From: an uncultured Kangiellaceae bacterium
Lineage (GTDB): Bacteria > Pseudomonadota > Gammaproteobacteria > Enterobacterales > Kangiellaceae
Length of the DNA: 64,000 bases
Direction of reading: 5' to 3'
Assembly (NCBI GenBank): GCA_905479925.1
Contig: CAJQOL010000066.1
Span: 1 to 64,000, forward strand
How positions within the stretch are numbered: the first letter of the stretch is position 1; each line of letters begins with the position of its first letter. The position numbers and the translations under genes are program-made. Shown one piece after another: positions 1-64,000 of this stretch. The notes below the pieces were generated by a model. That model saw only the letters and a program-made list of their open reading frames with translations, ran no database searches and was not told the DNA's origin.

Positions 1-1877
1 AATGTTTGGATATTAAACCGAATTAATCCCGAATTAGAAGTGACCCATAGATTTCCGCGCCTGTCCGGGGAGAACTGAAACTGGCTATTATCGGGCAGAC
101 CATCAAGACTGGTAAAATGCTTGAGTTCCTCTCCACTGGCATTGTCAACAACATAAATCCCAAAGCCAGGATAGGAAATCCAAGTTTTCTCGCCATCGTT
201 GTAGATCCCTTCAGCGTAGGTACGAGGTGTATCCGAAGGTGGTAAAGAGTGAAGCGTCTGATAGGTTCCGGAGGACTTTGAATAAGTTGCTACACGATCG
301 ACCATACTAAAATAAAGTTGGTCATTATTGTTGGGCGATCCGCCGATCATCCTGCCAAATTGCTCTAACACATTTCCCTTAGAATTAGTATTTTCGTTTA
401 ATGTAACAGCGCCAGTTTCTGTGTTGTAAATGTGTAATCCATCAGCGTTAAGAATCCCCATGTTTTTCTCATTAAGGAAAAAAATATCTCTGGGATATTC
501 AGGTAACTTGTGCTTTCCCTGTTCAGTAGCCTCTACCTCAATTCGTTTAAGTGACTTAGTGTCAAACTTAGTGATTCCTTCGCTCGATAATATCCACAAC
601 AAGTCTCCTTGTACTTCGATATCGTAAATCGTGGAAGCAGTAACCGTAGCTTTTATATCACCATTGATTAAAAACTGCCTAACATCGCCCGTTTGAGCAT
701 CAATTCGATTAAGTCCATTTTTAGTGCCTACCCAAATATTGCCTTCATTATCTTCTTTAGTTGCCCAAACGAGGTTATCTGATATGGCTCGAGAATTGTT
801 TTGGTTTTTTTGGTAGAAGCCTATATTCTCAACATTGGGATTCCATTTAAAAGCGCCATCATTTCTACTACCAAACCAAAAATTCCCTTCGTTATCTTTG
901 ATCATTGCAATTATGTTGTTGTCCACCGATTGATATCGCGTTTCAGAATAGGCAACAACGGGTTCAAGCTGACCGTTTTTTGTTAACTTAATAAGTCCTT
1001 GATGGGTAGCTAACCAATAGAAGTTTTTTTCTTCAATTATTTGCCAAACATTGAGGTCCGTAACTAGTACTTTGCTTTCTAACTGCTCAATCGGTTTGTC
1101 TAAAAATGTGTCTAATGTTTTAGTAGAAATAGAATACAACCCTTCAACAGTAAGAAAGAGAAAATCTCCTGTATTATTTCGGTGTATGTTTTTTACATTC
1201 TCTCGGTCATCGTCGGTACTTCTATTTGTAACGGTAGTTTTAGAATGCAATGTTAAAAACGGTAAACTCTGAATTCGATTTTCTTTAACATGATAGGCAA
1301 AAGCACCACTAGATGTTCCAACCAATAACCATTCGCCATATTCATAAATGGCTCTGATCAAATTCCTATTGTCTAAAGTTGGTTCAAAATCTACAACAAA
1401 ATCCAATTGTTCGCTAACAGAGTCGTACTTGAAAATTGCTCGCATGGTTGCCATCCATACTTGCTCTTTGGTTCCTTGAGCGACCGTCATAAATGCAGAG
1501 TCTAGGACTTCTCGGTCTTTAGGAAAGGGAGGAATAAATTCTTGGATCGAACTATCGGATTTTCTAATTCGAAAATTCTTATTAGGAACACTACCTACCC
1601 ATATATTATTTTTTGAATCTTCAAACAATGTATTAATTGCTTGTATTTCTAGCAGATTGTCAGGTCCGCTGACAATGCGAATACTGTGACCGTCATAGAA
1701 ATTGAGCCCTTGACTAGTGCCAAACCAGAGAAAACCATCACTATCCTGAAGGATTTGGCTTACATTAGCCTGACTGAGGCCCTCTTCTAAGGAAACCTGC
1801 TCTAAGCGTACATTCTGACTAGCATCAACGTAGACCGTCGCTAACAAGAAAAATAAGATTAGGAATACTCTATGCAA
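1..1877 (-). CDS. Two-component regulator propeller (Reg_prop) sensor, N-terminal part, runs off left edge
   Basis: Reading the minus strand from a TTG at 1877 gives one open frame to base 1. The start has GGAG eight bases upstream; another in-frame TTG at 1883 is too close to it. The product begins with a hydrophobic signal-like stretch, then repeats units of the form GLSQAN...DSDGFLWFGTSQGLNFYDG and GLPDNSQFQFSPDRRGNLWV. These are the hallmark of Reg_prop periplasmic seven-bladed propellers. In known families the propeller is followed by Y_Y_Y, a membrane segment and a histidine kinase or GGDEF domain; that part lies outside the window, so the output is unknown. TATACT on the minus strand at 1923-1928 could be its -10 box, without a convincing -35. 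Short plus-strand ORFs across 430-1272 are shadows. Confidence 0.85.
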   Translation of the reverse strand, partial: MHRVFLILFFLLATVYVDASQNVRLEQVSLEEGLSQANVSQILQDSDGFLWFGTSQGLNFYDGHSIRIVSGPDNLLEIQAINTLFEDSKNNIWVGSVPNKNFRIRKSDSSIQEFIPPFPKDREVLDSAFMTVAQGTKEQVWMATMRAIFKYDSVSEQLDFVVDFEPTLDNRNLIRAIYEYGEWLLVGTSSGAFAYHVKENRIQSLPFLTLHSKTTVTNRSTDDDRENVKNIHRNNTGDFLFLTVEGLYSISTKTLDTFLDKPIEQLESKVLVTDLNVWQIIEEKNFYWLATHQGLIKLTKNGQLEPVVAYSETRYQSVDNNIIAMIKDNEGNFWFGSRNDGAFKWNPNVENIGFYQKNQNNSRAISDNLVWATKEDNEGNIWVGTKNGLNRIDAQTGDVRQFLINGDIKATVTASTIYDIEVQGDLLWILSSEGITKFDTKSLKRIEVEATEQGKHKLPEYPRDIFFLNEKNMGILNADGLHIYNTETGAVTLNENTNSKGNVLEQFGRMIGGSPNNNDQLYFSMVDRVATYSKSSGTYQTLHSLPPSDTPRTYAEGIYNDGEKTWISYPGFGIYVVDNASGEELKHFTSLDGLPDNSQFQFSPDRRGNLWVTSNSGLIRFNIQT

Positions 1878-2058
1878 TAGCAACGCTCCAATCTACAAAT
1901 AAACAAAAAATGATTGGATTAAAGTATAGCAGCGCTGAAAAATTCGGCCGAGAAAAAGGAGGATTTTGAAACTAATAGCATGAATATCAATAATATGGCT
2001 TTTCGGTTACCCAAATAAGGCGTTTCATTCAAAAGCTATTGCCACGATAAGCTTACAT

Positions 2059-2664
2059 TTACATATTCTTGAGCGCTAAACGAATAAGACTCGCCGCAGG
2101 TAGATTTTGATCTTCAATTTTACTAATGGCCATACTAGCAGCTTGCGGTTTATACCCTAAAGCAACTAAGCCACTAATCGCCTCTTGCGCTTGACTATTA
2201 ATGTTTGTTTCTGAAGTTTCTTGATTTGAGCTTGCGGGTAGTTCGCTGGATGTAATTTGCCAATCTTTTAGCTTGTCTTTCATTTCAATAATTAGGCGTT
2301 CTGCCGTTTTCTTACCGACGCCTGGAATTTTAACCAGTTGATTGACCTCATTAGCCCTAACAAATTGTACAAACTCCACGGAATTCATCGCCGATAATAT
2401 AGCTAGAGCCAGTTTCGGTCCTACGCCATTTACTTTAATTAACTCTCTAAAAAGCTTTCGTTCTTCTAAGCTAAAAAAAGCGAACAGGGTATGGGCATTT
2501 TCGCTCACCGATAGATGGGTATGCAAAACGACTGGTTGCCCGAGTTCCGGTAGATTATAGATTGTATTCATTGGAGACTGACAGTCGTAACCGACGCCGT
2601 TTACATCAACCAATACGAATGGTGGTTGTTTCTCTAATAAAATACCGTTTAAACGACCTATCAT
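2059..2664 (-). CDS. ruvA: Holliday junction branch migration protein RuvA
   Basis: RuvA forms a tetramer on the four-way junction, loads the RuvB motor and helps present the junction to RuvC. The 201-residue length is normal. Residues 1-63 form the OB-fold domain (MIGRLNGILLEK start). Two helix-hairpin-helix motifs follow at about 78-90 (VNGVGPKLALAIL) and 113-125 (IPGVGKKTAERLI). The C-terminal RuvB-binding helical domain covers about 155-201 (SGLVALGYKPQAA). It lies 60 bases after ruvC on the same strand. The usual partner ruvB is not next: after ruvA there is about 180 bp and then an unrelated sensor gene. Confidence 0.97.
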   Translation of the reverse strand: MIGRLNGILLEKQPPFVLVDVNGVGYDCQSPMNTIYNLPELGQPVVLHTHLSVSENAHTLFAFFSLEERKLFRELIKVNGVGPKLALAILSAMNSVEFVQFVRANEVNQLVKIPGVGKKTAERLIIEMKDKLKDWQITSSELPASSNQETSETNINSQAQEAISGLVALGYKPQAASMAISKIEDQNLPAASLIRLALKNM

Positions 2665-2724
2665 TCTATGACTCCAATATCATTATTAGTAAACTCTAGC
2701 AGCGAACAACTTCAGTAAATTGCG

Positions 2725-3243
2725 CTAGCTTAGGCGCCCTCTATTCATTCGATTACTACCAACTTGAGAAAGCGCATTTTGTAAAGCGTGCGCGTGACAG
2801 ATTGCTACCGCTAGTCCATCGGCAGCGTCAGCTTGGGGAACATCACTTAAACCAAGAAGTTGAGTAACCATGTGCTGAACTTGTTTTTTATCCGCGGCCC
2901 CAGTACCAACAACGGATTGCTTTATTTGACGTGCAGAATATTCAGCGACACATAATGCATGTTGAGCCATAGCTACCATCGCCGAACCTCGAGCTTGACC
3001 AAGCTTTAATGCAGAGTCAGCGTTCTTAGACATAAAAACTTGTTCAATCGCTGCTTCATTCGGTTTATAGGTTTGCACAACTTCAGAAATACAATCAAAA
3101 ATTTGATTGAGCTTATCCGATAGGATGCCTTCTTTAATCCGAATGCATCCGCTGGCTACGTATTCAATCTTTCGGCCATTCATTTTTACTACACCGAAGC
3201 CGGTAATTCTGGAGCCAGGATCAATACCCAAGATTATTGACAT
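2725..3243 (-). CDS. ruvC: Crossover junction endodeoxyribonuclease RuvC
   Basis: RuvC is a dimeric, magnesium-dependent nuclease that resolves Holliday junctions in recombinational repair. The 172 residues match the family. The four acidic catalytic residues of the RNase H fold are all present: D8 (ILGIDPGSR), E67 (AIEQVF), D139 and D142 ([14 protein letters not shown]). The start ATG at 3243 gives the standard N-terminus. It lies 69 bases after yebC and 60 bases before ruvA, all on the minus strand, in the common gammaproteobacterial order yebC-ruvC-ruvA. Confidence 0.97.
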
Positions 3244-3312
3244 TAAATTGATTTACCCTTGCTAAACGCTATCAAAACTTTCCCATAACTTTGGGAGTAA
3301 AATTTTGAGACC

Positions 3313-4056
3313 TTAAAGTTGGTCATAAGCCTCTGCTGGAATGCTAGCATTACTATAAACGTTTTGAGTATCATCCAAATCCTCTAAACGGTCAATAAGG
3401 CGAAGTACTTTAACAGCACAACTGATGTCGAGTTCAGCTTGTGTCGATGGTAGCATCGCTATCTCACCATCTTCGGCTTTAACACCCTTTTCTTCAAGAG
3501 CATCTTTTACCACCATAAAATCTTCTGGAGCTGTTAAAACTTCAAAAGAACCATCATCGTGATTAATAATATCTTCCGCTCCAGCTTCTAAAGCCTCTTC
3601 CATTAGCGTATCTTCATCAACACTAGCGGCATAGATAATCTGTCCTTTCTTTTCAAACAAATAAGAAACAGAACCGCTTGTAGCAAGTTCACTGCCTGAT
3701 TTAGTAAATGCGTGCCTTACTTCGGCAACGGTTCTATTCTTATTATCGGTCATGCATTCAACTAGAATGGCGCAACCACCCGGGCCATAACCTTCGTAGG
3801 TTAGCTCGTCCATGCTGGAGCCATCATCACCACCAGCGCCTCGCTTTACTGCCCGCTCTACAGTATCACGGGTCATATTACCACTTAACGCTTTATCTAT
3901 TGCTGCTCGTAAACGTGGATTGTTATCGGGATCGCCACCACCGCTTTTCGCTGCAACTACAATTTCTCGAATAAACTTAGTAAAAAGTTTACCTCGCTTT
4001 GAATCTTGCGCTTTCTTGCGATGTTGTATGTTTGCCCATTTACTGTGCCCGGCCAT
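3313..4056 (-). CDS. yebC: YebC/TACO1-family transcription or translation regulator
   Basis: This 247-residue protein begins [18 protein letters not shown], the signature N-terminus of the YebC/TACO1 family, and continues with the conserved [15 protein letters not shown] and [14 protein letters not shown] segments. Family members have been described as DNA-binding regulators and, more recently, as ribosome-associated factors that help translate proline-rich stretches; which role applies here cannot be told from sequence. It lies between aspS (67-base gap) and ruvC on the minus strand, its common location in proteobacteria. Plus-strand ORFs within this interval are shadows. Confidence 0.95.
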
Positions 4057-4123
4057 TTGCCACCCTCCACTAACGCTAAATCGGTGTTTAAATCCTTGTC
4101 ACTATTTTATGACAGTTAGCTTA

Positions 4124-5902
4124 TTAATCTTCTTTAGCTTGCTGTTTTTTGATTGTTGCAATCGCTAATTCTTCGAGCTGAGCCGCCGAAACCTTTGATG
4201 GCGCAGAGGTAAGCGGACAACTAGCTGTGGTAGTTTTTGGAAATGCAATAACATCTCTGATCGAATCAGCACCAACCATCAACATCACTAATCGATCAAG
4301 TCCAAATGCAATGCCTCCATGTGGGGGACAACCATATTTTAATGCTTCAAGTAAGAAACCAAACTTATCTTCCGCTTCTTGGCTCTCAATGCCTAATATA
4401 TCAAAAATCGCCGCTTGTACGTCTTGATTATGGATACGAACTGAACCCCCACCAACTTCGCAACCGTTTAGCACCATATCATAAGCTCTTGACAAGGTTT
4501 CCGTTGGTGCCGCCTTTAACTTTTCTACGTCGTTCTCCTGCGGCGCCGTAAACGGATGGTGTAACGCATGCATTTGGCCCTTATCTTCCTCAAACATTGG
4601 AAAATCAACGACCCATAAAGGCTTCCACGATTTTTCCACGAGGTCTAGGTCTTGAGCAACTTTTAAACGAAGCGCCCCCAGTGCGTCCGTGACAACCTTG
4701 TTAGAGTCTGCGCCGAACAACAAAATATCACCTTCTTGAGCATTGGTTCTATCGATAATACTGTCTACAATCTCGTCGTTAAGGAACTTAGCGACCGGTG
4801 ACTGAACACCTTCTACGCCTTTACCTGTTTGCTTTATTTTTATCCAAGCTAAACCTTTCGCTCCATAACGTCCAGCGTATTCACCATACTGGTCGATTTG
4901 CTTTCGACTCAGTGCAGCGCCACCGGGAACACAAATAGTAGCAACTCTTCCTTTTTCATCATTGGCCGGGCCAGAGAAAACTTTAAACTCAACGTCTTTA
5001 ACAAGATCAGCGACATCAAATAGTTCGATGGAAACTCGTAGGTCCGGCTTATCACTACCATAACGCTGCATAGCTTCTGCGTAGGGCATACGAGGAAACT
5101 CCCCCAGATCTACATCAAGCGTTTGTTTAAACAGCTGACGTATCATTTTTTCCATCATGCCCATAATAGCTTCCTCGTCCATAAACGAGGTTTCAATATC
5201 GAGTTGGGTAAACTCAGGCTGGCGGTCGGCTCTTAAATCTTCATCTCTAAAACATCTAACAACTTGATAATATCGGTCAAACCCACTCATCATTAAAAGC
5301 TGTTTAAACAGCTGTGGAGATTGGGGAAGAGCGAAAAAAGATCCCTTGTTCGTGCGACTAGGCACCAAATAATCCCTCGCGCCTTCTGGAGTCGCTTTGG
5401 TTAAGATTGGCGTCTCAATATCAACAAAATGCTCGGCTTCAAGAAAATCTCTCAATTTCTTGGCGACATTGTTTCTGAACAGTAAGCGTTCTTGCATTTC
5501 CGGTCTACGTAAATCAAGATAACGGTACTTCAATCGAAGTTCTTCAGAAACCTCTTCATGGCCGTCTATTAGAATTGCTGGGGGCGCAGATTTATTCAGG
5601 ACAGACAATTCAGACGCAAGAATCTCGATAGTCCCAGTTTCCATGTCTTTGTTAATCATGTTCTCGGGTCTGTTTCGTACCGTCCCAGTCATCGATACGA
5701 CAAACTCGTTTCTCAGAGTTTCAGCTTGAGCAAAAAGCTCAGGTTGGTCCGGTTCAATAACAACTTGAACAATGCCGGTTCTGTCTCTTAATTGAAGGAA
5801 AATTAGTCCTCCAAGATCTCTTCTACGATGAACCCAACCTGCAACCGTGACGGAAACTCCAGCTTCAGCAGACAGTAAATCGCCGTTATAATGACTACGC
5901 AT
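4124..5902 (-). CDS. aspS: Aspartyl-tRNA synthetase (AspRS)
   Basis: A cytoplasmic class II synthetase that charges tRNA with aspartate. The 592 residues fit the bacterial type, which carries a GAD insertion. Visible signatures are the N-terminal OB-fold anticodon-binding region ([20 protein letters not shown]), class II motif 2 ([18 protein letters not shown]) and motif 3 ([15 protein letters not shown]). Whether it is discriminating or also charges tRNA-Asn cannot be decided without knowing if AsnRS or GatCAB exists elsewhere. It is the first gene of the minus-strand aspS-yebC-ruvC-ruvA run. Its leader holds a short palindrome, CGACA-TTT-TGTCG, at 5933-5945, of unknown meaning. Confidence 0.97.
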
Positions 5903-6134
5903 AATCTGACCTTAAAATAACTTGAAAATAGACGACATTTTGTCGCTAAGAAAAACCGCGTATGTTACTGGATATAAGGGCTAAAGTCATCAATCCTATC
6001 AAAAACCAGGCTAATTAAGCCTCAGCCCCCCTTGGTTGCCCTTCAATAAACTGGCAATCCACTAAATTCTATCCTAAGCTATTGATATTATAATAATTTG
6101 CTATATTTCCCAGTATTAACTCCCAAGGTAGTCA

Positions 6135-7223
6135 ATGATAAAAGAGTGGGTCAACAAAATGACTAGCGGATACGACTTGAGTTCAAATCCGTTTCTATAT
6201 CGTCGACTCAGTATGACAGTAGCGCTGTTGTCGATAACATTGTTTGCATTTGTTGTTTTTAGCGTTATAAATTTTAAGGCCGGTAAATACCTTCTCGTTT
6301 CGCTAGATATCTGTGTCATAGCGTTGGCATTATTCTCACTTCATTTACTACTCATTAAGAAAAAGATCGAACTTGCCTCTATAGTTGCAACAATTTTCCT
6401 TTTAGTTTTTCTTCTAGCTTTTAGTTTCATTAATAAAAACAACGGCTTCGGACTGGTCTGGACGCTTTGTTACCCGTTATTTGTGGTGCCCATTTTAGGT
6501 ACTAAAAATGGTCTTAGAATGATCGGTTTGTTCTACTTGATGCTAATACCTATGGCCTATAACGGCATTGGTATCTGGGACTATGGTAATTGGGACAACA
6601 CTTCTTTTCTTCGTTTTGTTCTCGCCTCTTTTACTATTGTATTTATCGCTTATTTTTTTGAATCGACCACCGTCAAAGCGTATAACACAATCATGAAAAT
6701 ACGAGACAAAGAAAAAGTCTACTTGAAAGAGCTTGAAAATTTATCAATTACCGACCAGCTTACCGGCCTCCATAACCGGCGCTATTTTGACGAACACTTT
6801 GCTCTCGAACAAATGAAAGTCGCGCGATACGGTAATTCTTTATGCCTAATGATGATTGATGTTGACCATTTCAAAAGCGTTAATGACCAATTTGGTCATC
6901 AAGTTGGTGACACGGTATTGAGGGAGTTTGCAAAACTACTCAAGAATAGAATGAGAGGCTCTGATATCCTCGCCCGCTGGGGCGGTGAAGAGTTTATTGT
7001 GTTACTACCGGCAACCAAACTAGAAGACTGCGAAATCATTGCGGAAGATATCCGTCGGGCTGTTGAGATTTATTCTTTCTCACAGGTCGGTAAGTTGACA
7101 ACCAGTATAGGGTTATCTGTAGTTTGCGCCGGTGATTCAAATCAAAGAAAGGCTATTCAAAATGCAGATTCCGCGCTTTACCAAGCCAAAGAAGCTGGAA
7201 GAAACCGAGTACAACGGCTTTAA
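6135..7223 (+). CDS. Membrane-bound diguanylate cyclase (GGDEF)
   Basis: This 362-residue protein has about six hydrophobic segments in its first half (roughly 27-46, 51-74, 80-99, 107-122, 127-146 and 157-176), a short linker near 185-205, and a GGDEF domain from about 206. The active-site motif is GGEEF at 283-287. An inhibitory-site RxxD (RGSD, 274-277) sits exactly five residues upstream, so product feedback by c-di-GMP is expected. The phosphate-loop segment IDVDHFKSVND is intact. It therefore probably makes c-di-GMP in response to a membrane or extracytoplasmic signal; the sensor half is not a family I can name. It stands alone, divergent from aspS. Confidence 0.92.
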   Translation: MIKEWVNKMTSGYDLSSNPFLYRRLSMTVALLSITLFAFVVFSVINFKAGKYLLVSLDICVIALALFSLHLLLIKKKIELASIVATIFLLVFLLAFSFINKNNGFGLVWTLCYPLFVVPILGTKNGLRMIGLFYLMLIPMAYNGIGIWDYGNWDNTSFLRFVLASFTIVFIAYFFESTTVKAYNTIMKIRDKEKVYLKELENLSITDQLTGLHNRRYFDEHFALEQMKVARYGNSLCLMMIDVDHFKSVNDQFGHQVGDTVLREFAKLLKNRMRGSDILARWGGEEFIVLLPATKLEDCEIIAEDIRRAVEIYSFSQVGKLTTSIGLSVVCAGDSNQRKAIQNADSALYQAKEAGRNRVQRL

Positions 7224-7405
7224 GATTGCAAAATATTAACAATAATACTGCACAAACATCCAAGCGAATAACTTCAATAAATTCAATAAAATACCTCAGT
7301 CTGCCAATTGAAAAGCGACTATTTGGAAGAAATCGATTGTGATTTGAAACTTAAAACAGCCATATCCGTAAATTTTGATGTTTTATTCCTTAGAAAACTG
7401 GATTT

Positions 7406-7434
7406 TTGCGCTATTTTTGCCTATTTATTAGTAT
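7406..7434 (+). promoter_or_regulatory. Candidate sigma70-type promoter for the 7465-8874 gene pair
   Basis: TTGCGC at 7406-7411 and TAGTAT at 7429-7434 are separated by 17 bases, pointing at the ATG at 7465. Neither box is a perfect consensus match. The rest of the 7224-7464 gap is AT-rich with no gene or clear operator; I saw no FNR-like TTGAT-N4-ATCAA site. Confidence 0.35.
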
Positions 7435-7464
7435 GACTATTATATTACCCTTAAGGACTTTTGA

Positions 7465-8073
7465 ATGAGCCAAGAAAATAACGCTGCGGATACGTTTATT
7501 TCAGTTGCACATGTTGCCTCTGAGCTCTTCAAAGCACAATCAATTGCCGAAGAGCTTTCGATTACTTCAAAAAATGCTAGAGCTCTTGCAGTACGGGCAG
7601 GCTCCACAGCCGCTGGTTTTAATGAAATTACTCGATTTATTGAAGGGTTGTCTAAATTAACCATAGAAGCTGCAAGCACCGTTAATACCATCGCAATCTC
7701 CCAAACAAAAATAGCCGCAAGCCTTTTTAGAACCGGTGGCTTTATCGCAAGACTTAATCGTGTGCAATATGAGCCGAAAGAAGGCGAAGCACATGCTCTT
7801 GCCCAAATATTTGAAAAGGTGAATGGCGAGAAAAGACATTTAGAGCAGCGCATTTCTGCGAGCCTCAGAGACTTGACTGATAGACTAGATGAAACAAAAA
7901 TGGAGCTTCGAGCAACCCAAGTCGTATCAGTTGTTTCAAGAGTAGAAGCATCACGTGCTAGCGAAGACTTTCAAGACTCTTTAAATTCAGTGGCAGACAA
8001 AGTATCGAGTGCCGGCAGCCGTATTAACGAACACCTGGAAAATGCTCGTCGACACTTAGCTCACCTCAATTAA
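7465..8073 (+). CDS. Soluble protein with a chemoreceptor signalling-hairpin-like helix
   Basis: A 202-residue, mostly helical protein without membrane segments or signal peptide. Residues about 36-70 (KNARALAVRAG...AAGFNEITRFIEGLSKL) follow the spacing of the MCP hairpin tip, whose consensus is roughly AAIEAARAGE.GRGFAVVA.EVR.LA. The rest looks like a coiled coil, and the canonical receptor sensor, HAMP and long signalling domains are absent. The start has AAGGAC upstream at good spacing. The next gene, 63 bases downstream, is an ODP-type di-iron protein. Related ODP proteins act as oxygen or iron sensors for a chemoreceptor in Treponema. A role as partner or transducer for that sensor is an inference; the hairpin match is by eye and could be a generic coiled coil. 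Confidence 0.6.
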   Translation: MSQENNAADTFISVAHVASELFKAQSIAEELSITSKNARALAVRAGSTAAGFNEITRFIEGLSKLTIEAASTVNTIAISQTKIAASLFRTGGFIARLNRVQYEPKEGEAHALAQIFEKVNGEKRHLEQRISASLRDLTDRLDETKMELRATQVVSVVSRVEASRASEDFQDSLNSVADKVSSAGSRINEHLENARRHLAHLN

Positions 8074-8136
8074 AACGAAGAACCAGAGCTTTACAAATAC
8101 ATAATTTATAAGAATTGAAACTCACAAGGACTAAAT

Positions 8137-8874
8137 ATGAAAGCGATATCACTCTTCCAAAAAGGTAGTCACCAATGGTTATGCTTTGGTCGCGACCCTG
8201 AGCGAGATGAAAAAATCATCGATACCAATCAATATATGGTGATGAACGGCGACCAGAGTATTATCCTCGATCCAGGAGGAATAGAGCTTTTTTCTCAGAT
8301 GTTAACGTCGGTGCTTAAATACACGACATTGGACAAAATTAAGGCCTTGTTTGCTTCTCACCAAGACCCCGATATCATTTCGTCGTTAGGTCTTTGGGAC
8401 CAATGTTTACCTAACGCAAAACTTTTTTCGCCTTGGATTTGGGAGTCGTTTCTAGCTCACTTTGGCATGAATAATATTAAATTCGAAGGAATTCCCGACG
8501 AAGGTAGTAGTTACCAGCTAGGAAATACTAATCTAGAGTTTATACCAGCGCACTACTTGCACTCTTCGGGTAACTTTAACGTCTATGATAAAGAAGCGAA
8601 AATTCTAATGAGTGGTGATATTGGTGCCGCACTAGATGAAGACGAAGCGCCGTTCTTTGTTGAAGACTTTGATGCACATATACCGAAAATGGAATTTTTC
8701 CACCGTCGCTGGATGCCTTCCAATAAGGCTAAAGATGATTGGATTGCTAATGTACGAAAACTAGATATTGAAATAATGGCGCCTCAACACGGCGGTTTAT
8801 TCAAAGGTGAAATGGTCACAGAGTTTCTTAATTGGTTAGAGCGACTCGATGTAGGTATTGCTCAAAATAAATAA
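8137..8874 (+). CDS. ODP-type oxygen-binding di-iron protein (metallo-beta-lactamase fold)
   Basis: This 245-residue protein looks like the stand-alone metallo-beta-lactamase-fold half of flavodiiron proteins. Likely metal ligands are H75, D77 and D79 (SHQDPDI), H139 (PAHYLH), D161 (SGDIGAA) and H218 (APQHGG). The HxDPDI form, without the final His of the canonical HxExDH motif, matches my memory of the ODP family, which binds iron and oxygen without a flavodoxin domain. There is no flavodoxin or rubredoxin domain, so reductase activity would need a partner. The start has AAGGA upstream. It probably shares a transcript with the hairpin-like protein just upstream. A role in oxygen, peroxide or iron sensing is inferred. 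Confidence 0.8.
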   Translation: MKAISLFQKGSHQWLCFGRDPERDEKIIDTNQYMVMNGDQSIILDPGGIELFSQMLTSVLKYTTLDKIKALFASHQDPDIISSLGLWDQCLPNAKLFSPWIWESFLAHFGMNNIKFEGIPDEGSSYQLGNTNLEFIPAHYLHSSGNFNVYDKEAKILMSGDIGAALDEDEAPFFVEDFDAHIPKMEFFHRRWMPSNKAKDDWIANVRKLDIEIMAPQHGGLFKGEMVTEFLNWLERLDVGIAQNK

Positions 8875-8900
8875 CCAATGTAAAACCAACCTAAAACCAA

Positions 8901-8944
8901 CTAAACAACTGTTACTCATCTATTTTATTAAGACAGTTGTTTAG
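8901..8944. terminator. Stem-loop between convergent genes, probable bidirectional terminator
   Basis: CTAAACAACTGT (8901-8912) and ACAGTTGTTTAG (8933-8944) are perfect 12-base inverted arms around a 20-base loop. They lie between the ends of the ODP gene (8874) and rlmB (8962), the expected place for a shared terminator. The following T-run is weak. Confidence 0.5.
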
Positions 8945-8961
8945 GGTTTACTTTCATATTG

Positions 8962-9717
8962 TTAGTTACGAGAGCTGGTCTTGCCATTTTGTCGGACGTA
9001 TTCAAACAAACAAACCCCGGTTGCCACCGACACATTTAAACTTGAAACACTTCCGGCCATGGGGATCTTTATTAGCTCATCGCAAGTTTCACGAGTTAAG
9101 CGCCGCATTCCCGCTCCCTCTGCTCCCATAACTAAAGCCACTTTATTTTCTAATTTAGTATCAAAAATTTCCGACGTTGCTTCACCAGCAGTACCAATCA
9201 CCCAAACAAATTCCTGTTGAAGTTGTTTTAGAAAACGCGCCAAATTTGTCACGCGGACTGTGGGAACATGTTCTGCAGCACCACAGGCGACTTTTCTAAC
9301 CGTAGAATTAAGCGATGCCGAGCGATCTTTCGGCAAAATAACCGCATCAACGCCGGCGGCATCGGCGGTTCTAATACAAGCCCCTAAATTATGGGGATCG
9401 GTTACACCGTCTAAAACTAAAACAAAAAAGTCATTCTTACTCGCCGCCAAATCCAGCAACTGGCTCTCACTCATTGATGCATCGTGAACCTTTGCTTCAG
9501 CAATTACACCTTGGTGGTTGCCCCGTACCCAATCATCCATTTTCCGACGGTCCACATTTTGGCACTTAATTCCCGCATTTTTAGCTAATGACTCTATTTT
9601 AGATAAGGTCTTATCACTACGATTTTTTAGCAAGAACAACTGGATAACATTCTGTGGCCCTCTTTCTAATAAGCTTTCAACAGCATGAATACCATAGATT
9701 TTTTCAATATTACTCAT
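8962..9717 (-). CDS. rlmB: 23S rRNA (guanosine-2'-O-)-methyltransferase RlmB
   Basis: A SPOUT-class (trefoil-knot) methyltransferase that 2'-O-methylates a guanosine in domain V of 23S rRNA. The 251 residues match RlmB. The N-terminal substrate-binding domain begins with IEKIYGIHAVESLLE. SPOUT motifs follow: VTDPHNLGACIRTADAAG (motif 1 region), VALVMGAEGAGM (motif 2) and IPMAGSVSSLNVSVATG (motif 3). It starts 12 bases after the rnr stop on the same strand, so the two are almost certainly cotranscribed, as in many gammaproteobacteria. Confidence 0.96.
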   Translation of the reverse strand: MSNIEKIYGIHAVESLLERGPQNVIQLFLLKNRSDKTLSKIESLAKNAGIKCQNVDRRKMDDWVRGNHQGVIAEAKVHDASMSESQLLDLAASKNDFFVLVLDGVTDPHNLGACIRTADAAGVDAVILPKDRSASLNSTVRKVACGAAEHVPTVRVTNLARFLKQLQQEFVWVIGTAGEATSEIFDTKLENKVALVMGAEGAGMRRLTRETCDELIKIPMAGSVSSLNVSVATGVCLFEYVRQNGKTSSRN

Positions 9718-9729
9718 TAACGATTACTC

Positions 9730-12183
9730 TTATTTTTTTCTACCTAATTTGCTTTTTGACTTAGACTTGGTGTTTGAAGCTTTACGCCTACCTTTTTTCT
9801 TATCCGCTGGACCTGCTTTAGCTTTCTTCGATTCTGAAACCGATGAGCGCCTTGAGCTATTTTTTTTCGATGTCTTTTTACTCTTGGCCCTTGCATTGGC
9901 GTATAACTTCTCACGCTCAGAAAGTTTTTTAGTCGAACCTTGATTATCACCATTATCGATTAAGCTAAAATCGATTCGCCGTAGGTCAATATCAACGTTG
10001 GCAACTTCTATCTCAACCGGATCTCCGATTGAAAAGCGCTTACCCGATCGTTCACCAACCATTTGTTGACGGGTATTGTCATAATGGAAGTAATCCCTTC
10101 CTAATTCAGTTACGTGAATTAAACCTTCAACATAAACTTCATTTAACCGAACAAACAAGCCAAAATTAGTAATACTACTTACTTCACCAGAATAATGATT
10201 ACCAATATGAGACTGCATGTACTCACATTTTAACCAATCAGTAACATCTCGAGTCGCAAGGTCTGCGTTACGTTCAGTGATAGAGTTAGCTTGGCCAATC
10301 TCCGCCAATTTTTCCCTTGAGTAAAGCTTTTTAATGAGCTTCTTATCATCTTTCGTTTCTAAGTCAGTATCGGCGACCTGCGCCTTAATTACACGATGAA
10401 CAATCAAATCCGGATAGCGACGAATTGGTGAGGTAAAGTGGGTATAAGCATCAAATGCCAGTCCAAAATGTCCTTCATTATCAGGAGAGTACTCAGCTTG
10501 ACTCATGGAACGCAATAGCATTATCTGAATATTTTCAGCATCAGGACGATCTTCAATTTGCTGTAAGAACTGTCTAAAAATGTCCGGCTCAGGTTCACTT
10601 CCGCCACTGATAAACAGTCCTAGCTCCGCCAAATACGAACGTAATACCTCTAGCTTTTTTTCCTTTGGCCCTTGATGTACTCGATATAACCCGGGTAGTT
10701 TCTTCTTAATAAAAAATTGTGCCGCTGCAACATTGGCGCAAATCATACACTCTTCAATTAACTTGTGAGCATCATTTCTGACCACCGGAACAATTTTTTC
10801 TATCTTTCGATTGGGGTTAAACTGTATTTGGGTTTCGGTTGTTTCAAACTCAATTGCACCTCTTAATCGCTTTCTTTCTAAACGTGCTTTATACAGTTGA
10901 TGAAGATGTTTTATAGGTTTGACTAGAGATTGATACTCATCACAAAGTTTCTCATCACCTTGTAAAATACTCCATACTTTATTGTAGGTCATCCTTGCTT
11001 TTGAATGCATAACTGCGGGATAAAACTTACTTCGTCCGGGCTTTCCGTTTTTACCAATATTGATTTCGCAAACCATACATAACCTATCAACATTCGGCTT
11101 AAGGGAACAAAGCCCATTTGATACTTGTTCCGGCAGCATAGGAACAACGGAATTAGGAAAGTATACCGAGTTTCCGCGTTTTATTGCTTCTTGGTCAAGC
11201 GGGCTGTCGGGTTTAACATAATGACTGACATCGGCAATAGCGACATATAGTTTCCAACCGCCCAGCCGTCTCGACTGGCAATAAACAGCATCATCAAAAT
11301 CCCGCGCGTCTTCGCCATCAATGGTGATTAGCGGTAAGTCTCTTAAGTCTTTTCGGCCGACCAACTCATCTTCACCAACAGAAATTGGTAATTTCTTAAG
11401 TTGATCATGAATTCCATCATTCCAAGTGTTTCTAATTCCATATTGGGCAATTGCTATTTCAATTTCCATTCCTGGCGCCAAATAATCGCCAAGCACCTCA
11501 ACCACACGGCCAACTGCCTGTGACTTATAGGTGGGGCGAGTCGTTAGTTGCACCACTACAACTTGCTCATGATTAACCTTTAACGGGTCATCCGGTGGAA
11601 TAAAAATATCCTGAGAAATACGGGGATCTTCAGGCCTTACAAAAGTAAAGCCATTCTCAATATAATAACGACCTACTATTTTTAAAGGTGCGTCGCCACT
11701 CAGGACTTCAACGATTCCCGCTTCTTTTTTACCGTCTCGATGTGTTCCTTTTTCTCTGACGAGCACTTTCTCACCGGGAAATACACGACGCATTTCTCTG
11801 GCGGATACGAACCAATCCTTGCCACCCTTTTCTGGGCTAAAAAAGCCAAAACCATCTTTGTGGCCAAGAATAGTTCCTTTTTCCAGGTCGAGTCTATTTA
11901 CCACTCCATATGCTCGCTTTCTATCGCAATGGATTTGCCCATCGCGCACCATCGCTGACAACCGACGCTCTAATCCTATGACTTCTAATTGCTCAAACAG
12001 GCCTAAACCATTTTGAATAGCCTTAAACTTTAATGGTCCGCCGGCGTTCTCTAAAAAGCTTAAAATAAACTCTCTACTAGGGATAGGATTTTCGTATTTT
12101 GCTGACTCTCGCTTAAAATGGGGGTCAATTGAAGGTGTTTGCTTTTTTTTGTTATTTTTCTTTGATTTTTCTCGTGATGACAT
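9730..12183 (-). CDS. rnr: Exoribonuclease RNase R
   Basis: A processive 3'-5' exoribonuclease that can degrade structured RNA, active in rRNA quality control and under cold or stress. The 817 residues are typical. Visible parts are a winged-helix-like N-terminus, cold-shock domains, the RNB catalytic domain with the metal-binding acidic cluster ITIDGEDARDFDDAV, and the HFTSPIRRYPDLIVHR segment. An S1 domain follows (YSGEVSSITNFGLFVRL). The last ~70 residues are rich in lysine and serine, like the basic tail that helps RNase R unwind substrates. It is first gene of the rnr-rlmB unit. No tRNA-Leu was seen upstream, although some relatives carry one there. Confidence 0.96.
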   Translation of the reverse strand: MSSREKSKKNNKKKQTPSIDPHFKRESAKYENPIPSREFILSFLENAGGPLKFKAIQNGLGLFEQLEVIGLERRLSAMVRDGQIHCDRKRAYGVVNRLDLEKGTILGHKDGFGFFSPEKGGKDWFVSAREMRRVFPGEKVLVREKGTHRDGKKEAGIVEVLSGDAPLKIVGRYYIENGFTFVRPEDPRISQDIFIPPDDPLKVNHEQVVVVQLTTRPTYKSQAVGRVVEVLGDYLAPGMEIEIAIAQYGIRNTWNDGIHDQLKKLPISVGEDELVGRKDLRDLPLITIDGEDARDFDDAVYCQSRRLGGWKLYVAIADVSHYVKPDSPLDQEAIKRGNSVYFPNSVVPMLPEQVSNGLCSLKPNVDRLCMVCEINIGKNGKPGRSKFYPAVMHSKARMTYNKVWSILQGDEKLCDEYQSLVKPIKHLHQLYKARLERKRLRGAIEFETTETQIQFNPNRKIEKIVPVVRNDAHKLIEECMICANVAAAQFFIKKKLPGLYRVHQGPKEKKLEVLRSYLAELGLFISGGSEPEPDIFRQFLQQIEDRPDAENIQIMLLRSMSQAEYSPDNEGHFGLAFDAYTHFTSPIRRYPDLIVHRVIKAQVADTDLETKDDKKLIKKLYSREKLAEIGQANSITERNADLATRDVTDWLKCEYMQSHIGNHYSGEVSSITNFGLFVRLNEVYVEGLIHVTELGRDYFHYDNTRQQMVGERSGKRFSIGDPVEIEVANVDIDLRRIDFSLIDNGDNQGSTKKLSEREKLYANARAKSKKTSKKNSSRRSSVSESKKAKAGPADKKKGRRKASNTKSKSKSKLGRKK

Positions 12184-12498
12184 AATGTACCGTTTATTGC
12201 CTCGACCAGCTAAACCTAATTTATCTTAAATGAATTAAACAGTGGAGAATACTAGCGAGACGTTAGATGAAATTTTTTAGGCAGCTAGGTGCCAATACAC
12301 CGCTAGTTTAAACTAAAAGAAAGTCAACTACGAATGAATGTTGAAAAAACTCGGCTCCATCTGTCAAATAGCGCTTAAAACGCAAAATAACGCTTAAAAA
12401 ACGTCATTAGCATTACGGAAATACCCAACAAGGGTGCAGATAGGGCGTAATCCAGTGCCTCCAATGCTGTACTAGAAGTGACTGGGATATAACAGGTA
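12184..12498. other. 315-bp intergenic region with no gene seen
   Basis: It must hold the rnr promoter on the minus strand, but I found no convincing box pair. The only structure noticed is a direct repeat CGCTTAAAA at 12372-12380 and 12391-12399, 19 bases apart. No tRNA, ORF or strong hairpin was seen. Confidence 0.5.
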
Positions 12499-12936
12499 TT
12501 AAGAAATATAACTGACGGTTGCTATTTTGTGGCTTTCTTTTATCCACTCTAAAGCGCGGTTTTTGTGGGTAAAGACTTCGATATCAACGGTATATCGTGC
12601 AAACATTAATCGATAAAAATCAAACAATGTTTTCGTTATTTCATCGGAATAGACTAAGGCTAACTGGTAGTGCGTACCTCTTTTTTCTCTTAATCCGGAC
12701 ATAAAATGGAAAATAACATCCAGAGTATTTATGTCTATATCAAGAACCGCATCTGAAAAATCGTAACAGGCAGACATGTCTTTAGTAAATTCTTGATGTC
12801 GCAATGTATCACTGATACTCGCTACTATTTCTTTTAAAGAAATTTCACCGGTAAAGGCTACCACTAAGAAGTTATCTTCCGGATAAAACTCGACATTAAA
12901 TCCTGTTGTTTCCGGTTTCAAGAAGCTATTTAACAT
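12499..12936 (-). CDS. STAS/SpoIIAA-like small protein, paralogue B
   Basis: A 145-residue cytoplasmic protein with no signal peptide or membrane segment. Its alternating strand-helix pattern, with a final helix at ALEWIKESHK, suggests a STAS- or SpoIIAA-like fold; this is inference. It is clearly paralogous to the protein at 13263-13673. Both have an ACYDFS core (here with DAVLDIDI after it), then an RGTHYQLALV segment, then a final VEVF-type strand followed by a helix. STAS-like proteins usually act in anti-sigma or partner-switching systems, but no kinase or phosphatase of that type is nearby, so no function is proposed. Confidence 0.75.
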   Translation of the reverse strand: MLNSFLKPETTGFNVEFYPEDNFLVVAFTGEISLKEIVASISDTLRHQEFTKDMSACYDFSDAVLDIDINTLDVIFHFMSGLREKRGTHYQLALVYSDEITKTLFDFYRLMFARYTVDIEVFTHKNRALEWIKESHKIATVSYIS

Positions 12937-13262
12937 ATCTATGAACCACTCATTTAAATTTCGTTGGCAGTACTTTTCATGTGTAAATCTTGTAAAAGGT
13001 CAAAATCTGTTTTTTATGGTTGTCGCATTGGTAATTTGAACTTAACTAAAGCTTAGGTTCAAATTTCAAAAAAAGACAACCTTTTCGACGGCTTAGCTTT
13101 TGAAAATCTAAAACGGCCTGTTTTTAACCAATTTTAGTATAATAGGGAATAGATTAGCGCTAAATAGCCCTGATAGTTCTATGGACTTAGAGGCGAGGGT
13201 TGTCTTGTATCTGGGTAGAACGAAAAGGAGCACAATCTTGTTTCGATAGCTTAAAACACTCA
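12937..13262. other. 326-bp spacer between the two STAS-like paralogues
   Basis: No ORF of note. A TATAAT occurs on the plus strand at 13138-13143 without a good -35 or a downstream plus-strand gene. AAAAGGAGCACAATC near 13225 looks like a ribosome site but leads into no long frame. A promoter for the 12499 gene is expected here, since the spacer is long for cotranscription with the upstream paralogue. Confidence 0.4.
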
Positions 13263-13673
13263 TTACAAGCTGGAAGTCAACCAAATTTCAGCTTGTCTAG
13301 TACTTCCAAAGACTTCGACTTCAATCGAAGTTTTTGATAAATGAATCTGAAAAATATTCAGCAATGCGGTATTAAATGTATCATCGCTAACCAAAGCAAG
13401 TTGATAGATAGAACCTCGCTCCCTAAACTGCTCTGCAATATAGTTCGCATGGTTTTCGATGTCCATTATATCAAGCTCTATGATTGCGCCAGAAAAATCA
13501 TAGCAAGCATTTAAATTAGCGCGGAAATCGTTATTTTTAACGAGGTCAGTAAATGCTCTTTCAAAAGAGCTAAGGGTTACAGCACCAAAGAACTCAATCT
13601 TTGCAAAACGAGGGCGTTTTACAATAGTTATCTTAAATGGTAATGAGCTAGGCTGCGAGTCAAAGTTCGTCAT
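13263..13673 (-). CDS. STAS/SpoIIAA-like small protein, paralogue A
   Basis: A 136-residue soluble protein, same strand and same architecture as the gene at 12499-12936. Shared landmarks are ACYDFSGAIIELDI, RGSIYQLALV and IEVEVFGS, followed by a terminal helix (QAEIWL). Overall identity is modest by eye, so the duplication is old. No catalytic motif or phosphorylatable serine in the classical SpoIIAA DSSG context is obvious, which argues against simple partner switching. Function unknown; the STAS-like label is a fold-level guess. Confidence 0.75.
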   Translation of the reverse strand: MTNFDSQPSSLPFKITIVKRPRFAKIEFFGAVTLSSFERAFTDLVKNNDFRANLNACYDFSGAIIELDIMDIENHANYIAEQFRERGSIYQLALVSDDTFNTALLNIFQIHLSKTSIEVEVFGSTRQAEIWLTSSL

Positions 13674-13844
13674 ACACCTGATGAGAAGTCCTTCTTGATG
13701 AAATTATTTGGCCCTTAATAAACGCAGGAAAAATTGCGTTGTCAATTTTTCCTGCGCCCTAAAACCTTTTATTTTTCAACAAGTTTAGTGCATTTCCTAG
13801 ATAGTGCAATGTTCTTTCGAAAATTCAACTTTTACCGTCACCAT

Positions 13845-16304
13845 CTATATGGGCGAACCTGGGGGCATACTAGGTAATTTGATCAAATGTTCGCGATTAA
13901 GCTCCTTAACTTCAATGTTTTTTAGTCGCGCTAATTGATACTGATAAAAAGCGAAATAGTCAGATTTGCTGCGCGCTTTCTTTAACTTCTTCAATAACTG
14001 CTTTTTAATTAACTGTAAAGCATTGAAGACTTCAGACTTAACCGGCATCGGCGTTGTTTTACTATGGATAAGGTTAAGGTAGTTACTAATCAGCAGCTCT
14101 ATTGAGCTTTGATGATTTAAGCGGTCAACTCCAGAAAAACGATTAGCCATTACTGCCTTCGAAATCTGGTCGGTCAGCTCCTTAATATTCATGTAGTCTG
14201 GCTCTATTGCCGATTGAACTTGCAGCCGTGCAAGCCTTGTTGGTTCAAGCAGTAATGTATAAGTCTGCTGAATTGCCGCCCTCGCTAATGCGTTGGGGTC
14301 AAACATAACCCCCGTTTGGCGTTTTGCCGTTTCCCTAGAATCTTTATAGCCATAGGCCCTCGGTAGAATTCTATGTTGCAGTTTCTCGGATATCGCTAAA
14401 AACTCCGGGTGCAGGCTTTTCAGTAATAACTTTGTAGCCCTTCTCTGCTCGTTAACATCTGCGAACTGTGATGGCATTTCCTTGGCGCGAAGCTGCTTAA
14501 CCTGATATTCATAATTGAGTCCACCAATCCATTTTGCCGCAGCTTCCGCTTGATATCGGTGGAAGTAATAGACTGGAACCAATAGTTCTTGAAGATCAGA
14601 ATAGGGACGCTGATAATTAAGGCTCGCATCGCCGAAATTAGACAAGGCTATTCGTCGTAACTCATAAACACGTTCAAGTTCTGTGATGACATTGTCTCCA
14701 TTGTCCCATAAACTTGCGCGCACCTGCGCATCACCAACTTTCCTTGCGTCGGGGTCCGAAATATAGATGAACCCTTTCTCTTTGTTTGATTGAAGAATTT
14801 TATCCAGCTCTTGTTGTTCAGTTTCATCAGTAAATACCTGATAACCGTATGCTATTGCAGCTTTATCCCACACACCGATATTTTCTGCATAGGCATTTGT
14901 TGCGGTTAAGCGTGCTTGATCCTTGGCGTCTATTTCAAACAATGGATGTGGATAATCCATCACCGAAGCCCGCCCAAAGGAGCTAGCTGCGAAGTTGTGC
15001 GCTAGTCCAATAGTATGACCTATCTCGTGCGCAGACAGCTGACGAATACGAGCCAAAGCGAGATCCATTAATTCTTGGTCCACTGATTCACCATTAGTTG
15101 TAAATTCGAGCGGCTCATGGTTAAAACGAGAAAGCATCGCCTGCGCGATCAAATAGTCTTGACGCACACGTAAAGAACCGAGCGTGACATGCCCTTTGAT
15201 AATTTCTCCAGTTCGCGGATCGGTCACACCAAAACCATAGGACCAACCCCTTGTGGCTCGATGAACCCACTGAATAACATTAAAACGGACATCTAAGGGG
15301 TCGGCCCCCTCTGGTAGTATTTTAATTTGAAAAGCATTTTTAAATCCGATTGACTCGAAGGCTTGGTTCCACCACAACCCACCTTCAATTAAAGCTGTTT
15401 TTACTGGCTCAGGAGCCCCCGGATCAAGGTAATAGATAATCGGTTCTACCGCCTCGCTAACCGAGGCACCGGGGTCTTTTTTCTCGAGCCTATGACGACC
15501 AATATAACGACGAGTTATTGATTGATTAATCGGTTGAGCATAATCTTGATAGTCAAATTTCCAGAAACCACTTTGCGGATGAAAAACACGCGGCTTATAG
15601 CCAGCTTCCGGTAAGCGAATAAAACTATGATGAATTCTTAAGCTAACAATATTAGGCTCAATGGCCGCTTGTCTCACATAGTTGCCAGGATTGTTGCTCA
15701 CAAAAGTAACACTTGCCTCCAACTCTGTATTGTCAGGGAAACTTTTTGTGCGCGGTAAGAATATCGCCGAACGCGACTTATCGAGTTTGAAAGTACCTTG
15801 ATTTCGCAGCTTTAAACGATTAGCCACCCCATGACTATCTTGTAAGATAAACTGACTGGCATCAATTAGTACCCAATCGTCGCCCGAATCAACAATTTCA
15901 AAACCATACAAAATAGCAGATGCAAACGCTTGTCTTACCGACTTTGCTTCATTGGCATTATTTGAAACCGCACGGTAATTAGTATTTTCTTGCTCCAGCA
16001 TTAACCGGTTTCCGACACGCTTAAAGCTAACTAGCCTTATATCGCTTAACTGACCTCGGTCTAAACCTATATCATTAGAACCTAACCCTTGAGGCAAACT
16101 CGATTGGTATAAGAACTGCTCGCCGACATTGGTCACTTTCAAATACAATTTGCCGTTCTTATTATCATACAAGTGACTGACAAAACCTTCGTTTAATGAC
16201 GCTTCTTTAGTTAATTCTTTTAGGGTGGTATTCGCCGAGAAAACCTGCGAGCTAACCAAAGCCGTTAACAGAGTCAACATTACTATCGATATAGTCTTTT
16301 TCAT
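13845..16304 (-). CDS. Secreted zinc-dependent metalloprotease (DUF5117/DUF4953 type)
   Basis: An 819-residue exported protein. Residues 1-23 form a signal peptide (MKKTISIVMLTLLTALVSSQ, then VFSA). The zinc-binding HEXXH motif is at 426-430 (SAHEIGH), extended to HEIGHTIGLAH with a third ligand at H436, the metzincin-like pattern. The preceding segment YLDPGAPEPVKTALIEGG and the WVHRATRGWSYGFG region match large proteobacterial metalloproteases carrying DUF5117 and DUF4953 domains. The role is probably extracellular or periplasmic protein degradation; the substrate is unknown. AGGAAA precedes the ATG at 16304. The leader contains a 12-bp tandem repeat (16321-16368). Confidence 0.88.
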   Translation of the reverse strand: MKKTISIVMLTLLTALVSSQVFSANTTLKELTKEASLNEGFVSHLYDNKNGKLYLKVTNVGEQFLYQSSLPQGLGSNDIGLDRGQLSDIRLVSFKRVGNRLMLEQENTNYRAVSNNANEAKSVRQAFASAILYGFEIVDSGDDWVLIDASQFILQDSHGVANRLKLRNQGTFKLDKSRSAIFLPRTKSFPDNTELEASVTFVSNNPGNYVRQAAIEPNIVSLRIHHSFIRLPEAGYKPRVFHPQSGFWKFDYQDYAQPINQSITRRYIGRHRLEKKDPGASVSEAVEPIIYYLDPGAPEPVKTALIEGGLWWNQAFESIGFKNAFQIKILPEGADPLDVRFNVIQWVHRATRGWSYGFGVTDPRTGEIIKGHVTLGSLRVRQDYLIAQAMLSRFNHEPLEFTTNGESVDQELMDLALARIRQLSAHEIGHTIGLAHNFAASSFGRASVMDYPHPLFEIDAKDQARLTATNAYAENIGVWDKAAIAYGYQVFTDETEQQELDKILQSNKEKGFIYISDPDARKVGDAQVRASLWDNGDNVITELERVYELRRIALSNFGDASLNYQRPYSDLQELLVPVYYFHRYQAEAAAKWIGGLNYEYQVKQLRAKEMPSQFADVNEQRRATKLLLKSLHPEFLAISEKLQHRILPRAYGYKDSRETAKRQTGVMFDPNALARAAIQQTYTLLLEPTRLARLQVQSAIEPDYMNIKELTDQISKAVMANRFSGVDRLNHQSSIELLISNYLNLIHSKTTPMPVKSEVFNALQLIKKQLLKKLKKARSKSDYFAFYQYQLARLKNIEVKELNREHLIKLPSMPPGSPI

Positions 16305-16320
16305 GTCAGATAATTTCCTA

Positions 16321-16368
16321 ATTTCTTATTTGATTTCTTATTTAAATTCTTATTTGAATTCTTATTTG
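16321..16368. repeat. Four-copy 12-bp tandem repeat in the metalloprotease leader
   Basis: Four units in exact 12-base register: ATTTCTTATTTG (16321-16332), ATTTCTTATTTA (16333-16344), then AATTCTTATTTG twice (16345-16356 and 16357-16368). On the minus strand the unit reads CAAATAAGAATT, in the leader of the 13845-16304 metalloprotease and after the stop of the upstream acetyltransferase gene. A plus-strand ORF through it (SYLNSYLNSYL) is a repeat artefact. Confidence 0.9.
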
Positions 16369-16402
16369 ATTGACGGCCTAAACTTTAACGTTCTTGTTAT
16401 CA

Positions 16403-17002
16403 CTAATCAGATAACGTTGGAGATAGCAATCGCCATTCTTGCGCTGTTATTCCATAGTCAAGCTGGTCGGTTAGTTGATCGCCATTCATATAGTGTTGCT
16501 TAAAATAGGCTTCGCGTTTCATACCTAATTTTTCCATAATTTTATAAGAGGCAACATTTCTTGGATCGCAACGCGCTACCACTTTGTGAACATCAAACTG
16601 ATTAAATAATCGATTGAACATTTCACCGACAACCTCACTGACAAAACCTAATCCAGCATATTTAGGAGAAAGCCGGTAACCAATTTCAAGCCGCTTACTT
16701 GGCATGTCATCCACTTTAAATACGAAGTCTCCAATTGGTTTATCTTCTTCGGGCAAGGTGATCATAATGCCACTCCACTGGTCCAGTTCAAACCGCCACC
16801 CCGTTGATAAAGATTGCACAACCTTACGCACTCTATCATCACCTTCAGCAGGACGAATATATCGACAAACCTCTGGCAGTTGAGCATATAGATTAACCGC
16901 ATCAAAATCATCCAAGCGACAGGGTCTCAGCACTAAACGCTCGGTCTTTATTGTTGGTATTTCAAATGTTTTACCACTTGAAAACGCGTTAGTTTCTAAC
17001 AT
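16403..17002 (-). CDS. GNAT-family N-acetyltransferase (RimJ/RimL-like)
   Basis: A 199-residue soluble protein of the RimJ/RimL acetyltransferase_3 type. Family landmarks are TERLVLRPCRLDDFDAVN near the N-terminus, the GDFVFKVDD strand, and the acetyl-CoA-binding region GYRLSPKYAGLGFVSEVVGEM followed by VVARCDPRNVASYKIMEKLGMKREA, each recognisable in part. The usual substrate is the alpha-amino group of a protein or a small amine, and cannot be named here. It lies between two secreted peptidase genes on the same strand, with about 90-100 bp on either side. Confidence 0.9.
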   Translation of the reverse strand: MLETNAFSSGKTFEIPTIKTERLVLRPCRLDDFDAVNLYAQLPEVCRYIRPAEGDDRVRKVVQSLSTGWRFELDQWSGIMITLPEEDKPIGDFVFKVDDMPSKRLEIGYRLSPKYAGLGFVSEVVGEMFNRLFNQFDVHKVVARCDPRNVASYKIMEKLGMKREAYFKQHYMNGDQLTDQLDYGITAQEWRLLSPTLSD

Positions 17003-17093
17003 AGCCTTTTCTCAAACTTAGTTTCTATTAGGTTACCTTTCGGGACAATAAATTCCCACAAAAGGCGGCTCTCTAATTTTAAATGACTAGTAT

Positions 17094-19718
17094 CTAGTGA
17101 TTGTGTTCGTTAACTTCAGGTACCGTCTTTTCAACTTCATTAGTCTTTTGAGAGGCTCTAATGGTATCTCCAAAATAGAGAGCATTACTAAAGACTCGGC
17201 TAGTGCCTAACCAGAAACCTCTAAAGTTCATGTCATCTGAAAAAGCAATCAGTTTTCCCTGTCCGTGGCCCTGTACAAGTATGCTTGTTTTCCCAGATAA
17301 ATGATTACGATTATCAGCTGACATATAACCAGCGATTAACGGTTGTTTTGAAAATCTAGCAACCGATACAAATGCTTCTTTAGGTTCAGTAAAACCTAAT
17401 TGTCCCCGTTTAAAGATAGCGATTTTGTTATCCTCAAGGCCAAATGCTAAAGGATGATTCAAGTCTATTGTGGCATCCGCTATGGCACCGCCAATCACAT
17501 GCTCAGAGCGAGTTTTACCCATTTCAGAGTAACTCACATTAGTATCAACGGACCTTTCAAGCCGTTTCGCATCACTTGATAGCCATCCGCGCTGAGCTAA
17601 CCAGTCGGCACCTCGCGATTGAGCAACGATCACGCCGCCTTGTTTCACCCACTGACTCAACGAATCAACACCTTTCTCGGAGAAACTATAGCGACCATCA
17701 ACCATAATAATATGCGTATAATCATTGAGTGCGGTACGTTCAATTTGATTAACCGTCATCATCGTTAGTTGCTGATTGAGGCGTTGATCAAACAGATGCC
17801 AAACCTCACCGGCTTGATAACTGCTAACGCCCTCTCCAATAATCATCAGTGGTTTAACCTTAGTTAATACCGGTAAGCTTGCACTTCCCAAGTCCGGTCC
17901 AGATTGCGCTAGACCTGAAACAATCGAAACTGGTTGTAATTGTAGCTCTTGAAGTTTTGGTTCCATGAGCTGAGCTAATTTTTTCGCAGAAATATCCTGC
18001 GCTTTGACCGCTACTATAAGATCACCTAACCCCAGTTCAACCTTACCTTTGTTGCTCATCACCGTTGTTGGCTTACTAACATGTCGCACTTTAATATCGT
18101 TTGATAACAGGTAACTTAGCAAATTAGCGCTGGCAAAATTGCGCCAATCAAAGGCGAACGCGACGGTATTATCTTCTGGGCCTTCAAAAACGATTGGACT
18201 AATTTCTTTCTTTTTGCCCAATAACGAAGACTCGTAATCGGAGCGACTAACCATTTGGTAATTTAGATCAAACGCCAGCGCTAAGTTCCAGCTAGAAACA
18301 TCGTAAAAGGTGTTATCTTGAAAGGTCTTGCGCTTTTCAAAAATGGACTCAATCAACGAAGACTGTGTTTGCCGTATCGGCACTATATAAGCCTGTCCAG
18401 GCTGGAACTCTTGGTTATTGATTTCGAGCTCATTGGCTAAAGGATAAAACTCAATACCATGTCCGGAAAGTATTTTATTAAACTCAGCTATACGATAGGC
18501 ATCGTGCGAAGAATAGACGACTGCTCGAGTTCTATTTGCATTAGCATTTAACTTGGCTTTCTGGTAAAAATTTCGTTGATATTGGAGTAACTGCTTAGCA
18601 TTCTCCTGTACCGCGTCGAGGGTTGAAAACGAGGTTGTTAACTGATTCTTGATCGCGAAAGGAAAGCTTAACTTTCCATTTATTGAATCCTGTAAATGAC
18701 CTCTAGCGCTGGCCTGCTCAAAGAGAATACCTATTGAGCCGTTAATATCAGGGTAGGTAGATCCCTTCCCATAATAAAAATCATCAAAGCTTTCTTTTGT
18801 AAAATATAAGCTACCGATATTGTCCAAAGCCTTTGCGTGATAAGTCGCTATTTTTGCGGTTAAATCAAAGTTTTCTTTTGGTGTCAGCGGATTTTGCCGC
18901 GATTTTACGCCGGGTTGGAAAAAGTAGGTACTGTTTGTTCCCATTTCATGAAAATCAGTTAATACGTTTGGTTTCCAGTGGTGGAACATTTTAACCCGGC
19001 CTTTAGACTCAGGGTGTTGCAACAATAACCAATCTCTGTTGAGATCAAACCAATAATGGTTGGTACGTCCGCGAGGCCAAGCTTCGTTATGTTCGCGAGT
19101 ACTGGGGTCGCTATTCGGATTTTTACTCTTGTACATGTTCACCCAATGGGCAAAACGAGCCAAACCATCGGGATTTAGCATCGGATCGATGATAATTACC
19201 TGATTATCCAATTGCGCCATGGTTTTAGGGTCCGTTGCTGCCGCAAGGTGGTAGGCCAATAACAATGATGCGTTGCTTCCACTAGCCTCATTGCCATGGA
19301 CACTGTAGCCCATCCAAGTAACCGCTGGCCGGTCGGTCGATTTTGGCATTGATAGATGTTTTAGCCTTATGCTTTCAAGATTCTCTATATTTTTTTCGCT
19401 TGAAATATAGGCTAAAAATAGTGGTCGCTGTTCATGGGTGTAGGAATATGTATGTAATTTTATTCTCGGGGAGCTGTTAGCAAGCTCTATAAAATAGCGT
19501 TCAATTTGTTCTGGCCTAACATGCCATTCGCCTACCTGGTAGCCTAAGCTGCTCTTGGGAGTTGGTATCGACTCGAGATAGGGAGAATCTTTTACATCTT
19601 GCTCGCTAAGGTAATAATTTAGATCAACATCCGCCTCAACGCTGCTGGCGGCAATTTCAAATTGACACATAAACCCTGCAAGCAGACCAACTGATACCCG
19701 AAATAATGTTTTTTTCAT
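17094..19718 (-). CDS. Secreted M14-family zinc carboxypeptidase
   Basis: An 874-residue exported peptidase. A signal peptide covers about residues 1-25 (MKKTLFRVSVGLLAGFM). The M14 catalytic domain spans about 60-370: the zinc ligands HxxE are H141 and E144 (YSVHGNEASGSN), NPDG at 182-185 and FDLNRDW near 225 fit substrate-binding positions, and a probable third ligand is H257 (TDFHEMGTNS). E334 (GILFEQASARG) fits the general base. The long C-terminal half contains a glutamine-amidotransferase-like region, as in other large bacterial M14 proteins. It probably trims peptides outside the cytoplasm. It is divergent from modA. Confidence 0.9.
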   Translation of the reverse strand: MKKTLFRVSVGLLAGFMCQFEIAASSVEADVDLNYYLSEQDVKDSPYLESIPTPKSSLGYQVGEWHVRPEQIERYFIELANSSPRIKLHTYSYTHEQRPLFLAYISSEKNIENLESIRLKHLSMPKSTDRPAVTWMGYSVHGNEASGSNASLLLAYHLAAATDPKTMAQLDNQVIIIDPMLNPDGLARFAHWVNMYKSKNPNSDPSTREHNEAWPRGRTNHYWFDLNRDWLLLQHPESKGRVKMFHHWKPNVLTDFHEMGTNSTYFFQPGVKSRQNPLTPKENFDLTAKIATYHAKALDNIGSLYFTKESFDDFYYGKGSTYPDINGSIGILFEQASARGHLQDSINGKLSFPFAIKNQLTTSFSTLDAVQENAKQLLQYQRNFYQKAKLNANANRTRAVVYSSHDAYRIAEFNKILSGHGIEFYPLANELEINNQEFQPGQAYIVPIRQTQSSLIESIFEKRKTFQDNTFYDVSSWNLALAFDLNYQMVSRSDYESSLLGKKKEISPIVFEGPEDNTVAFAFDWRNFASANLLSYLLSNDIKVRHVSKPTTVMSNKGKVELGLGDLIVAVKAQDISAKKLAQLMEPKLQELQLQPVSIVSGLAQSGPDLGSASLPVLTKVKPLMIIGEGVSSYQAGEVWHLFDQRLNQQLTMMTVNQIERTALNDYTHIIMVDGRYSFSEKGVDSLSQWVKQGGVIVAQSRGADWLAQRGWLSSDAKRLERSVDTNVSYSEMGKTRSEHVIGGAIADATIDLNHPLAFGLEDNKIAIFKRGQLGFTEPKEAFVSVARFSKQPLIAGYMSADNRNHLSGKTSILVQGHGQGKLIAFSDDMNFRGFWLGTSRVFSNALYFGDTIRASQKTNEVEKTVPEVNEHNH

Positions 19719-19738
19719 TTAATCTTTCCTATGCAAAC

Positions 19739-19804
19739 ACACTAGGTATAGTGTAGTTTGACGATTTACCTATAAGTGGCGCCTACTAAAGAACCCGTTA
19801 GTAG
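19739..19804. promoter_or_regulatory. Two dyads in the divergent M14-peptidase/modA control region
   Basis: ACACTA-GGTA-TAGTGT (19739-19754) is a perfect 6+6 palindrome near the peptidase start. CTACTAA (19783-19789) and TTAGTAG (19798-19804) are perfect 7-base arms around 8 bases, in the modA leader. Either may be an operator or hairpin. Neither resembles a ModE site as I remember it. Confidence 0.4.
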
Positions 19805-19854
19805 CGTTTGTGACCAAACTAATTTCCAAAAATGCGCAGCCAGAATAGGAAACT

Positions 19855-20679
19855 ATGGCAACCAAATCAATCAAATTACCAATAATTGTTTCAAATTGTT
19901 TGTTTCTAATTGTTAGCCTACTGATTCTTATAGGCTCTATACCCTGCTTTTCTGCGGAATTGAGAGTCGCCGTGGCTAGTAATTTTATTGAACCCGCCAG
20001 AGCGTTAAGCCAAGAATTTGATAAAAAGAATCACACAATTTCCCTGATAAGTGGTTCAAGCGGAAAACTTTTTCTACAAATTAGCAAAGGCGCGCCCTTT
20101 GACCTTTACCTTTCTGCCGACAGCGTAAAACCTCATACGCTTGTAGAGCAAGGTTTAGCTCAGCGCGATACATTAAAGACCTATGCAACTGGTAAACTGG
20201 GTATTTGGTTTTCACATTGCCCGCTAACGGCAAATGCCCGGCAGCAATTACTGAGTAGCCAATTATCGCCGAACGTCGTTAAACAGCTATTATCGGTTAG
20301 AAAAATCGCCATCGCTAATCCCGCCCTAGCCCCCTACGGCATGGCCTCTAAGCAATATTTGATTACAAGCGGGTTATGGGATCAGGTTGAAGATAGATTA
20401 GTCTACCCTGAAAATATATCGCAGGTTGCTCAACTGGCTAAGCTAGGAGTTGTAGAGACTGCTTTTATTGCCCTATCGCAAACGCCAAGTCTGCAAACCT
20501 TGTCCGCCAAAAGACCTAACCAGTGTGTTCTTGGTATAGCTACAGAGCATCACTCTGCAATATCGCAACAGCTGGTAGTTTTAAACAGCAGCAAGAATAA
20601 TGAACTCGCTCGTCGGTTCGCCGATTTTTTAAGCTCAAAAAAAGCTCAAGACCTTATAAAAAACATGGGATACAAATGA
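19855..20679 (+). CDS. modA: Molybdate ABC transporter substrate-binding protein ModA
   Basis: A 274-residue periplasmic binding protein that delivers molybdate (or tungstate) to ModBC. Residues about 1-35 hold a signal peptide (NCLFLIVSLLILIGSIPCFSA). The mature start ELRVAVASNFIEPARALSQEF, then LISGSSGKLFLQISKGAPFDLYLSAD and the NPALAPYGMASKQYL segment, are classic ModA. The C-terminus KKAQDLIKNMGYK is also typical. It begins the plus-strand modA-nfuA-modB-modC run. Binding specificity among oxyanions cannot be told from the motifs. Confidence 0.94.
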   Translation: MATKSIKLPIIVSNCLFLIVSLLILIGSIPCFSAELRVAVASNFIEPARALSQEFDKKNHTISLISGSSGKLFLQISKGAPFDLYLSADSVKPHTLVEQGLAQRDTLKTYATGKLGIWFSHCPLTANARQQLLSSQLSPNVVKQLLSVRKIAIANPALAPYGMASKQYLITSGLWDQVEDRLVYPENISQVAQLAKLGVVETAFIALSQTPSLQTLSAKRPNQCVLGIATEHHSAISQQLVVLNSSKNNELARRFADFLSSKKAQDLIKNMGYK

Positions 20680-20768
20680 GTTGTTTCTGGTAAAATAAAC
20701 ACTTATTTGAGCCGTACACCGTCCTAGACTTGGGCAAACGACTCACCACATTATATTGGATAAACATT

Positions 20769-21362
20769 GTGACCGTAGATTCTTCATTGATTGAAATTAC
20801 ACCTGGTGCTCAGGAACATTTTGGCGGATTGCTCTCTTCTCAAGAAGAAGGCACCGGAATTCGAGTTTTTGTTGTTAACCCTGGCACTCCACATGCCGAG
20901 TGCGGTGTTTCCTACTGCCCGACCGATGCAGTTGAAAAAAACGACCTCAAAATCGAGCTTAAAGGATTCAATGCTTATATTGATGAAGATAGCATCCCCT
21001 ATCTAGAAGAAGCTAAAATCGATTATCAAACTGACGATATGGGTGGACAATTAACTCTTAGAGCACCCAATGCAAAAGCTCGCAAAGTTGATGATGATGC
21101 CCCTGCTATTGAGCGAATCCGCTATTTGTTGGAATCTGAAATTAACCCACAGCTAGCTAATCACGGCGGGCAAGTGTCTTTGGCTGAGTTCACAGAAGAC
21201 GGAATCGTCGTTTTACAATTTGGTGGCGGTTGCCAAGGCTGTGGTATGGTAGACGCGACACTAAGCGACGGCATTGAAAAAACGTTGATGGAAAAAGTTC
21301 CTGAAGTTAAAGGTGTTAAAGATATCACCGAGCATGAACAAGGTGATAACCCTTACTACTAG
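20769..21362 (+). CDS. nfuA: Fe-S cluster carrier / biogenesis protein NfuA
   Basis: NfuA carries [4Fe-4S] clusters to target enzymes, especially under iron limitation or oxidative stress. I chose the GTG at 20769, giving 197 residues starting [18 protein letters not shown], which aligns with known NfuA N-termini; the longer TTG frame from 20730 adds 13 unrelated residues. An A-type scaffold-like domain covers about 1-100 ([20 protein letters not shown]). The C-terminal Nfu domain carries the cluster-binding CxxC ([15 protein letters not shown]). It is unusual to find nfuA between modA and modB: it lies 90 bases after modA and 66 bases before modB. The link could be functional or only a shared transcript. 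Confidence 0.95.
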
Positions 21363-21428
21363 ATAGCAAGGAATACTTGCTTTGATTAGCAAATTTAGCC
21401 TTAAAAACAATCGCGGACGAAGGATGAT

Positions 21429-22112
21429 ATGTCAGACTATTCCGCGATACTAGTCACCCTAAAGCTCGCGATTACCGCTAGCTTTATACTATTGTTATTA
21501 GGCTTGCCACTGGCCTGGTGGCTTTCGCGACCCGCAGTTAGTCCAGTTAAATCGTTTTTCCAACCTATAGTTGAAGCAATTGTTGCTCTTCCATTGGTAT
21601 TACCGCCAACTGTATTAGGCTTTTATCTGTTAATTGCTTTTTCTCCAGACAGTTGGCTTGGACAAAGCTGGTTATCCGTTACTGGAACAACATTAGCGTT
21701 TAGCTTTTCAGGCCTTGTGATCGGGTCCCTCATTTATTCTTTGCCGTTTGTCATTCAACCATTGCAAGCTACTTTTGCTGCTATTCCTGAATCAACTATT
21801 GAAGTAGCTAAATCACTTGGTTGTAATAAGGTTCAACTGTTTAAGAGGGTTATCTTACCGATAAGTAAAACAGGAATAATCAGCGCTTTTAGCTTGGGAT
21901 TTGCTCATACGCTCGGGGAGTTTGGTGTTGTTTTAATGATTGGGGGGAACATTGAGAATGAAACCCGTGTGGTTTCAATAGCTATCTACGACCATGTTGA
22001 AACGTTGCAGTTTGCACAGGCTCACCAGTTATCGTTAATCTTAATCCTATTTTCTTTAGCACTGTTAACAATTCTCTACCGTTTCAAAAATAATCGCGTA
22101 GGGTTTTACTAA
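21429..22112 (+). CDS. modB: Molybdate ABC transporter permease ModB
   Basis: A 227-residue inner-membrane permease with about five or six hydrophobic helices, the normal size for ModB. The cytoplasmic EAA loop that docks on ModC is EVAKSLGCNKVQLFKRVILP. Other family features are ALPLVLPPTVLGFYLL and the AHTLGEFGVVLMIGGNIE segment. An SD-like GGACGAAGGA precedes the ATG. The stop overlaps the modC start (TAATG), indicating translational coupling. Confidence 0.95.
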   Translation: MSDYSAILVTLKLAITASFILLLLGLPLAWWLSRPAVSPVKSFFQPIVEAIVALPLVLPPTVLGFYLLIAFSPDSWLGQSWLSVTGTTLAFSFSGLVIGSLIYSLPFVIQPLQATFAAIPESTIEVAKSLGCNKVQLFKRVILPISKTGIISAFSLGFAHTLGEFGVVLMIGGNIENETRVVSIAIYDHVETLQFAQAHQLSLILILFSLALLTILYRFKNNRVGFY

Positions 22113-23212
22113 TGTTACAAATTCAACTGACTGCGCAGCTTGATGCTTTTTTACTATCGGTCAAAGCGTCGATACCAACTAATAGTATTATTGGTTTATT
22201 TGGTGCGTCTGGCAGCGGCAAGTCGCTTCTAATAAGACAACTTGCAGGCTTTGACCAGAATCATTGTCAAAACAGCCAAATTAAGTTTGATCAAATATGC
22301 TGGGTAAATTCTGAAGAAGGTCATTTTACCCCTGTACAGCAAAGAGCAATTGGCTATTTACCCCAGTCATATGATCTTTTCCCTCACCTAAACGTTAATC
22401 AAAATATTACTTTTGCGAGTAACAATAATCCAGATTTAAATAACAAACAACTGACAGATATTGTTATAACCGCTCTTGATATTGGCGAACTTTCTAAACG
22501 AAAACCACACCAACTATCAGGTGGCCAACGACAGCGTGTTGCGCTTGCTAGAGCCATTCTATCGAGCTCTCAACTGCTGCTACTTGACGAACCTTTTTCT
22601 GCGATAGGCGAAGATCATTTAGGTGCTGCAATGCGATTGTTGAAAACTCTGAAAGAAGACTTTGGTAGAACAATTATTATCGCGTCTCATAACCGTATTG
22701 AACATGCATTTCTAGATGATTATATCCTTACGCTGCGAAACGGTAGCATTGAGCAAAGTGGTAACTACCGTGAAATTTCAACAGACATCGAAGGACGGTT
22801 CTGCCGAACCAGTAATGCGGTTAACCACCTTGTAGCGAAAGTTGAAACCTATCACCAAAAGTATTCCCTTAATCAATTGTCTCGAGGCGAACATACTCTG
22901 TGGGCAGGTGAATCTCCAATGAAGAATGGAACCCCCATTGTATTAGAGATTCATGCTCAAGATATTTCATTGTTTGTGGAAAAGAATACAGCTAGTAGTA
23001 TGCTAAACTCTCTGCCGGTCACAATCGTGAGCTATTCCGAACTAACGGGGCACCAACTACTAATTAAGCTAGCACTGGATGATGATTTTCTAACAACCTT
23101 TATTACCAAAAAATCCTTTGAAGAGCTAGGGCTAACAATTGGCATGTCGCTCTACGCCTGTTTTAAGGCTGTAAGCGTGATCTCAATAAAACACTCTTCT
23201 AAACAGGCCTGA
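22112..23212 (+). CDS. modC: Molybdate ABC transporter ATP-binding protein ModC
   Basis: A 366-residue ATPase that powers ModAB transport. The Walker A motif is at 31-38 (GASGSGKS), the ABC signature is LSGGQRQRVALARA, and Walker B with the catalytic Glu is LLLLDEPFSAIGE. The H-loop is in IIIASHNRIEHAF. The region after about 250 (GTPIVLEIHAQDISLF and onward) fits the C-terminal TOBE/molybdate-binding domain of ModC. Its ATG overlaps the modB stop. A small membrane-protein gene follows after 12 bases. Confidence 0.95.
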   Translation: MLQIQLTAQLDAFLLSVKASIPTNSIIGLFGASGSGKSLLIRQLAGFDQNHCQNSQIKFDQICWVNSEEGHFTPVQQRAIGYLPQSYDLFPHLNVNQNITFASNNNPDLNNKQLTDIVITALDIGELSKRKPHQLSGGQRQRVALARAILSSSQLLLLDEPFSAIGEDHLGAAMRLLKTLKEDFGRTIIIASHNRIEHAFLDDYILTLRNGSIEQSGNYREISTDIEGRFCRTSNAVNHLVAKVETYHQKYSLNQLSRGEHTLWAGESPMKNGTPIVLEIHAQDISLFVEKNTASSMLNSLPVTIVSYSELTGHQLLIKLALDDDFLTTFITKKSFEELGLTIGMSLYACFKAVSVISIKHSSKQA

Positions 23213-23224
23213 AGCAGTTATTCG

Positions 23225-23485
23225 ATGCGTTACTTGTCAAAACATAAACTACTCAAAAAGCTAGAGTCAATGGCTGAAAATCCAAGAGAACAATTAAAGC
23301 GGGTCGCTATTGGAACCGCCATATGTTTTTGTTCATTACTTGCTCTAATCTTAACTAGTTCCTTAGAAAAAGTATGGCTTTTCTATTTACTTTCTATTAT
23401 CGGGATATCTGCCATTATCTATGCAGTTCCGGGGTATATTGGTGTGTGGGCTTGGCGGATGAAACACGTTCTATTTAAAAAATAA
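23225..23485 (+). CDS. Small two-helix inner-membrane protein, unknown
   Basis: An 86-residue protein with a basic, charged N-terminus (about 1-27) and two hydrophobic helices (about 28-44 and 51-70), ending MKHVLFKK. I do not recognise a family. Only 12 bases separate it from modC, so it is probably cotranscribed, but nothing in it indicates molybdate or Fe-S function. The next gene (mscS-like) follows after 184 bp. Confidence 0.65.
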   Translation: MRYLSKHKLLKKLESMAENPREQLKRVAIGTAICFCSLLALILTSSLEKVWLFYLLSIIGISAIIYAVPGYIGVWAWRMKHVLFKK

Positions 23486-23669
23486 CGACTAAGCGAACCT
23501 TGCTTGCAGCATATCCGTAGAAAGGTCCGTTACTCGCCTTCGAAAGTGGCCGGAGCCAATCATGGTCGACGTCTATTATGATAGAGGCTTATTATACTCG
23601 TCACTTATTCTGACCAGCGCTTTTTTATGCTAATATAAATCAATCATCACATAATAAAAGTGACAAAAG

Positions 23670-24734
23670 ATGAACCTAGACTGGTTACATGAAATCTATC
23701 AAAAGCTTCCGTTTCAGCTACTTGATTATGGCGTAATAGGACTAAATCTATTAATTTTTCTTTATGCAGGATTCGTAGTAAGAGAGTCCCAAAAAGATAA
23801 AGTAACAAGCTCCACTCGCAATCGCATGCTAGCACTTCGAGCAACCAATTTAGCCCTTTTCTTTATTTATATTATTACCGGTGTTATTGAAATTCTATTT
23901 GACTCAAAGGTGCCACACTTAAAAGAAATCTCACAAACAGGTTTAACCATTTTGATTTCTTACATCGCATTTCATTACCTGCAAAACTGGATTGTTATTC
24001 GGTTTGGGAAAGAAAAGGAGGTTAATGGCGAAAAATTTAAAGGCGAATCTTATGCTAGCGAAATAGTCGGATTAATTGCGCTAGTCCTAGTCGCATCGAT
24101 TGTATTCTTAGTCATTATTAACGTTTGGGAACTTAATAATTGGTTGCAAGCAACCTCTGTGATAGGTGGTATTTTGATACTTCTATTCGCTTCGAAAGAC
24201 TATTTTTTAGGTGATATGATCAGTGGTTTAATTATGCATTACAACCACTCGGTAGAAGCCGGCTCGGTTATAAGGGTTAAAGAGCTTGATATAACGGGAG
24301 TCGTTATGCAAATAACCTTGTCACAGACAACAATTCGCGACATGGTACAAAAACATGAAATAGCAATACCTAATTCAAAACTCAGAAACGCTACGGTAGA
24401 AACAATATCTAACAGCTCCAAAAATGGTTTCAGGGATTTCTTGGATTTCAAAATCGGATACGAACATCAAACAGAAACCATTCAGAGCTTTCTTACTACA
24501 ATATGGCAACAGTCGACAGAAATTGAAGCAGCTATTAATTCAGAAGCTACCCCTAAAATTATTGTCGTTGATAATGGTGACCATGCCGTTACATGGCGAT
24601 TACTCTATTATGTCAAGAATCCCTATCGTTTAAGCGATGCTCGAAATACCATTCAAACTCAAGCTCTTGAGTATAGCCAAAAACAAGCTATCGGTCTTAA
24701 TACCCCGATGACACATCAAATATTAGGTCAGTAA
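23670..24734 (+). CDS. MscS-family mechanosensitive ion channel
   Basis: A 354-residue membrane protein. Several transmembrane helices occupy about residues 18-165. The pore helix and connecting segment (LLFASKDYFLGDMISGLIM) lead into the MscS beta domain, with the family motif around ITGVVMQITLSQTTIRD and EIAIPNSKLRNATVE. Such channels release solutes during hypo-osmotic shock or act in osmoadaptation. The pore-lining helix is less Gly/Ala-rich than in E. coli MscS, so gating may differ. It has its own upstream gap (184 bp) and is probably monocistronic. Confidence 0.9.
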   Translation: MNLDWLHEIYQKLPFQLLDYGVIGLNLLIFLYAGFVVRESQKDKVTSSTRNRMLALRATNLALFFIYIITGVIEILFDSKVPHLKEISQTGLTILISYIAFHYLQNWIVIRFGKEKEVNGEKFKGESYASEIVGLIALVLVASIVFLVIINVWELNNWLQATSVIGGILILLFASKDYFLGDMISGLIMHYNHSVEAGSVIRVKELDITGVVMQITLSQTTIRDMVQKHEIAIPNSKLRNATVETISNSSKNGFRDFLDFKIGYEHQTETIQSFLTTIWQQSTEIEAAINSEATPKIIVVDNGDHAVTWRLLYYVKNPYRLSDARNTIQTQALEYSQKQAIGLNTPMTHQILGQ

Positions 24735-25047
24735 TACGCTAAGCGGTGCTCATGAAAATAGCCCGCTTAGTTCGTTTACTTATAACAATATTGTCTTCTA
24801 GCACATTTTATACTTTACACAAATTTGCTGGAATTCCGCCTATACTTTAAAGAGAAGTAATAGCCTATTGCCTAGCTCAATCTAACTAGTTTGAAGACGC
24901 TTGATAGCCAATTTGAATTCAAAGTGTAACTAAAGAAAATTTTGCAACAGTCGATATAAAATTTAGAACTGTCGATATATAGGGATAAATTGGCTACATT
25001 AACAACCATTTAACACTTGCAAACTGCTCGTTAGGAGATCCTATCCC
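24735..25047. promoter_or_regulatory. 313-bp region with a 21-bp-spaced direct repeat upstream of the DUF3718 gene
   Basis: GTCGATATA occurs at 24950-24958 and again at 24971-24979, exactly 21 bases (two helical turns) apart, about 70 bp before the ATG at 25048. The copies have similar flanks (ACA/ACT before them). This is the spacing expected of a direct-repeat operator bound on one face of DNA. AGGAGATCC is the ribosome site before the ATG. Nothing else was seen. Confidence 0.5.
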
Positions 25048-25452
25048 ATGAGTAATCTTAAACCGACTTGCTTTATAGCTATAGCTTGCTTTGCTCTGTC
25101 TGTAAGCTATAGTCCACCTAGCTATGCCGCTGCGGACCGTCTGGCTGCGTCAATTTGTGAGGCCGCCAAGACAAATAATCGTTCACAGATGCGAAAAAAA
25201 TTGAGTAAAGCTCGATTAAGATTGAGGGACATTTATCAAGGATTAAGATGTGGTAAAGAAGGCAGTCTATTAAGGGTCGCCACTAATGCAAATGCCATGG
25301 ACTCAGCCAAATATATTCTATCTAAAGCGAAAAAAGTCGCTCTTTCGAAAAAGGATAAAGACGGCGATAATATTATTCAATATACACAAAAACTAGTTGA
25401 TGCCGGTGACGCTAGTAAGCAAGAGTTTTTAACCTTCTATCAATCTAAATAA
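25048..25452 (+). CDS. DUF3718 family secreted protein
   Basis: A 134-residue exported protein. The signal peptide ends near residue 28 (SPPSYAAAD). The mature part carries the DUF3718 pattern: ASICEAAKTNNRSQMRKKL, then RLRLRDIYQGLRCGKEG and SLLRVATNANA. Two cysteines (in SICEA and LRCGKEG) could form a disulfide. The family is found in marine gammaproteobacteria such as Shewanella and has no known function to my knowledge. A strong AGGAG ribosome site supports the start. Confidence 0.85.
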   Translation: MSNLKPTCFIAIACFALSVSYSPPSYAAADRLAASICEAAKTNNRSQMRKKLSKARLRLRDIYQGLRCGKEGSLLRVATNANAMDSAKYILSKAKKVALSKKDKDGDNIIQYTQKLVDAGDASKQEFLTFYQSK

Positions 25453-25759
25453 CCTGAACTCAGAATAATCTAACTTCTTCAGCAAGGTTAGTGTAAATGT
25501 TAAGACCAACTAATTCCGGGCCCAAATAAGATAATGCGTGGAGTGATTTTTATTTACTTCATAAGTTAAAACTTTCCGTAACGGAAAGTAAACAGAGGAT
25601 ATGACTATCGATTTATTGGAATGATAGAACTTAGTGACTCAGGCTTCATACAAAAACCGAGTGGAGTTCAGTCTAATTTATTCAGTCGTTTTTCAAGGTC
25701 TCAGAGTATGAGTTTGTAAAATACTCTGCTGGGTTTATCGGATTAAGTACCAACAATCG
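25453..25759. other. 307-bp convergent intergenic region with a 19-bp palindrome
   Basis: ACTTTCCGT-A-ACGGAAAGT (25571-25589) is a perfect 9+9 palindrome around one central base. It lies between the 3' ends of the DUF3718 gene and the HlyD-type gene, so it is not in a normal promoter position. No T-run follows, so an intrinsic terminator is unlikely. No ORF or RNA gene was identified around it. Confidence 0.7.
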
Positions 25760-26977
25760 CTACCTTAAAACAACAGAGACATCATTAGCGATACTGTTTG
25801 ACGGATGAATAATAATTGTGTCGCCAACCGCAAGTCCTCCAATAATTTCGACGTAACGCTCGTTTCGCCTATTAATTACCACAGGTTGCAAAATAGCGGT
25901 ATCGTCTATCACTTTGAACACCGACCAAATTTCATTATTTCTAAACACCGCTGATAGCGGAACCTGAATAACATCGGTTGCTTGTTCGATAATAATCTCT
26001 GCCTCCACCCGAAAGGCATCACCGAGGCTTTTCCAATTTTTAGCGTCTCCCGTAAAACTAAGAAGCACATTAACTCTTTGCTCTTCGACGCCGAGTGCAG
26101 ATATTTTAGTGAATCCAGAAGGTTCAACCATTCTAACTTTAGCCTCAAGATCAGTTTGTCCTCCCCATCGCTTAATGATTGCTCTATCTCCAACCTCAAC
26201 CTTTACCGCGTTAGTAGATAACATTTCAATAATCACTTCTAAATCATTTGGATTTCCAATTTCTACTAGTGGTGTCCCAACCGCGACAATGCTCTCACTT
26301 TTATGCAATATTCTAAGGACTTGACCATTCACGGGAGAATACAAGCAAATATGACAAGAATCTTCAGCCTTAGTCCCCCTGCGCTCATCAATAGAGTTTG
26401 GTTGCATTAGTCGTACTTTTGCAGACTCCAAATTAGCGGTCATCACTTTCTGGTTTGATTGCGCTGTCTCCAGCTCGGCCTGTCGAGTTTTTAAGCTTAA
26501 TTCAGAGCGCTCAAACGCCGCTTTTGATAAGCTATTTTTTTCGTAAAGCGCACGATTACGCTTCAGCTCTGCGAGGTCAAATTCAAGTTGAGCTTGCACT
26601 TGGCGAACTCTCGCATTAGCCAGCGAAAGTGCAGCAGTAGCGCCCTCTACTTCTGCTCTCGCTTGAGTTTCCGAGCGTTTGTCTAAAAACTGGGGATTGG
26701 CTGGGTACATGTTAGCAATAACAGACACACCTGCCGTTACAGTATCGCCAGGCTCTCTCTCAATTCGAGTAACTCGACCTTCTACAGGCGCGGAAACCGT
26801 ATAAACATCATGAATACGGGTTTTACCTTCGCCCTCTAAAGTCACCGCAAGGTCGCCACGCTCCACGACATGAACATCAATTCTAATTGGTTCGGGGAGA
26901 AAAGCGTAAAATAATAATCCAAATGCCGAAAGGGTTAGCCCCCACTTAATCAAAATTTTAATCGCCGGTAACTTCAT
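25760..26977 (-). CDS. HlyD/MacA-type periplasmic adaptor (membrane fusion protein)
   Basis: A 405-residue adaptor linking an inner-membrane ABC transporter toward the outer membrane. An uncleaved N-terminal anchor covers about 8-28 (KWGLTLSAFGLLFYAFLPEP). Lipoyl/barrel-sandwich halves flank a coiled-coil hairpin (about 95-200, with LANARVRQVQAQLEFDLAELKR). The second lipoyl half is SPVNGQVLRILHKSESIVAVG, recognisable in part, followed by beta-barrel domains. An unusual CHIC pair sits just before it. The last gene of an ATPase-permease-adaptor operon, it begins at the permease stop (shared base 26977). The exported substrate is unknown. Confidence 0.88.
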   Translation of the reverse strand: MKLPAIKILIKWGLTLSAFGLLFYAFLPEPIRIDVHVVERGDLAVTLEGEGKTRIHDVYTVSAPVEGRVTRIEREPGDTVTAGVSVIANMYPANPQFLDKRSETQARAEVEGATAALSLANARVRQVQAQLEFDLAELKRNRALYEKNSLSKAAFERSELSLKTRQAELETAQSNQKVMTANLESAKVRLMQPNSIDERRGTKAEDSCHICLYSPVNGQVLRILHKSESIVAVGTPLVEIGNPNDLEVIIEMLSTNAVKVEVGDRAIIKRWGGQTDLEAKVRMVEPSGFTKISALGVEEQRVNVLLSFTGDAKNWKSLGDAFRVEAEIIIEQATDVIQVPLSAVFRNNEIWSVFKVIDDTAILQPVVINRRNERYVEIIGGLAVGDTIIIHPSNSIANDVSVVLR

Positions 26978-29346
26978 TATTCGACTCCTTTTTGAGCACT
27001 AACAAGATCAATTTTTTCTACCTGGTACCACACCAAATAGAATGATAATAGACTGCAGACAAGCATGATTACTGTAGATAACCCAAGGGTTTGATTACTA
27101 ACATAGGTTGGAATTCTGTAGAGTTCGCTATCTAAAGACACAGCCATTGCGTCGATCATCAGAAATCCAAGATAAATACCCAATGGAATAGCAAGTAAAG
27201 TAACGAGGCCGAGTTCACCAAAAAGTAGATAACTCACTTCTTTGCGTGTTAAACCTAAAACCCGAAGGCTCGCCAATTCCCGACCTCTTTCCGATAGGGC
27301 AATTCTTGCAGTGTTATAAATCACTCCGAAACTTATAAGGCTAGCAAACAGAATGTTAATAGAGACCATTTTTAGAATATTTTCCGCCATTATGTCCATA
27401 AATATTTGACGTAATACCGAAGTGATATTCATGCCAATAATCTCCGGATGTCTTTTTATTTCTTGGAATACTCGAGCACTATGATTATCGTCTAAGCGTA
27501 TCAATGCGCCGTTAAGTTTGGGGGGTTGGTCGAGTAACTGACTTAGTACATGCAACTCCATATACCCCCCCATACCGATGTATTCTTTGGTCAAAGCAAC
27601 AACAGGAATGGAAAGAGTTGTTTGTGAACCTTCTAACAGATGTACTTGAAGCGCGTCGCCTATATTGACATTCAACAGACCCGCCAAACGCTCATTGATC
27701 ACCATTCCTTGGTCTGGGAGTACTTCTGCGCGCAACTGTTGATTAATAACTCGACGTAAATCACTACCCGATTGCAATGCTGTAATCGCAACATTTTTAT
27801 TGATATGGCCCGATGTTAACCTTACCGGGACGGTCCGCATTGGCTCGACGGCCATAACACCAGGAATCGCTTTTACCGATTCTAAGACAGTTTTAGATTG
27901 CGGTTCCGCAAAAGCAATATTGACATCTTCCCTCTGAATTAAGTCGTACTGCACATCCATTAGATACGACATTGAATCCTCCATAAAATAACTAAATATG
28001 AGAATCGCTAGCGCTAATGCCATGCCGGTAATTGATAACAATACTCGAAGTGGTCTTCGTTCAATTTGTCTTAGAATGATGCGAGACAAAAAAGACAGGT
28101 GCCGATGAAAACCCATTTTTTCAAGCAGGGTTCTTTTAAAAACTTCCGGGCTTTCTGGACGCATAGCCTCAGCAGGAGGAAGGTTAACCGCTTTTCTAAT
28201 CGAGAATAGCGTTCCGAGCATCGCAGCCGCGCTACAACTAGCGACGGCAAAAATCATTACCTCAACAGAAAAATGATATTTCAAAATTGGAAAATGAAAA
28301 AATTCCGCATACATTTTTGTCATGCCCATGGCCATCCATGAGCCCAAACCTAAACCAATTATAGATGCGAAAAAAACAAGTATATAAACCCACTGTAAGA
28401 AATGAAAAGCGATCGCTTTATCGCTGTAACCAACAGCTTTAAGCATTCCAATTTGTTCCCGTTGCACCGCCACTTGGCGTGACATAACAATATTAACTAA
28501 AAATGCCGCCACCGCTAGAAAAACAAAAGGTGCAATGACACCCATCGATTCAAGTTGCATCAATTCATTGTCGACAAAAAAATTGGATAATTGTTCATCT
28601 CTTCCATAGGCGTTTTTGCCGCCATATGGCTCTAATAATAAATCTAAAGACTGTTTGACATCAGCAACACAGACGCCGCGATTTAGTTTCAGCGATACAT
28701 CATTAAACGCCCCTTTCATATTTGCCGCAGCTTCTAATTGATGTCGGCTGGTCCACATAATTGCGTACCTTCGCGCGTCAGGCATAATGGCCCCTGGCGC
28801 AACGGAATAAACATATTCAGGCGAAAGCGCTACGCCAACAACTCTAAGAGGTCTTAGGCGCCCATTCATCACAACCATTACCTTGTCACCTAGAACTAAT
28901 TCATGGGCATTAAAAAAGTTCTCATCAACAACAATGGCGTTTGTTTCATTGGGGTATACCATGCGTCCAGAACGCAAATAAAGTTGATTGAGCCGCGGCT
29001 CTTTACCATCAGGTATTGAAATCATTTTCCCAACAGCCGGTTCATCTAACGAAGGCATCTGCAAGGTTACACCGAAAGTAACCCTTACCTCGCTTACCGA
29101 TACACCTTTAATATTTGCGATACGACTTTCGAGACTATTAGGAGCTCGTTTTAGACTGGCAAATACATCGCCAAACTGATAACGATCATAATAAGTTGAT
29201 TGAGTAAGTCTCAGGCTATCAAGCACACCAAACATTATCACGAAAATGGCAATACCGGCGGCCATCACCAAGACGATAGCTATAACTAGGCCCTTAATAT
29301 TCCATAAGTCTCGAGTCAATTTTCGATTGAGTGGAGTAACGATCAT
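26977..29346 (-). CDS. ABC transporter permease with two FtsX domains
   Basis: A 789-residue inner-membrane protein: an N-terminal helix (GLVIAIVLVMAAGIAIFVIM), a periplasmic domain, an FtsX-type three-helix block (about 270-400, including VFLAAVAAFLVNIVMSRQ in large part), a second N-terminal-like helix near 445, a second periplasmic domain and a final FtsX block (about 660-780, with SERGRELASLRVLGLTRKEV). The ERGRELASLRVLG-type coupling loop is typical of LolC/MacB-like permeases. These extract or move substrates at the periplasmic side rather than through a channel. It starts 3 bases after the ATPase stop. Confidence 0.9.
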   Translation of the reverse strand: MIVTPLNRKLTRDLWNIKGLVIAIVLVMAAGIAIFVIMFGVLDSLRLTQSTYYDRYQFGDVFASLKRAPNSLESRIANIKGVSVSEVRVTFGVTLQMPSLDEPAVGKMISIPDGKEPRLNQLYLRSGRMVYPNETNAIVVDENFFNAHELVLGDKVMVVMNGRLRPLRVVGVALSPEYVYSVAPGAIMPDARRYAIMWTSRHQLEAAANMKGAFNDVSLKLNRGVCVADVKQSLDLLLEPYGGKNAYGRDEQLSNFFVDNELMQLESMGVIAPFVFLAVAAFLVNIVMSRQVAVQREQIGMLKAVGYSDKAIAFHFLQWVYILVFFASIIGLGLGSWMAMGMTKMYAEFFHFPILKYHFSVEVMIFAVASCSAAAMLGTLFSIRKAVNLPPAEAMRPESPEVFKRTLLEKMGFHRHLSFLSRIILRQIERRPLRVLLSITGMALALAILIFSYFMEDSMSYLMDVQYDLIQREDVNIAFAEPQSKTVLESVKAIPGVMAVEPMRTVPVRLTSGHINKNVAITALQSGSDLRRVINQQLRAEVLPDQGMVINERLAGLLNVNIGDALQVHLLEGSQTTLSIPVVALTKEYIGMGGYMELHVLSQLLDQPPKLNGALIRLDDNHSARVFQEIKRHPEIIGMNITSVLRQIFMDIMAENILKMVSINILFASLISFGVIYNTARIALSERGRELASLRVLGLTRKEVSYLLFGELGLVTLLAIPLGIYLGFLMIDAMAVSLDSELYRIPTYVSNQTLGLSTVIMLVCSLLSFYLVWYQVEKIDLVSAQKGVE

Positions 29347-29349
29347 AAA

Positions 29350-30066
29350 TTACCAATTAATCTGCTCTGGGGTTTTACGCCGTGCATTTACCTCGACTCG
29401 ACTTACTTGGCCATCAACAAAATGAATAACGCGATGTGCTAAATCTGCAATTGATGCATTGTGTGTAATAATTATGCAAGTTGTGTTGAACTCTATGTTA
29501 ACGTCAAGCAACGCTTGTAAAACAATACTACCAGTTTCACTGTCGAGAGCTCCGGTGGGTTCATCGCACAATAAAACTTCCGGTCTTTTAGCAATCGCTC
29601 TAGCAATTGCAACTCTTTGTTGTTCACCTCCAGAAAGTTGCGAAGGAAAGTGGTTTGCTCGCTCCGTTAAACCGATAGCTTCTAGCGCTTTTATGGGTTC
29701 CATTGGATGATCACAAATTTCGGTGACTAGTGCGACGTTTTCGATAGCGGTTAAACTAGGTACCAAATTATAAGACTGAAACACAAAGCCAATATTTTTA
29801 CGCCTAAAAAGCGTTAAATCAGAAGCGGAAATAATTGATAGATCTTTACCTTTAAAAAGCACGTGCCCGCTACTTGGTTGATCAATGCCTCCAATGATAT
29901 TTAAAAACGTTGACTTGCCGCTTCCGGAAGCCCCAAGCAAAACAACAACTTCACCTGAAGGTATATTCAAATTAACACTTCTAAGAGCATTAATTTCATT
30001 CTCCCCCGAAAAATAGACCTTGCGCAGATCTTTTATCTCAAAGCAATTATCCACTCTACCCCTCAT
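29350..30066 (-). CDS. ABC transporter ATP-binding protein (LolD/MacB-like)
   Basis: The ATPase of the three-gene transporter. Walker A is GASGSGKST, the signature is LSGGEQQRVAIARA, Walker B is VLLCDEPTGALD and the H-loop is CIIITHNASIADLA. The ATG at 30066 gives a normal N-terminus (MRGRVDNCFEIKDLRKVYF, 238 residues). An in-frame TTG at 30096 would add 10 residues not expected for the family; neither start has a strong ribosome site. The CDEPTGALD form and size match the LolD/MacB ATPase group. The three genes overlap or nearly touch, so they form one transcript. Confidence 0.92.
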   Translation of the reverse strand: MRGRVDNCFEIKDLRKVYFSGENEINALRSVNLNIPSGEVVVLLGASGSGKSTFLNIIGGIDQPSSGHVLFKGKDLSIISASDLTLFRRKNIGFVFQSYNLVPSLTAIENVALVTEICDHPMEPIKALEAIGLTERANHFPSQLSGGEQQRVAIARAIAKRPEVLLCDEPTGALDSETGSIVLQALLDVNIEFNTTCIIITHNASIADLAHRVIHFVDGQVSRVEVNARRKTPEQINW

Positions 30067-30338
30067 AATTTTTTCTACTGTTCTCCATATTAGCAATCTA
30101 CAACAAAAATAATAATGATCTGGATCGGGTTAGTTAATACAATAGGAACTAAATATCTCAAAACATGTATCTTAAAAACAATCTATTCATAATGTTAAGT
30201 AAAACAACGGACAATCAGTTAGTTTTATCCTCTGAACCCGCCCGTTTACGCCTGTTTCAACTGTTATTAAGGTAACGAGTAAGCTAATATATTAATAGAT
30301 CGCAGTAATTGAACGTTTATAAAGGCGAGGTTTCCGAC

Positions 30339-32195
30339 ATGAATAAATATTCTGTTTTCTTCACGCTTGTAGCGCTTTTAGCAATTTCCTCATTTTCCGG
30401 TTGCGGGGGCTCAGACGATGAGTCCATTGACGTTGACGAGATCCAACTGGCTACGGTGCAAGACTATCAGTTAGTTGACACCACCGCCGTAATCGACTCT
30501 ATAGCAGTCAGATTAAACGGCTTATCTATCGATGATTTTTTTGCCGAGTCTTACTTGGTAATTCAGGAAAGAAACCTTGAGGGAGGAGTCACTGAGGGAC
30601 TTGCCGACCAATTTCCTTTGGGTACCTTTGGACTAAACAACATTTCCGATGCGTACCAGCAGCAAACAGCGGAAATTGAGTCATTTATTCTAGCGCAACT
30701 ACTAACCTATGACCGTTCGCTATTACCTTCTGCCTCTCAGCTTTCATACGATATCTATAAAGCTCACCTTGAATATCAACTTGAGTTCGCTCAATACAAG
30801 GATTTTGACTATCCGGCAACCTATGGATTTTTCGGTAAACCAGGCGCAACCGAGCAGTTTTTCACCGAGCTGATTCCAATTACCAATAAAATAGAAGCTG
30901 ACACTTATTTGCTAATGCTTAATCAAATTGAAAGACGTTTCGACCAAATCTCTGAATTATTAGACGCTAGGCAAGCAGCGGGTATTGTTGAACCTGCGAT
31001 CACCCTAGATTTTTCAAGACAAGCGGTTCAATCAATCGCAAATACTTCGGCGAGAAATACCTCTTATTACACCAATTTTGAAGAAAAACTATCAACTTTA
31101 ACCAACGTTACCAACGCGGAAAAAGACCAACTAATGGCCGTCTTACTTGCAACCGTAGAACGAAGAGTACTACCGGCATATTCGCAACTAGCGACAAAGA
31201 TGCAAACGCTTCTTGAACAAGCTCCTCAGAACATTGGTTTTGGGCAGTTTGAAGGTGGTGACGAGTTTTATGATTTCAGCTTGCGCTATTTCACATCCAG
31301 TGCTCAAACAGCTGAGGAAATTCACCAATTGGGACTAACGGAGTTAGAACGAATACATGCCGAAATGCGCGTTATATTTAATCAACTGGGTTATCCGCAA
31401 AACGAGTCATTGTCACAATCATTTAGTCGAGTTGACAGTGACGGCGGAACTATTGCGGGTGAAGATGCGGTCGCCTTCTATGAAGCAATAATTGCCGAAG
31501 CCTACACCCAACTGCCTGAAATATTTGAAACAATACCAGAGCAAGACGTTGTTGTGATTGGCGGCGAAAGCGGTGGTTACTATATTGCAGGGTCAGATGA
31601 TGGCGTAAGACCTGGAGCGTTCTATGCGAGTACTGTAAACGATTTAGCTTATACTCGTATGCCCACTCTGGCTTATCATGAAGCGGTTCCAGGACACCAT
31701 ATGCAGATAGCGTTAGCAAGGGAGCTTGACCTTCCTGAGTTTAGACGCCGTACAAATTTTACATCCTTTGTAGAAGGATGGGGGCTTTACGCCGAGAGAC
31801 TTGCCAAAGATTTAGGATGGTACGAAGGTGACCCCTATGGGGATTTAGGGCGGCTTCAATTTGAAGCAATGCGAGCAGCCAGGCTAGTGGTTGATACCGG
31901 AATACACGACCTAGGCTGGAGCTACCAAGAGGCGGATAATTTTCATATCAATAACGTTGGTTTTCCAGGATCGATTGCCCGTTATAGCGTATGGCCAGGT
32001 CAAGCTACCGCTTATATGACTGGTATGTTAAAAATATTAGAGTTAAGGGAAAGAGCGGAAACGGCACTCGGTGAAAACTATGATATTAGAAGCTTTCATT
32101 CTGAAGTAATTGGTAGCGGCTCAATGCCAACGGATATTCTAGAAGATGTGATTGACGATTTTATCTCGCGAAATTTGCCGACCGAAAAAGAGTAA
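30339..32195 (+). CDS. DUF885 family putative peptidase lipoprotein
   Basis: A 618-residue exported protein. I chose the ATG at 30339 because GGCGAGG lies eight bases upstream and it places a lipoprotein signal peptide at the N-terminus (MNKYSVFFTLVALLAISSFS, then GCGGS); a TTG at 30309 is in frame but unlikely. The DUF885 hallmark HEAVPGHHMQ, an HEXXH-like zinc-site variant, lies in YHEAVPGHHMQIALARE, followed by FVEGWGLYAERLAKDLG. Family members are thought to be metal-dependent peptidases, but few are characterised. Anchoring in the outer or inner membrane through the lipid is expected. Confidence 0.88.
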   Translation: MNKYSVFFTLVALLAISSFSGCGGSDDESIDVDEIQLATVQDYQLVDTTAVIDSIAVRLNGLSIDDFFAESYLVIQERNLEGGVTEGLADQFPLGTFGLNNISDAYQQQTAEIESFILAQLLTYDRSLLPSASQLSYDIYKAHLEYQLEFAQYKDFDYPATYGFFGKPGATEQFFTELIPITNKIEADTYLLMLNQIERRFDQISELLDARQAAGIVEPAITLDFSRQAVQSIANTSARNTSYYTNFEEKLSTLTNVTNAEKDQLMAVLLATVERRVLPAYSQLATKMQTLLEQAPQNIGFGQFEGGDEFYDFSLRYFTSSAQTAEEIHQLGLTELERIHAEMRVIFNQLGYPQNESLSQSFSRVDSDGGTIAGEDAVAFYEAIIAEAYTQLPEIFETIPEQDVVVIGGESGGYYIAGSDDGVRPGAFYASTVNDLAYTRMPTLAYHEAVPGHHMQIALARELDLPEFRRRTNFTSFVEGWGLYAERLAKDLGWYEGDPYGDLGRLQFEAMRAARLVVDTGIHDLGWSYQEADNFHINNVGFPGSIARYSVWPGQATAYMTGMLKILELRERAETALGENYDIRSFHSEVIGSGSMPTDILEDVIDDFISRNLPTEKE

Positions 32196-32249
32196 ATTTC
32201 ACGACCATTTTTGAAAAATTTGATTAAAGTAATTTTGCGAAATAAAGGG

Positions 32250-32648
32250 TCAAAACCACTGTTTGATTACCTCAAATAAATCCTCGGGGTCAATTGGTTT
32301 CACGAGGTGATCATTCATTCCTACCGCTGCAGTTTTTTCTCGGTCTCCGTCTTTTGAATGCCCGGTCATTGCAATGACTGGTAGTTGCTGGTAATCACTG
32401 TTTTCGCGAATTTTTTGCGTCGCATCCAACCCATTCATAACAGGCATTTCAATATCCATCAACACCAAATCAACCTTTGATGAGAAAACAATATCGATCG
32501 CTTGCTGACCATTTTCGGCAGTCAGCACTTCAATTTCTGCGTCCTCCAAAGAGAAACTCAGCAATTCTCGATTCATTTGGATGTCATCAACAACCAGTAT
32601 TTTTTTTCCGGAATAACGGCCATCCGTCCACCACTCATCTTCTTCCAT
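32250..32648 (-). CDS. Stand-alone receiver-domain response regulator
   Basis: A 132-residue protein containing one receiver domain after a short acidic N-terminus (MEEDEWWTDGRYSG). The acidic pair is in KILVVDDIQMNRELL, the phospho-acceptor Asp is in LVLMDIEMPVMNG, the switch Thr is in VIAMTGHS, and the conserved Lys is in HLVKPIDPEDL. There is no output domain. The sequence style (LVLMDIEMPVMNGLDAT) is that of receivers attached to hybrid kinases, so it may be a phosphate relay or sink. It is divergent from the PAS protein gene at 32876. Confidence 0.92.
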   Translation of the reverse strand: MEEDEWWTDGRYSGKKILVVDDIQMNRELLSFSLEDAEIEVLTAENGQQAIDIVFSSKVDLVLMDIEMPVMNGLDATQKIRENSDYQQLPVIAMTGHSKDGDREKTAAVGMNDHLVKPIDPEDLFEVIKQWF

Positions 32649-32875
32649 ACTTTCCCACTCTTCTGATTAATTCGCTGCATATCTAGCGATAAAATAGACT
32701 GCTTAATAACATAGTTTAGACCAGTATCAGTTTTTTGCATCAACGAACAACTTTAGCACTTAAAATCGTCTTTTAGTCCAATAAAAATAGGTCATATTAT
32801 CTTAATTATTCAACTACAATAATTTTATCGAATTTGATTATTTTACGATGCTATAGAAATGACGGGGAGTAGGCC

Positions 32876-33499
32876 TTGAAACTATGTGAAAAATTTGCAT
32901 CATTCTTGGAGGAAATAGACCTAAAAAGTATTGAAAATAGTAATGATTGTATCTATTTCTTAGACTCCGATTTCTTTGTAAGGGGCTATAACTCGGCCTA
33001 TTACAATTTTGCCATGGCCAATGGCGCAACTGATTTTAATAAAAGCTTAGGGATAGGAAGCAACCTCTTAAACTCGCTACCTAAAGCGCTAAAATCCTAC
33101 TTTTTAAATGCCTTTGCCATTGCAAAAGAAAATCAAACCATCTTTAGTCATGACTTTGAATGCTCATCGATTGATACCTACAGGCTCTATCACCAAACCG
33201 CCTACCCTTTGCCAAACAATAAAGGCTTCGTTATAACCAACCATTGCTTTATTAATAACCATCGAGAGGACAAGGCTGTCGCTCTATCCGAGCAGCATGT
33301 GGACTCTAACAACCTCATTATCCAATGTTGCGGTTGCCAAAAATTAAAAAATCAAAAATATTTGAGATGGGACTGGGTGCCTTCAATGCTATCGAATGAT
33401 AAAGCGAACGTTTCTCATTCAATTTGCCATAATTATAAATCTCACCTATATCCTACTGAGACAAAAGCCAAGACAAAAACAATTTCAAAAACAAGTTAA
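32876..33499 (+). CDS. PAS-like protein with C-terminal cysteine motif
   Basis: A 207-residue soluble protein. The TTG start at 32876 has GGGGAG six bases upstream. Residues about 18-125 look like a single PAS domain (NDCIYFLDSDFFVRGYNSAY start, PLPNNKGFVITNH end). The tail 150-190 reads QCCGCQKLKN, W-x-WVPSMLS, then SHSICHNYK. This resembles a recurring tail on bacterial PAS/signalling proteins, C-x-x-C-x-K ... W ... SHGICPxC, but the last Cys is replaced by Tyr (C184-H-N-Y187). Metal or redox sensing is possible but unproven. It is flanked by receiver genes at 32250 and 33506. Confidence 0.7.
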   Translation: MKLCEKFASFLEEIDLKSIENSNDCIYFLDSDFFVRGYNSAYYNFAMANGATDFNKSLGIGSNLLNSLPKALKSYFLNAFAIAKENQTIFSHDFECSSIDTYRLYHQTAYPLPNNKGFVITNHCFINNHREDKAVALSEQHVDSNNLIIQCCGCQKLKNQKYLRWDWVPSMLSNDKANVSHSICHNYKSHLYPTETKAKTKTISKTS

Positions 33500-33505
33500 A
33501 TAGCA

Positions 33506-33901
33506 TTAAACCTCTTTAGCTAATTCAAAGTATTTTTCTAATTTTTCACGGAGAATTTTCTGATTGAACGGCTTTATTATGAAATTGGAAACTCCAAGAC
33601 CAATAGCATTTTTTACATTTTCAGGATTATTATTTCCTGTACACATAATAAATACAGACTCCTTGTTTTTCGCTGACTTTCTAGCCATTTCCAATAATTC
33701 ATCGCCTTTTAGTCCTGGCATTTCCCAATCACAAAGGATAAGCGGGAAGGACTGTAGCCCCATCATCTTGGCTGTTTGCGTGCCATCAGCGGCTTCAATG
33801 ATATTTTTAAAGCCCATCTCACGAAGCATACTTTTCAGTATCTGCCTTATCGAAACGGTATCATCTGCTACCAAAACCTTCGCACTGTCACTTTTTAACA
33901 C
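33506..33901 (-). CDS. Stand-alone CheY-like receiver protein
   Basis: A 131-residue single receiver domain. Landmarks are the acidic pair (KVLVADDTVSIRQILK), phospho-acceptor Asp in LILCDWEMPGLKG, switch Thr in FIMCTGNN and Lys in NFIIKPFNQ. The CDWEMPG motif and LKSMLREMGF are typical of CheY-like single-domain regulators. No chemotaxis genes are in the window, although a hairpin-like chemoreceptor fragment lies at 7465. It is convergent with the PAS gene (stops 6 bases apart). Confidence 0.92.
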   Translation of the reverse strand: MLKSDSAKVLVADDTVSIRQILKSMLREMGFKNIIEAADGTQTAKMMGLQSFPLILCDWEMPGLKGDELLEMARKSAKNKESVFIMCTGNNNPENVKNAIGLGVSNFIIKPFNQKILREKLEKYFELAKEV

Positions 33902-34117
33902 GTTATTCTCCAGGTCGGTGTTTTACGCTAGACGAAACTACCAAGTATCTAAGAATATTCAAAAGGTCACTAGCGCTTGAATATTTCAATCCTCTTATTA
34001 AAAGTAAGTCTAGTTGAAAATGGTCAAAAAGAAAGCTATTGACTGTAAAAGTCTGGAATGTGCATTAGCATGAAAGTCTTTGAATTATTTGATATTATCC
34101 TTGGCAACGGAGGTATT

Positions 34118-34675
34118 ATGCTTACCAACACTGTTAGTCATTACGGCCTAGTATCGATTATATTGCACTGGATAACCGCATTAGCGGTTTTTGGCTTATT
34201 TGGACTTGGCTTTTGGATGGTCGAACTCAGTTATTACGACAGCTATTATAGAGCAGCGCCTGCGCTGCACAAGAGCATTGGGTTAACATTAGCTTTGATT
34301 ATATTGCTGCGACTTTTCTGGCGTGCGTATCAACTAAAACCGACCCCCTTGATCAGTCACTCGCCAATGGAACAAAAAGCAGCCGTTTGGGTTCATGGTA
34401 CTCTTTACCTGCTAATGTTTATCACCATGCTTAGCGGTTACTTTATCTCTACCGCCGATAACCGCGCGATTGAAGTATTCGGCTTAGTAACTGTTCCATC
34501 GATGGGCGCTTTCCTTGATAATCAAGAAGACTTAGCCGGTGTCATTCATAAATATCTAGCATACCTGATGGTGGCCATAGCAACACTTCATGCGCTTGCG
34601 GCTCTTAAACATCACTTTTTTGATAAAGACAAAACACTGCTGCGAATGTTAAAACCAGGTAAACACTGGTCATAA
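34118..34675 (+). CDS. Cytochrome b561-type di-heme membrane protein
   Basis: The ATG at 34118 has GGAGG five bases upstream and gives a 185-residue protein; the longer frame from 34058 is unlikely. Four hydrophobic helices carry histidines in the expected places: HYGLVSIILHW, LHKSIGLTLALI, VHGTLYLLMF, and HKYLAYLMVAIATLHALAALKHH. This matches the bacterial cytochrome b561 family, which passes electrons from quinol or reduces superoxide in E. coli CybB. The yceI-like gene follows after 116 bp, a very common pairing. Confidence 0.93.
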   Translation: MLTNTVSHYGLVSIILHWITALAVFGLFGLGFWMVELSYYDSYYRAAPALHKSIGLTLALIILLRLFWRAYQLKPTPLISHSPMEQKAAVWVHGTLYLLMFITMLSGYFISTADNRAIEVFGLVTVPSMGAFLDNQEDLAGVIHKYLAYLMVAIATLHALAALKHHFFDKDKTLLRMLKPGKHWS

Positions 34676-34721
34676 ACTGCAGTTTTAGCGTATCAGTTAC
34701 AGGAAAGTCAGTTTATTAGAG

Positions 34722-34758
34722 TTGGCGAAAGCCGTGAATGGAATAAATACTTCGCCAA
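34722..34758. repeat. Inverted repeat between cytochrome b561 and YceI genes
   Basis: TTGGCGAA (34722-34729) and TTCGCCAA (34751-34758) are perfect 8-base arms separated by 21 bases, about 33 bases before the YceI start. It could be an operator, a leader hairpin or an mRNA-processing site. No T-run follows. Confidence 0.6.
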
Positions 34759-34791
34759 TACAAACCATTAATAATATTAAGAGGAATAGTC

Positions 34792-35364
34792 ATGAAAAAA
34801 TCACTAATTGTGGGTCTTATCGCAACAACTTTGCTATCACCGGTAACTTATGCCGCTGATTATATCGTGGACTATAAAGGCGCTCACGCCTCAATCAATT
34901 TTAAAATTAAACATCTTGGATATAGCTGGCTAACCGGCCGTTTTGATAAGTTTGGTGGCGAATTTAGCTATAACGCCGATAATATTTCAGCGTCAAAAAT
35001 ACAGGTAACTGTTGATACCACTAGCGTTAACTCTAATCACGCCGACAGAGACAAACATTTACGCTCTTCGGATTTTTTAGAGGTCGAAAAATTCTCCGAT
35101 GCCAAATTCGTCAGCACATCAGTAATCGATAAAGGCGCCAATAAACTTGAGGTTAAAGGAGACTTAACCTTGCATGGTGTAACCAAAGAAATTATCATTG
35201 ACGCTGAAAAAATTGGCGAAGGTAAAGACCCATGGGGTGGTTACAGAGTCGGGTTCAGTGGAACAACTAAAATTGGGATGGCCGACTTTGGTATCAAAAG
35301 TAAATTAGGACCAAGTTCCACTCACGTAGATTTAGAACTACATATCGAAGGTATTCGTCAATAG
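34792..35364 (+). CDS. YceI family periplasmic lipid-binding protein
   Basis: A 190-residue secreted protein: signal peptide 1-22 (MKKSLIVGLIATTLLSPVTY, then AAD), then a YceI lipocalin-like barrel. Family landmarks are INFKIKHLGYSWLTGRFDKF, VDTTSVNSNHADRDKHLRSSDF in part, and GDLTLHGVTKEI. YceI proteins bind isoprenoid-type lipids such as polyprenyl chains, and the pairing with cytochrome b561 suggests a role in quinone handling or periplasmic redox protection; that link is inference. AGAGGAA is the ribosome site. Confidence 0.94.
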   Translation: MKKSLIVGLIATTLLSPVTYAADYIVDYKGAHASINFKIKHLGYSWLTGRFDKFGGEFSYNADNISASKIQVTVDTTSVNSNHADRDKHLRSSDFLEVEKFSDAKFVSTSVIDKGANKLEVKGDLTLHGVTKEIIIDAEKIGEGKDPWGGYRVGFSGTTKIGMADFGIKSKLGPSSTHVDLELHIEGIRQ

Positions 35365-35528
35365 ACTTTAGTGTTCTGCAGAAAAGATTATCTGCTTGCG
35401 CTAGTTCTGATAAGTTTTTTAGCTAATAAATTCTAGCTAAATATATTTTCAATACGCTTCGATATTTGTTTGTACTTTGATCCGTATTGGTTACTGGTAT
35501 GAAGAGGTTTTTGCAGAGATATTCGAAA

Positions 35529-35556
35529 GCCGACCCACTACAACGAGGTAGTCGGC
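35529..35556. terminator. Stem-loop in convergent YceI / VIT-lipoprotein gap
   Basis: GCCGAC (35529-35534) pairs with GTCGGC (35551-35556), and an inner TAC/GTA can extend the stem across a small bulge. It lies 15 bases beyond the end of the minus-strand gene. There is no clear T-run, so terminator function is tentative. Confidence 0.35.
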
Positions 35557-35570
35557 ATGAGTTAGCAAAA

Positions 35571-38500
35571 TTATCGCCGTCGAAACTCCGCAACAAGCTG
35601 CTTATCGGAACTATTTTTGAGAATAATATTCCTTAATTGCTCTGTTTGATTTGCCCGCCCCCAGTTTTCAATGATTCGAACCTGTACACTAGTATTTACG
35701 CCCATTTTATTTCTATCACTTGAGAAATATTTTACGTAAATTTCATACTCTCCTTTTGGAGCCTTATGATTCATGTACATTTCCGGTCCGTAACCCTGAG
35801 TCACATCAGCAGTAATCCGACCTCCGGATTTAGTTTCTTTATGCGAGTAATAACACTCTTCGCCACTTGGTTCTATGACATGAAGGTCAACATCAGAGCG
35901 TTCTGAATTCCAACCGATAGCGATAATCAAATCACTTGCACTTGACTCTACTTGACGCAACAACTGTTCATACTTCAGCTCGGCAAAGTCATTGGCATCA
36001 AACGTGGCATCAAACGCCACACCAGAATCATCGGCGGATTCGAGCTGTTTAAGAAAGTTCATATAGTCGATTTGGTGAATCAGTTTAAAGTCTCCAAAGC
36101 GAGCTGACCACTCGCCTGCCATACCTATCTCAAAATAGGCAAGTGCTAGGTCAGGAAGCCCTTGTTTATGCGCTAACTTAGCCAAATAGTTATAGGATTG
36201 TGGTTCGAAAGGCCTTAGCTTCGCGGCTTTCATGTGAAGCTGAAACGCTTCTATAAACAACCCCAGCTTTTCAGCCTCAAATGCAACTTCTCGTAAAATC
36301 ATCACATCGTTTGGACTATTTTCGACTAACGAACTCAGCACCGTTAAACCTGATTGATTATCATAACGTTTGAGCCGTTTTCTTGACTCCTTTCGTAATT
36401 TTTCATAGTTAATGTCACCGGATTTAAGCATTTTCAAGTATCCCTTTGACGCTTTAAAATCATCCATTGGGCGACTTTCATTTAGGTTATCGTTTAGCGT
36501 TTTGTTAACATCGGCATAACTAAAAGCAGACTCAGGAAGGTACTCTATCATCAACATTGCGGGACCTGGCAATTTGAACTTAATCATGTCTAAATTACTT
36601 AGGTTCTGTAACATGTCAAGAAAACGCTTCTTTGGGCTACTTAGCACCGCTGCAATATTCTCTCGTATTGACTCAAAAACACTTGTTACGACTCTTCGTT
36701 TAACGACAAATTTATCTTGCTGAGGGTTAATTTTATAGCGCTCGTAGTCGGCATTGCTTTCTAACATTAATAGAGAACTGGAACGCCCCGGCACTCGATA
36801 ATAGTTTGCATAAGCCGCCGCAACTTTTCCTTCTAATTCTCCCAACGACTCTAATTGATTTACCGCAATTTGTCCGTAACTACGTGCTGCTAAAGTCGAA
36901 TCGATTTTTACCAAAGTGGCTATGTCGAAACTCTTTTCTTTAGAGCCTTTCTTAACACTAATTCTAATTGGTCCGCTAACCGTTCCTTTAGAACGACCCG
37001 CAAATGTCAGTAACTGCCCCGGGTAAACGGTATTCGGTCGACCTCGGATCAAAAGGTCACTGCTACCTTCAGCGCTCACCTTTGCAATAGACCATGGTAA
37101 CCAGCGATGGGCTTTACTTAATGAGGTATAATTTTCATCTTTAGATAAAACAAAATTTCCGCCTCCGATCTCTCTGGTTAAATGCTGTAGTAACGATTGG
37201 TCTTCACCGTTGACGCCAAGGCTATAAGTAAATAACCGTTGAAAATCGGAATTTTTCGTCTTCTGTCGTTTGACTGACTCCGAAATAAAATAGGGTTCCG
37301 TTTCGCCCCAGGTACTGGCACCATCACTGAATAAGAAAACATCATAAGACGAAGCGTGATTTGGGTTTGTTTGGCTGTTATTGGTAACTTCTTCATCACG
37401 CCATTTTGGCAAAGCAGCTTCCTCTAATGCCGCTGACAGGTTAGTCGCCCCTTCGAGCACTAAATGTTGCAAGTGATTTTTAAGTCGCTCACGTTGTTTC
37501 GGATTATTTTTTACAAAGCCCGGTCGCCACCAATGGGTTTGCGTATTAAAATGCATAAAAGCAAACTGCTCAATATCTTGCTCGTTATTGCTCAAAATTT
37601 GTTCTAAAAGCTCAAGCCATTGATAGAACTTATCTGGTGAGGCACTTAGTGACGTATCAACCACAAAAATGGCATTCGGATTAGATACCGTTGACTCTTT
37701 TGGTAAGTCAACAACCCACTGACGGGTAAAATAATTGGCGACATCATCGCTTTGAACCAAAGTGACATTCGCATGCTCTTTAACGGTAACTCTAATACCA
37801 TCTAACTTATTACTAGAAAGACTTGTTTCGATAAGTTCATTATTTCCTAGAATAGATTGACTGGGCTGCAACTCGCCGGAAATTACCTTATTTAACATTA
37901 CCGAAGACGAACCTTTGCTATTGATTGTTAGATTAACTCGCTTTTCTATATTTCTGTCAGAAAGGGGGAGATCGAGCATTAAATCACCGTCTAGTCGCCT
38001 TAAGTCTAAGTCATAACCAATAACCACTCGATGAGTCTGTTTGGCAAATAGAGGGAATACTTTTGCTGAAAAAATACCAGCGCCTCCCCATTCTAATAAC
38101 GCCGGATCCACTTGCTTTGCAACGGTATCATTGTATGCAAACGCCGCTTTTTCGCGGGAAACCATAATCGCTTGCTTAGGTGCTAACCAGGTTTGTTCCC
38201 TTGCTAACATTAATTCTTGAGGCGACATAGCGCCTTTACCCACCCCCTTCAAAAAACCACCTGTCTGCTGATATTTGCTATCAATTAGTAACGGACTAGA
38301 TCCGGCTTGAAAAGATTGTGATATTTGTCCAAAAGCAAAAAAATAGGGCACTGCTTCCGATGGTAAACGAAACTTAAAATCCCCTTCCAAATCTCTATCG
38401 TGGGGGTTGGTATAGAATCCATCGATGATGACTCTAGCTCGGTAGCCATCAATTCGAACGGTAACGTCCATTGCTTTAGGTTTTAGCTTCTGCCCTTTTC

Positions 38501-38783
38501 CAATTTGAATAATAGCGTTGTTCTTCGATTCCGCAGAAGGTTTCCAACTTAAAGAGTCCTCCACGCTCAACTGTTTTTCCAAATCAGATTTTGACGCTTC
38601 ACGGTCCAGCGTAGAAACATCATTAACTCTGCTGGATTCTGCTTTCGCAAGTCTCGATCCAGTAATAACAACGGTTTCCGCTGATTCGGCTACGAATGAA
38701 TCATTCTGATGATAATTTGCACAACTCACCAGCAAAACGGTTATACAAATATAAAAGGTTAGTCTTAATAAAAACTTAGCCAT
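35571..38783 (-). CDS. VIT / VWA / DUF2135 domain lipoprotein
   Basis: Start at the ATG at 38783, which has AGGA eight bases upstream and gives a lipoprotein signal (FYICITVLLVSC, Cys21); the longer frame from 38864 is unlikely. The 1070-residue product has a VIT domain (about 105-265), a VWA domain (about 370-560) with MIDAS DTSLS at 376-380, a helical TPR-like stretch (about 855-925), and a C-terminal DUF2135 domain (WNSERSDVDLHVIEPSGEEC). VIT/VWA proteins bind partners through metal-dependent adhesion. Residues 36-50 (ETVVITGSRLAKAES) strikingly resemble the start of TonB-receptor plugs. Function unknown; envelope scaffolding or surface interaction is plausible. Confidence 0.85.
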   Translation of the reverse strand: MAKFLLRLTFYICITVLLVSCANYHQNDSFVAESAETVVITGSRLAKAESSRVNDVSTLDREASKSDLEKQLSVEDSLSWKPSAESKNNAIIQIGKGQKLKPKAMDVTVRIDGYRARVIIDGFYTNPHDRDLEGDFKFRLPSEAVPYFFAFGQISQSFQAGSSPLLIDSKYQQTGGFLKGVGKGAMSPQELMLAREQTWLAPKQAIMVSREKAAFAYNDTVAKQVDPALLEWGGAGIFSAKVFPLFAKQTHRVVIGYDLDLRRLDGDLMLDLPLSDRNIEKRVNLTINSKGSSSVMLNKVISGELQPSQSILGNNELIETSLSSNKLDGIRVTVKEHANVTLVQSDDVANYFTRQWVVDLPKESTVSNPNAIFVVDTSLSASPDKFYQWLELLEQILSNNEQDIEQFAFMHFNTQTHWWRPGFVKNNPKQRERLKNHLQHLVLEGATNLSAALEEAALPKWRDEEVTNNSQTNPNHASSYDVFLFSDGASTWGETEPYFISESVKRQKTKNSDFQRLFTYSLGVNGEDQSLLQHLTREIGGGNFVLSKDENYTSLSKAHRWLPWSIAKVSAEGSSDLLIRGRPNTVYPGQLLTFAGRSKGTVSGPIRISVKKGSKEKSFDIATLVKIDSTLAARSYGQIAVNQLESLGELEGKVAAAYANYYRVPGRSSSLLMLESNADYERYKINPQQDKFVVKRRVVTSVFESIRENIAAVLSSPKKRFLDMLQNLSNLDMIKFKLPGPAMLMIEYLPESAFSYADVNKTLNDNLNESRPMDDFKASKGYLKMLKSGDINYEKLRKESRKRLKRYDNQSGLTVLSSLVENSPNDVMILREVAFEAEKLGLFIEAFQLHMKAAKLRPFEPQSYNYLAKLAHKQGLPDLALAYFEIGMAGEWSARFGDFKLIHQIDYMNFLKQLESADDSGVAFDATFDANDFAELKYEQLLRQVESSASDLIIAIGWNSERSDVDLHVIEPSGEECYYSHKETKSGGRITADVTQGYGPEMYMNHKAPKGEYEIYVKYFSSDRNKMGVNTSVQVRIIENWGRANQTEQLRNIILKNSSDKQLVAEFRRR

Positions 38784-39124
38784 GCGCTCGGTCCTTTTTA
38801 TGCTGTTTTTAGTTGGCTTGATTATTGACCTAGATAATGAGTAAAACAAGCCGCCGACGGTCAAAATACGCCATGTTTACAAAGGTTTTACAATCAAATA
38901 AATATTCCACCTTTTATATTTTTGGACTATACTTTTTAGCGAAACTGGGCGTTTTAGTTAGCTAAACTTGACGTTTTAGCAAACTCAGCGTTATAGCGAA
39001 TTAGCGAAACGGAATACTCAGATTAACAATCTGAATACTTTTGGCAGGGGTATTGGATACCGAGGCCAACGGTGTCAGAAGAACATAACAGGTAATACCA
39101 TAGTCACTAAAAAGGGGGCAATGA
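38784..39124. promoter_or_regulatory. 341-bp divergent control region with clustered short repeats
   Basis: Between 38937 and 39010 several short motifs recur: TTAGCGAAAC at 38937-38946 and 39001-39010, CGTTTTAG at 38950-38957 and 38972-38979 (22 bases apart), and a variant CGTTATAG at 38989-38996. GGGGG six bases before the GTG at 39125 serves as its ribosome site. No promoter boxes are certain. Confidence 0.5.
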
Positions 39125-39508
39125 GTGGGAGAAAGTAATCGAAAACAATTAACTGCTCTGGTAGTTGAGGATGATCTCGATTGTCTTGAAATTTTGACCA
39201 GTATCTTGAATAAGACTGGTATTATCCATTGTGAAACTGCTAGAACCGGTGAGCAAGCGATTGAATATTATGAAAGTAAAAAGCCTCAAATCACCTTCCT
39301 TGATATCGATATACCTGCTCCAAACGGTATAGAAACTTTAAAGGCAATTAAACAATCAAACTCTAAGGCCAAGGTTGTAATGGTTACTGGTATTAGTGAT
39401 ATCGACACGGTTAAAAAAGCCGTTAGTCTCGGCGCCTTTGGTTACGTAGTAAAACCATTTGTTCCCGATAAAATTCTTAGTCTGTTGAAAAAACTCAATG
39501 AAAAGTAA
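39125..39508 (+). CDS. Receiver-domain response regulator (first gene of receiver/HPt/T2SF operon)
   Basis: A 127-residue single receiver domain starting at GTG 39125 (an ATG at 39121 is in a frame that stops at once). Landmarks are the acidic cluster in ALVVEDDLDCLEIL, the phospho-acceptor Asp in ITFLDIDIPAPNG, the switch Thr in VVMVTGIS and the Lys in YVVKPFVPDK. No output domain. Its end overlaps the next gene by 11 bases, so it is translationally coupled to the receiver-HPt protein. Confidence 0.92.
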   Translation: MGESNRKQLTALVVEDDLDCLEILTSILNKTGIIHCETARTGEQAIEYYESKKPQITFLDIDIPAPNGIETLKAIKQSNSKAKVVMVTGISDIDTVKKAVSLGAFGYVVKPFVPDKILSLLKKLNEK

Positions 39509-40187
39509 CGATAAGGCAACCGTCCTTATTGTCGACGACAGCGAGTCTAACCGCCTTTTACTATCTTTCTTACTAGAAGAGTTTGATTATAAAATCGAAG
39601 AAGCGGACAACGGCGAAAAAGCCGTAGAATTAGCCCTGGAATTCCCCTACCTTATGATTTTTATGGACTTAAACATGCCTGTGATGGACGGATTGCAAGC
39701 GACAAGTATGTTGCGAAGTCTTAATTTCGAAGCGCCTATCATTGCATGCACTGTTGAAGATCGCATGAGTAATGCAAATACCCTAAAGTCTAAAGGTTTT
39801 ACGGATTATCTTGCTAAACCTATTGAGCTAGAAGCTATTCGCGCGGTGCTTGAACGACTTGATGCAGATAGGCAAACGGAAAACATGGATTTTGACAATG
39901 AGCAACACCAGCAGCGCCTAGAACAGTTAAAACAACGTTTTATAACCAATATACCAGTCATGCTCACTAAGCTAACAAGTGCCATTAAGCAGCAAAAGAC
40001 CGCCGACCTGAAACGAATTGGCCATAAAATAAAGGGGTCAGCTGGACAGTTTGGATTTGATAGAGCAACCGCTATTGGGCGAGATATCGAAAAGGCTGTT
40101 GACAGGAACAAATGGGAAATAGCCGTTGATAAAGCCTACTCATTGATGGCGGAGCTTAAAAAGATAGAACATGTACAAGGATTGTAA
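39498..40187 (+). CDS. Response regulator with receiver and HPt domains
   Basis: A 229-residue protein. The receiver domain (about 7-122) has the pair in VLIVDDSESNRLLLSF, Asp in MIFMDLNMPVMDG and Lys in DYLAKPIELEAI. The C-terminal histidine phosphotransfer domain (about 140-225) carries the phosphorylatable His in RIGHKIKGSAGQFGF. Such proteins relay phosphate between a hybrid kinase and a final regulator; neither is adjacent. Overlaps of 11 and 17 bases join it to the preceding receiver gene and the following T2SF gene. Confidence 0.92.
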   Translation: MKSNDKATVLIVDDSESNRLLLSFLLEEFDYKIEEADNGEKAVELALEFPYLMIFMDLNMPVMDGLQATSMLRSLNFEAPIIACTVEDRMSNANTLKSKGFTDYLAKPIELEAIRAVLERLDADRQTENMDFDNEQHQQRLEQLKQRFITNIPVMLTKLTSAIKQQKTADLKRIGHKIKGSAGQFGFDRATAIGRDIEKAVDRNKWEIAVDKAYSLMAELKKIEHVQGL

Positions 40188-41082
40188 CGCAAGACTATTT
40201 TTTGACTTGGCCACACTTACCGAGGCGGGAATTTCAATTCTAGATGCATGCAAACGTGTCGCTGTTGACGCACCACAACAGTCAGTTTGGGCTGAAATAA
40301 TACGCGTTCTAGAAAAAGGTTCGAGGTTAAGCTTAGCTTTGGGTCAGAGTGGTTTAATTAGTCGTTACGACCAAGAAATTATATCTGTTGCCGAGCAAGC
40401 TGGACGGATTGATCAAGCGCTCCGCTTAATAGCTGATACCTCGGAAACACGAGTAACGAGAATTAGTAAGTTAAAAACTAAACTTTATTATCCAATGGCA
40501 ATATTTGTTGTTGGCGTCATTGTTGCCACACTTCTCCAGGGGCTAAATAATCCCGGAATTTCCGTTTTTGCACTAATTTTCTCCGCCGCAGTAATCGTTG
40601 GGGTGGTCTTATTTGCAACTCGATTTTTGTTAAACCTGATGAGTAAAGATGCCTTTCATTGGTTGGCTATCGCACAGCGTCATACCAATAACCAGTGGTA
40701 CCAGCGCCTCTTTCAACAAGTCGTTTTTAGCGCATTATTGTGGAGCATAAGTAGTGGAATTGATTTTAAGACTGGTTTTACGAGGGTAAGTAAATTAGTC
40801 GCTAACAAAACTATTCAGAAAAAACTCTATATGGCGGCTAAGTATTGCGAGCAAGGTCTTAAAGTTAGCGACGCAGTCATGCGGTCTCAGTTACCGATTC
40901 ACCCTGAATTTAGGCATATTTTAATTACCGCCGAAGAAAGTGGACGCTGGGAATACTCGGTTAGCAAATATCTAGAAGAGAACAAGCGAGAGCTTGATAT
41001 GAAAATTGATGAGATATTTGAGTGGACACCCCGGCTATACTATATGACCGTCGTCATTTTTGCCCTTATCGTTGTTCTCTAA
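40171..41082 (+). CDS. Orphan type II secretion F / PilC-like membrane protein
   Basis: A 303-residue membrane protein of the T2SF family. Two T2SF repeats are visible: the first around LATLTEAGISILDACKRV with VAEQAGRIDQAL, the second around SGIDFKTGFTRVSKLV with ITAEESGRWEYSV. Hydrophobic helices lie at about 107-125, 130-155 and 290-303. It ends right at the last helix, somewhat shorter than GspF/PilC. It overlaps the receiver-HPt gene by 17 bases. No secretion or pilus ATPase, pilin or secretin gene is nearby, so this is an orphan F-like protein tied to phosphorelay genes. Confidence 0.85.
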   Translation: MYKDCNARLFFDLATLTEAGISILDACKRVAVDAPQQSVWAEIIRVLEKGSRLSLALGQSGLISRYDQEIISVAEQAGRIDQALRLIADTSETRVTRISKLKTKLYYPMAIFVVGVIVATLLQGLNNPGISVFALIFSAAVIVGVVLFATRFLLNLMSKDAFHWLAIAQRHTNNQWYQRLFQQVVFSALLWSISSGIDFKTGFTRVSKLVANKTIQKKLYMAAKYCEQGLKVSDAVMRSQLPIHPEFRHILITAEESGRWEYSVSKYLEENKRELDMKIDEIFEWTPRLYYMTVVIFALIVVL

Positions 41083-41290
41083 ACGATAAGCCATTGATTC
41101 TTCCTTTAATCATCCGTTTCTTATCGACTCTTTCCTTTTGTTTTCTAAGTCGTTTTTGAGCCACTATTGCTTAATGCGTGCTACTGGAAAATCACATGCT
41201 TATCGAACATAGAAAATAACGTTATAACGGGTTAGACTAGTTTCACTTGGTACAAGAGTAAAACTCTTTAATTAATTGATTAGAATAACC

Positions 41291-41926
41291 ATGCAAGACT
41301 TATTTTCCGAAACCCGTCCTCACAAACAACAAATAGCACCGGATATTTGGTTACTAAGCAATTTCGTCGATACTAAGCCTTTATTATCTCTGGTCGATAC
41401 AATCACTCAAAGCTCACCTTTTAGAAAAATGCTTACCCCTAATGGTCACTACACTGGAGTAGCCGCAACCAACTGCGGAAAATTCGGCTGGGTATCGGAT
41501 AAAACAGGGTATCGATACTCACCGATAGACCCTATCAACAAAAATCAGTGGCCGGCACTTCCGAGTACCTTCGAACAACTGGCAAAAGATGCCGCAAAGA
41601 GCGCTGATTTTGAGAATTTTTGCCCCGATGCTTGTCTGATAAATCGTTACTTAATTGGCACGAAGCTAGGCTCTCATCAGGACAAAAATGAAGTTAATTT
41701 TAAACAGCCTATTGTTTCTGTTTCAATTGGACTACCAGCCATTTTTCAAATTTTTGGTTCCCAACGAAGTGGCAAAGCGATAAACGTTCAGCTCTATGAT
41801 GGTGATGTCATGGTATGGGGAAACTCCTCAAGACTTATTTATCACGGTGTAAAAGCGCTCACGGAGAATTCCTTAGATCCAAATCAAAAGCAGCGCATTA
41901 ATTTAACCTTTCGCAAGTCACACTAA
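41291..41926 (+). CDS. alkB: AlkB-family 2-oxoglutarate/Fe(II) dioxygenase
   Basis: An oxidative demethylase that repairs alkylated bases such as 1-methyladenine and 3-methylcytosine. The ATG at 41291 gives 211 residues; the TTG at 41276 adds five. The iron ligands H-x-D are in GSHQDKNE, and the distal His in IYHGVKAL. The 2-oxoglutarate-binding Arg pair is in QRINLTFRKSH. The N-terminal FGWVSDKTGYRYSPIDP segment is the E. coli AlkB-type lid region. It stands alone with ordinary gaps on both sides. Confidence 0.94.
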   Translation: MQDLFSETRPHKQQIAPDIWLLSNFVDTKPLLSLVDTITQSSPFRKMLTPNGHYTGVAATNCGKFGWVSDKTGYRYSPIDPINKNQWPALPSTFEQLAKDAAKSADFENFCPDACLINRYLIGTKLGSHQDKNEVNFKQPIVSVSIGLPAIFQIFGSQRSGKAINVQLYDGDVMVWGNSSRLIYHGVKALTENSLDPNQKQRINLTFRKSH

Positions 41927-42146
41927 GAAATCAGCGTTTTGACTTTTTGCGACAATAACTAGCTTTGTTGTTTGAAATACTGCTCCCTCAATAAAATCGT
42001 TGCATACCTTCAAAGTTACGCTATTGAGTAGTATGCGTTTGTATACCTGCCGAAGTCTTATATTTCTTTAGGCGAATAGAACTTCATCGCAGTAGTTAAC
42101 CCAGATAGACTCTGCAATTTTAACTGGTTATGTTAAACTTCGCGCC

Positions 42147-43649
42147 ATGATTATCCTGACCACTCTAAATGCCAAATATATCCATGCGAGCCTTGGATTG
42201 CGGTACTTATATGCCAATCTTGAAGAGCTGCAACAACACGCTGAAATCCAAGAATATACGATAAACTCCCGTGCTATAGATATCGTCGAACAACTATTGG
42301 AGAAATCACCTAAGATTATTGGTTTTGGCGTTTACATATGGAACTGCCAAGAAACCCTCGAAGTTATCGCCCAGATTAAGTCGGTTTCTCCAGAAACCAC
42401 TATCATCTTAGGTGGACCTGAAATCAGTTACGAAACTGATCAACAGTCATTATTTGAGTTTTCGGATTATGTTATTACTGGCGCCGCAGACAAGAGCTTC
42501 TATCAACTCTGCAATGATATCTACCACGGTAATCCGCCTGAAAGAAAAATTCTGAACTCTAAGCCAATCACATTAGAGCAGCTGAAGTTACCCTATAGCT
42601 TATATAGCGATGAAGACCTCAAGCAACGTGTTATGTATATTGAAGCATCTCGAGGTTGCCCTTTTAAATGTGAGTTTTGTCTATCGGCTCTTGATAAAAC
42701 CTCCTACCCGTTTGAGCTAGAACGCTTTTTGACCGAAATGGATGTTCTTTTTAAGCGCGGCGCAAGACACTTCAAGTTTGTTGATCGAACCTTTAATTTA
42801 AAAATTAAGACAACACTGCAGATCTTAGATTTTTTCCTTGAACGAATGTGTGATGATCTATTTTTGCATTTTGAAGTCATCCCCGATCACCTGCCAGAAA
42901 AACTAAAGGACAAGTTGCAACTATTTCCTGCGGGTAGCTTACAGTTTGAAGTTGGCATTCAGACATTTAATAAAGAGGTTCAAAATCATATAAGTCGCCG
43001 CCAAAACAATGAAAAGTCTAAACTCAATCTAGTTTGGTTAAGGCAAAATACACAGGCACATATTCACGCGGATTTGATATTTGGTTTACCGGGCGAAACA
43101 CTTAGTTCATTTGCCAGTAGTTTCGATCAATTGTACCAATGTAGACCCCATGAAATTCAAATGGGTATCCTAAAGCGCTTAAGAGGTAGCCCAATTATTC
43201 GTCATACCGAAGCTTTCGACCTGCGCTTTAATCCTATACAACCGTACAATATTCTTTCGACCAATTGCGTATCGTTTTCTGATATGCAACGAGTCAATCG
43301 TTTCGCTCGTTATTGGGATATGATTGCCAACTCGGGACGATTCTCGCATTCATTGGAAAGTATTCTCGGCGAACAGCCCTTTGACAATTTTTTGCGCTTA
43401 ACCGACTGGTTATTTGCGCAAACGGGGCAAACTCACAAAATTAACTTAAAACGTTTATACGAACTAGTAGCCCAAGGTTGTGAGGCGTTATTTCCTGAAA
43501 TTCACTCATCGTTGATCCTGTCTCTCGAAAAAGATTACCTGCGCTCTAAACTAAAAGGTTCGTTTCAGCGTTTAGAACTAACGGCGGTTAATCAATCTTT
43601 TGAGAGCTCAACAACCAAACACTCTTCGCGCCAGCAGCGCCACCGCTAA
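42147..43649 (+). CDS. B12-binding-domain radical SAM protein (DUF4080 type)
   Basis: A 500-residue protein. The N-terminal cobalamin-binding-like domain (about 1-140) begins MIILTTLNAKYIHASLGLRY, a start shared by the family. The radical SAM core carries the iron-sulfur motif CxxxCxxC in SRGCPFKCEFCLSAL. HIHADLIFGLPGETLSSF resembles the oxygen-independent coproporphyrinogen-oxidase-like segment. A C-terminal DUF4080 region follows. No substrate is known for this group to me. The EamA gene follows after 12 bases, probably cotranscribed. Confidence 0.88.
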   Translation: MIILTTLNAKYIHASLGLRYLYANLEELQQHAEIQEYTINSRAIDIVEQLLEKSPKIIGFGVYIWNCQETLEVIAQIKSVSPETTIILGGPEISYETDQQSLFEFSDYVITGAADKSFYQLCNDIYHGNPPERKILNSKPITLEQLKLPYSLYSDEDLKQRVMYIEASRGCPFKCEFCLSALDKTSYPFELERFLTEMDVLFKRGARHFKFVDRTFNLKIKTTLQILDFFLERMCDDLFLHFEVIPDHLPEKLKDKLQLFPAGSLQFEVGIQTFNKEVQNHISRRQNNEKSKLNLVWLRQNTQAHIHADLIFGLPGETLSSFASSFDQLYQCRPHEIQMGILKRLRGSPIIRHTEAFDLRFNPIQPYNILSTNCVSFSDMQRVNRFARYWDMIANSGRFSHSLESILGEQPFDNFLRLTDWLFAQTGQTHKINLKRLYELVAQGCEALFPEIHSSLILSLEKDYLRSKLKGSFQRLELTAVNQSFESSTTKHSSRQQRHR

Positions 43650-43661
43650 AAGAGAGCAAAT

Positions 43662-44549
43662 TTGACTAGTTGGATTTATTTCACATTATTTGCGGCGCTT
43701 ATGCAGTCAATAAGAACCGCGGGGCAAAAATCTTTATCGACAAAATTGAATGCGATGGCAACCACGCTAACGCGATTTTTATTTGCTTTGCCGTTAGTTT
43801 GGATCTATCTATTGCTGATAAGCAATATCAACGAGGTCAGCCTACCGCCCCTTAATGAAGGTTTCGTAACCTCGGCGACGCTTGCTGCCATTGCGCAAAT
43901 TGCAGCAACAGCTTTTATGATCATGGCGTTCCGATATCAAAATTTTGCAGTCGCAACCAGTATTGTAAAAACTGAAGCGGTACTGACAGCGGTAGTCGGC
44001 GTTATTCTATTTGACGCTGTACTATCAGGTCCTGGTTGGTTTTCCGTTGTCATTGGTGTTGCTGGTGTTATTGTACTTAGCAAAACTGACATCGGTTTTA
44101 AGGCTATTTTTCAGAGCCCCGCATCAGCCTATGGTATTGCGGCGGCCTTATGTTTTGCTTTCGCCACTTTACTAATTCGAAAAGCGAGTCTTTCCCTTGA
44201 AATTGACAAAATTGTTAGTGCTGCTTATACACTCGCCTACATGGTCACCTTTCAATCTGCGGCTGTATTGGCCTACATAGTTCTCAAAAATAGAGAGCAA
44301 TTACCAATCATTACCGCCAACTGGAAAATGTGTAGCTTTGTGGGCATCGCAAGTATGTTGGGCTCGGTAGGTTGGTTTACCGCTGCAACGCTTCAAAACG
44401 CGGCTTATGTTAAAGCATTGGGACAGGTAGAGTTTTTTTTCAGTTTATTTATAACCCACAAAATATTCAAGGAGAGGATTTCGACAAGAGAATATATTGG
44501 TATGGCTTTAATTATCGCAAGCGTTCTAGTGTTGCTACTAATCGCCTAA
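43662..44549 (+). CDS. EamA/DMT-superfamily transporter
   Basis: A 295-residue inner-membrane protein with about ten hydrophobic helices and two EamA repeats (the second begins around SAYGIAAALCFAFATLLIRKA). The TTG start gives MTSWIYFTLFAALMQ, a normal N-terminus; AGAGAG upstream is a modest ribosome site. Family members export or import small metabolites. KIFKERISTREYIGMALII near the end is typical. Substrate unknown. Confidence 0.87.
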   Translation: MTSWIYFTLFAALMQSIRTAGQKSLSTKLNAMATTLTRFLFALPLVWIYLLLISNINEVSLPPLNEGFVTSATLAAIAQIAATAFMIMAFRYQNFAVATSIVKTEAVLTAVVGVILFDAVLSGPGWFSVVIGVAGVIVLSKTDIGFKAIFQSPASAYGIAAALCFAFATLLIRKASLSLEIDKIVSAAYTLAYMVTFQSAAVLAYIVLKNREQLPIITANWKMCSFVGIASMLGSVGWFTAATLQNAAYVKALGQVEFFFSLFITHKIFKERISTREYIGMALIIASVLVLLLIA

Positions 44550-44715
44550 CGCGACTTTCTGGTGCTAAACTCGTTACTTAAAATAAAACACCAAAACTAA
44601 TTATTTTCCGATTCTCGCCTATAGATTTACCTAACCATTAAGATGCGATACTCTTAACTATCTTTAACCATAATCACCCTCAATAGTTTAACTATTTAAA
44701 CAAAAGGAAAGTTCA

Positions 44716-45255
44716 ATGTCACGTAAGCTACTAATTTCAATTCATTTAATACTCGCTGCATTTTTCGCCCCAATATTAATTCTAATTGGTGTTTCAGGCG
44801 GATTATATTTGATGGGCGAGAAAGGGCATGTTGAGAAACAAGAGATCTATAAAGGCGAACTAGCTGGATATGATTTTGCAAATAAAGATAGAGCGAGTCA
44901 AGTAAGGGAGTTTATTAAAGCTCAAAATATTGACCATGAATTCGAATACATTAGAGGGGGATCAGATTTTGCGATTACTCGCCCTACCTCAAAGGAACAC
45001 TACCTTTTTGAACTAGATGGAGAGCAGTTAGTCGTAACTAAAAGAACCCCTAACGTGATTTCTACCATAGTTGAGCTTCACAAAGGTCACGGACCGACTG
45101 GATTCAAGACACTGCAAAAATTAACCGCACTTGGATTATTTATAATTATTATCAGTGGACTTTACTTAGGGATTACTTCGCCGTCACTGCGAAATAAAAC
45201 CGCCGCTATTACCGGGCTCGGATTTATTGTGACATTATGGTTTGCGTTTCTGTAA
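44716..45255 (+). CDS. PepSY-associated membrane protein
   Basis: A 179-residue protein with an N-terminal helix (HLILAAFFAPILILIGVSGG), a soluble PepSY-like domain (about 45-115), a histidine near ELHKGHGPTGFKTLQ, and two C-terminal helices (about 130-150 and 157-178). This is a short version of the PepSY-associated transmembrane proteins often linked with iron-siderophore uptake or flavin-dependent reduction. AAAGGAAAG is the ribosome site. It is convergent with the DUF3192 gene. Confidence 0.8.
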   Translation: MSRKLLISIHLILAAFFAPILILIGVSGGLYLMGEKGHVEKQEIYKGELAGYDFANKDRASQVREFIKAQNIDHEFEYIRGGSDFAITRPTSKEHYLFELDGEQLVVTKRTPNVISTIVELHKGHGPTGFKTLQKLTALGLFIIIISGLYLGITSPSLRNKTAAITGLGFIVTLWFAFL

Positions 45256-45266
45256 GACCACCCAAA

Positions 45267-45298
45267 CGCCCCCTCAATATTGCTAGTTGAAGGGGGTG
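45267..45298. terminator. GC-rich stem-loop between convergent genes
   Basis: CGCCCCCT (45267-45274) pairs with AGGGGGTG (45291-45298) with one G-U pair, and CAA/TTG can extend it inward across a bulge. It lies between the stops of the PepSY gene (45255) and the DUF3192 gene (45310). No T-run follows on either strand. Confidence 0.45.
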
Positions 45299-45309
45299 AA
45301 GTTGTCTAT

Positions 45310-45675
45310 TTATCGAATATTAGCCAAACTTTCGTGTCCCCAACCAATAAGTTGGTCATTTTCAAAAATCAGCGGAGTTGTTTCATCCCGTGTAGTTTCA
45401 CCATCAGAAACCGTACGCTGCGTTCTATAGAACAATACACGGTACTCTTTGCCAGCTCGCACAAAAGCATCAGAGAAGCTTGGTGCACCGAGCTGATCAA
45501 CAATAACTGCACGGCTAGTGTTTAATTCAAGCTTGCTGATTGCTTCGCGATTAGATTGCTGTCGACTTTCCCAGCTATCATTATCGTCCCAGTCACGATC
45601 TCCCGCTACAATAACGCATCCGCTCATGGTTGTTGCCAATAGTCCGGCAACGACAAATGTATATAAAGTTTTCAT
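45310..45675 (-). CDS. DUF3192 family lipoprotein
   Basis: A 121-residue lipoprotein: signal MKTLYTFVVAGLLATTMSGC with the lipobox MSGC (Cys20), then an acidic stretch DRDWDDNDSWESRQQSN and the family core NREAISKLELNTSR, LGAPSFSDAF and YRVLFYRTQRTVSDG. It resembles BamE-like small lipoproteins in its LG-P-SF pattern, but the family has no assigned role that I know of. It is divergent from the propeller lipoprotein at 45926. Confidence 0.88.
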   Translation of the reverse strand: MKTLYTFVVAGLLATTMSGCVIVAGDRDWDDNDSWESRQQSNREAISKLELNTSRAVIVDQLGAPSFSDAFVRAGKEYRVLFYRTQRTVSDGETTRDETTPLIFENDQLIGWGHESLANIR

Positions 45676-45843
45676 TAAATTACTCCAAGTAGGCTTTTAG
45701 CCTTTAAAATCAGATAGTTAAATACAACCAACCACTCAAGATTCATTATTACAATTATAATAAAGCACCTGACAACTGGTGATGCACATGACTATAACAC
45801 CAAATCATTTAATATCAATTAATTAAGTATTTCAAATTGTTTC

Positions 45844-45889
45844 CTGTCACTTTCGCTAACTGACAGTTTTGCTAATTATCGTCTATACT
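45844..45889 (+). promoter_or_regulatory. Candidate promoter with overlapping dyad for the propeller lipoprotein
   Basis: CTGACA (45860-45865) and TATACT (45884-45889) are 18 bases apart, ahead of the TTG at 45926. A dyad CTGTCA (45844-45849) and TGACAG (45861-45866) overlaps the -35 box, so a repressor or activator could act there. Confidence 0.45.
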
Positions 45890-45925
45890 CAAGTTAATAT
45901 TTTGAAGACCTAGGTTTTAAAAAAA

Positions 45926-47683
45926 TTGAGTCAAATCCAATTGAGTCAGTCCTGTAAGGCAATTTTCTTACCAACATTATGTTCAGTAGGGCTATTTTTC
46001 TCCGCAGCTGGTTGTGGCGGTAGTTCCGGAGAGGAATCCGAAGAGCTTCCACCACCGCCTTTTGCCGAAAAAATCTCTAACGTCATAGTTTCAGACGCCC
46101 TGGTCTACTTTTCAGTAGAGGTAGAAGATAGTCGTTTTGAGTTACTAGGAACAGATCCATTAACCGGCCAGCTAACCAGAGTCAGTGATACAGTGTCCGC
46201 AAACAGCGCGCTTCACCCTATCGGTTTATCACCGGATCAATCTCGAATCGCCTATCGCGCAGACAAAGATAATGACGGCTTTGACGAACTATATGCAAAC
46301 CTGGCGGATGGAACCCAAGAGGTCCAACTAAGTAACCGTTTAGAAACCAATGCGATCAACTCGGTTAATCCCGATAGAGTTAATTGGCAATGGTTTTCTG
46401 ATAGTAACCGAATTGTATTTAGAAGTGATCCCGATAATGACGATATCTTTGAAATTCAAACAATACTCTCAGACGGTACCGCATTAGCGGAAGCGAGTGG
46501 TGACCTTAGTGTCACTTGTGTCGATATCAATTGTTGGCAATTATCCGACGACGCTAATTATTTGACCTTTAAAACTGAGTCATTAAATGAAACCTCGCAG
46601 GTTTCCCAAAATCTATATAGTGCGCAGGCCGATGGTTCTGGACTTACAGTGGTCAACCAAACACTTGATCCCGACTCACGAATAATCGATTGGCAATTCT
46701 CACCCGATGGTAGCTTAGTAGCCTATATCAGTGAAAACATCGGACAAACCAAACAGCTTTATCTGATAGCCCCGGATGCTACCGGACGCTTACTAATCAA
46801 TACCGAATCCCTGAGTAGCGGTGTTACTGAGTTTCAGTGGTCTCCCAATAGCACCCAAATTACCTTTGCTGACGATCGCTTAGCCGCAGCTAATCCTAGC
46901 CTTTTTATTGCTGATGTCGATGGCACGAACCAATTGCATCTGATTGATACATTCGAAGTATCTAGCCCGACATTAATCGACTGGCAATGGTCGCCTGATG
47001 GCAGTCATATTGCTTACCGTGCCGATCAGGAAACTCGAGGTTTAGTCGAATTGTTTACAGTACCGGTAGACGCACAATGGCATCGTAGAGTTAATCCGCT
47101 AATGCCCTCAAGCGGTCGAATACAGGATCAATGGAGCTGGTCACCCGCCAGTGATTATGTCGCGTTTTTTGCTGAAGTCAGCGTTGAAAACGCTTACGAC
47201 GAACTCTATATTGGCTCAACCGATGCCAGCCTATTGAGCCAAGCTAACCAATTGCATTCCACCTTACTCAATATTGAAACGCCTCAATGGACCGCTGATA
47301 GCACGCGCATGCTTTATTCAACGTTAGCTATTAACGGTCAACTTTCTGGTCTTTATTCTGTCGCTACCGATGGAACCAATATTGTGCAATTAAATAGGCC
47401 ATTAGAAAGCGACGAAACAATTAACTCGGATTATTTATTGTCTCCGGATAATAATAATGCAGCGTTTACAATAAGCTCTTCTGCGTCTAATAAAAGTAGC
47501 CTTCATTTGGGCGGTGTAAATTCCACCAATCAGGTCGACTTGGTAACATTGGGCGATGTCCAACAGTTCTTTTGGCTTAATGATAGCTCTCGGCTTATCT
47601 ATGTCATCAAGTTCGGCAGCGAGCTTTCTGAGCAAATCTACTCGGTGCTTCCAGATGGAACAGGCAAAATACGGCTATATTAA
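45926..47683 (+). CDS. TolB/WD40-like beta-propeller lipoprotein
   Basis: A 585-residue secreted protein with a lipoprotein signal (LPTLCSVGLFFSAAGC). The mature part repeats units built like IDWQWSPDGSHIAYRAD, LELFTV-type strand, then DGTxxxxL, the PD40/TolB propeller pattern. At least seven such units are visible (for example 46380, 46690, 46840, 46980, 47130 and 47280 regions). An adjacent EESEELPPPPF linker precedes the propeller. The start is a TTG, with no strong ribosome site. Such propellers bind proteins or ligands; the partner is unknown. A TonB-dependent receptor gene follows after 284 bp. Confidence 0.85.
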   Translation: MSQIQLSQSCKAIFLPTLCSVGLFFSAAGCGGSSGEESEELPPPPFAEKISNVIVSDALVYFSVEVEDSRFELLGTDPLTGQLTRVSDTVSANSALHPIGLSPDQSRIAYRADKDNDGFDELYANLADGTQEVQLSNRLETNAINSVNPDRVNWQWFSDSNRIVFRSDPDNDDIFEIQTILSDGTALAEASGDLSVTCVDINCWQLSDDANYLTFKTESLNETSQVSQNLYSAQADGSGLTVVNQTLDPDSRIIDWQFSPDGSLVAYISENIGQTKQLYLIAPDATGRLLINTESLSSGVTEFQWSPNSTQITFADDRLAAANPSLFIADVDGTNQLHLIDTFEVSSPTLIDWQWSPDGSHIAYRADQETRGLVELFTVPVDAQWHRRVNPLMPSSGRIQDQWSWSPASDYVAFFAEVSVENAYDELYIGSTDASLLSQANQLHSTLLNIETPQWTADSTRMLYSTLAINGQLSGLYSVATDGTNIVQLNRPLESDETINSDYLLSPDNNNAAFTISSSASNKSSLHLGGVNSTNQVDLVTLGDVQQFFWLNDSSRLIYVIKFGSELSEQIYSVLPDGTGKIRLY

Positions 47684-47967
47684 AATCCCTTACTCTGACA
47701 TGCAACGATTTTTGTGATTTACCAAACAGTTGCAAATTTTGACACCAACGAGCTGGCATCAAAAACACACAAATAGCAATTTAACAGAAACAAAAATCAA
47801 TTCACCTCTCACAAAATCACTTAACAAAGTCCCTACATCTTTTTACAGTTTAACTAATAGCGGCTGATACTATTTGTTACACGGACTCAATCATACTGCT
47901 GCTTGAAATTGTTCATTTAAAAAGGCAGTAAATGTTTCGCTAAGCCAATAATAAAAAAGGGAATATC

Positions 47968-50583
47968 ATGGACCATTTGTCGGTACCACCAATCAACGTT
48001 AGTCAAATAAAGAAAATAGTTTTGCTAGCGTCCAGCATAGCTATCGCTCCGTTTGCAGCCGCGGACTCCAAGCCTACAAACAACTCGGAAAATCCGGATA
48101 GCTTGACGCGTTCAACGGCTTCCAGAATTAACAGTGAACGGTTGGTAGGATCGTCACCACTCCTAGTCATTACGCGAAAAGAAATAGAGCAAAGCGGTGA
48201 AAACAGTGCCGCTGACTTACTTCGACACATTACTTTAAATTCTGCAGGCTCTTTTAGACCTCAGTCAGGAAGCTCAATACAGAGCGTCGCTGAATTAGAT
48301 ATACACGGCATCGGGAGCCAATATACTTTAATCCTTATCGACGGTAGGCGAATGACTAAAAGCCCTTTCAATGGACGTTTTCACGACTTGACTTCCATTG
48401 CTCTGGCATCCATCGAAAGAATAGAAATATTACCAAAAGGCGCATCCTCTCTTTATGGTGGAGACGCTGTATCCGCCGTCGTTAATATCATTACTCGTAC
48501 TAGCATAACCGGCGTTGAAGTCTCTTTGCGAGCGGGAAACGTTAGCCTTCCGGGTGATGGCGGTGATAGAGATGCAGGTTCCATTTTATTTGGAACATCC
48601 GATGAAAAAAAGACGATTAGCGGTGGAGCATCGTGGAATAATCGCGATATCATTTTTCAACGTGATTATTACTATAATTCTCAAGGAGCGTCATTTTTTG
48701 GAAATAACTACTCCACACTGACTGATGGTTTTGACAATTTCGATTGGAGAACCATCCCTAACGGATCTAATAATGGTGCATGTGACTTTGATGGCAGTTC
48801 ATTTTTTACCCTTGGTTCACGCTGTGCATATGACTTTAATCAGGTTGCCGCTGACGAAGCATCGTCAAAAAATGAATCCATCTGGTTAAACGGCTCGGCA
48901 TCAATTAATCGAAATTGGAATATGTCGGGTAGCTTAAGCTATTCGAAATCCAGTTCTTTCGGTCGATACGCACCAACACCAGACTCGAGCTATTTTTCGA
49001 CACCTCTATCCGTTAATAGTCCCAATAATCCGTCTAATCCCTTAGGAAACGTCTATGATGCGTCTCGATTTCCTAGCGAATCGGTAGAAGTAAATTGGTG
49101 GCATCGCTTCGAATCGCTGGGCGATAGAAATTCAAACTTCGACAGCAAGTTGTTGGATGTTCGACTGTCACTGGAAGGCAAGATTGGAAATGCCGAACTT
49201 TACACGGGTATTCGTTTTAGCCAAAACAAGTCGAAAGACCGCGGGCAAAATCACTTACTTCGTTCGGCTGCTGCCTCATTGATTGAATCCGGGGCTTATG
49301 ATCTTTCTTCCCCCTTCAGCAACCCAGTTTCAGTTCTAGACCAAATGAGAACCAATTCAATTGTAACTGGTCTCGATGAATTTACAGAAATCTGGGGGGA
49401 TATTAACCTGGATTTATTTGAGATAAAGGGTCGACCGGTTAAGGCCGCGTTTGGATTCGAATATAGAGAAGAATCAATAGAAGATATCAAAGACCCATTC
49501 ACAGAAGCCGCTGACGTTGGAGGTTCGACTAGCAACACTAATGTTATCAGCCTTAACTATTTCAATAATATCAGCAAGACAGGCGATAGAAATCTAAGCG
49601 CCGTGCATTATGAAATCTTCGCGCCAATGAGTGAAAACATCGGCCTTAATCTAGCGGGAAGGTTCGATGACTACGAGGGGTTAGATTCACAATTTTCAAA
49701 TCAATTCGACGTCCATTGGAGCCCAACCGATTCTTTAGACTTCGGCCTATCCTTTAGTGAAGACTTTCAAGCTGCGCGTTTAGACCTTTTAAGCATTGAA
49801 GAAAGATCATTTGATAGTCCTATTGCAACTCCAAATTTAGTCGGTATCCCTGGACTCGTCAATAATATCTCCGTTCCTACCACAGTAACCAACAAGTTCT
49901 TAGAATCAGAAAAATCTGAATCGTTGAGCGGCAATGTTAATTACCAACTTTCAGAGTCAAACTCGATTCGTCTTAACTATCTCGATACTCAAATCAAAGA
50001 TAGAGCTCGCTTTTTTAATCCGAACCGACTATTCATTTTAAACAGCGTCGATGCTCAACGTCTAGCCAACCAAGGTTTAGGTATATTCGGTCCTGAAGGA
50101 GGAAGACCGACCAACATGGTGACGGGTTGGGGAAATCTAGGAACAGTTGATGTTGAGGTGCTTTCACTGGATGTGAATATCGAATGGAAAGCCGGCGATA
50201 TAGAGGTTCAACATCAATTTCGAGGTAATAAACTATTGAGTTACGAAGTCGACAAAATCGATATGCTCTCAAATAGTGCGGACCACCCTGCTTTGAGAAT
50301 GAATTTAAAGAATAGACTAGAATATAACAACTATTCCTTTGGGTGGAATATTAATATGATTGACGGTACGAGTGGAGATGACTCCTCCGCCACTTGGACC
50401 ACCCATGATTTGCAAGTCGCTTACAAAACATCTTGGAACGGAAAATTCACTCTAAGTTTGCAAAATGCTTTCGAGAAAAAGCCGCCTTTGGGGACGGGAA
50501 ATATTGGTGCACGAGAATACGATTTCGACTTATATAATGCCTATGGAAGAATTAGCTATTTAGAGTACACCCACAAGTTCTAG
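47968..50583 (+). CDS. TonB-dependent outer-membrane receptor
   Basis: An 871-residue receptor. A signal peptide ends near residue 33 (SSIAIAPFAAAD). The plug domain (about 65-185) has PLLVITRKEIEQSGENSAAD, LDIHGIGSQYTLILIDGRRM and the closing IEILPKGASSLYGGDAVSAV, with NIITR. The rest is a beta-barrel ending in Phe (YLEYTHKF). No CarboxypepD-like or FecA-type signalling extension is seen. The ligand is unknown. It is convergent with the peptidoglycan cluster, so a link to amino-sugar or muropeptide uptake is possible only as a guess. GGGAATATC precedes the ATG. Confidence 0.93.
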   Translation: MDHLSVPPINVSQIKKIVLLASSIAIAPFAAADSKPTNNSENPDSLTRSTASRINSERLVGSSPLLVITRKEIEQSGENSAADLLRHITLNSAGSFRPQSGSSIQSVAELDIHGIGSQYTLILIDGRRMTKSPFNGRFHDLTSIALASIERIEILPKGASSLYGGDAVSAVVNIITRTSITGVEVSLRAGNVSLPGDGGDRDAGSILFGTSDEKKTISGGASWNNRDIIFQRDYYYNSQGASFFGNNYSTLTDGFDNFDWRTIPNGSNNGACDFDGSSFFTLGSRCAYDFNQVAADEASSKNESIWLNGSASINRNWNMSGSLSYSKSSSFGRYAPTPDSSYFSTPLSVNSPNNPSNPLGNVYDASRFPSESVEVNWWHRFESLGDRNSNFDSKLLDVRLSLEGKIGNAELYTGIRFSQNKSKDRGQNHLLRSAAASLIESGAYDLSSPFSNPVSVLDQMRTNSIVTGLDEFTEIWGDINLDLFEIKGRPVKAAFGFEYREESIEDIKDPFTEAADVGGSTSNTNVISLNYFNNISKTGDRNLSAVHYEIFAPMSENIGLNLAGRFDDYEGLDSQFSNQFDVHWSPTDSLDFGLSFSEDFQAARLDLLSIEERSFDSPIATPNLVGIPGLVNNISVPTTVTNKFLESEKSESLSGNVNYQLSESNSIRLNYLDTQIKDRARFFNPNRLFILNSVDAQRLANQGLGIFGPEGGRPTNMVTGWGNLGTVDVEVLSLDVNIEWKAGDIEVQHQFRGNKLLSYEVDKIDMLSNSADHPALRMNLKNRLEYNNYSFGWNINMIDGTSGDDSSATWTTHDLQVAYKTSWNGKFTLSLQNAFEKKPPLGTGNIGAREYDFDLYNAYGRISYLEYTHKF

Positions 50584-50590
50584 ACCGATT

Positions 50591-50663
50591 ATAGAGCCAG
50601 TATGAGAACCATGTTGATTAAAAAGACTATCTTCAAATCAACTCTTTGATTGACTGGCTCTAT
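50591..50663. terminator. Nested inverted repeat at the convergent TonB-receptor / dehydrogenase ends
   Basis: ATAGAGCCAGT (50591-50601) pairs perfectly with ACTGGCTCTAT (50653-50663). Inside, GTTGATT (50613-50619) pairs with AATCAAC (50636-50642). The right outer arm lies within the 3' end of the dehydrogenase gene. A bidirectional terminator is the likeliest role, though the loop is large. Confidence 0.45.
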
Positions 50664-53589
50664 CTAATAAATAAATAAGTGATTGAAATGGAATGCCTGT
50701 GTGCCGTGATAACCCTAATTCGCAGGTTCGACTGTTGCTAACCCCCATGTGACAGTCCTCGGGGAGCTGAGAAGCAAGAGATTGCAGCGCGTGTCGATTG
50801 AGTTCGGGCTGTAAAAGCCCTTTCTCTCCAGCAAAACCGCAACAACTGATGTCCCTCGGCAGAATGAGATTCGATGTGCATAATTTAGCCACCTGAATAA
50901 CTCTCTCACTGATACCAGCCCGTTGGCTAGAGCAGGTAATGTGTAAAGCAACTGGTTCTTCCGAAGGTTGAATATCAATTTTATCCAGACAAAATTGAGC
51001 AATAAAATCAATGGAATCAAAAATTTGTACGTGACCTAATTGCAGATTATTAAATAGAGAACAGGGACTTGCATCGGTTATTACGGGAAGTAAACCACCA
51101 TTTGTTAGCCGCTTAAGCTCGCCTTTCAGTTCTTCATTTTTTGATTTAGCTTGCTTTTTGTTTCCTTGACTATCCCATGGCAATCCACAGCAAAGTGCCT
51201 CAAGATTGTTTGGAGTAATGACTTCAAAGCCGGCTTTTGTTAGAACCGAAGCGGTAGCTTGAAAAACACTTCGCTTATCTTTCGCTTTAGGATCCGATGC
51301 GAAAAGGCGTCCACTGCAGGCGGGAAAATAAACAACCTGCTTTCCCTTGTAAGCACTGACTCGTTCAGTGGCGCTTTTCATTTTTCTTTTGTGGTCAGTA
51401 CAGTTCTGTGTCGATTCAGCTCCAGGTAACGCCTCAAAATAAATGGGTATACGTTTCGCCGATATTCGATTGATCAACCTTGAAAACCACACGATCCGCT
51501 GAGTACCGAGCAAATTTGAACAATACCAGCCAAGGTTTAAAGCCCACCTTATAGGTCTACGATAAAGAGCGTAATACTTTGCACTTAACGAAGACCAAAA
51601 GCTTCCACCTAACGACTTCGATAAAGTTCGAAAGCGAAGCCCCTTTATGAACTCACCAGTATTTATATTCACTGGACAGCGTGTCTCGCACATTCCGGTA
51701 CCGGCACAGGTTTCAATACCTGAGTATTGAAAATCGCTTATTAGCGATTTGAGAAGCCGTTTTTCTTGTTTCGATTCATCCTGCTCCAGCTGGTTAATCA
51801 TTGGGGAAACCAGCTGAGTACGCAAACGCAAACGCTCTATTTCTCGAGCAACAGAAATTCTTTGTCGAGGTGAGTAACTCAACTGAGACGAAGGGCATAC
51901 GGGCTCACAGAAGCCGCACTCAATACATTGGTCAATTAAGCTATCAACTAAAGGCATCGGTTTCAAATTTTTGAGATGAATATCCGGATCATTGTTTATG
52001 ACTACACCGGGATTTAGGATATTGTTAGGGTCAAAAACCTGCTTGATTTGTATCATTATTTGATAGGCATCGCTGCCCCACTCTTTTTCTACAAATGGGG
52101 CCATATTTCTACCGGTACCGTGCTCCGCCTTTAATGAGCCATCCATTTTCTCTACCACTAATTCTACAACATGATTTAACAGCGATTGATATCGAGCAAC
52201 CTCTTGTTGCGTTTCAAAAGACTGACTAAACGCAAAGTGCAAGTTGCCGTCTTTTGCGTGCCCAAAGATTACCGCGTCATGATAATCAAAGCGTTCAAAA
52301 AGAGCTCTTAGTTCTTTAAGTGTTTTTGCAAGGTCGTTATGCTCGACCGCTATATCTTCGATAATGATGGTGGTTCCTGGGGCCCGGTTTGCCCCTATGC
52401 TTGGAAAAATCCCCTTTCTGATTCGCCACAGATTTGCTGCGACACTTGCATTGTTGGTTAACTCTATTTGGCTGACTAAATTCTCGGAATACTTCTTTAG
52501 TATTTTTTCTACGCATCGTTTTTTGTTAGCAAGTTCGCTATCGCAGTCTGCGTCAACTTCAAGAAGAAGGCCGAAGCTCTGCTTCGAAATAACTGACTGC
52601 ATGTCTTCCAACACAGGCTCTGAGCTAACACAGCTTAAAGAATACCCATCTAACATTTCAATCGCAGAAAGGTCAGCAGTAATCAGCTCATTAAGAGCCT
52701 TACATGCAATATCTACATTAGGAAACAGATAAAAGCCAGTCATGTTGTGCTGATTAATATCTAAAGTTTTATAAGTAATATCCGCAATAAACCCTAATGT
52801 TCCTTCCGAACCAATCATTAGATGTTTGATGATTTCGATTGGTTCTTCAAAATCAATCAGCGCGTTGATGCCATAACCGGTGGTATTTTTGAGCCGATAT
52901 TTGTGTTTTATTTTTTTCGATAACGCTAAATTGTTTTTTACGTCTGTTGCAAGTTGATTAATCTGAACAATCATCTTTTCGTTATTATTAATGAAATGAT
53001 TAACCGATTTTTTGCAAGCCGTATCTAAATTACTTCCGTTCGAAAAGATAATATTCATATCCTTCACGGTATGATAACTGTTGTTCGATACCCCGCAGCA
53101 CATTCCAGAGGAGTTATTAGCTGCAATTCCTGCGATTTTACAACTATCAATGGAGGCGGGATCCGGTCCGATTTTTTTAGCGAATTTTTTTAATGCTCGG
53201 TTAGCTCGAGCTGCAACAACTGATGGGGCTAGCTTAATCGAGCGGGCGCTATCTGATATCTCTATCTTATTCCAGTTGTTACTCAGTACCACCAGAACCG
53301 AGTCGGATATTGATTGACCTGATAAACTTGTACCAGCGGCTCTAAATGTAATCGCTACCTTGTATTTATAGGCTGCCTCTATAACCACTTTACTTTGTTG
53401 AAAGTCTTCAACTACTACCACCAACTGAGGAAGTAGGTGATAAAAGCTAGCATCGGTTGCATAAGCGACTCTATCGCTGTAACGACTTAACAAATTGGCA
53501 TGAGGAAGACGATTGCTGATTTCTTGATTAAAACGATGCAACGCCTCTGCGAGCTCACTTGACCCGGCATTATTTGCATGAAGTGTCAT
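50638..53589 (-). CDS. FAD-binding and Fe-S oxidoreductase, D-lactate-dehydrogenase-like (Dld-II/GlcD-GlpC fusion type)
   Basis: A 983-residue protein. The ATG at 53589 overlaps the stop of the upstream namZ-like gene (ATGA), which fixes the start. Order of parts: FAD-binding PCMH domain (about 30-260, TFRAAGTSLSGQSISDSVLV), FAD-oxidase C domain (about 265-530, GHAKDGNLHFAFSQS), two 4Fe-4S motifs (CIECGFCEPVCPS and CAGTGMCETRCPV), and CCG-type cysteine regions (LEALCCGLPW and DISCCGFAGEKG). This architecture occurs in quinone-linked D-lactate or D-2-hydroxyacid dehydrogenases. The context (MurQ releases D-lactate) favours D-lactate as substrate; this is inference. Confidence 0.85.
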   Translation of the reverse strand: MTLHANNAGSSELAEALHRFNQEISNRLPHANLLSRYSDRVAYATDASFYHLLPQLVVVVEDFQQSKVVIEAAYKYKVAITFRAAGTSLSGQSISDSVLVVLSNNWNKIEISDSARSIKLAPSVVAARANRALKKFAKKIGPDPASIDSCKIAGIAANNSSGMCCGVSNNSYHTVKDMNIIFSNGSNLDTACKKSVNHFINNNEKMIVQINQLATDVKNNLALSKKIKHKYRLKNTTGYGINALIDFEEPIEIIKHLMIGSEGTLGFIADITYKTLDINQHNMTGFYLFPNVDIACKALNELITADLSAIEMLDGYSLSCVSSEPVLEDMQSVISKQSFGLLLEVDADCDSELANKKRCVEKILKKYSENLVSQIELTNNASVAANLWRIRKGIFPSIGANRAPGTTIIIEDIAVEHNDLAKTLKELRALFERFDYHDAVIFGHAKDGNLHFAFSQSFETQQEVARYQSLLNHVVELVVEKMDGSLKAEHGTGRNMAPFVEKEWGSDAYQIMIQIKQVFDPNNILNPGVVINNDPDIHLKNLKPMPLVDSLIDQCIECGFCEPVCPSSQLSYSPRQRISVAREIERLRLRTQLVSPMINQLEQDESKQEKRLLKSLISDFQYSGIETCAGTGMCETRCPVNINTGEFIKGLRFRTLSKSLGGSFWSSLSAKYYALYRRPIRWALNLGWYCSNLLGTQRIVWFSRLINRISAKRIPIYFEALPGAESTQNCTDHKRKMKSATERVSAYKGKQVVYFPACSGRLFASDPKAKDKRSVFQATASVLTKAGFEVITPNNLEALCCGLPWDSQGNKKQAKSKNEELKGELKRLTNGGLLPVITDASPCSLFNNLQLGHVQIFDSIDFIAQFCLDKIDIQPSEEPVALHITCSSQRAGISERVIQVAKLCTSNLILPRDISCCGFAGEKGLLQPELNRHALQSLASQLPEDCHMGVSNSRTCELGLSRHTGIPFQSLIYLLDRASQSKS

Positions 53590-54989
53590 TTTTTTGGTCC
53601 AACAATATATTCCGCCCAAATAGGCTGCAGCAAATTAACCTTCTTAAGGCTAATATTGTTAGTACTTCGGGAATCTACAGCGCCTTGTCTACGAAGCTTA
53701 TTGTGATTATGACTAGCGGTATCAATAGGTTCATTAGTTGTATCGGAATAAAGCAAATAGGGTTTTCGACGCTCTTTAAAATCATTCAACTGTTGCTGCC
53801 AGCTAGCTTTGATTTCTTTTTCGTTGTTACCCGACAATATTTGCATCCTTAGTTTTGCGGTACCCGCTAATTGATCGAAGAATCGGGCTCTTGTAAAAAA
53901 TACCTTCCCTGCTCGTTGAAACTTATCATGCCAGGCTAATAACGGTGCTAGGGATAGTCCTGAAAACTGTGACTGACGTAGGTCTTGTCCTGTTACTTTT
54001 TGACCTAATAGTTTGGGGTTATCAGACACTCCTTTTATCGACCGAGGCGTAAACTCGAACTGGCCGATACTCACTTTATTGTGGCCAATGACTTGAAACG
54101 GAAAATCTGTTCCCCGTCCAATACTTACCGGTGTTGCTTCAAAAAACGCTAACGAAGGATACAATGAAACTGCGATATCGTTTGGAAGATTGGGGCTGGG
54201 TGGAATGGGCAATGAATAAGTTAACCATCGTTGGTAGTTTTTTACAGGAACAACCTTTAGATTTAGTTTGTGAGCTGAGCTCGCCTCATCTTCCGAAGTA
54301 TCTAACCACCCCTCTTTCATAATCATCAAAGCTAACTCAGCGACAGTCATACCATGCAATAGCGGAATTGAGTGCATGCCAACAAACGACCTAAACTCAG
54401 ATTCCAATACAGGGCCATCAACCCAGCCTCCGTTAGGGTTTGGACGGTCAAATGTAATCATTGGGATACTAGACTGCTTAGCGGATTTCATCGCGTAGTG
54501 CATGGAGCTAATATAAGTATAAAATCGAACGCCGACATCTTGAATATCAAATACTAGCAGGTCTACATTGCTAAGCTGGTCAGCAGTAGGCTGTTTATTT
54601 TTACCATACAAAGAATAAATAGGAATAGTTTTTAGTGAGTGGTTTGATTCTTTGAGGTCTTTTCTTTTATTTTTTGACTCGATATTCAGTTGACTTGAGT
54701 CGATTTTTTTACCTGCTGAATAGTTGCCTTTAAATCCATGCTCCGGCGAAAATATTGCAGTAACCAAAATATTGTTTTGCAACAAGTAGTCTACCAGATG
54801 CTCGCCATTAACTAGCGAGCTTTGATTAACAACCAGCCCGACCCGCTTGCCAACTAGCAAAGGCCGATATAATTCAATTTGCTCGGCGCCTACCTGAATT
54901 TTGTCATCGTTGGAAAATTGCATGTCGGCGGCATAAGCAGGAAAGAGCAGTGCTAAAAAACTCAAACAAAATAATAAGACTCGTTTCAT
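53586..54989 (-). CDS. namZ: NamZ-type exo-beta-N-acetylmuramidase (DUF1343)
   Basis: The DUF1343 family includes B. subtilis NamZ (YbbC), which removes MurNAc from the non-reducing end of peptidoglycan fragments. I placed the start at ATG 54989, where the signal peptide MKRVLLFCLSFLALLFPAYA begins (467 residues); ATG 55037 upstream is in frame and possible. Visible family motifs are VGLVVNQSSLV, FSPEHGFKGNYSAG, SLYGKNKQPTADQL, LLVFDIQDVGVRFYTYISSM and FDRPNPNGG. It is periplasmic or secreted. It lies just after murQ and overlaps the dehydrogenase gene by ATGA, so all three are one unit. Confidence 0.9.
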   Translation of the reverse strand: MKRVLLFCLSFLALLFPAYAADMQFSNDDKIQVGAEQIELYRPLLVGKRVGLVVNQSSLVNGEHLVDYLLQNNILVTAIFSPEHGFKGNYSAGKKIDSSQLNIESKNKRKDLKESNHSLKTIPIYSLYGKNKQPTADQLSNVDLLVFDIQDVGVRFYTYISSMHYAMKSAKQSSIPMITFDRPNPNGGWVDGPVLESEFRSFVGMHSIPLLHGMTVAELALMIMKEGWLDTSEDEASSAHKLNLKVVPVKNYQRWLTYSLPIPPSPNLPNDIAVSLYPSLAFFEATPVSIGRGTDFPFQVIGHNKVSIGQFEFTPRSIKGVSDNPKLLGQKVTGQDLRQSQFSGLSLAPLLAWHDKFQRAGKVFFTRARFFDQLAGTAKLRMQILSGNNEKEIKASWQQQLNDFKERRKPYLLYSDTTNEPIDTASHNHNKLRRQGAVDSRSTNNISLKKVNLLQPIWAEYIVGPKK

Positions 54990-55046
54990 TAAAGAATCAC
55001 TATCATTGTCCGTTTTTTCTATTTTGTATTCTCTCATATGGATAGA

Positions 55047-56018
55047 TTATTTCGGCGCTACAGTCGAATTATCTTTATTAATCCCGCCGGTAGACTCGCT
55101 TCTAGAGACATTCAAGGCATCCCTAAGAAAACCGTTGTTAACCGCAAGCATCGCTTTTGCTTGCTCAAACGTTGAAGAGGTTAAAAGCATTAGTATTGCT
55201 GATTTGCAATGATATCCACAGTCTTCTAGCGCCTGCTTCGCTTGCTCTGGATCACAGTCTGTGGCTTGTGTCACGATACGAATAGCTCTAGCGTGTAACT
55301 TTGCGTTGCTGGCATTAACGTCGACCATCAGGTTTTGATAACTTTTACCTGAACGAATCATACTGGCGGTAGAAAGCATATTTAGAATAAGTTTTTGTGC
55401 TGTACCTGCTTTCATACGAGTAGAACCGGTGAGCGCTTCTGCTCCAACGTCAGCGCAAATACCAACATCGGCTATCTGCGTAATAACACTTGCGGAGTTA
55501 CAGGCAATTGCAACGGTAAAGACTCCTATATCCTTGGCGAATTTTAACCCTCCTATAACATAAGGCGTTCGGCCACTCGCTGCTATTCCTACCAAAACAT
55601 CTGATTTTGACAAATTGATCGTTTTTAGTTCTCTCTCGGCTAGCGACAGATCATCCTCCGCACCTTCCACCGCTTTGTACATAGCAGACTCTCCACCGGC
55701 AATAAGTGCTTTGACCTGCTCTTGCCCAACCGAGAAGGTTGGCGGACATTCAACAGCATCAAGCACACCAAGCCTGCCGCTTGTACCAGCGCCAATATAG
55801 ATTAACCTGCCACCCTTTTTAAAAGCTGAAACGACGGCATCGACCGCTAAAGCAATATCAGGTATACAACGGGATACCACTTCTGGAACCGCCTGATCTA
55901 ATTGGTTAATTTTGGTTAGTACTTCTTTGGTCGATACTTGGTCAATATCCATCGTGTTAGGATGTCTCGATTCTGAAGACAACCTAGATATCTGTTCAAG
56001 AACAGCCTTTTCCGACAT
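55047..56018 (-). CDS. murQ: N-acetylmuramic acid 6-phosphate etherase MurQ
   Basis: MurQ cleaves the lactyl ether of MurNAc-6-phosphate to give GlcNAc-6-phosphate and D-lactate in the cytoplasm. The ATG at 56018 has AGGA seven bases upstream and gives 323 residues; the frame from 56066 adds 16 unlikely residues. The SIS domain carries IGAGTSGRLGVLDAVECPP (about 75-93), and ALTGSTRMKAGTAQKLILN is the second conserved region. The C-terminal UBA-like tail is also recognisable. First gene of the minus-strand murQ-namZ-dehydrogenase unit, divergent from the GH3 gene. Confidence 0.96.
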   Translation of the reverse strand: MSEKAVLEQISRLSSESRHPNTMDIDQVSTKEVLTKINQLDQAVPEVVSRCIPDIALAVDAVVSAFKKGGRLIYIGAGTSGRLGVLDAVECPPTFSVGQEQVKALIAGGESAMYKAVEGAEDDLSLAERELKTINLSKSDVLVGIAASGRTPYVIGGLKFAKDIGVFTVAIACNSASVITQIADVGICADVGAEALTGSTRMKAGTAQKLILNMLSTASMIRSGKSYQNLMVDVNASNAKLHARAIRIVTQATDCDPEQAKQALEDCGYHCKSAILMLLTSSTFEQAKAMLAVNNGFLRDALNVSRSESTGGINKDNSTVAPK

Positions 56019-56401
56019 ACTTTTTTCCTGCTGTTTAATTGTGGATTGAGATATGTTTTCAATCACTCAGCGGTTACCGTTAGTCTTGGTGACAGCTAGC
56101 TTTTGACGATAGTTAGCTTTAACGTTTGTTAGCGTCAGCAGTCGTTAACCATAACGATTGACATTATCATCAAACAAACCAATAAACTTAGTCTATGGGC
56201 ACTACCATATCACCCCAAAATGCCGATTTCTAGGATGCCGCCGCTTTTACTAACAAATAATTGACAACTGAGTAGGCGACTTAGCTATTAGTTATTGGTA
56301 CTATCAGCTAACCGATTTAATGACTTTTTATACATCGTAATTTGCACTTACATAACCCTAATGATGCTGTAGATAATAGAAAGCATTTAAAGCAAGCGAG
56401 A
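56019..56401. promoter_or_regulatory. 383-bp divergent control region of the peptidoglycan cluster
   Basis: On the plus strand TTGACA (56261-56266) and CTATTA (56285-56290), 18 bases apart, could be the GH3 promoter. Short GTTAGC/GTTAAC-like elements recur between about 56095 and 56150, as in ATAGTTAGC, TTTGTTAGC and TCGTTAACC, and might be sites for a shared regulator. No regulator gene such as murR is adjacent. Confidence 0.35.
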
Positions 56402-58372
56402 ATGATTAAGTTGAAAGCCAGCCAATTGATGATCACCGTATCCAAAATTAGCTTATTGATAATTATCGTGGCAGTTAGTTTAGGGTCGAAAGCTAAGTCT
56501 CCTAGTCTGGTAAAATCTCTAGAGTCAGAACAATTGGACAGCGTTTCTTCTGCCCTTTCGAACTTAACGCTAAGACAAAAAATTGCGCAGAAGCTAACCA
56601 TAGATTTGCGTTATTTTTGTGAACCGATCGAACAAATCAATTTACCTGCCAAATCAGTCGCTGTTTGCAACAATAAAATGACCTCCTTACCGGACGTTGT
56701 AAGAAGAATGATAGCCGAGACTTCGATAGGTGGTATTATCCTTTTTTCCGAAAATCTATCAAACATTAATCAAATTACGACGCTAAATCATCAACTTCAA
56801 CAAGCAGCGCAACAGTCACGGCCAGCCATTCCTCTTTTTATATCCGTCGACCAAGAAGGTGGCCGAGTTGCTCGTCTTCCAAGAAACCAATCCACCCCTT
56901 TCACCGGTAACATGTCAATTGGCGCAACCCATAGAAAACACAGAACTAAATATGCGCTGATGACCGGCGACATCATAGCAAAGGAGCTATTAGCGGTCGG
57001 TTTTAATACCGTTCACGCTCCCAATGTTGATGTAAATGTTAACCCCGATAATCCGGTGATTAATGTGCGCTCTTTTGGCGCGGATCCCAAAATAGTTGCT
57101 GAGTTAGGTAGCGCTCAGAGTTATGCGTTTGAGCGCCAAGGTCTCATTTCTACGCTAAAGCACTTTCCAGGGCATGGGGATACAAATGTTGACAGTCATA
57201 CCGGATTACCAGTAGTTAATCATGATAAAGCAACAATAGAGGCGAAAGACCTTTACCCGTTTAGAAAGATTATTGAAGACAACCCTCCGGGAATGATAAT
57301 GACCGCGCATATCCAGTTTCCAAAGTTAGATGCTTCAACCTTTATATCAAGTAGTGGTGTAGAAATGATTCGGCCTGCAACCATGTCTAGGAAGATTCTT
57401 ACCAGACAATTGAGACATAATATGGGTTATCAAGGAGTGATTATTACAGACTCTCTCAAGATGGCTGGAATTAGTGAGTATTTTAAACCGGTCGAAGCGG
57501 TTATAAATACCTTTAGTGCCGGCGCTGATATCGCATTGATGCCGCTTCGAATTAGCAATGCGCAGGATATTGAACAATTAAAAAAACTCATTCAAGACGT
57601 GGAAAAAGCAGTACTAGAGGATCGCTTGGCAATATCGGAAATAGATGAGTCTGTCGAACGAATATTAAAACTCAAAAATCGTTTTAAGCTATTCCATGCA
57701 TTTAACCACAGCTTACCAAAACAAATAGCAAGTGCGCGCCAGACTTTAGGTAATCAAACCCACAAAAAAGCTGAAGCAGAGTTAGCTAATCACGCTATCA
57801 CGCTAGTGAAAAACGACAATTCACTAATACCTTTAAAGTTAAACGAACAATCTAAAACCCTATTAGTCATGCCTGACAAACAAAAATGTCGCGCATTAAA
57901 ACAGTCCATGCAGTCTCTTGTTATTAATACTAATATCGTTTGTCAGCCGCTTTCCAACGCTAATAGACAAGAGCTAACACGAAAGATTGAGGCGGCGGAT
58001 GTAGTCATTTTCGCCAATATTTCGCCTTCGCAAAATGCTATGGAGATAGGGGGTGAAAAGGAATTAGCAAACTCAAAAAAACTGTTAAGTGGCATGCGAA
58101 AACAACCGGACCAAATAGAGCAATTACTTAAAGATAGCAAAATCCATAGTAAAAAAACCGTTTTTGTTAGTTTGCGTGCGCCCTATGATATTTCTCGCTT
58201 TTCTCCTTATGCCGATGCCGTTCTAGCCACTTACTCCTATAACGCTAATGTTATGAAATGGCCTCAGGGTTCCGGCGAAGTTGCTCAAATTGGAGGCCCA
58301 GCATATACCGCCTTAGCAGAAGTTATACTAGGAAAAAAAGAAGCTTTCGGCGACTTGCCAGTTGATTTATAA
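56402..58372 (+). CDS. nagZ: Extracytoplasmic GH3 beta-N-acetylglucosaminidase, NagZ-like
   Basis: A 656-residue glycoside hydrolase starting at ATG 56402 (a TTG at 56342 is in frame but unlikely). The N-terminus carries a hydrophobic export segment (MITVSKISLLIIIVAVSLGS), so unlike cytoplasmic E. coli NagZ it works outside the cytoplasm, like the B. subtilis two-domain enzyme (YbbD). The NagZ loop with the Asp/His acid-base pair is KHFPGHGDTNVDSH (about 253-266), and the nucleophile Asp is in GVIITDSLKMAG (about residue 350). SVDQEGGRVARL is also conserved. A C-terminal GH3-C-like domain follows. Removing GlcNAc would expose MurNAc ends for NamZ. Confidence 0.9.
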   Translation: MIKLKASQLMITVSKISLLIIIVAVSLGSKAKSPSLVKSLESEQLDSVSSALSNLTLRQKIAQKLTIDLRYFCEPIEQINLPAKSVAVCNNKMTSLPDVVRRMIAETSIGGIILFSENLSNINQITTLNHQLQQAAQQSRPAIPLFISVDQEGGRVARLPRNQSTPFTGNMSIGATHRKHRTKYALMTGDIIAKELLAVGFNTVHAPNVDVNVNPDNPVINVRSFGADPKIVAELGSAQSYAFERQGLISTLKHFPGHGDTNVDSHTGLPVVNHDKATIEAKDLYPFRKIIEDNPPGMIMTAHIQFPKLDASTFISSSGVEMIRPATMSRKILTRQLRHNMGYQGVIITDSLKMAGISEYFKPVEAVINTFSAGADIALMPLRISNAQDIEQLKKLIQDVEKAVLEDRLAISEIDESVERILKLKNRFKLFHAFNHSLPKQIASARQTLGNQTHKKAEAELANHAITLVKNDNSLIPLKLNEQSKTLLVMPDKQKCRALKQSMQSLVINTNIVCQPLSNANRQELTRKIEAADVVIFANISPSQNAMEIGGEKELANSKKLLSGMRKQPDQIEQLLKDSKIHSKKTVFVSLRAPYDISRFSPYADAVLATYSYNANVMKWPQGSGEVAQIGGPAYTALAEVILGKKEAFGDLPVDL

Positions 58373-58424
58373 GTCTAGACTTTCGAATGTATTAACAAAT
58401 ATATTACCAAAAGAACGGCATAGT

Positions 58425-58745
58425 TTACGCGAACGCTAATTTGGCATGCAGCTTAAATTTTTCTTGAATTTGTCGAGTATTAGACCATTTGACGATAGTT
58501 TCAACACCGACAACTGGAAAAACAATTTCCGTCACTTGATTCGGTAATACATGTCCCCAAAACGCTTCAAGTCGAATAGTTTGAGCCCCGTCGAAGCCTG
58601 GAATCTTAACTTGTTGATACTGACTCAACAGAGAGTAGTCGCCTTCAAACTGTGAAATTGGTTCAAATTCAGTATCGCTATCTAATAGGAAAGCGTTAGG
58701 ATAAATAACGAGCGAAAAACGACTTAGTTGTTTAACCTTGGCCAC
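58425..58745 (-). CDS. Hypothetical protein overlapping a secreted-protein gene
   Basis: A 106-residue frame starting at GTG 58745, without signal peptide. Composition is strand-rich (SRFSLVIYPNAFLLD, VTEIVFPVVGVETIVKW). I do not recognise a family. It overlaps the end of the 58724-59320 gene by 22 bases in another frame. It may be a coupled gene, or the C-terminal half of that protein separated by a frameshift. The lack of its own export signal, when its partner has one, mildly favours the second view. Confidence 0.55.
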   Translation of the reverse strand: MAKVKQLSRFSLVIYPNAFLLDSDTEFEPISQFEGDYSLLSQYQQVKIPGFDGAQTIRLEAFWGHVLPNQVTEIVFPVVGVETIVKWSNTRQIQEKFKLHAKLAFA

Positions 58746-59320
58746 TGAATAGACACCTCATAAAACTGTTCACAATCCGAAGGTTTAGACGTCTTATATT
58801 GGTCACTTTCGCATGGCTGATCAAAGTACAAAACTAAGCGCTCTTGCTCTACTTTCCAGCCCGCATAATAACTACCTACCCTTGAAAAAACGGGCTTGCT
58901 ACTTTGCTTGGAAGGGTCATAAACCTCAAGCAGTCTAGAATGTGCGCCTACGGGGCAACTTATCAATAGAATACCGTTTGGTAGCTCGCTATTGACAAAT
59001 TTTTCTACCCGAGAAGGAGGATCAGTAATTTCGTCTTTATCCTCCTTACCATATTTATTCGCGTCGACAAGATTACATCCAACCTGGTAATTGTTATGGT
59101 TGCTGCTATCAACTCTTGCTGCATTGCTAATAGTAATTTTACTTTCTAGCATACTTGATTCGGCTATCGCCCATTGCCAGGAAGTCGACTCTTTGCTTTC
59201 TGCAGCATGCTGCTTTTTATCCATGGCATAACCGTTCGGCAACTGAAAAGCTAAAAGACTAAGTGCGCTTAGTACACATAGAAGCTTGCTGGGAAGAAAT
59301 AATTTTAGCCGATAAATCAT
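58724..59320 (-). CDS. Secreted hypothetical protein
   Basis: A 198-residue protein with a signal peptide (PSKLLCVLSALSLLAFQLPN, then GYAMD). The mature part has scattered cysteines (VGCNL, ISCPVG, QPCESD, SDCEQF) that could form disulfides in the envelope. I do not recognise a family. It ends FYEVSIQWPRLNN. The downstream frame (58425-58745) begins inside this end, so the two may be one envelope protein split by a frameshift or two coupled genes. Confidence 0.65.
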   Translation of the reverse strand: MIYRLKLFLPSKLLCVLSALSLLAFQLPNGYAMDKKQHAAESKESTSWQWAIAESSMLESKITISNAARVDSSNHNNYQVGCNLVDANKYGKEDKDEITDPPSRVEKFVNSELPNGILLISCPVGAHSRLLEVYDPSKQSSKPVFSRVGSYYAGWKVEQERLVLYFDQPCESDQYKTSKPSDCEQFYEVSIQWPRLNN

Positions 59321-59389
59321 TTTCTAAGCCTGTTAGTTTAAAAGGTGTAAAACTTACTCGGTAGTTTTATTGATAAACCTATCTATGCG

Positions 59390-61726
59390 TTATATTAAAT
59401 GTGCCGGTTTACCTAGATAGAACCCTTGCACTTGATTAACATTACATTTGGCGAGATTCTCAAGATCTTGGGTGGTTTCAATATGTGTAGCAATCACGTC
59501 GATTCCTTCTTGCTCTGCGGTTATCACTATCGCATCGATTAGGTTTCTTCGTGCGCCTTGCTCTTTTAGGTCTCGGGTTAAAGAGGTATCTAACTTTATG
59601 GCATCAACAGGCATTTGAGGCAAATTGAGTACACTTTGTGTATTCATACCAAAATGGCTAATAATAATACCGAAGCCAAGCTCACGTAATGTACTTAGGT
59701 GGTTCTTCCACTGCGGAAATTTAAACAGCTCTTCTTCGGCAATCTCAAAACGAAGTTTATCAGCGGATAATCCGGACTGCTTCCATATTTCGGCAATGTT
59801 AGTACGAAATCCTTGGTCGGACATAGCGTCAATAGACAAACATAAACTGTACCAAGCATTTGCACGGCTATGGTTATCTTTACAGTAAGAGGTCAATTTC
59901 TGCAGCACCAATCGATCAATATCCTTGATTACACCAAAACGTTTCGCGTCAGACATAAAAATCGCTGGCGAAATCAACGTTGTCCCCTCTACAAGTCGAA
60001 GTAGGCAATTACTTCCTTTCTGCTCCTCAATATTGTCCGTTGCATAAATAGGCTGTTGCAGCAAACTAAACTGCTGCTCTTTCATTGCACTACTTAGTCG
60101 CTTAAACCAATTTCCCTGTTGAATAGACTCGCTATCACTCTCGTCAAAAAATGCCCATTGATTCCTACCTTTTTGCTTCGCTTGTTGACAGGCAAGATCC
60201 GCTTGAATCAATAATTCACCAATAGAACCGGCTTTTGAATCCAATAAAGTTAGGCCAATAGAACCAGTTATACTGTGGACTTTTCCTTCCCAAAATAGCG
60301 AAGTATTTTCCAACAATCGACGATAGTTTTCTGCCAAGTCTTCAAATTGTTCGGGCATTAACTCGGTTAATAAAACAACAAACTCATCCCCTGAAAGCCG
60401 TCCAACAAAATCGGTTTCCCTGGCTCTTGATTTAAGACTTTCAGCAAGTGATATTAACAGTTGGTCGCCGGCCGCATGACCAAGCTCATCGTTTATCAAT
60501 TTAAACTTATCCAAATCGATGAATAACAAAAGCGCTGATTTTTCATTACGTTTATTTCGGTTAACTTCTCTGGTTAATATCTCTTCAAACGCATTTCTGT
60601 TTAATAAGCCTGTTAGCTGATCATGATTCAATTGCCATTGCCAGTTTTTCTCTAATCTCTCTTGCTCTGAAATATCCCTAAAAACAACCACGGAGCCTTG
60701 TACAGCTTCTTTACTTCCCAGTACTGTAACACTGCATTCTACTGGAAAGAGAGAACCGTCTGAGCGCTGAAACAAGGTACGCCAGTCTCTCAGCTCGTCA
60801 CCAAACAAATAGGCTTGCTGCAAAAAGCAATGTTCAAATGAAGTCATTTGACCTCGGTTATCGGTCGGATGAACACACTCATGGGGAAACCGTCCCATTA
60901 AGCCATCTAACGACCGTCCCAATAATTTAAGGGTAGCTGGGTTAACAAACTGAATTCTACCATCCTGCGCTACACCAAATACCCCTTCGGCAACGGAATA
61001 TAAAATACCGATAAGTCGAGATCTTTCCTTATCTACCTGGCGCTTTCTTTGAACACCTCTTAATAGCGCTCTCACGCGCGTTATAAATAGATCGGACGAT
61101 TCGTTCTTAAACATGCATTCTCGCGCTCCCGCTTTTAAGCACTCATCTACAACAGACTGTTTGTATTGCGCGGTTAGGATTGCACAAACAAGTTGGTAGG
61201 TATCATCATGAGCCTGTAATTTGGCGACTAACTGCGCACCTGTTTCACCTGGCATAAAATAGTCAATAATTGCCAAGCTGTAACGGTTATTCAATGCCAT
61301 ATCAAACCCTTCTTCGGCATCTTGCGCCACGTCAACCACAAATCCATCACGCTCTAATAATTTTTTGTATTGCATTCGAATCGTTTTTGAATCATCAACT
61401 AATAGCAGTTTGCCAATAGACTGATGTTGATCAGATTGTTTTAGGCGGTTTGTAAAAGAGCGAAGCCTCAAGGCTAGCTGTTCTCTAGCTTGATTCGATA
61501 AGGTGAAAACAGGGATTTCCGGGTATCTCAAGGAAAAACGAATGAGAAAGTCTTGATACTTTGACGTCTTAAAGTCAACAATGGCGCCACTAGGCTCAGG
61601 GTTGGTTTCAATCCAATGGCTCAGCTTTACAATAGAGGTAAACACCGTTACCTGTAACTGGTGGGATTCAAGTTGTTCTAGTAGGTCTTCGTAACCCTCA
61701 GACTTTTCTAGGAGCGCTATAATCAC
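59390..61726 (-). CDS. REC-PAS-GGDEF protein with degenerate EAL domain
   Basis: A 778-residue c-di-GMP regulator from GTG 61726. Residues 1-100 look like a decayed receiver. A receiver domain (105-222) has the pair in LLLVDDSKTIRM, D155 in AIIDYFMPG and K207. A PAS domain covers about 235-352. The GGDEF domain (362-525) has SGDEF at 445-449 and an I-site RETD at 436-439, so cyclase activity is likely. In the EAL region the signature Glu is gone (SNCLLRL) and the usual DDFGTGYSS is SHFGMNTQS, so phosphodiesterase activity is doubtful; QGFYLGKP remains. The EAL part may bind c-di-GMP or regulate the cyclase. Confidence 0.9.
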   Translation of the reverse strand: MIIALLEKSEGYEDLLEQLESHQLQVTVFTSIVKLSHWIETNPEPSGAIVDFKTSKYQDFLIRFSLRYPEIPVFTLSNQAREQLALRLRSFTNRLKQSDQHQSIGKLLLVDDSKTIRMQYKKLLERDGFVVDVAQDAEEGFDMALNNRYSLAIIDYFMPGETGAQLVAKLQAHDDTYQLVCAILTAQYKQSVVDECLKAGARECMFKNESSDLFITRVRALLRGVQRKRQVDKERSRLIGILYSVAEGVFGVAQDGRIQFVNPATLKLLGRSLDGLMGRFPHECVHPTDNRGQMTSFEHCFLQQAYLFGDELRDWRTLFQRSDGSLFPVECSVTVLGSKEAVQGSVVVFRDISEQERLEKNWQWQLNHDQLTGLLNRNAFEEILTREVNRNKRNEKSALLLFIDLDKFKLINDELGHAAGDQLLISLAESLKSRARETDFVGRLSGDEFVVLLTELMPEQFEDLAENYRRLLENTSLFWEGKVHSITGSIGLTLLDSKAGSIGELLIQADLACQQAKQKGRNQWAFFDESDSESIQQGNWFKRLSSAMKEQQFSLLQQPIYATDNIEEQKGSNCLLRLVEGTTLISPAIFMSDAKRFGVIKDIDRLVLQKLTSYCKDNHSRANAWYSLCLSIDAMSDQGFRTNIAEIWKQSGLSADKLRFEIAEEELFKFPQWKNHLSTLRELGFGIIISHFGMNTQSVLNLPQMPVDAIKLDTSLTRDLKEQGARRNLIDAIVITAEQEGIDVIATHIETTQDLENLAKCNVNQVQGFYLGKPAHLI

Positions 61727-62057
61727 TGAGGTAAGGCCCCTACATTCTTAGGAACGGGGATCAGACAAATAGCTACGACATTACCGCTCAGGTAAGCTAG
61801 ATCAAAATCTGTGCTATTGTAAACCACCAAATCTCCCTCACGTCACCTTAATGTCTTTGCCTATTCGTATTGTCAATAATTCGAACACCATGACAAACCT
61901 ATTATTATTTTAGACCAAAATTAAGTAAAACGAGCAATTATATCGGTAGCGAAAATCGTCTGTATGCGTTACCTAGCCAAAACTAGATATCAGAGAAAAA
62001 CGGTCGCTTCCTATACCTGGATACTGTAAATCTGTGGTATTCATTATAGTATGCTAT
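61727..62057. other. 331-bp intergenic region with no gene seen
   Basis: It should contain the promoter of the GGDEF gene on the minus strand. I saw a TACAAT near 61819-61824 (minus strand) without a good -35, and no c-di-GMP riboswitch consensus, RNA gene or clear hairpin. Confidence 0.4.
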
Positions 62058-62795
62058 CTATTGAGGACTTAACGCATGGATTGTTAATTTTTGATAATAG
62101 TCTTGCGCTGTTTCCGCAAGACTTTTAAGTTCCTCCGGTAAAACCGGCTCTTTGCTGATAGACTCTGAAAAGCCTGTACTTTTCCAGACACTTTTGTACC
62201 AGTGAGGCGCCCAGATCCCATCATAAGATTTCGGACCAGCTTGCCAACTCAGCATACTTTCTTGGAACTCTAAACCAATTGATTGACACAATAACGTTAA
62301 CATGAGCTTAGGGCGCTTTAGAATGTCAGCGCTATTTATCACAATAGGCGCATTACCAGTTTTTTGACAAACCCGATCGAATAGCTCTACTTGCTCTTTG
62401 ACGCCAATATCCGATAGGTCAGGCTTCTCCTGCTTAGCATGATAACTAACAATCACACGCCTGGGGTCACGAATGAGAAAAACATTGGTCACTTGATCAA
62501 TCCAATCGCGGTCTATTCCAGGGATCATGTGTTTTGTCATATGCTTCTGGTAAAAAACAGGCTTACCGTCGCTAGTAGATGCCGTACAGTCACTAATTAC
62601 ATCATCAGGGTTAACTTTGCCATCATCGATAATCGCTTGGTACATTGCATGCTGAATCCCTGTTTTGGCTAAATAACTAGCATAGAAAGGCTCATCAACA
62701 ACCCGCGTATCAGATCTTTGTGCAAAACTGTACATCATTGCGGTAGAGAGATTTCGTGGCCCCGACCACATGGCTATATTGTGAAGTGATTCCAT
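62058..62795 (-). CDS. Sulfotransferase-like P-loop protein
   Basis: A 245-residue protein with the sulfotransferase fold signals: a phosphosulfate-loop-like start (IAMWSGPRNLSTAMMYSFAQ) and a 3'-phosphate-binding-like FLIRDPRRVIVSYH. Other matched parts are VVDEPFYASYLAKTG and APHWYKSVWKSTGF. From memory, the same order is found in the N-terminal half of plant branched-chain-aminotransferase-like proteins (Arabidopsis At3g05190 type). Its ATG overlaps the stop of the upstream aminotransferase gene (TAATG), so the two are coupled. Real sulfotransferase activity is unproven. Confidence 0.85.
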   Translation of the reverse strand: MESLHNIAMWSGPRNLSTAMMYSFAQRSDTRVVDEPFYASYLAKTGIQHAMYQAIIDDGKVNPDDVISDCTASTSDGKPVFYQKHMTKHMIPGIDRDWIDQVTNVFLIRDPRRVIVSYHAKQEKPDLSDIGVKEQVELFDRVCQKTGNAPIVINSADILKRPKLMLTLLCQSIGLEFQESMLSWQAGPKSYDGIWAPHWYKSVWKSTGFSESISKEPVLPEELKSLAETAQDYYQKLTIHALSPQ

Positions 62796-63709
62796 TAACA
62801 GTTTTCCTTTATGAGCGCTTTATACAAACTTCTAATGCGTTGCGTAACAGGTCCAACTGGCTCGGCATTTTCTCCACCAATCACGCGACCATCAATTGAT
62901 AAAACAGGTGTTTGCGCGCCAAAGGTTCCGGTTAAAAAAGCTTCGTCAGCTGAGTAGGTTTCAACCAGTGAAAAGTTTTTTTCAAAAACGGGTATGTCGT
63001 TCTCACGGCATAGCTCAATAACTTTCCGACGGGTAATCCCATTCATGCAATAATCACCACTGGAGGTCCAAACTTCCCCACCTCTGACTATAAAGAAATT
63101 ACACGCGTTAGTGGTATTCACGAATCCATTTACATCTAACATCAACGCCTCATCAGCTCCGGCTTTTTCGGCAGCGATACAAGCCAATATGCAGTTGAGT
63201 TTGGAGTGTGAATTAAGTTTCGGATCTTGAGTCATTGGCAATCCGCGCATATGTGGTACTGTCGCTAGTTTTATACCTCGATGCAATTTAGGTTTAGAAT
63301 GTTCCATTAAAATAACAATAGTTGGTCCCGATCGAGATAGCGCGGGGTGTTGGAATGGTTTCGACTTTATTCCCCGTGTAACCATCAGTCTTAAATGTAC
63401 ATCAGTGTGCATTTCATTGGCTAAACGCGTTCGTTCAATCTCATCAATTAGATCTTGTTTACTCATACCTATATCCAAATCCAAAGCGAGCGCTCCTTCA
63501 AAAAGACGATTGATATGTTCCTCTAAGAACGACCAAACACCATCATATAGTCTCATGCCTTCCCATACTCCATCACCCAGCATAAACCCACTATCAAATA
63601 CCGATACCACTGCCTTATCTCGTGTAACTAATTGACCGTTTACCGACAATAAAACAGAGTTATTTCTTTGATCTTCTTCCGCTTGGTGAGTTGAAATATC
63701 ATCACTCAT
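62795..63709 (-). CDS. PLP-dependent class IV aminotransferase (BCAT/D-amino-acid type)
   Basis: A 304-residue fold-type IV transaminase. The PLP lysine is K170 in DPKLNSHSKLNCILA. The N-terminal FDSGFMLGDGVWEGMRLYDG and FLEEHINRLFEGA segments are standard. The conserved Glu that pairs with the pyridine nitrogen, usually in GxVxE, appears replaced by Thr (GFVNTTNACNF, T199). This is unusual and may change or abolish ordinary transamination. It is translationally coupled to the sulfotransferase-like gene. Substrate unknown. Confidence 0.88.
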   Translation of the reverse strand: MSDDISTHQAEEDQRNNSVLLSVNGQLVTRDKAVVSVFDSGFMLGDGVWEGMRLYDGVWSFLEEHINRLFEGALALDLDIGMSKQDLIDEIERTRLANEMHTDVHLRLMVTRGIKSKPFQHPALSRSGPTIVILMEHSKPKLHRGIKLATVPHMRGLPMTQDPKLNSHSKLNCILACIAAEKAGADEALMLDVNGFVNTTNACNFFIVRGGEVWTSSGDYCMNGITRRKVIELCRENDIPVFEKNFSLVETYSADEAFLTGTFGAQTPVLSIDGRVIGGENAEPVGPVTQRIRSLYKALIKENC

Positions 63710-63865
63710 TTAATCGCTCCTCAATAATATGAAGTACCTAGGTACACTATTAGTTTATATTTATTCTCTAGCAACAAGCTAACAGTTTAAAGGACTTAAG
63801 TAAACGATAGAATAGGCCTTTCAAAAGGCCGTAGATTTGTGAATAGCAAGCGATATTACAGGGTG

Positions 63866-64000
63866 TTAATCGGCTGGCAGGTAACGCTCTAAAACCTCAA
63901 GAACGGCGTTTTTCTTAACCGGTTTGGTTAAAAAATCATCCATGCCGGCCTTCTCACATTGCTTTTGACTACTAGCCAAAGCGTTCGCCGTCATTGCAAC
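63866..64000 (-). CDS. Receiver-domain protein, C-terminal end, runs off right edge
   Basis: Reading minus from base 64000 gives 44 residues to a TAA at 63866-63868: VAMTANALASSQKQCEKAGM, then DDFLTKPVKKNAVLEVLERY. This is the end of a receiver domain: switch Thr in AMTANA and conserved Lys in TKPV. The style is that of receivers in hybrid histidine kinases. The rest lies beyond the window. Confidence 0.85.
   Translation of the reverse strand, partial: VAMTANALASSQKQCEKAGMDDFLTKPVKKNAVLEVLERYLPAD

Follow-up and report, generated by a model that had tools for sequence, protein, structure and literature searches.

Known systems for MurNAc salvage and D-lactate oxidation

Etherases of the MurQ family convert MurNAc 6-phosphate to GlcNAc 6-phosphate and D-lactate, and NamZ and NagZ trim peptidoglycan fragments. 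In Bacillus subtilis, the cluster murQ-murR-murP-amiE-nagZ-ybbC(namZ) unites MurQ, a two-domain secreted NagZ and NamZ (YbbC), as does the locus described here, with the PTS importer MurP, MurR and AmiE; the accessible part of its description contains no D-lactate dehydrogenase (PMC5061867). The present cluster possesses a dehydrogenase and lacks the PTS, regulator and amidase, whereas MurQ, two-domain NagZ and NamZ are common to both, bearing out the resemblance to the B. subtilis nagZ-namZ-murQ locus proposed in an earlier, sequence-only reading of this DNA. The murQ-murP-yfeW operon of Escherichia coli (with MurR) shares the D-lactate-releasing etherase, but employs PTS uptake and, as far as the accessible text goes, comprises neither NamZ, a secreted NagZ nor a linked lactate dehydrogenase (PMC5061867). 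The susCD-based murein PUL of an Urechidicola symbiont combines murQ, GH3, GH171, a sodium co-transporter, an epimerase, an amidase and nhaC in one locus, and its gene list, in the part accessible, names no lactate dehydrogenase (PMC10199937). Import, phosphorylation by a BadF-family MurNAc kinase and MurQ cleavage constitute the MurT-MurK-MurQ route of Tannerella forsythia, for which the accessible text mentions no linked Dld (PMC5790795).

Dld-II-type D-lactate dehydrogenases are likewise encoded in the lldP-dld/lldEFG operons of Shewanella oneidensis, where dld is linked to a lactate permease and an L-lactate dehydrogenase, not to MurNAc genes, according to the accessible part of the report (PMC5432575). 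Corynebacterium glutamicum engineered for MurNAc use builds up lactate during growth on this sugar, and accelerating the oxidation of D-lactate by dld overexpression was suggested as a remedy (PMC6165865). A full-text literature search, mostly of papers accessible without subscription and in part only, retrieved no paper describing a D-lactate dehydrogenase gene next to those for MurQ or NamZ, in agreement with the earlier statement that such an arrangement is not a standard operon known from descriptions. Thus, MurNAc salvage clusters and Dld-II are already known, and there are slight indications that the coupling of Dld-II to MurQ/NamZ is new.

Organization of the gene cluster

The window (the whole stretch of DNA analysed, 64,000 nucleotides from an uncultured Kangiellaceae bacterium) quite probably harbours a peptidoglycan-sugar catabolic cluster, with a predicted murQ-namZ-dld operon including its own D-lactate dehydrogenase. 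The features are:

56342-58372, plus strand: GH3 nagZ-like gene, divergent from murQ (Pfam; alignment to B. subtilis YbbD/NagZ)
56067-56341, no strand: divergent intergenic region of 275 bp between murQ and nagZ
55047-56066, minus strand: murQ, MurNAc-6-phosphate etherase (NCBIfam; alignment to HI0754)
53586-55037, minus strand: namZ, exo-β-N-acetylmuramidase family, formerly DUF1343 (Pfam; alignment to 4jja)
53586-53589, minus strand: ATGA shared by the stop codon of namZ and the likely start codon of dld (read in the sequence)
50638-53619, minus strand: dld, Dld-II-type FAD/2x[4Fe-4S]/CCG protein, predicted D-lactate dehydrogenase (Pfam, NCBIfam, tree)
47968-50583, plus strand: TonB-dependent receptor gene, convergent with dld and 54 bp off

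Open reading frames with matching domains are present for all four proteins named in the sequence-only reading (NagZ-like GH3, NamZ, MurQ, D-lactate-dehydrogenase-like protein), and the ATGA overlap reported there is found on the minus strand at 53589-53586 (...aaaATGAcac...). All four frames (nagZ, murQ, namZ, dld) are uninterrupted and contain the conserved motifs. The spacing of murQ and namZ is 9 bp, and murQ-namZ-dld are probably cotranscribed, as judged from this arrangement. As nagZ lies on the opposite strand, the operon proper is murQ-namZ-dld. The overlap with namZ implies that dld starts at ATG 53589 (983 aa) and not at TTG 53619, while for murQ an ATG near 56018 is the probable start (the GTG-start ORF is longer by 16 aa). 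Neither a MurNAc kinase nor a transporter lies in the cluster, as previously noted, and tblastn of the 56067-56341 gap yielded no significant match to a symporter or kinase remnant. Promoter and terminator scans of the locus gave no more hits than shuffled sequence; base composition is uniform.

A gene in the vicinity encodes a response regulator-PAS-GGDEF-EAL protein (window 59390-61726). Farther on, the contig also encodes a protein of 1,320 aa that contains a receiver-like region (L045:8867-12829). TonB receptors are also found near the clusters of L047, L068, L081 and L094, with similarity mostly confined to the plug region.

Predicted enzymes

The GH3 protein is a predicted two-domain β-N-acetylglucosaminidase of the B. 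subtilis NagZ/YbbD type: Pfam recognizes the N domain (4.7e-83) and, weakly, the C domain, both domains align with YbbD/NagZ (8e-103, query 111-649), and the catalytic-loop motifs LKHFPGHGDTNVDSH and ITDSLKM can be read in the sequence. Its score for the cytosolic single-domain NagZ (NCBIfam equivalog PRK05337) stays below the cut-off (186.6 vs 207). NamZ, encoded by a single-copy gene in the genome, exceeds the Pfam gathering scores with NamZ_N (3.1e-68, 229.6 bits) and NamZ_C (9.9e-27, 95 bits), aligns with solved NamZ-like structures (4jja, 4.7e-90) and would act as exo-muramidase releasing MurNAc; we take GH171 to be its CAZy family. MurQ passes the NCBIfam equivalog TIGR00274 (401.3 vs cut-off 302) and aligns over its full length with HI0754 (2e-101). 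Judged by eye, NamZ carries a Sec-type signal-like N terminus (MKRVLLFCLSFLALLFPAYA-AD) and the GH3 protein a hydrophobic signal-like stretch; no such N terminus is seen in MurQ or Dld.

The dehydrogenase displays the Pfam domains FAD_binding_4, FAD-oxidase_C, Fer4 and CCG, i.e., the Dld-II fusion of FAD_binding_4 and FAD-oxidase_C with 4Fe-4S and CCG modules (~950 aa). Its metal-site and FeS motifs are intact (GHAKDGNLH, AEHGTG, CIECGFCEPVC, CAGTGMCETRCP and two CCG motifs). Full-length homologues share 35-49 % identity.

Recurrence of the namZ-dld adjacency and phylogeny of Dld

In an order-wide survey of 395 genomes, the positions of Dld-II and MurQ were compared, the latter among the matches listed; on this basis, both lie within 8 kb in at least 8 genomes, all of family f7. 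The 299 genomes of this family comprise 103 with Dld-II, 147 with NamZ and 93 with both. NamZ and Dld-II are at most 10 kb apart in 39 of these 93 genomes (16 genera), where chance proximity within 10 kb would be expected in ~0.5 % of genomes; in 33/93, namZ has the same orientation as dld and lies no more than 1.6 kb upstream of it, and the gap is below 200 bp in 11/93. Since the genomes are related, binomial significance is overstated, and the counts of genera and arrangements are the better guide. The objection that the adjacency might be unique to one strain is thereby refuted.

Several arrangements recur. SSS (sodium-solute symporter), MurK, MurQ, NamZ and Dld are encoded in a row in G540/L113 and G588/L109; G209, G333 and G467 show this order too, but interrupted by an RpiR gene that is inverted and separates NamZ from Dld; SSS-MurQ-NamZ-Dld is found in G137, G246 and G453, and MurQ-NamZ-Dld alone, the reduced set of the window, in G613/L124. 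The closest Dlds (G644, G584, G655) are encoded divergently from nagZ. G540 additionally carries a second murQ-namZ pair with no adjoining Dld or symporter (L128:6796-8957). A genome-contig scan with NamZ retrieved one locus only, on a Calditrichota contig. In case of family f12 (G047, G090), proximity of murQ and Dld looks incidental, because other genes separate the two and, within the stretch retrieved, it is not seen in two sister genomes; these loci were set aside.

Dld might alternatively be a general respiratory dehydrogenase for D-lactate (or 2-hydroxyacids) that resides beside namZ incidentally and uses lactate formed in methylglyoxal detoxification or fermentation or taken up from the environment. 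Many other families indeed encode homologues in lctP-lldEFG lactate operons or away from peptidoglycan genes. NamZ and Dld are apart or on different contigs in 54/93 f7 genomes, and within the window's own genus, G001, G003, G004 and G005 encode nagZ, SSS, a BadF-family kinase, murQ, namZ and RpiR together with no Dld-II; both observations count against a linked function. (In G005, murQ and namZ are each split into two reading frames, L048:8493-10514, reflecting sequencing error or decay.) Against an incidental neighbourhood stand the 4-bp overlap of namZ and dld in the window and the adjacency in many genera and several arrangements, which moreover follows the partition of the Dld tree. In a tree of 38 rows, Dlds from other families, whether unlinked or part of lactate operons, form one clade (SH-aLRT 100) with zero linked rows, i.e., apart from the Dlds linked to MurNAc clusters, and linkage state changes 4 times, compared with 7 to 17 times (mean 12.7) in 300 label shuffles. 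In a 28-row tree, the window's Dld falls inside a clade (98/99) of linked Dlds only; its row is long, so the exact sister is unsure. Since recurrence, operon order and phylogeny agree on a functional link between MurNAc salvage and Dld, a general dehydrogenase placed here by chance appears rather improbable.

NagZ, MurQ and NamZ of the window obtain higher scores against family f7 than against most, or even all, copies from their own genus. Monophyly of the window and its genus was rejected by the AU test for NagZ (p 0.003) but not for NamZ (p 0.51); for MurQ, the test was spoiled by a mis-framed row (G176) and by G039, which nests within the window's genus. Horizontal transfer from family f7 is therefore not claimed.

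Supply of MurNAc 6-phosphate

Most relatives encode SSS and usually MurK between or next to these cluster genes, beside murQ; in sequence, their kinase matches a MurNAc/GlcNAc kinase of solved structure (8zo3). Free MurNAc can thus be imported and phosphorylated there, as expected from the T. forsythia route, whereas the window's genome contains no recognizable MurK. In this genome (94.8 % complete), the search for MurK gave no BadF-family match, and in case of AmgK, none of the five neighbourhoods inspected had an APH-family match adjoining murU. A close homologue of the relatives' SSS symporter was likewise not found in this genome, the only similar protein (C178) being 23 % identical. AnmK is present at its usual place, adjoining an M23-like peptidase gene and tyrS (C8:24532-25683). 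The proposed check for these functions elsewhere in the genome therefore succeeded for AnmK but not for MurK, AmgK or a close SSS. Because AnmK is present while no MurNAc kinase or close symporter homologue was found, MurQ is probably fed by recycling of anhydro-MurNAc via AnmK.

That neither MurK nor a close SSS, which most relatives encode among these genes, was found in the genome, together with same-genus G002, which keeps murQ with neither symporter nor kinase beside it, would also agree with a decaying remnant of a complete MurNAc operon, in which importer and kinase were lost and NamZ and Dld no longer cooperate. Yet the four frames are intact with conserved motifs, G613 has the same reduced murQ-namZ-dld set and MurNAc 6-phosphate would still be obtainable through AnmK, rendering decay unlikely.

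Substrate of the dehydrogenase

In several loci from other families of the order, homologues of the same architecture adjoin lldEFG, a lactate permease gene or both. The same layout is known from SO_1518-1522 of S. oneidensis, which requires dld to grow on D-lactate (PMC5432575); this comparison concerns operon layout. Since same-architecture homologues sit in lactate operons, we infer D-lactate as the probable substrate. The window's Dld occupies a long branch and is at most 48 % identical to any relative, hence its specificity could have shifted. Action on another hydroxyacid (glycolate, D-2-hydroxyglutarate) or a wall-derived lactyl compound might be read from the near-equal GlcD and YdiJ model scores (~176 bits each) and from glycolate oxidase being among the best solved relatives, but is very unlikely, since the scores lie far under the cut-offs for GlcD (NCBIfam TIGR00387, 176.4 vs 567.9) and for the D-2-hydroxyglutarate dehydrogenase YdiJ (NF049975, 176.1 vs 1350), the genome encodes a separate GlcD-like protein (contig C100, its other related match), and relatives possess separate YdiJ-like proteins (~1,020 aa) at 24-27 % identity.

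Proposed pathway

According to family membership and signal-like N termini, GH3 NagZ would take off GlcNAc and NamZ the non-reducing-end MurNAc in the periplasm. In this organism, MurNAc 6-phosphate would most likely arise from anhydro-MurNAc via AnmK, and MurQ would cleave it in the cytoplasm to GlcNAc 6-phosphate and D-lactate. The Dld-II enzyme is then predicted to oxidize D-lactate to pyruvate with FAD, the electrons passing via two 4Fe-4S clusters and the CCG domains probably to the quinone pool/respiratory chain, while GlcNAc 6-phosphate and pyruvate would enter central metabolism. Energy recovery from the D-lactate of MurQ, as the sequence-only reading had suggested, gains support from recurrence, operon order and phylogeny. 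Its route of GlcNAc removal, MurNAc release, ether cleavage and lactate oxidation stands with respect to the enzymes, but for the step leading from NamZ (periplasmic MurNAc) to MurQ (cytoplasmic MurNAc 6-phosphate), the symporter and kinase of the relatives were not found in this genome.

One may further speculate, with considerable reserve, that the distinct Dld-II group is a dedicated part of peptidoglycan catabolism, built into MurNAc operons, through which the wall sugar's lactyl ether is itself burned, and that the operon works here without MurK, AmgK and the usual symporter.

Wider peptidoglycan clusters in relatives

Recurring cluster neighbours encode an amidase, NlpC/P60, L-Ala-D/L-Glu epimerase, alanine racemase, class IV aminotransferase, AnmK and NagB; D-glutamate cyclase and oxoprolinase-type genes (named by reading of the sequence) also recur around the clusters. 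The peptide part thus appears to be covered, making the broader locus a candidate for complete peptidoglycan use. The loci L106-L108, L077, L078 and L082 group nagZ and Dld with genes for a D-glutamate cyclase, oxoprolinase-type proteins and a class IV aminotransferase, which suggests that stem-peptide D-glutamate may be catabolised by these same loci.

A MurK-type kinase and MurQ are apparently fused (~615 aa) in four genera (L077:6790-8637, L078:5641-7494, L082:4611-6491, L120:13831-15678), and the product is predicted to act as both MurNAc kinase and etherase; in L077 and L078, NCBIfam models confirm each of the two halves. A gene for an NhaC-like transporter is also recurrent in the clusters, next to murQ/alr or at other positions (L126:10700-12118, L049, L078, L082-L084, L095, L117). 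Its product, with the family name given by reading of the sequence, is a candidate importer of wall fragments, paralleling nhaC in the accessible gene list of the Urechidicola murein PUL (PMC10199937). A heparan-alpha-glucosaminide N-acetyltransferase-like membrane protein gene adjoins nagZ or Dld in L106:11342-12532, L077, L089, L091, L108, L111, L117, L123 and L125.

Implications

The locus supplies a precise, testable function for a Dld-II group that is named by no curated equivalog model. If true, operation of the operon without MurK, AmgK and symporter would imply either rewiring onto AnmK or the existence of an importer or kinase for MurNAc that has so far escaped recognition. Complete peptidoglycan use would bear on the turnover of dead bacterial biomass. 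The D-lactate formed by MurQ is usually regarded as a by-product; a conserved operon with its own Dld suggests that many Gram-negative bacteria may eat the whole MurNAc molecule.
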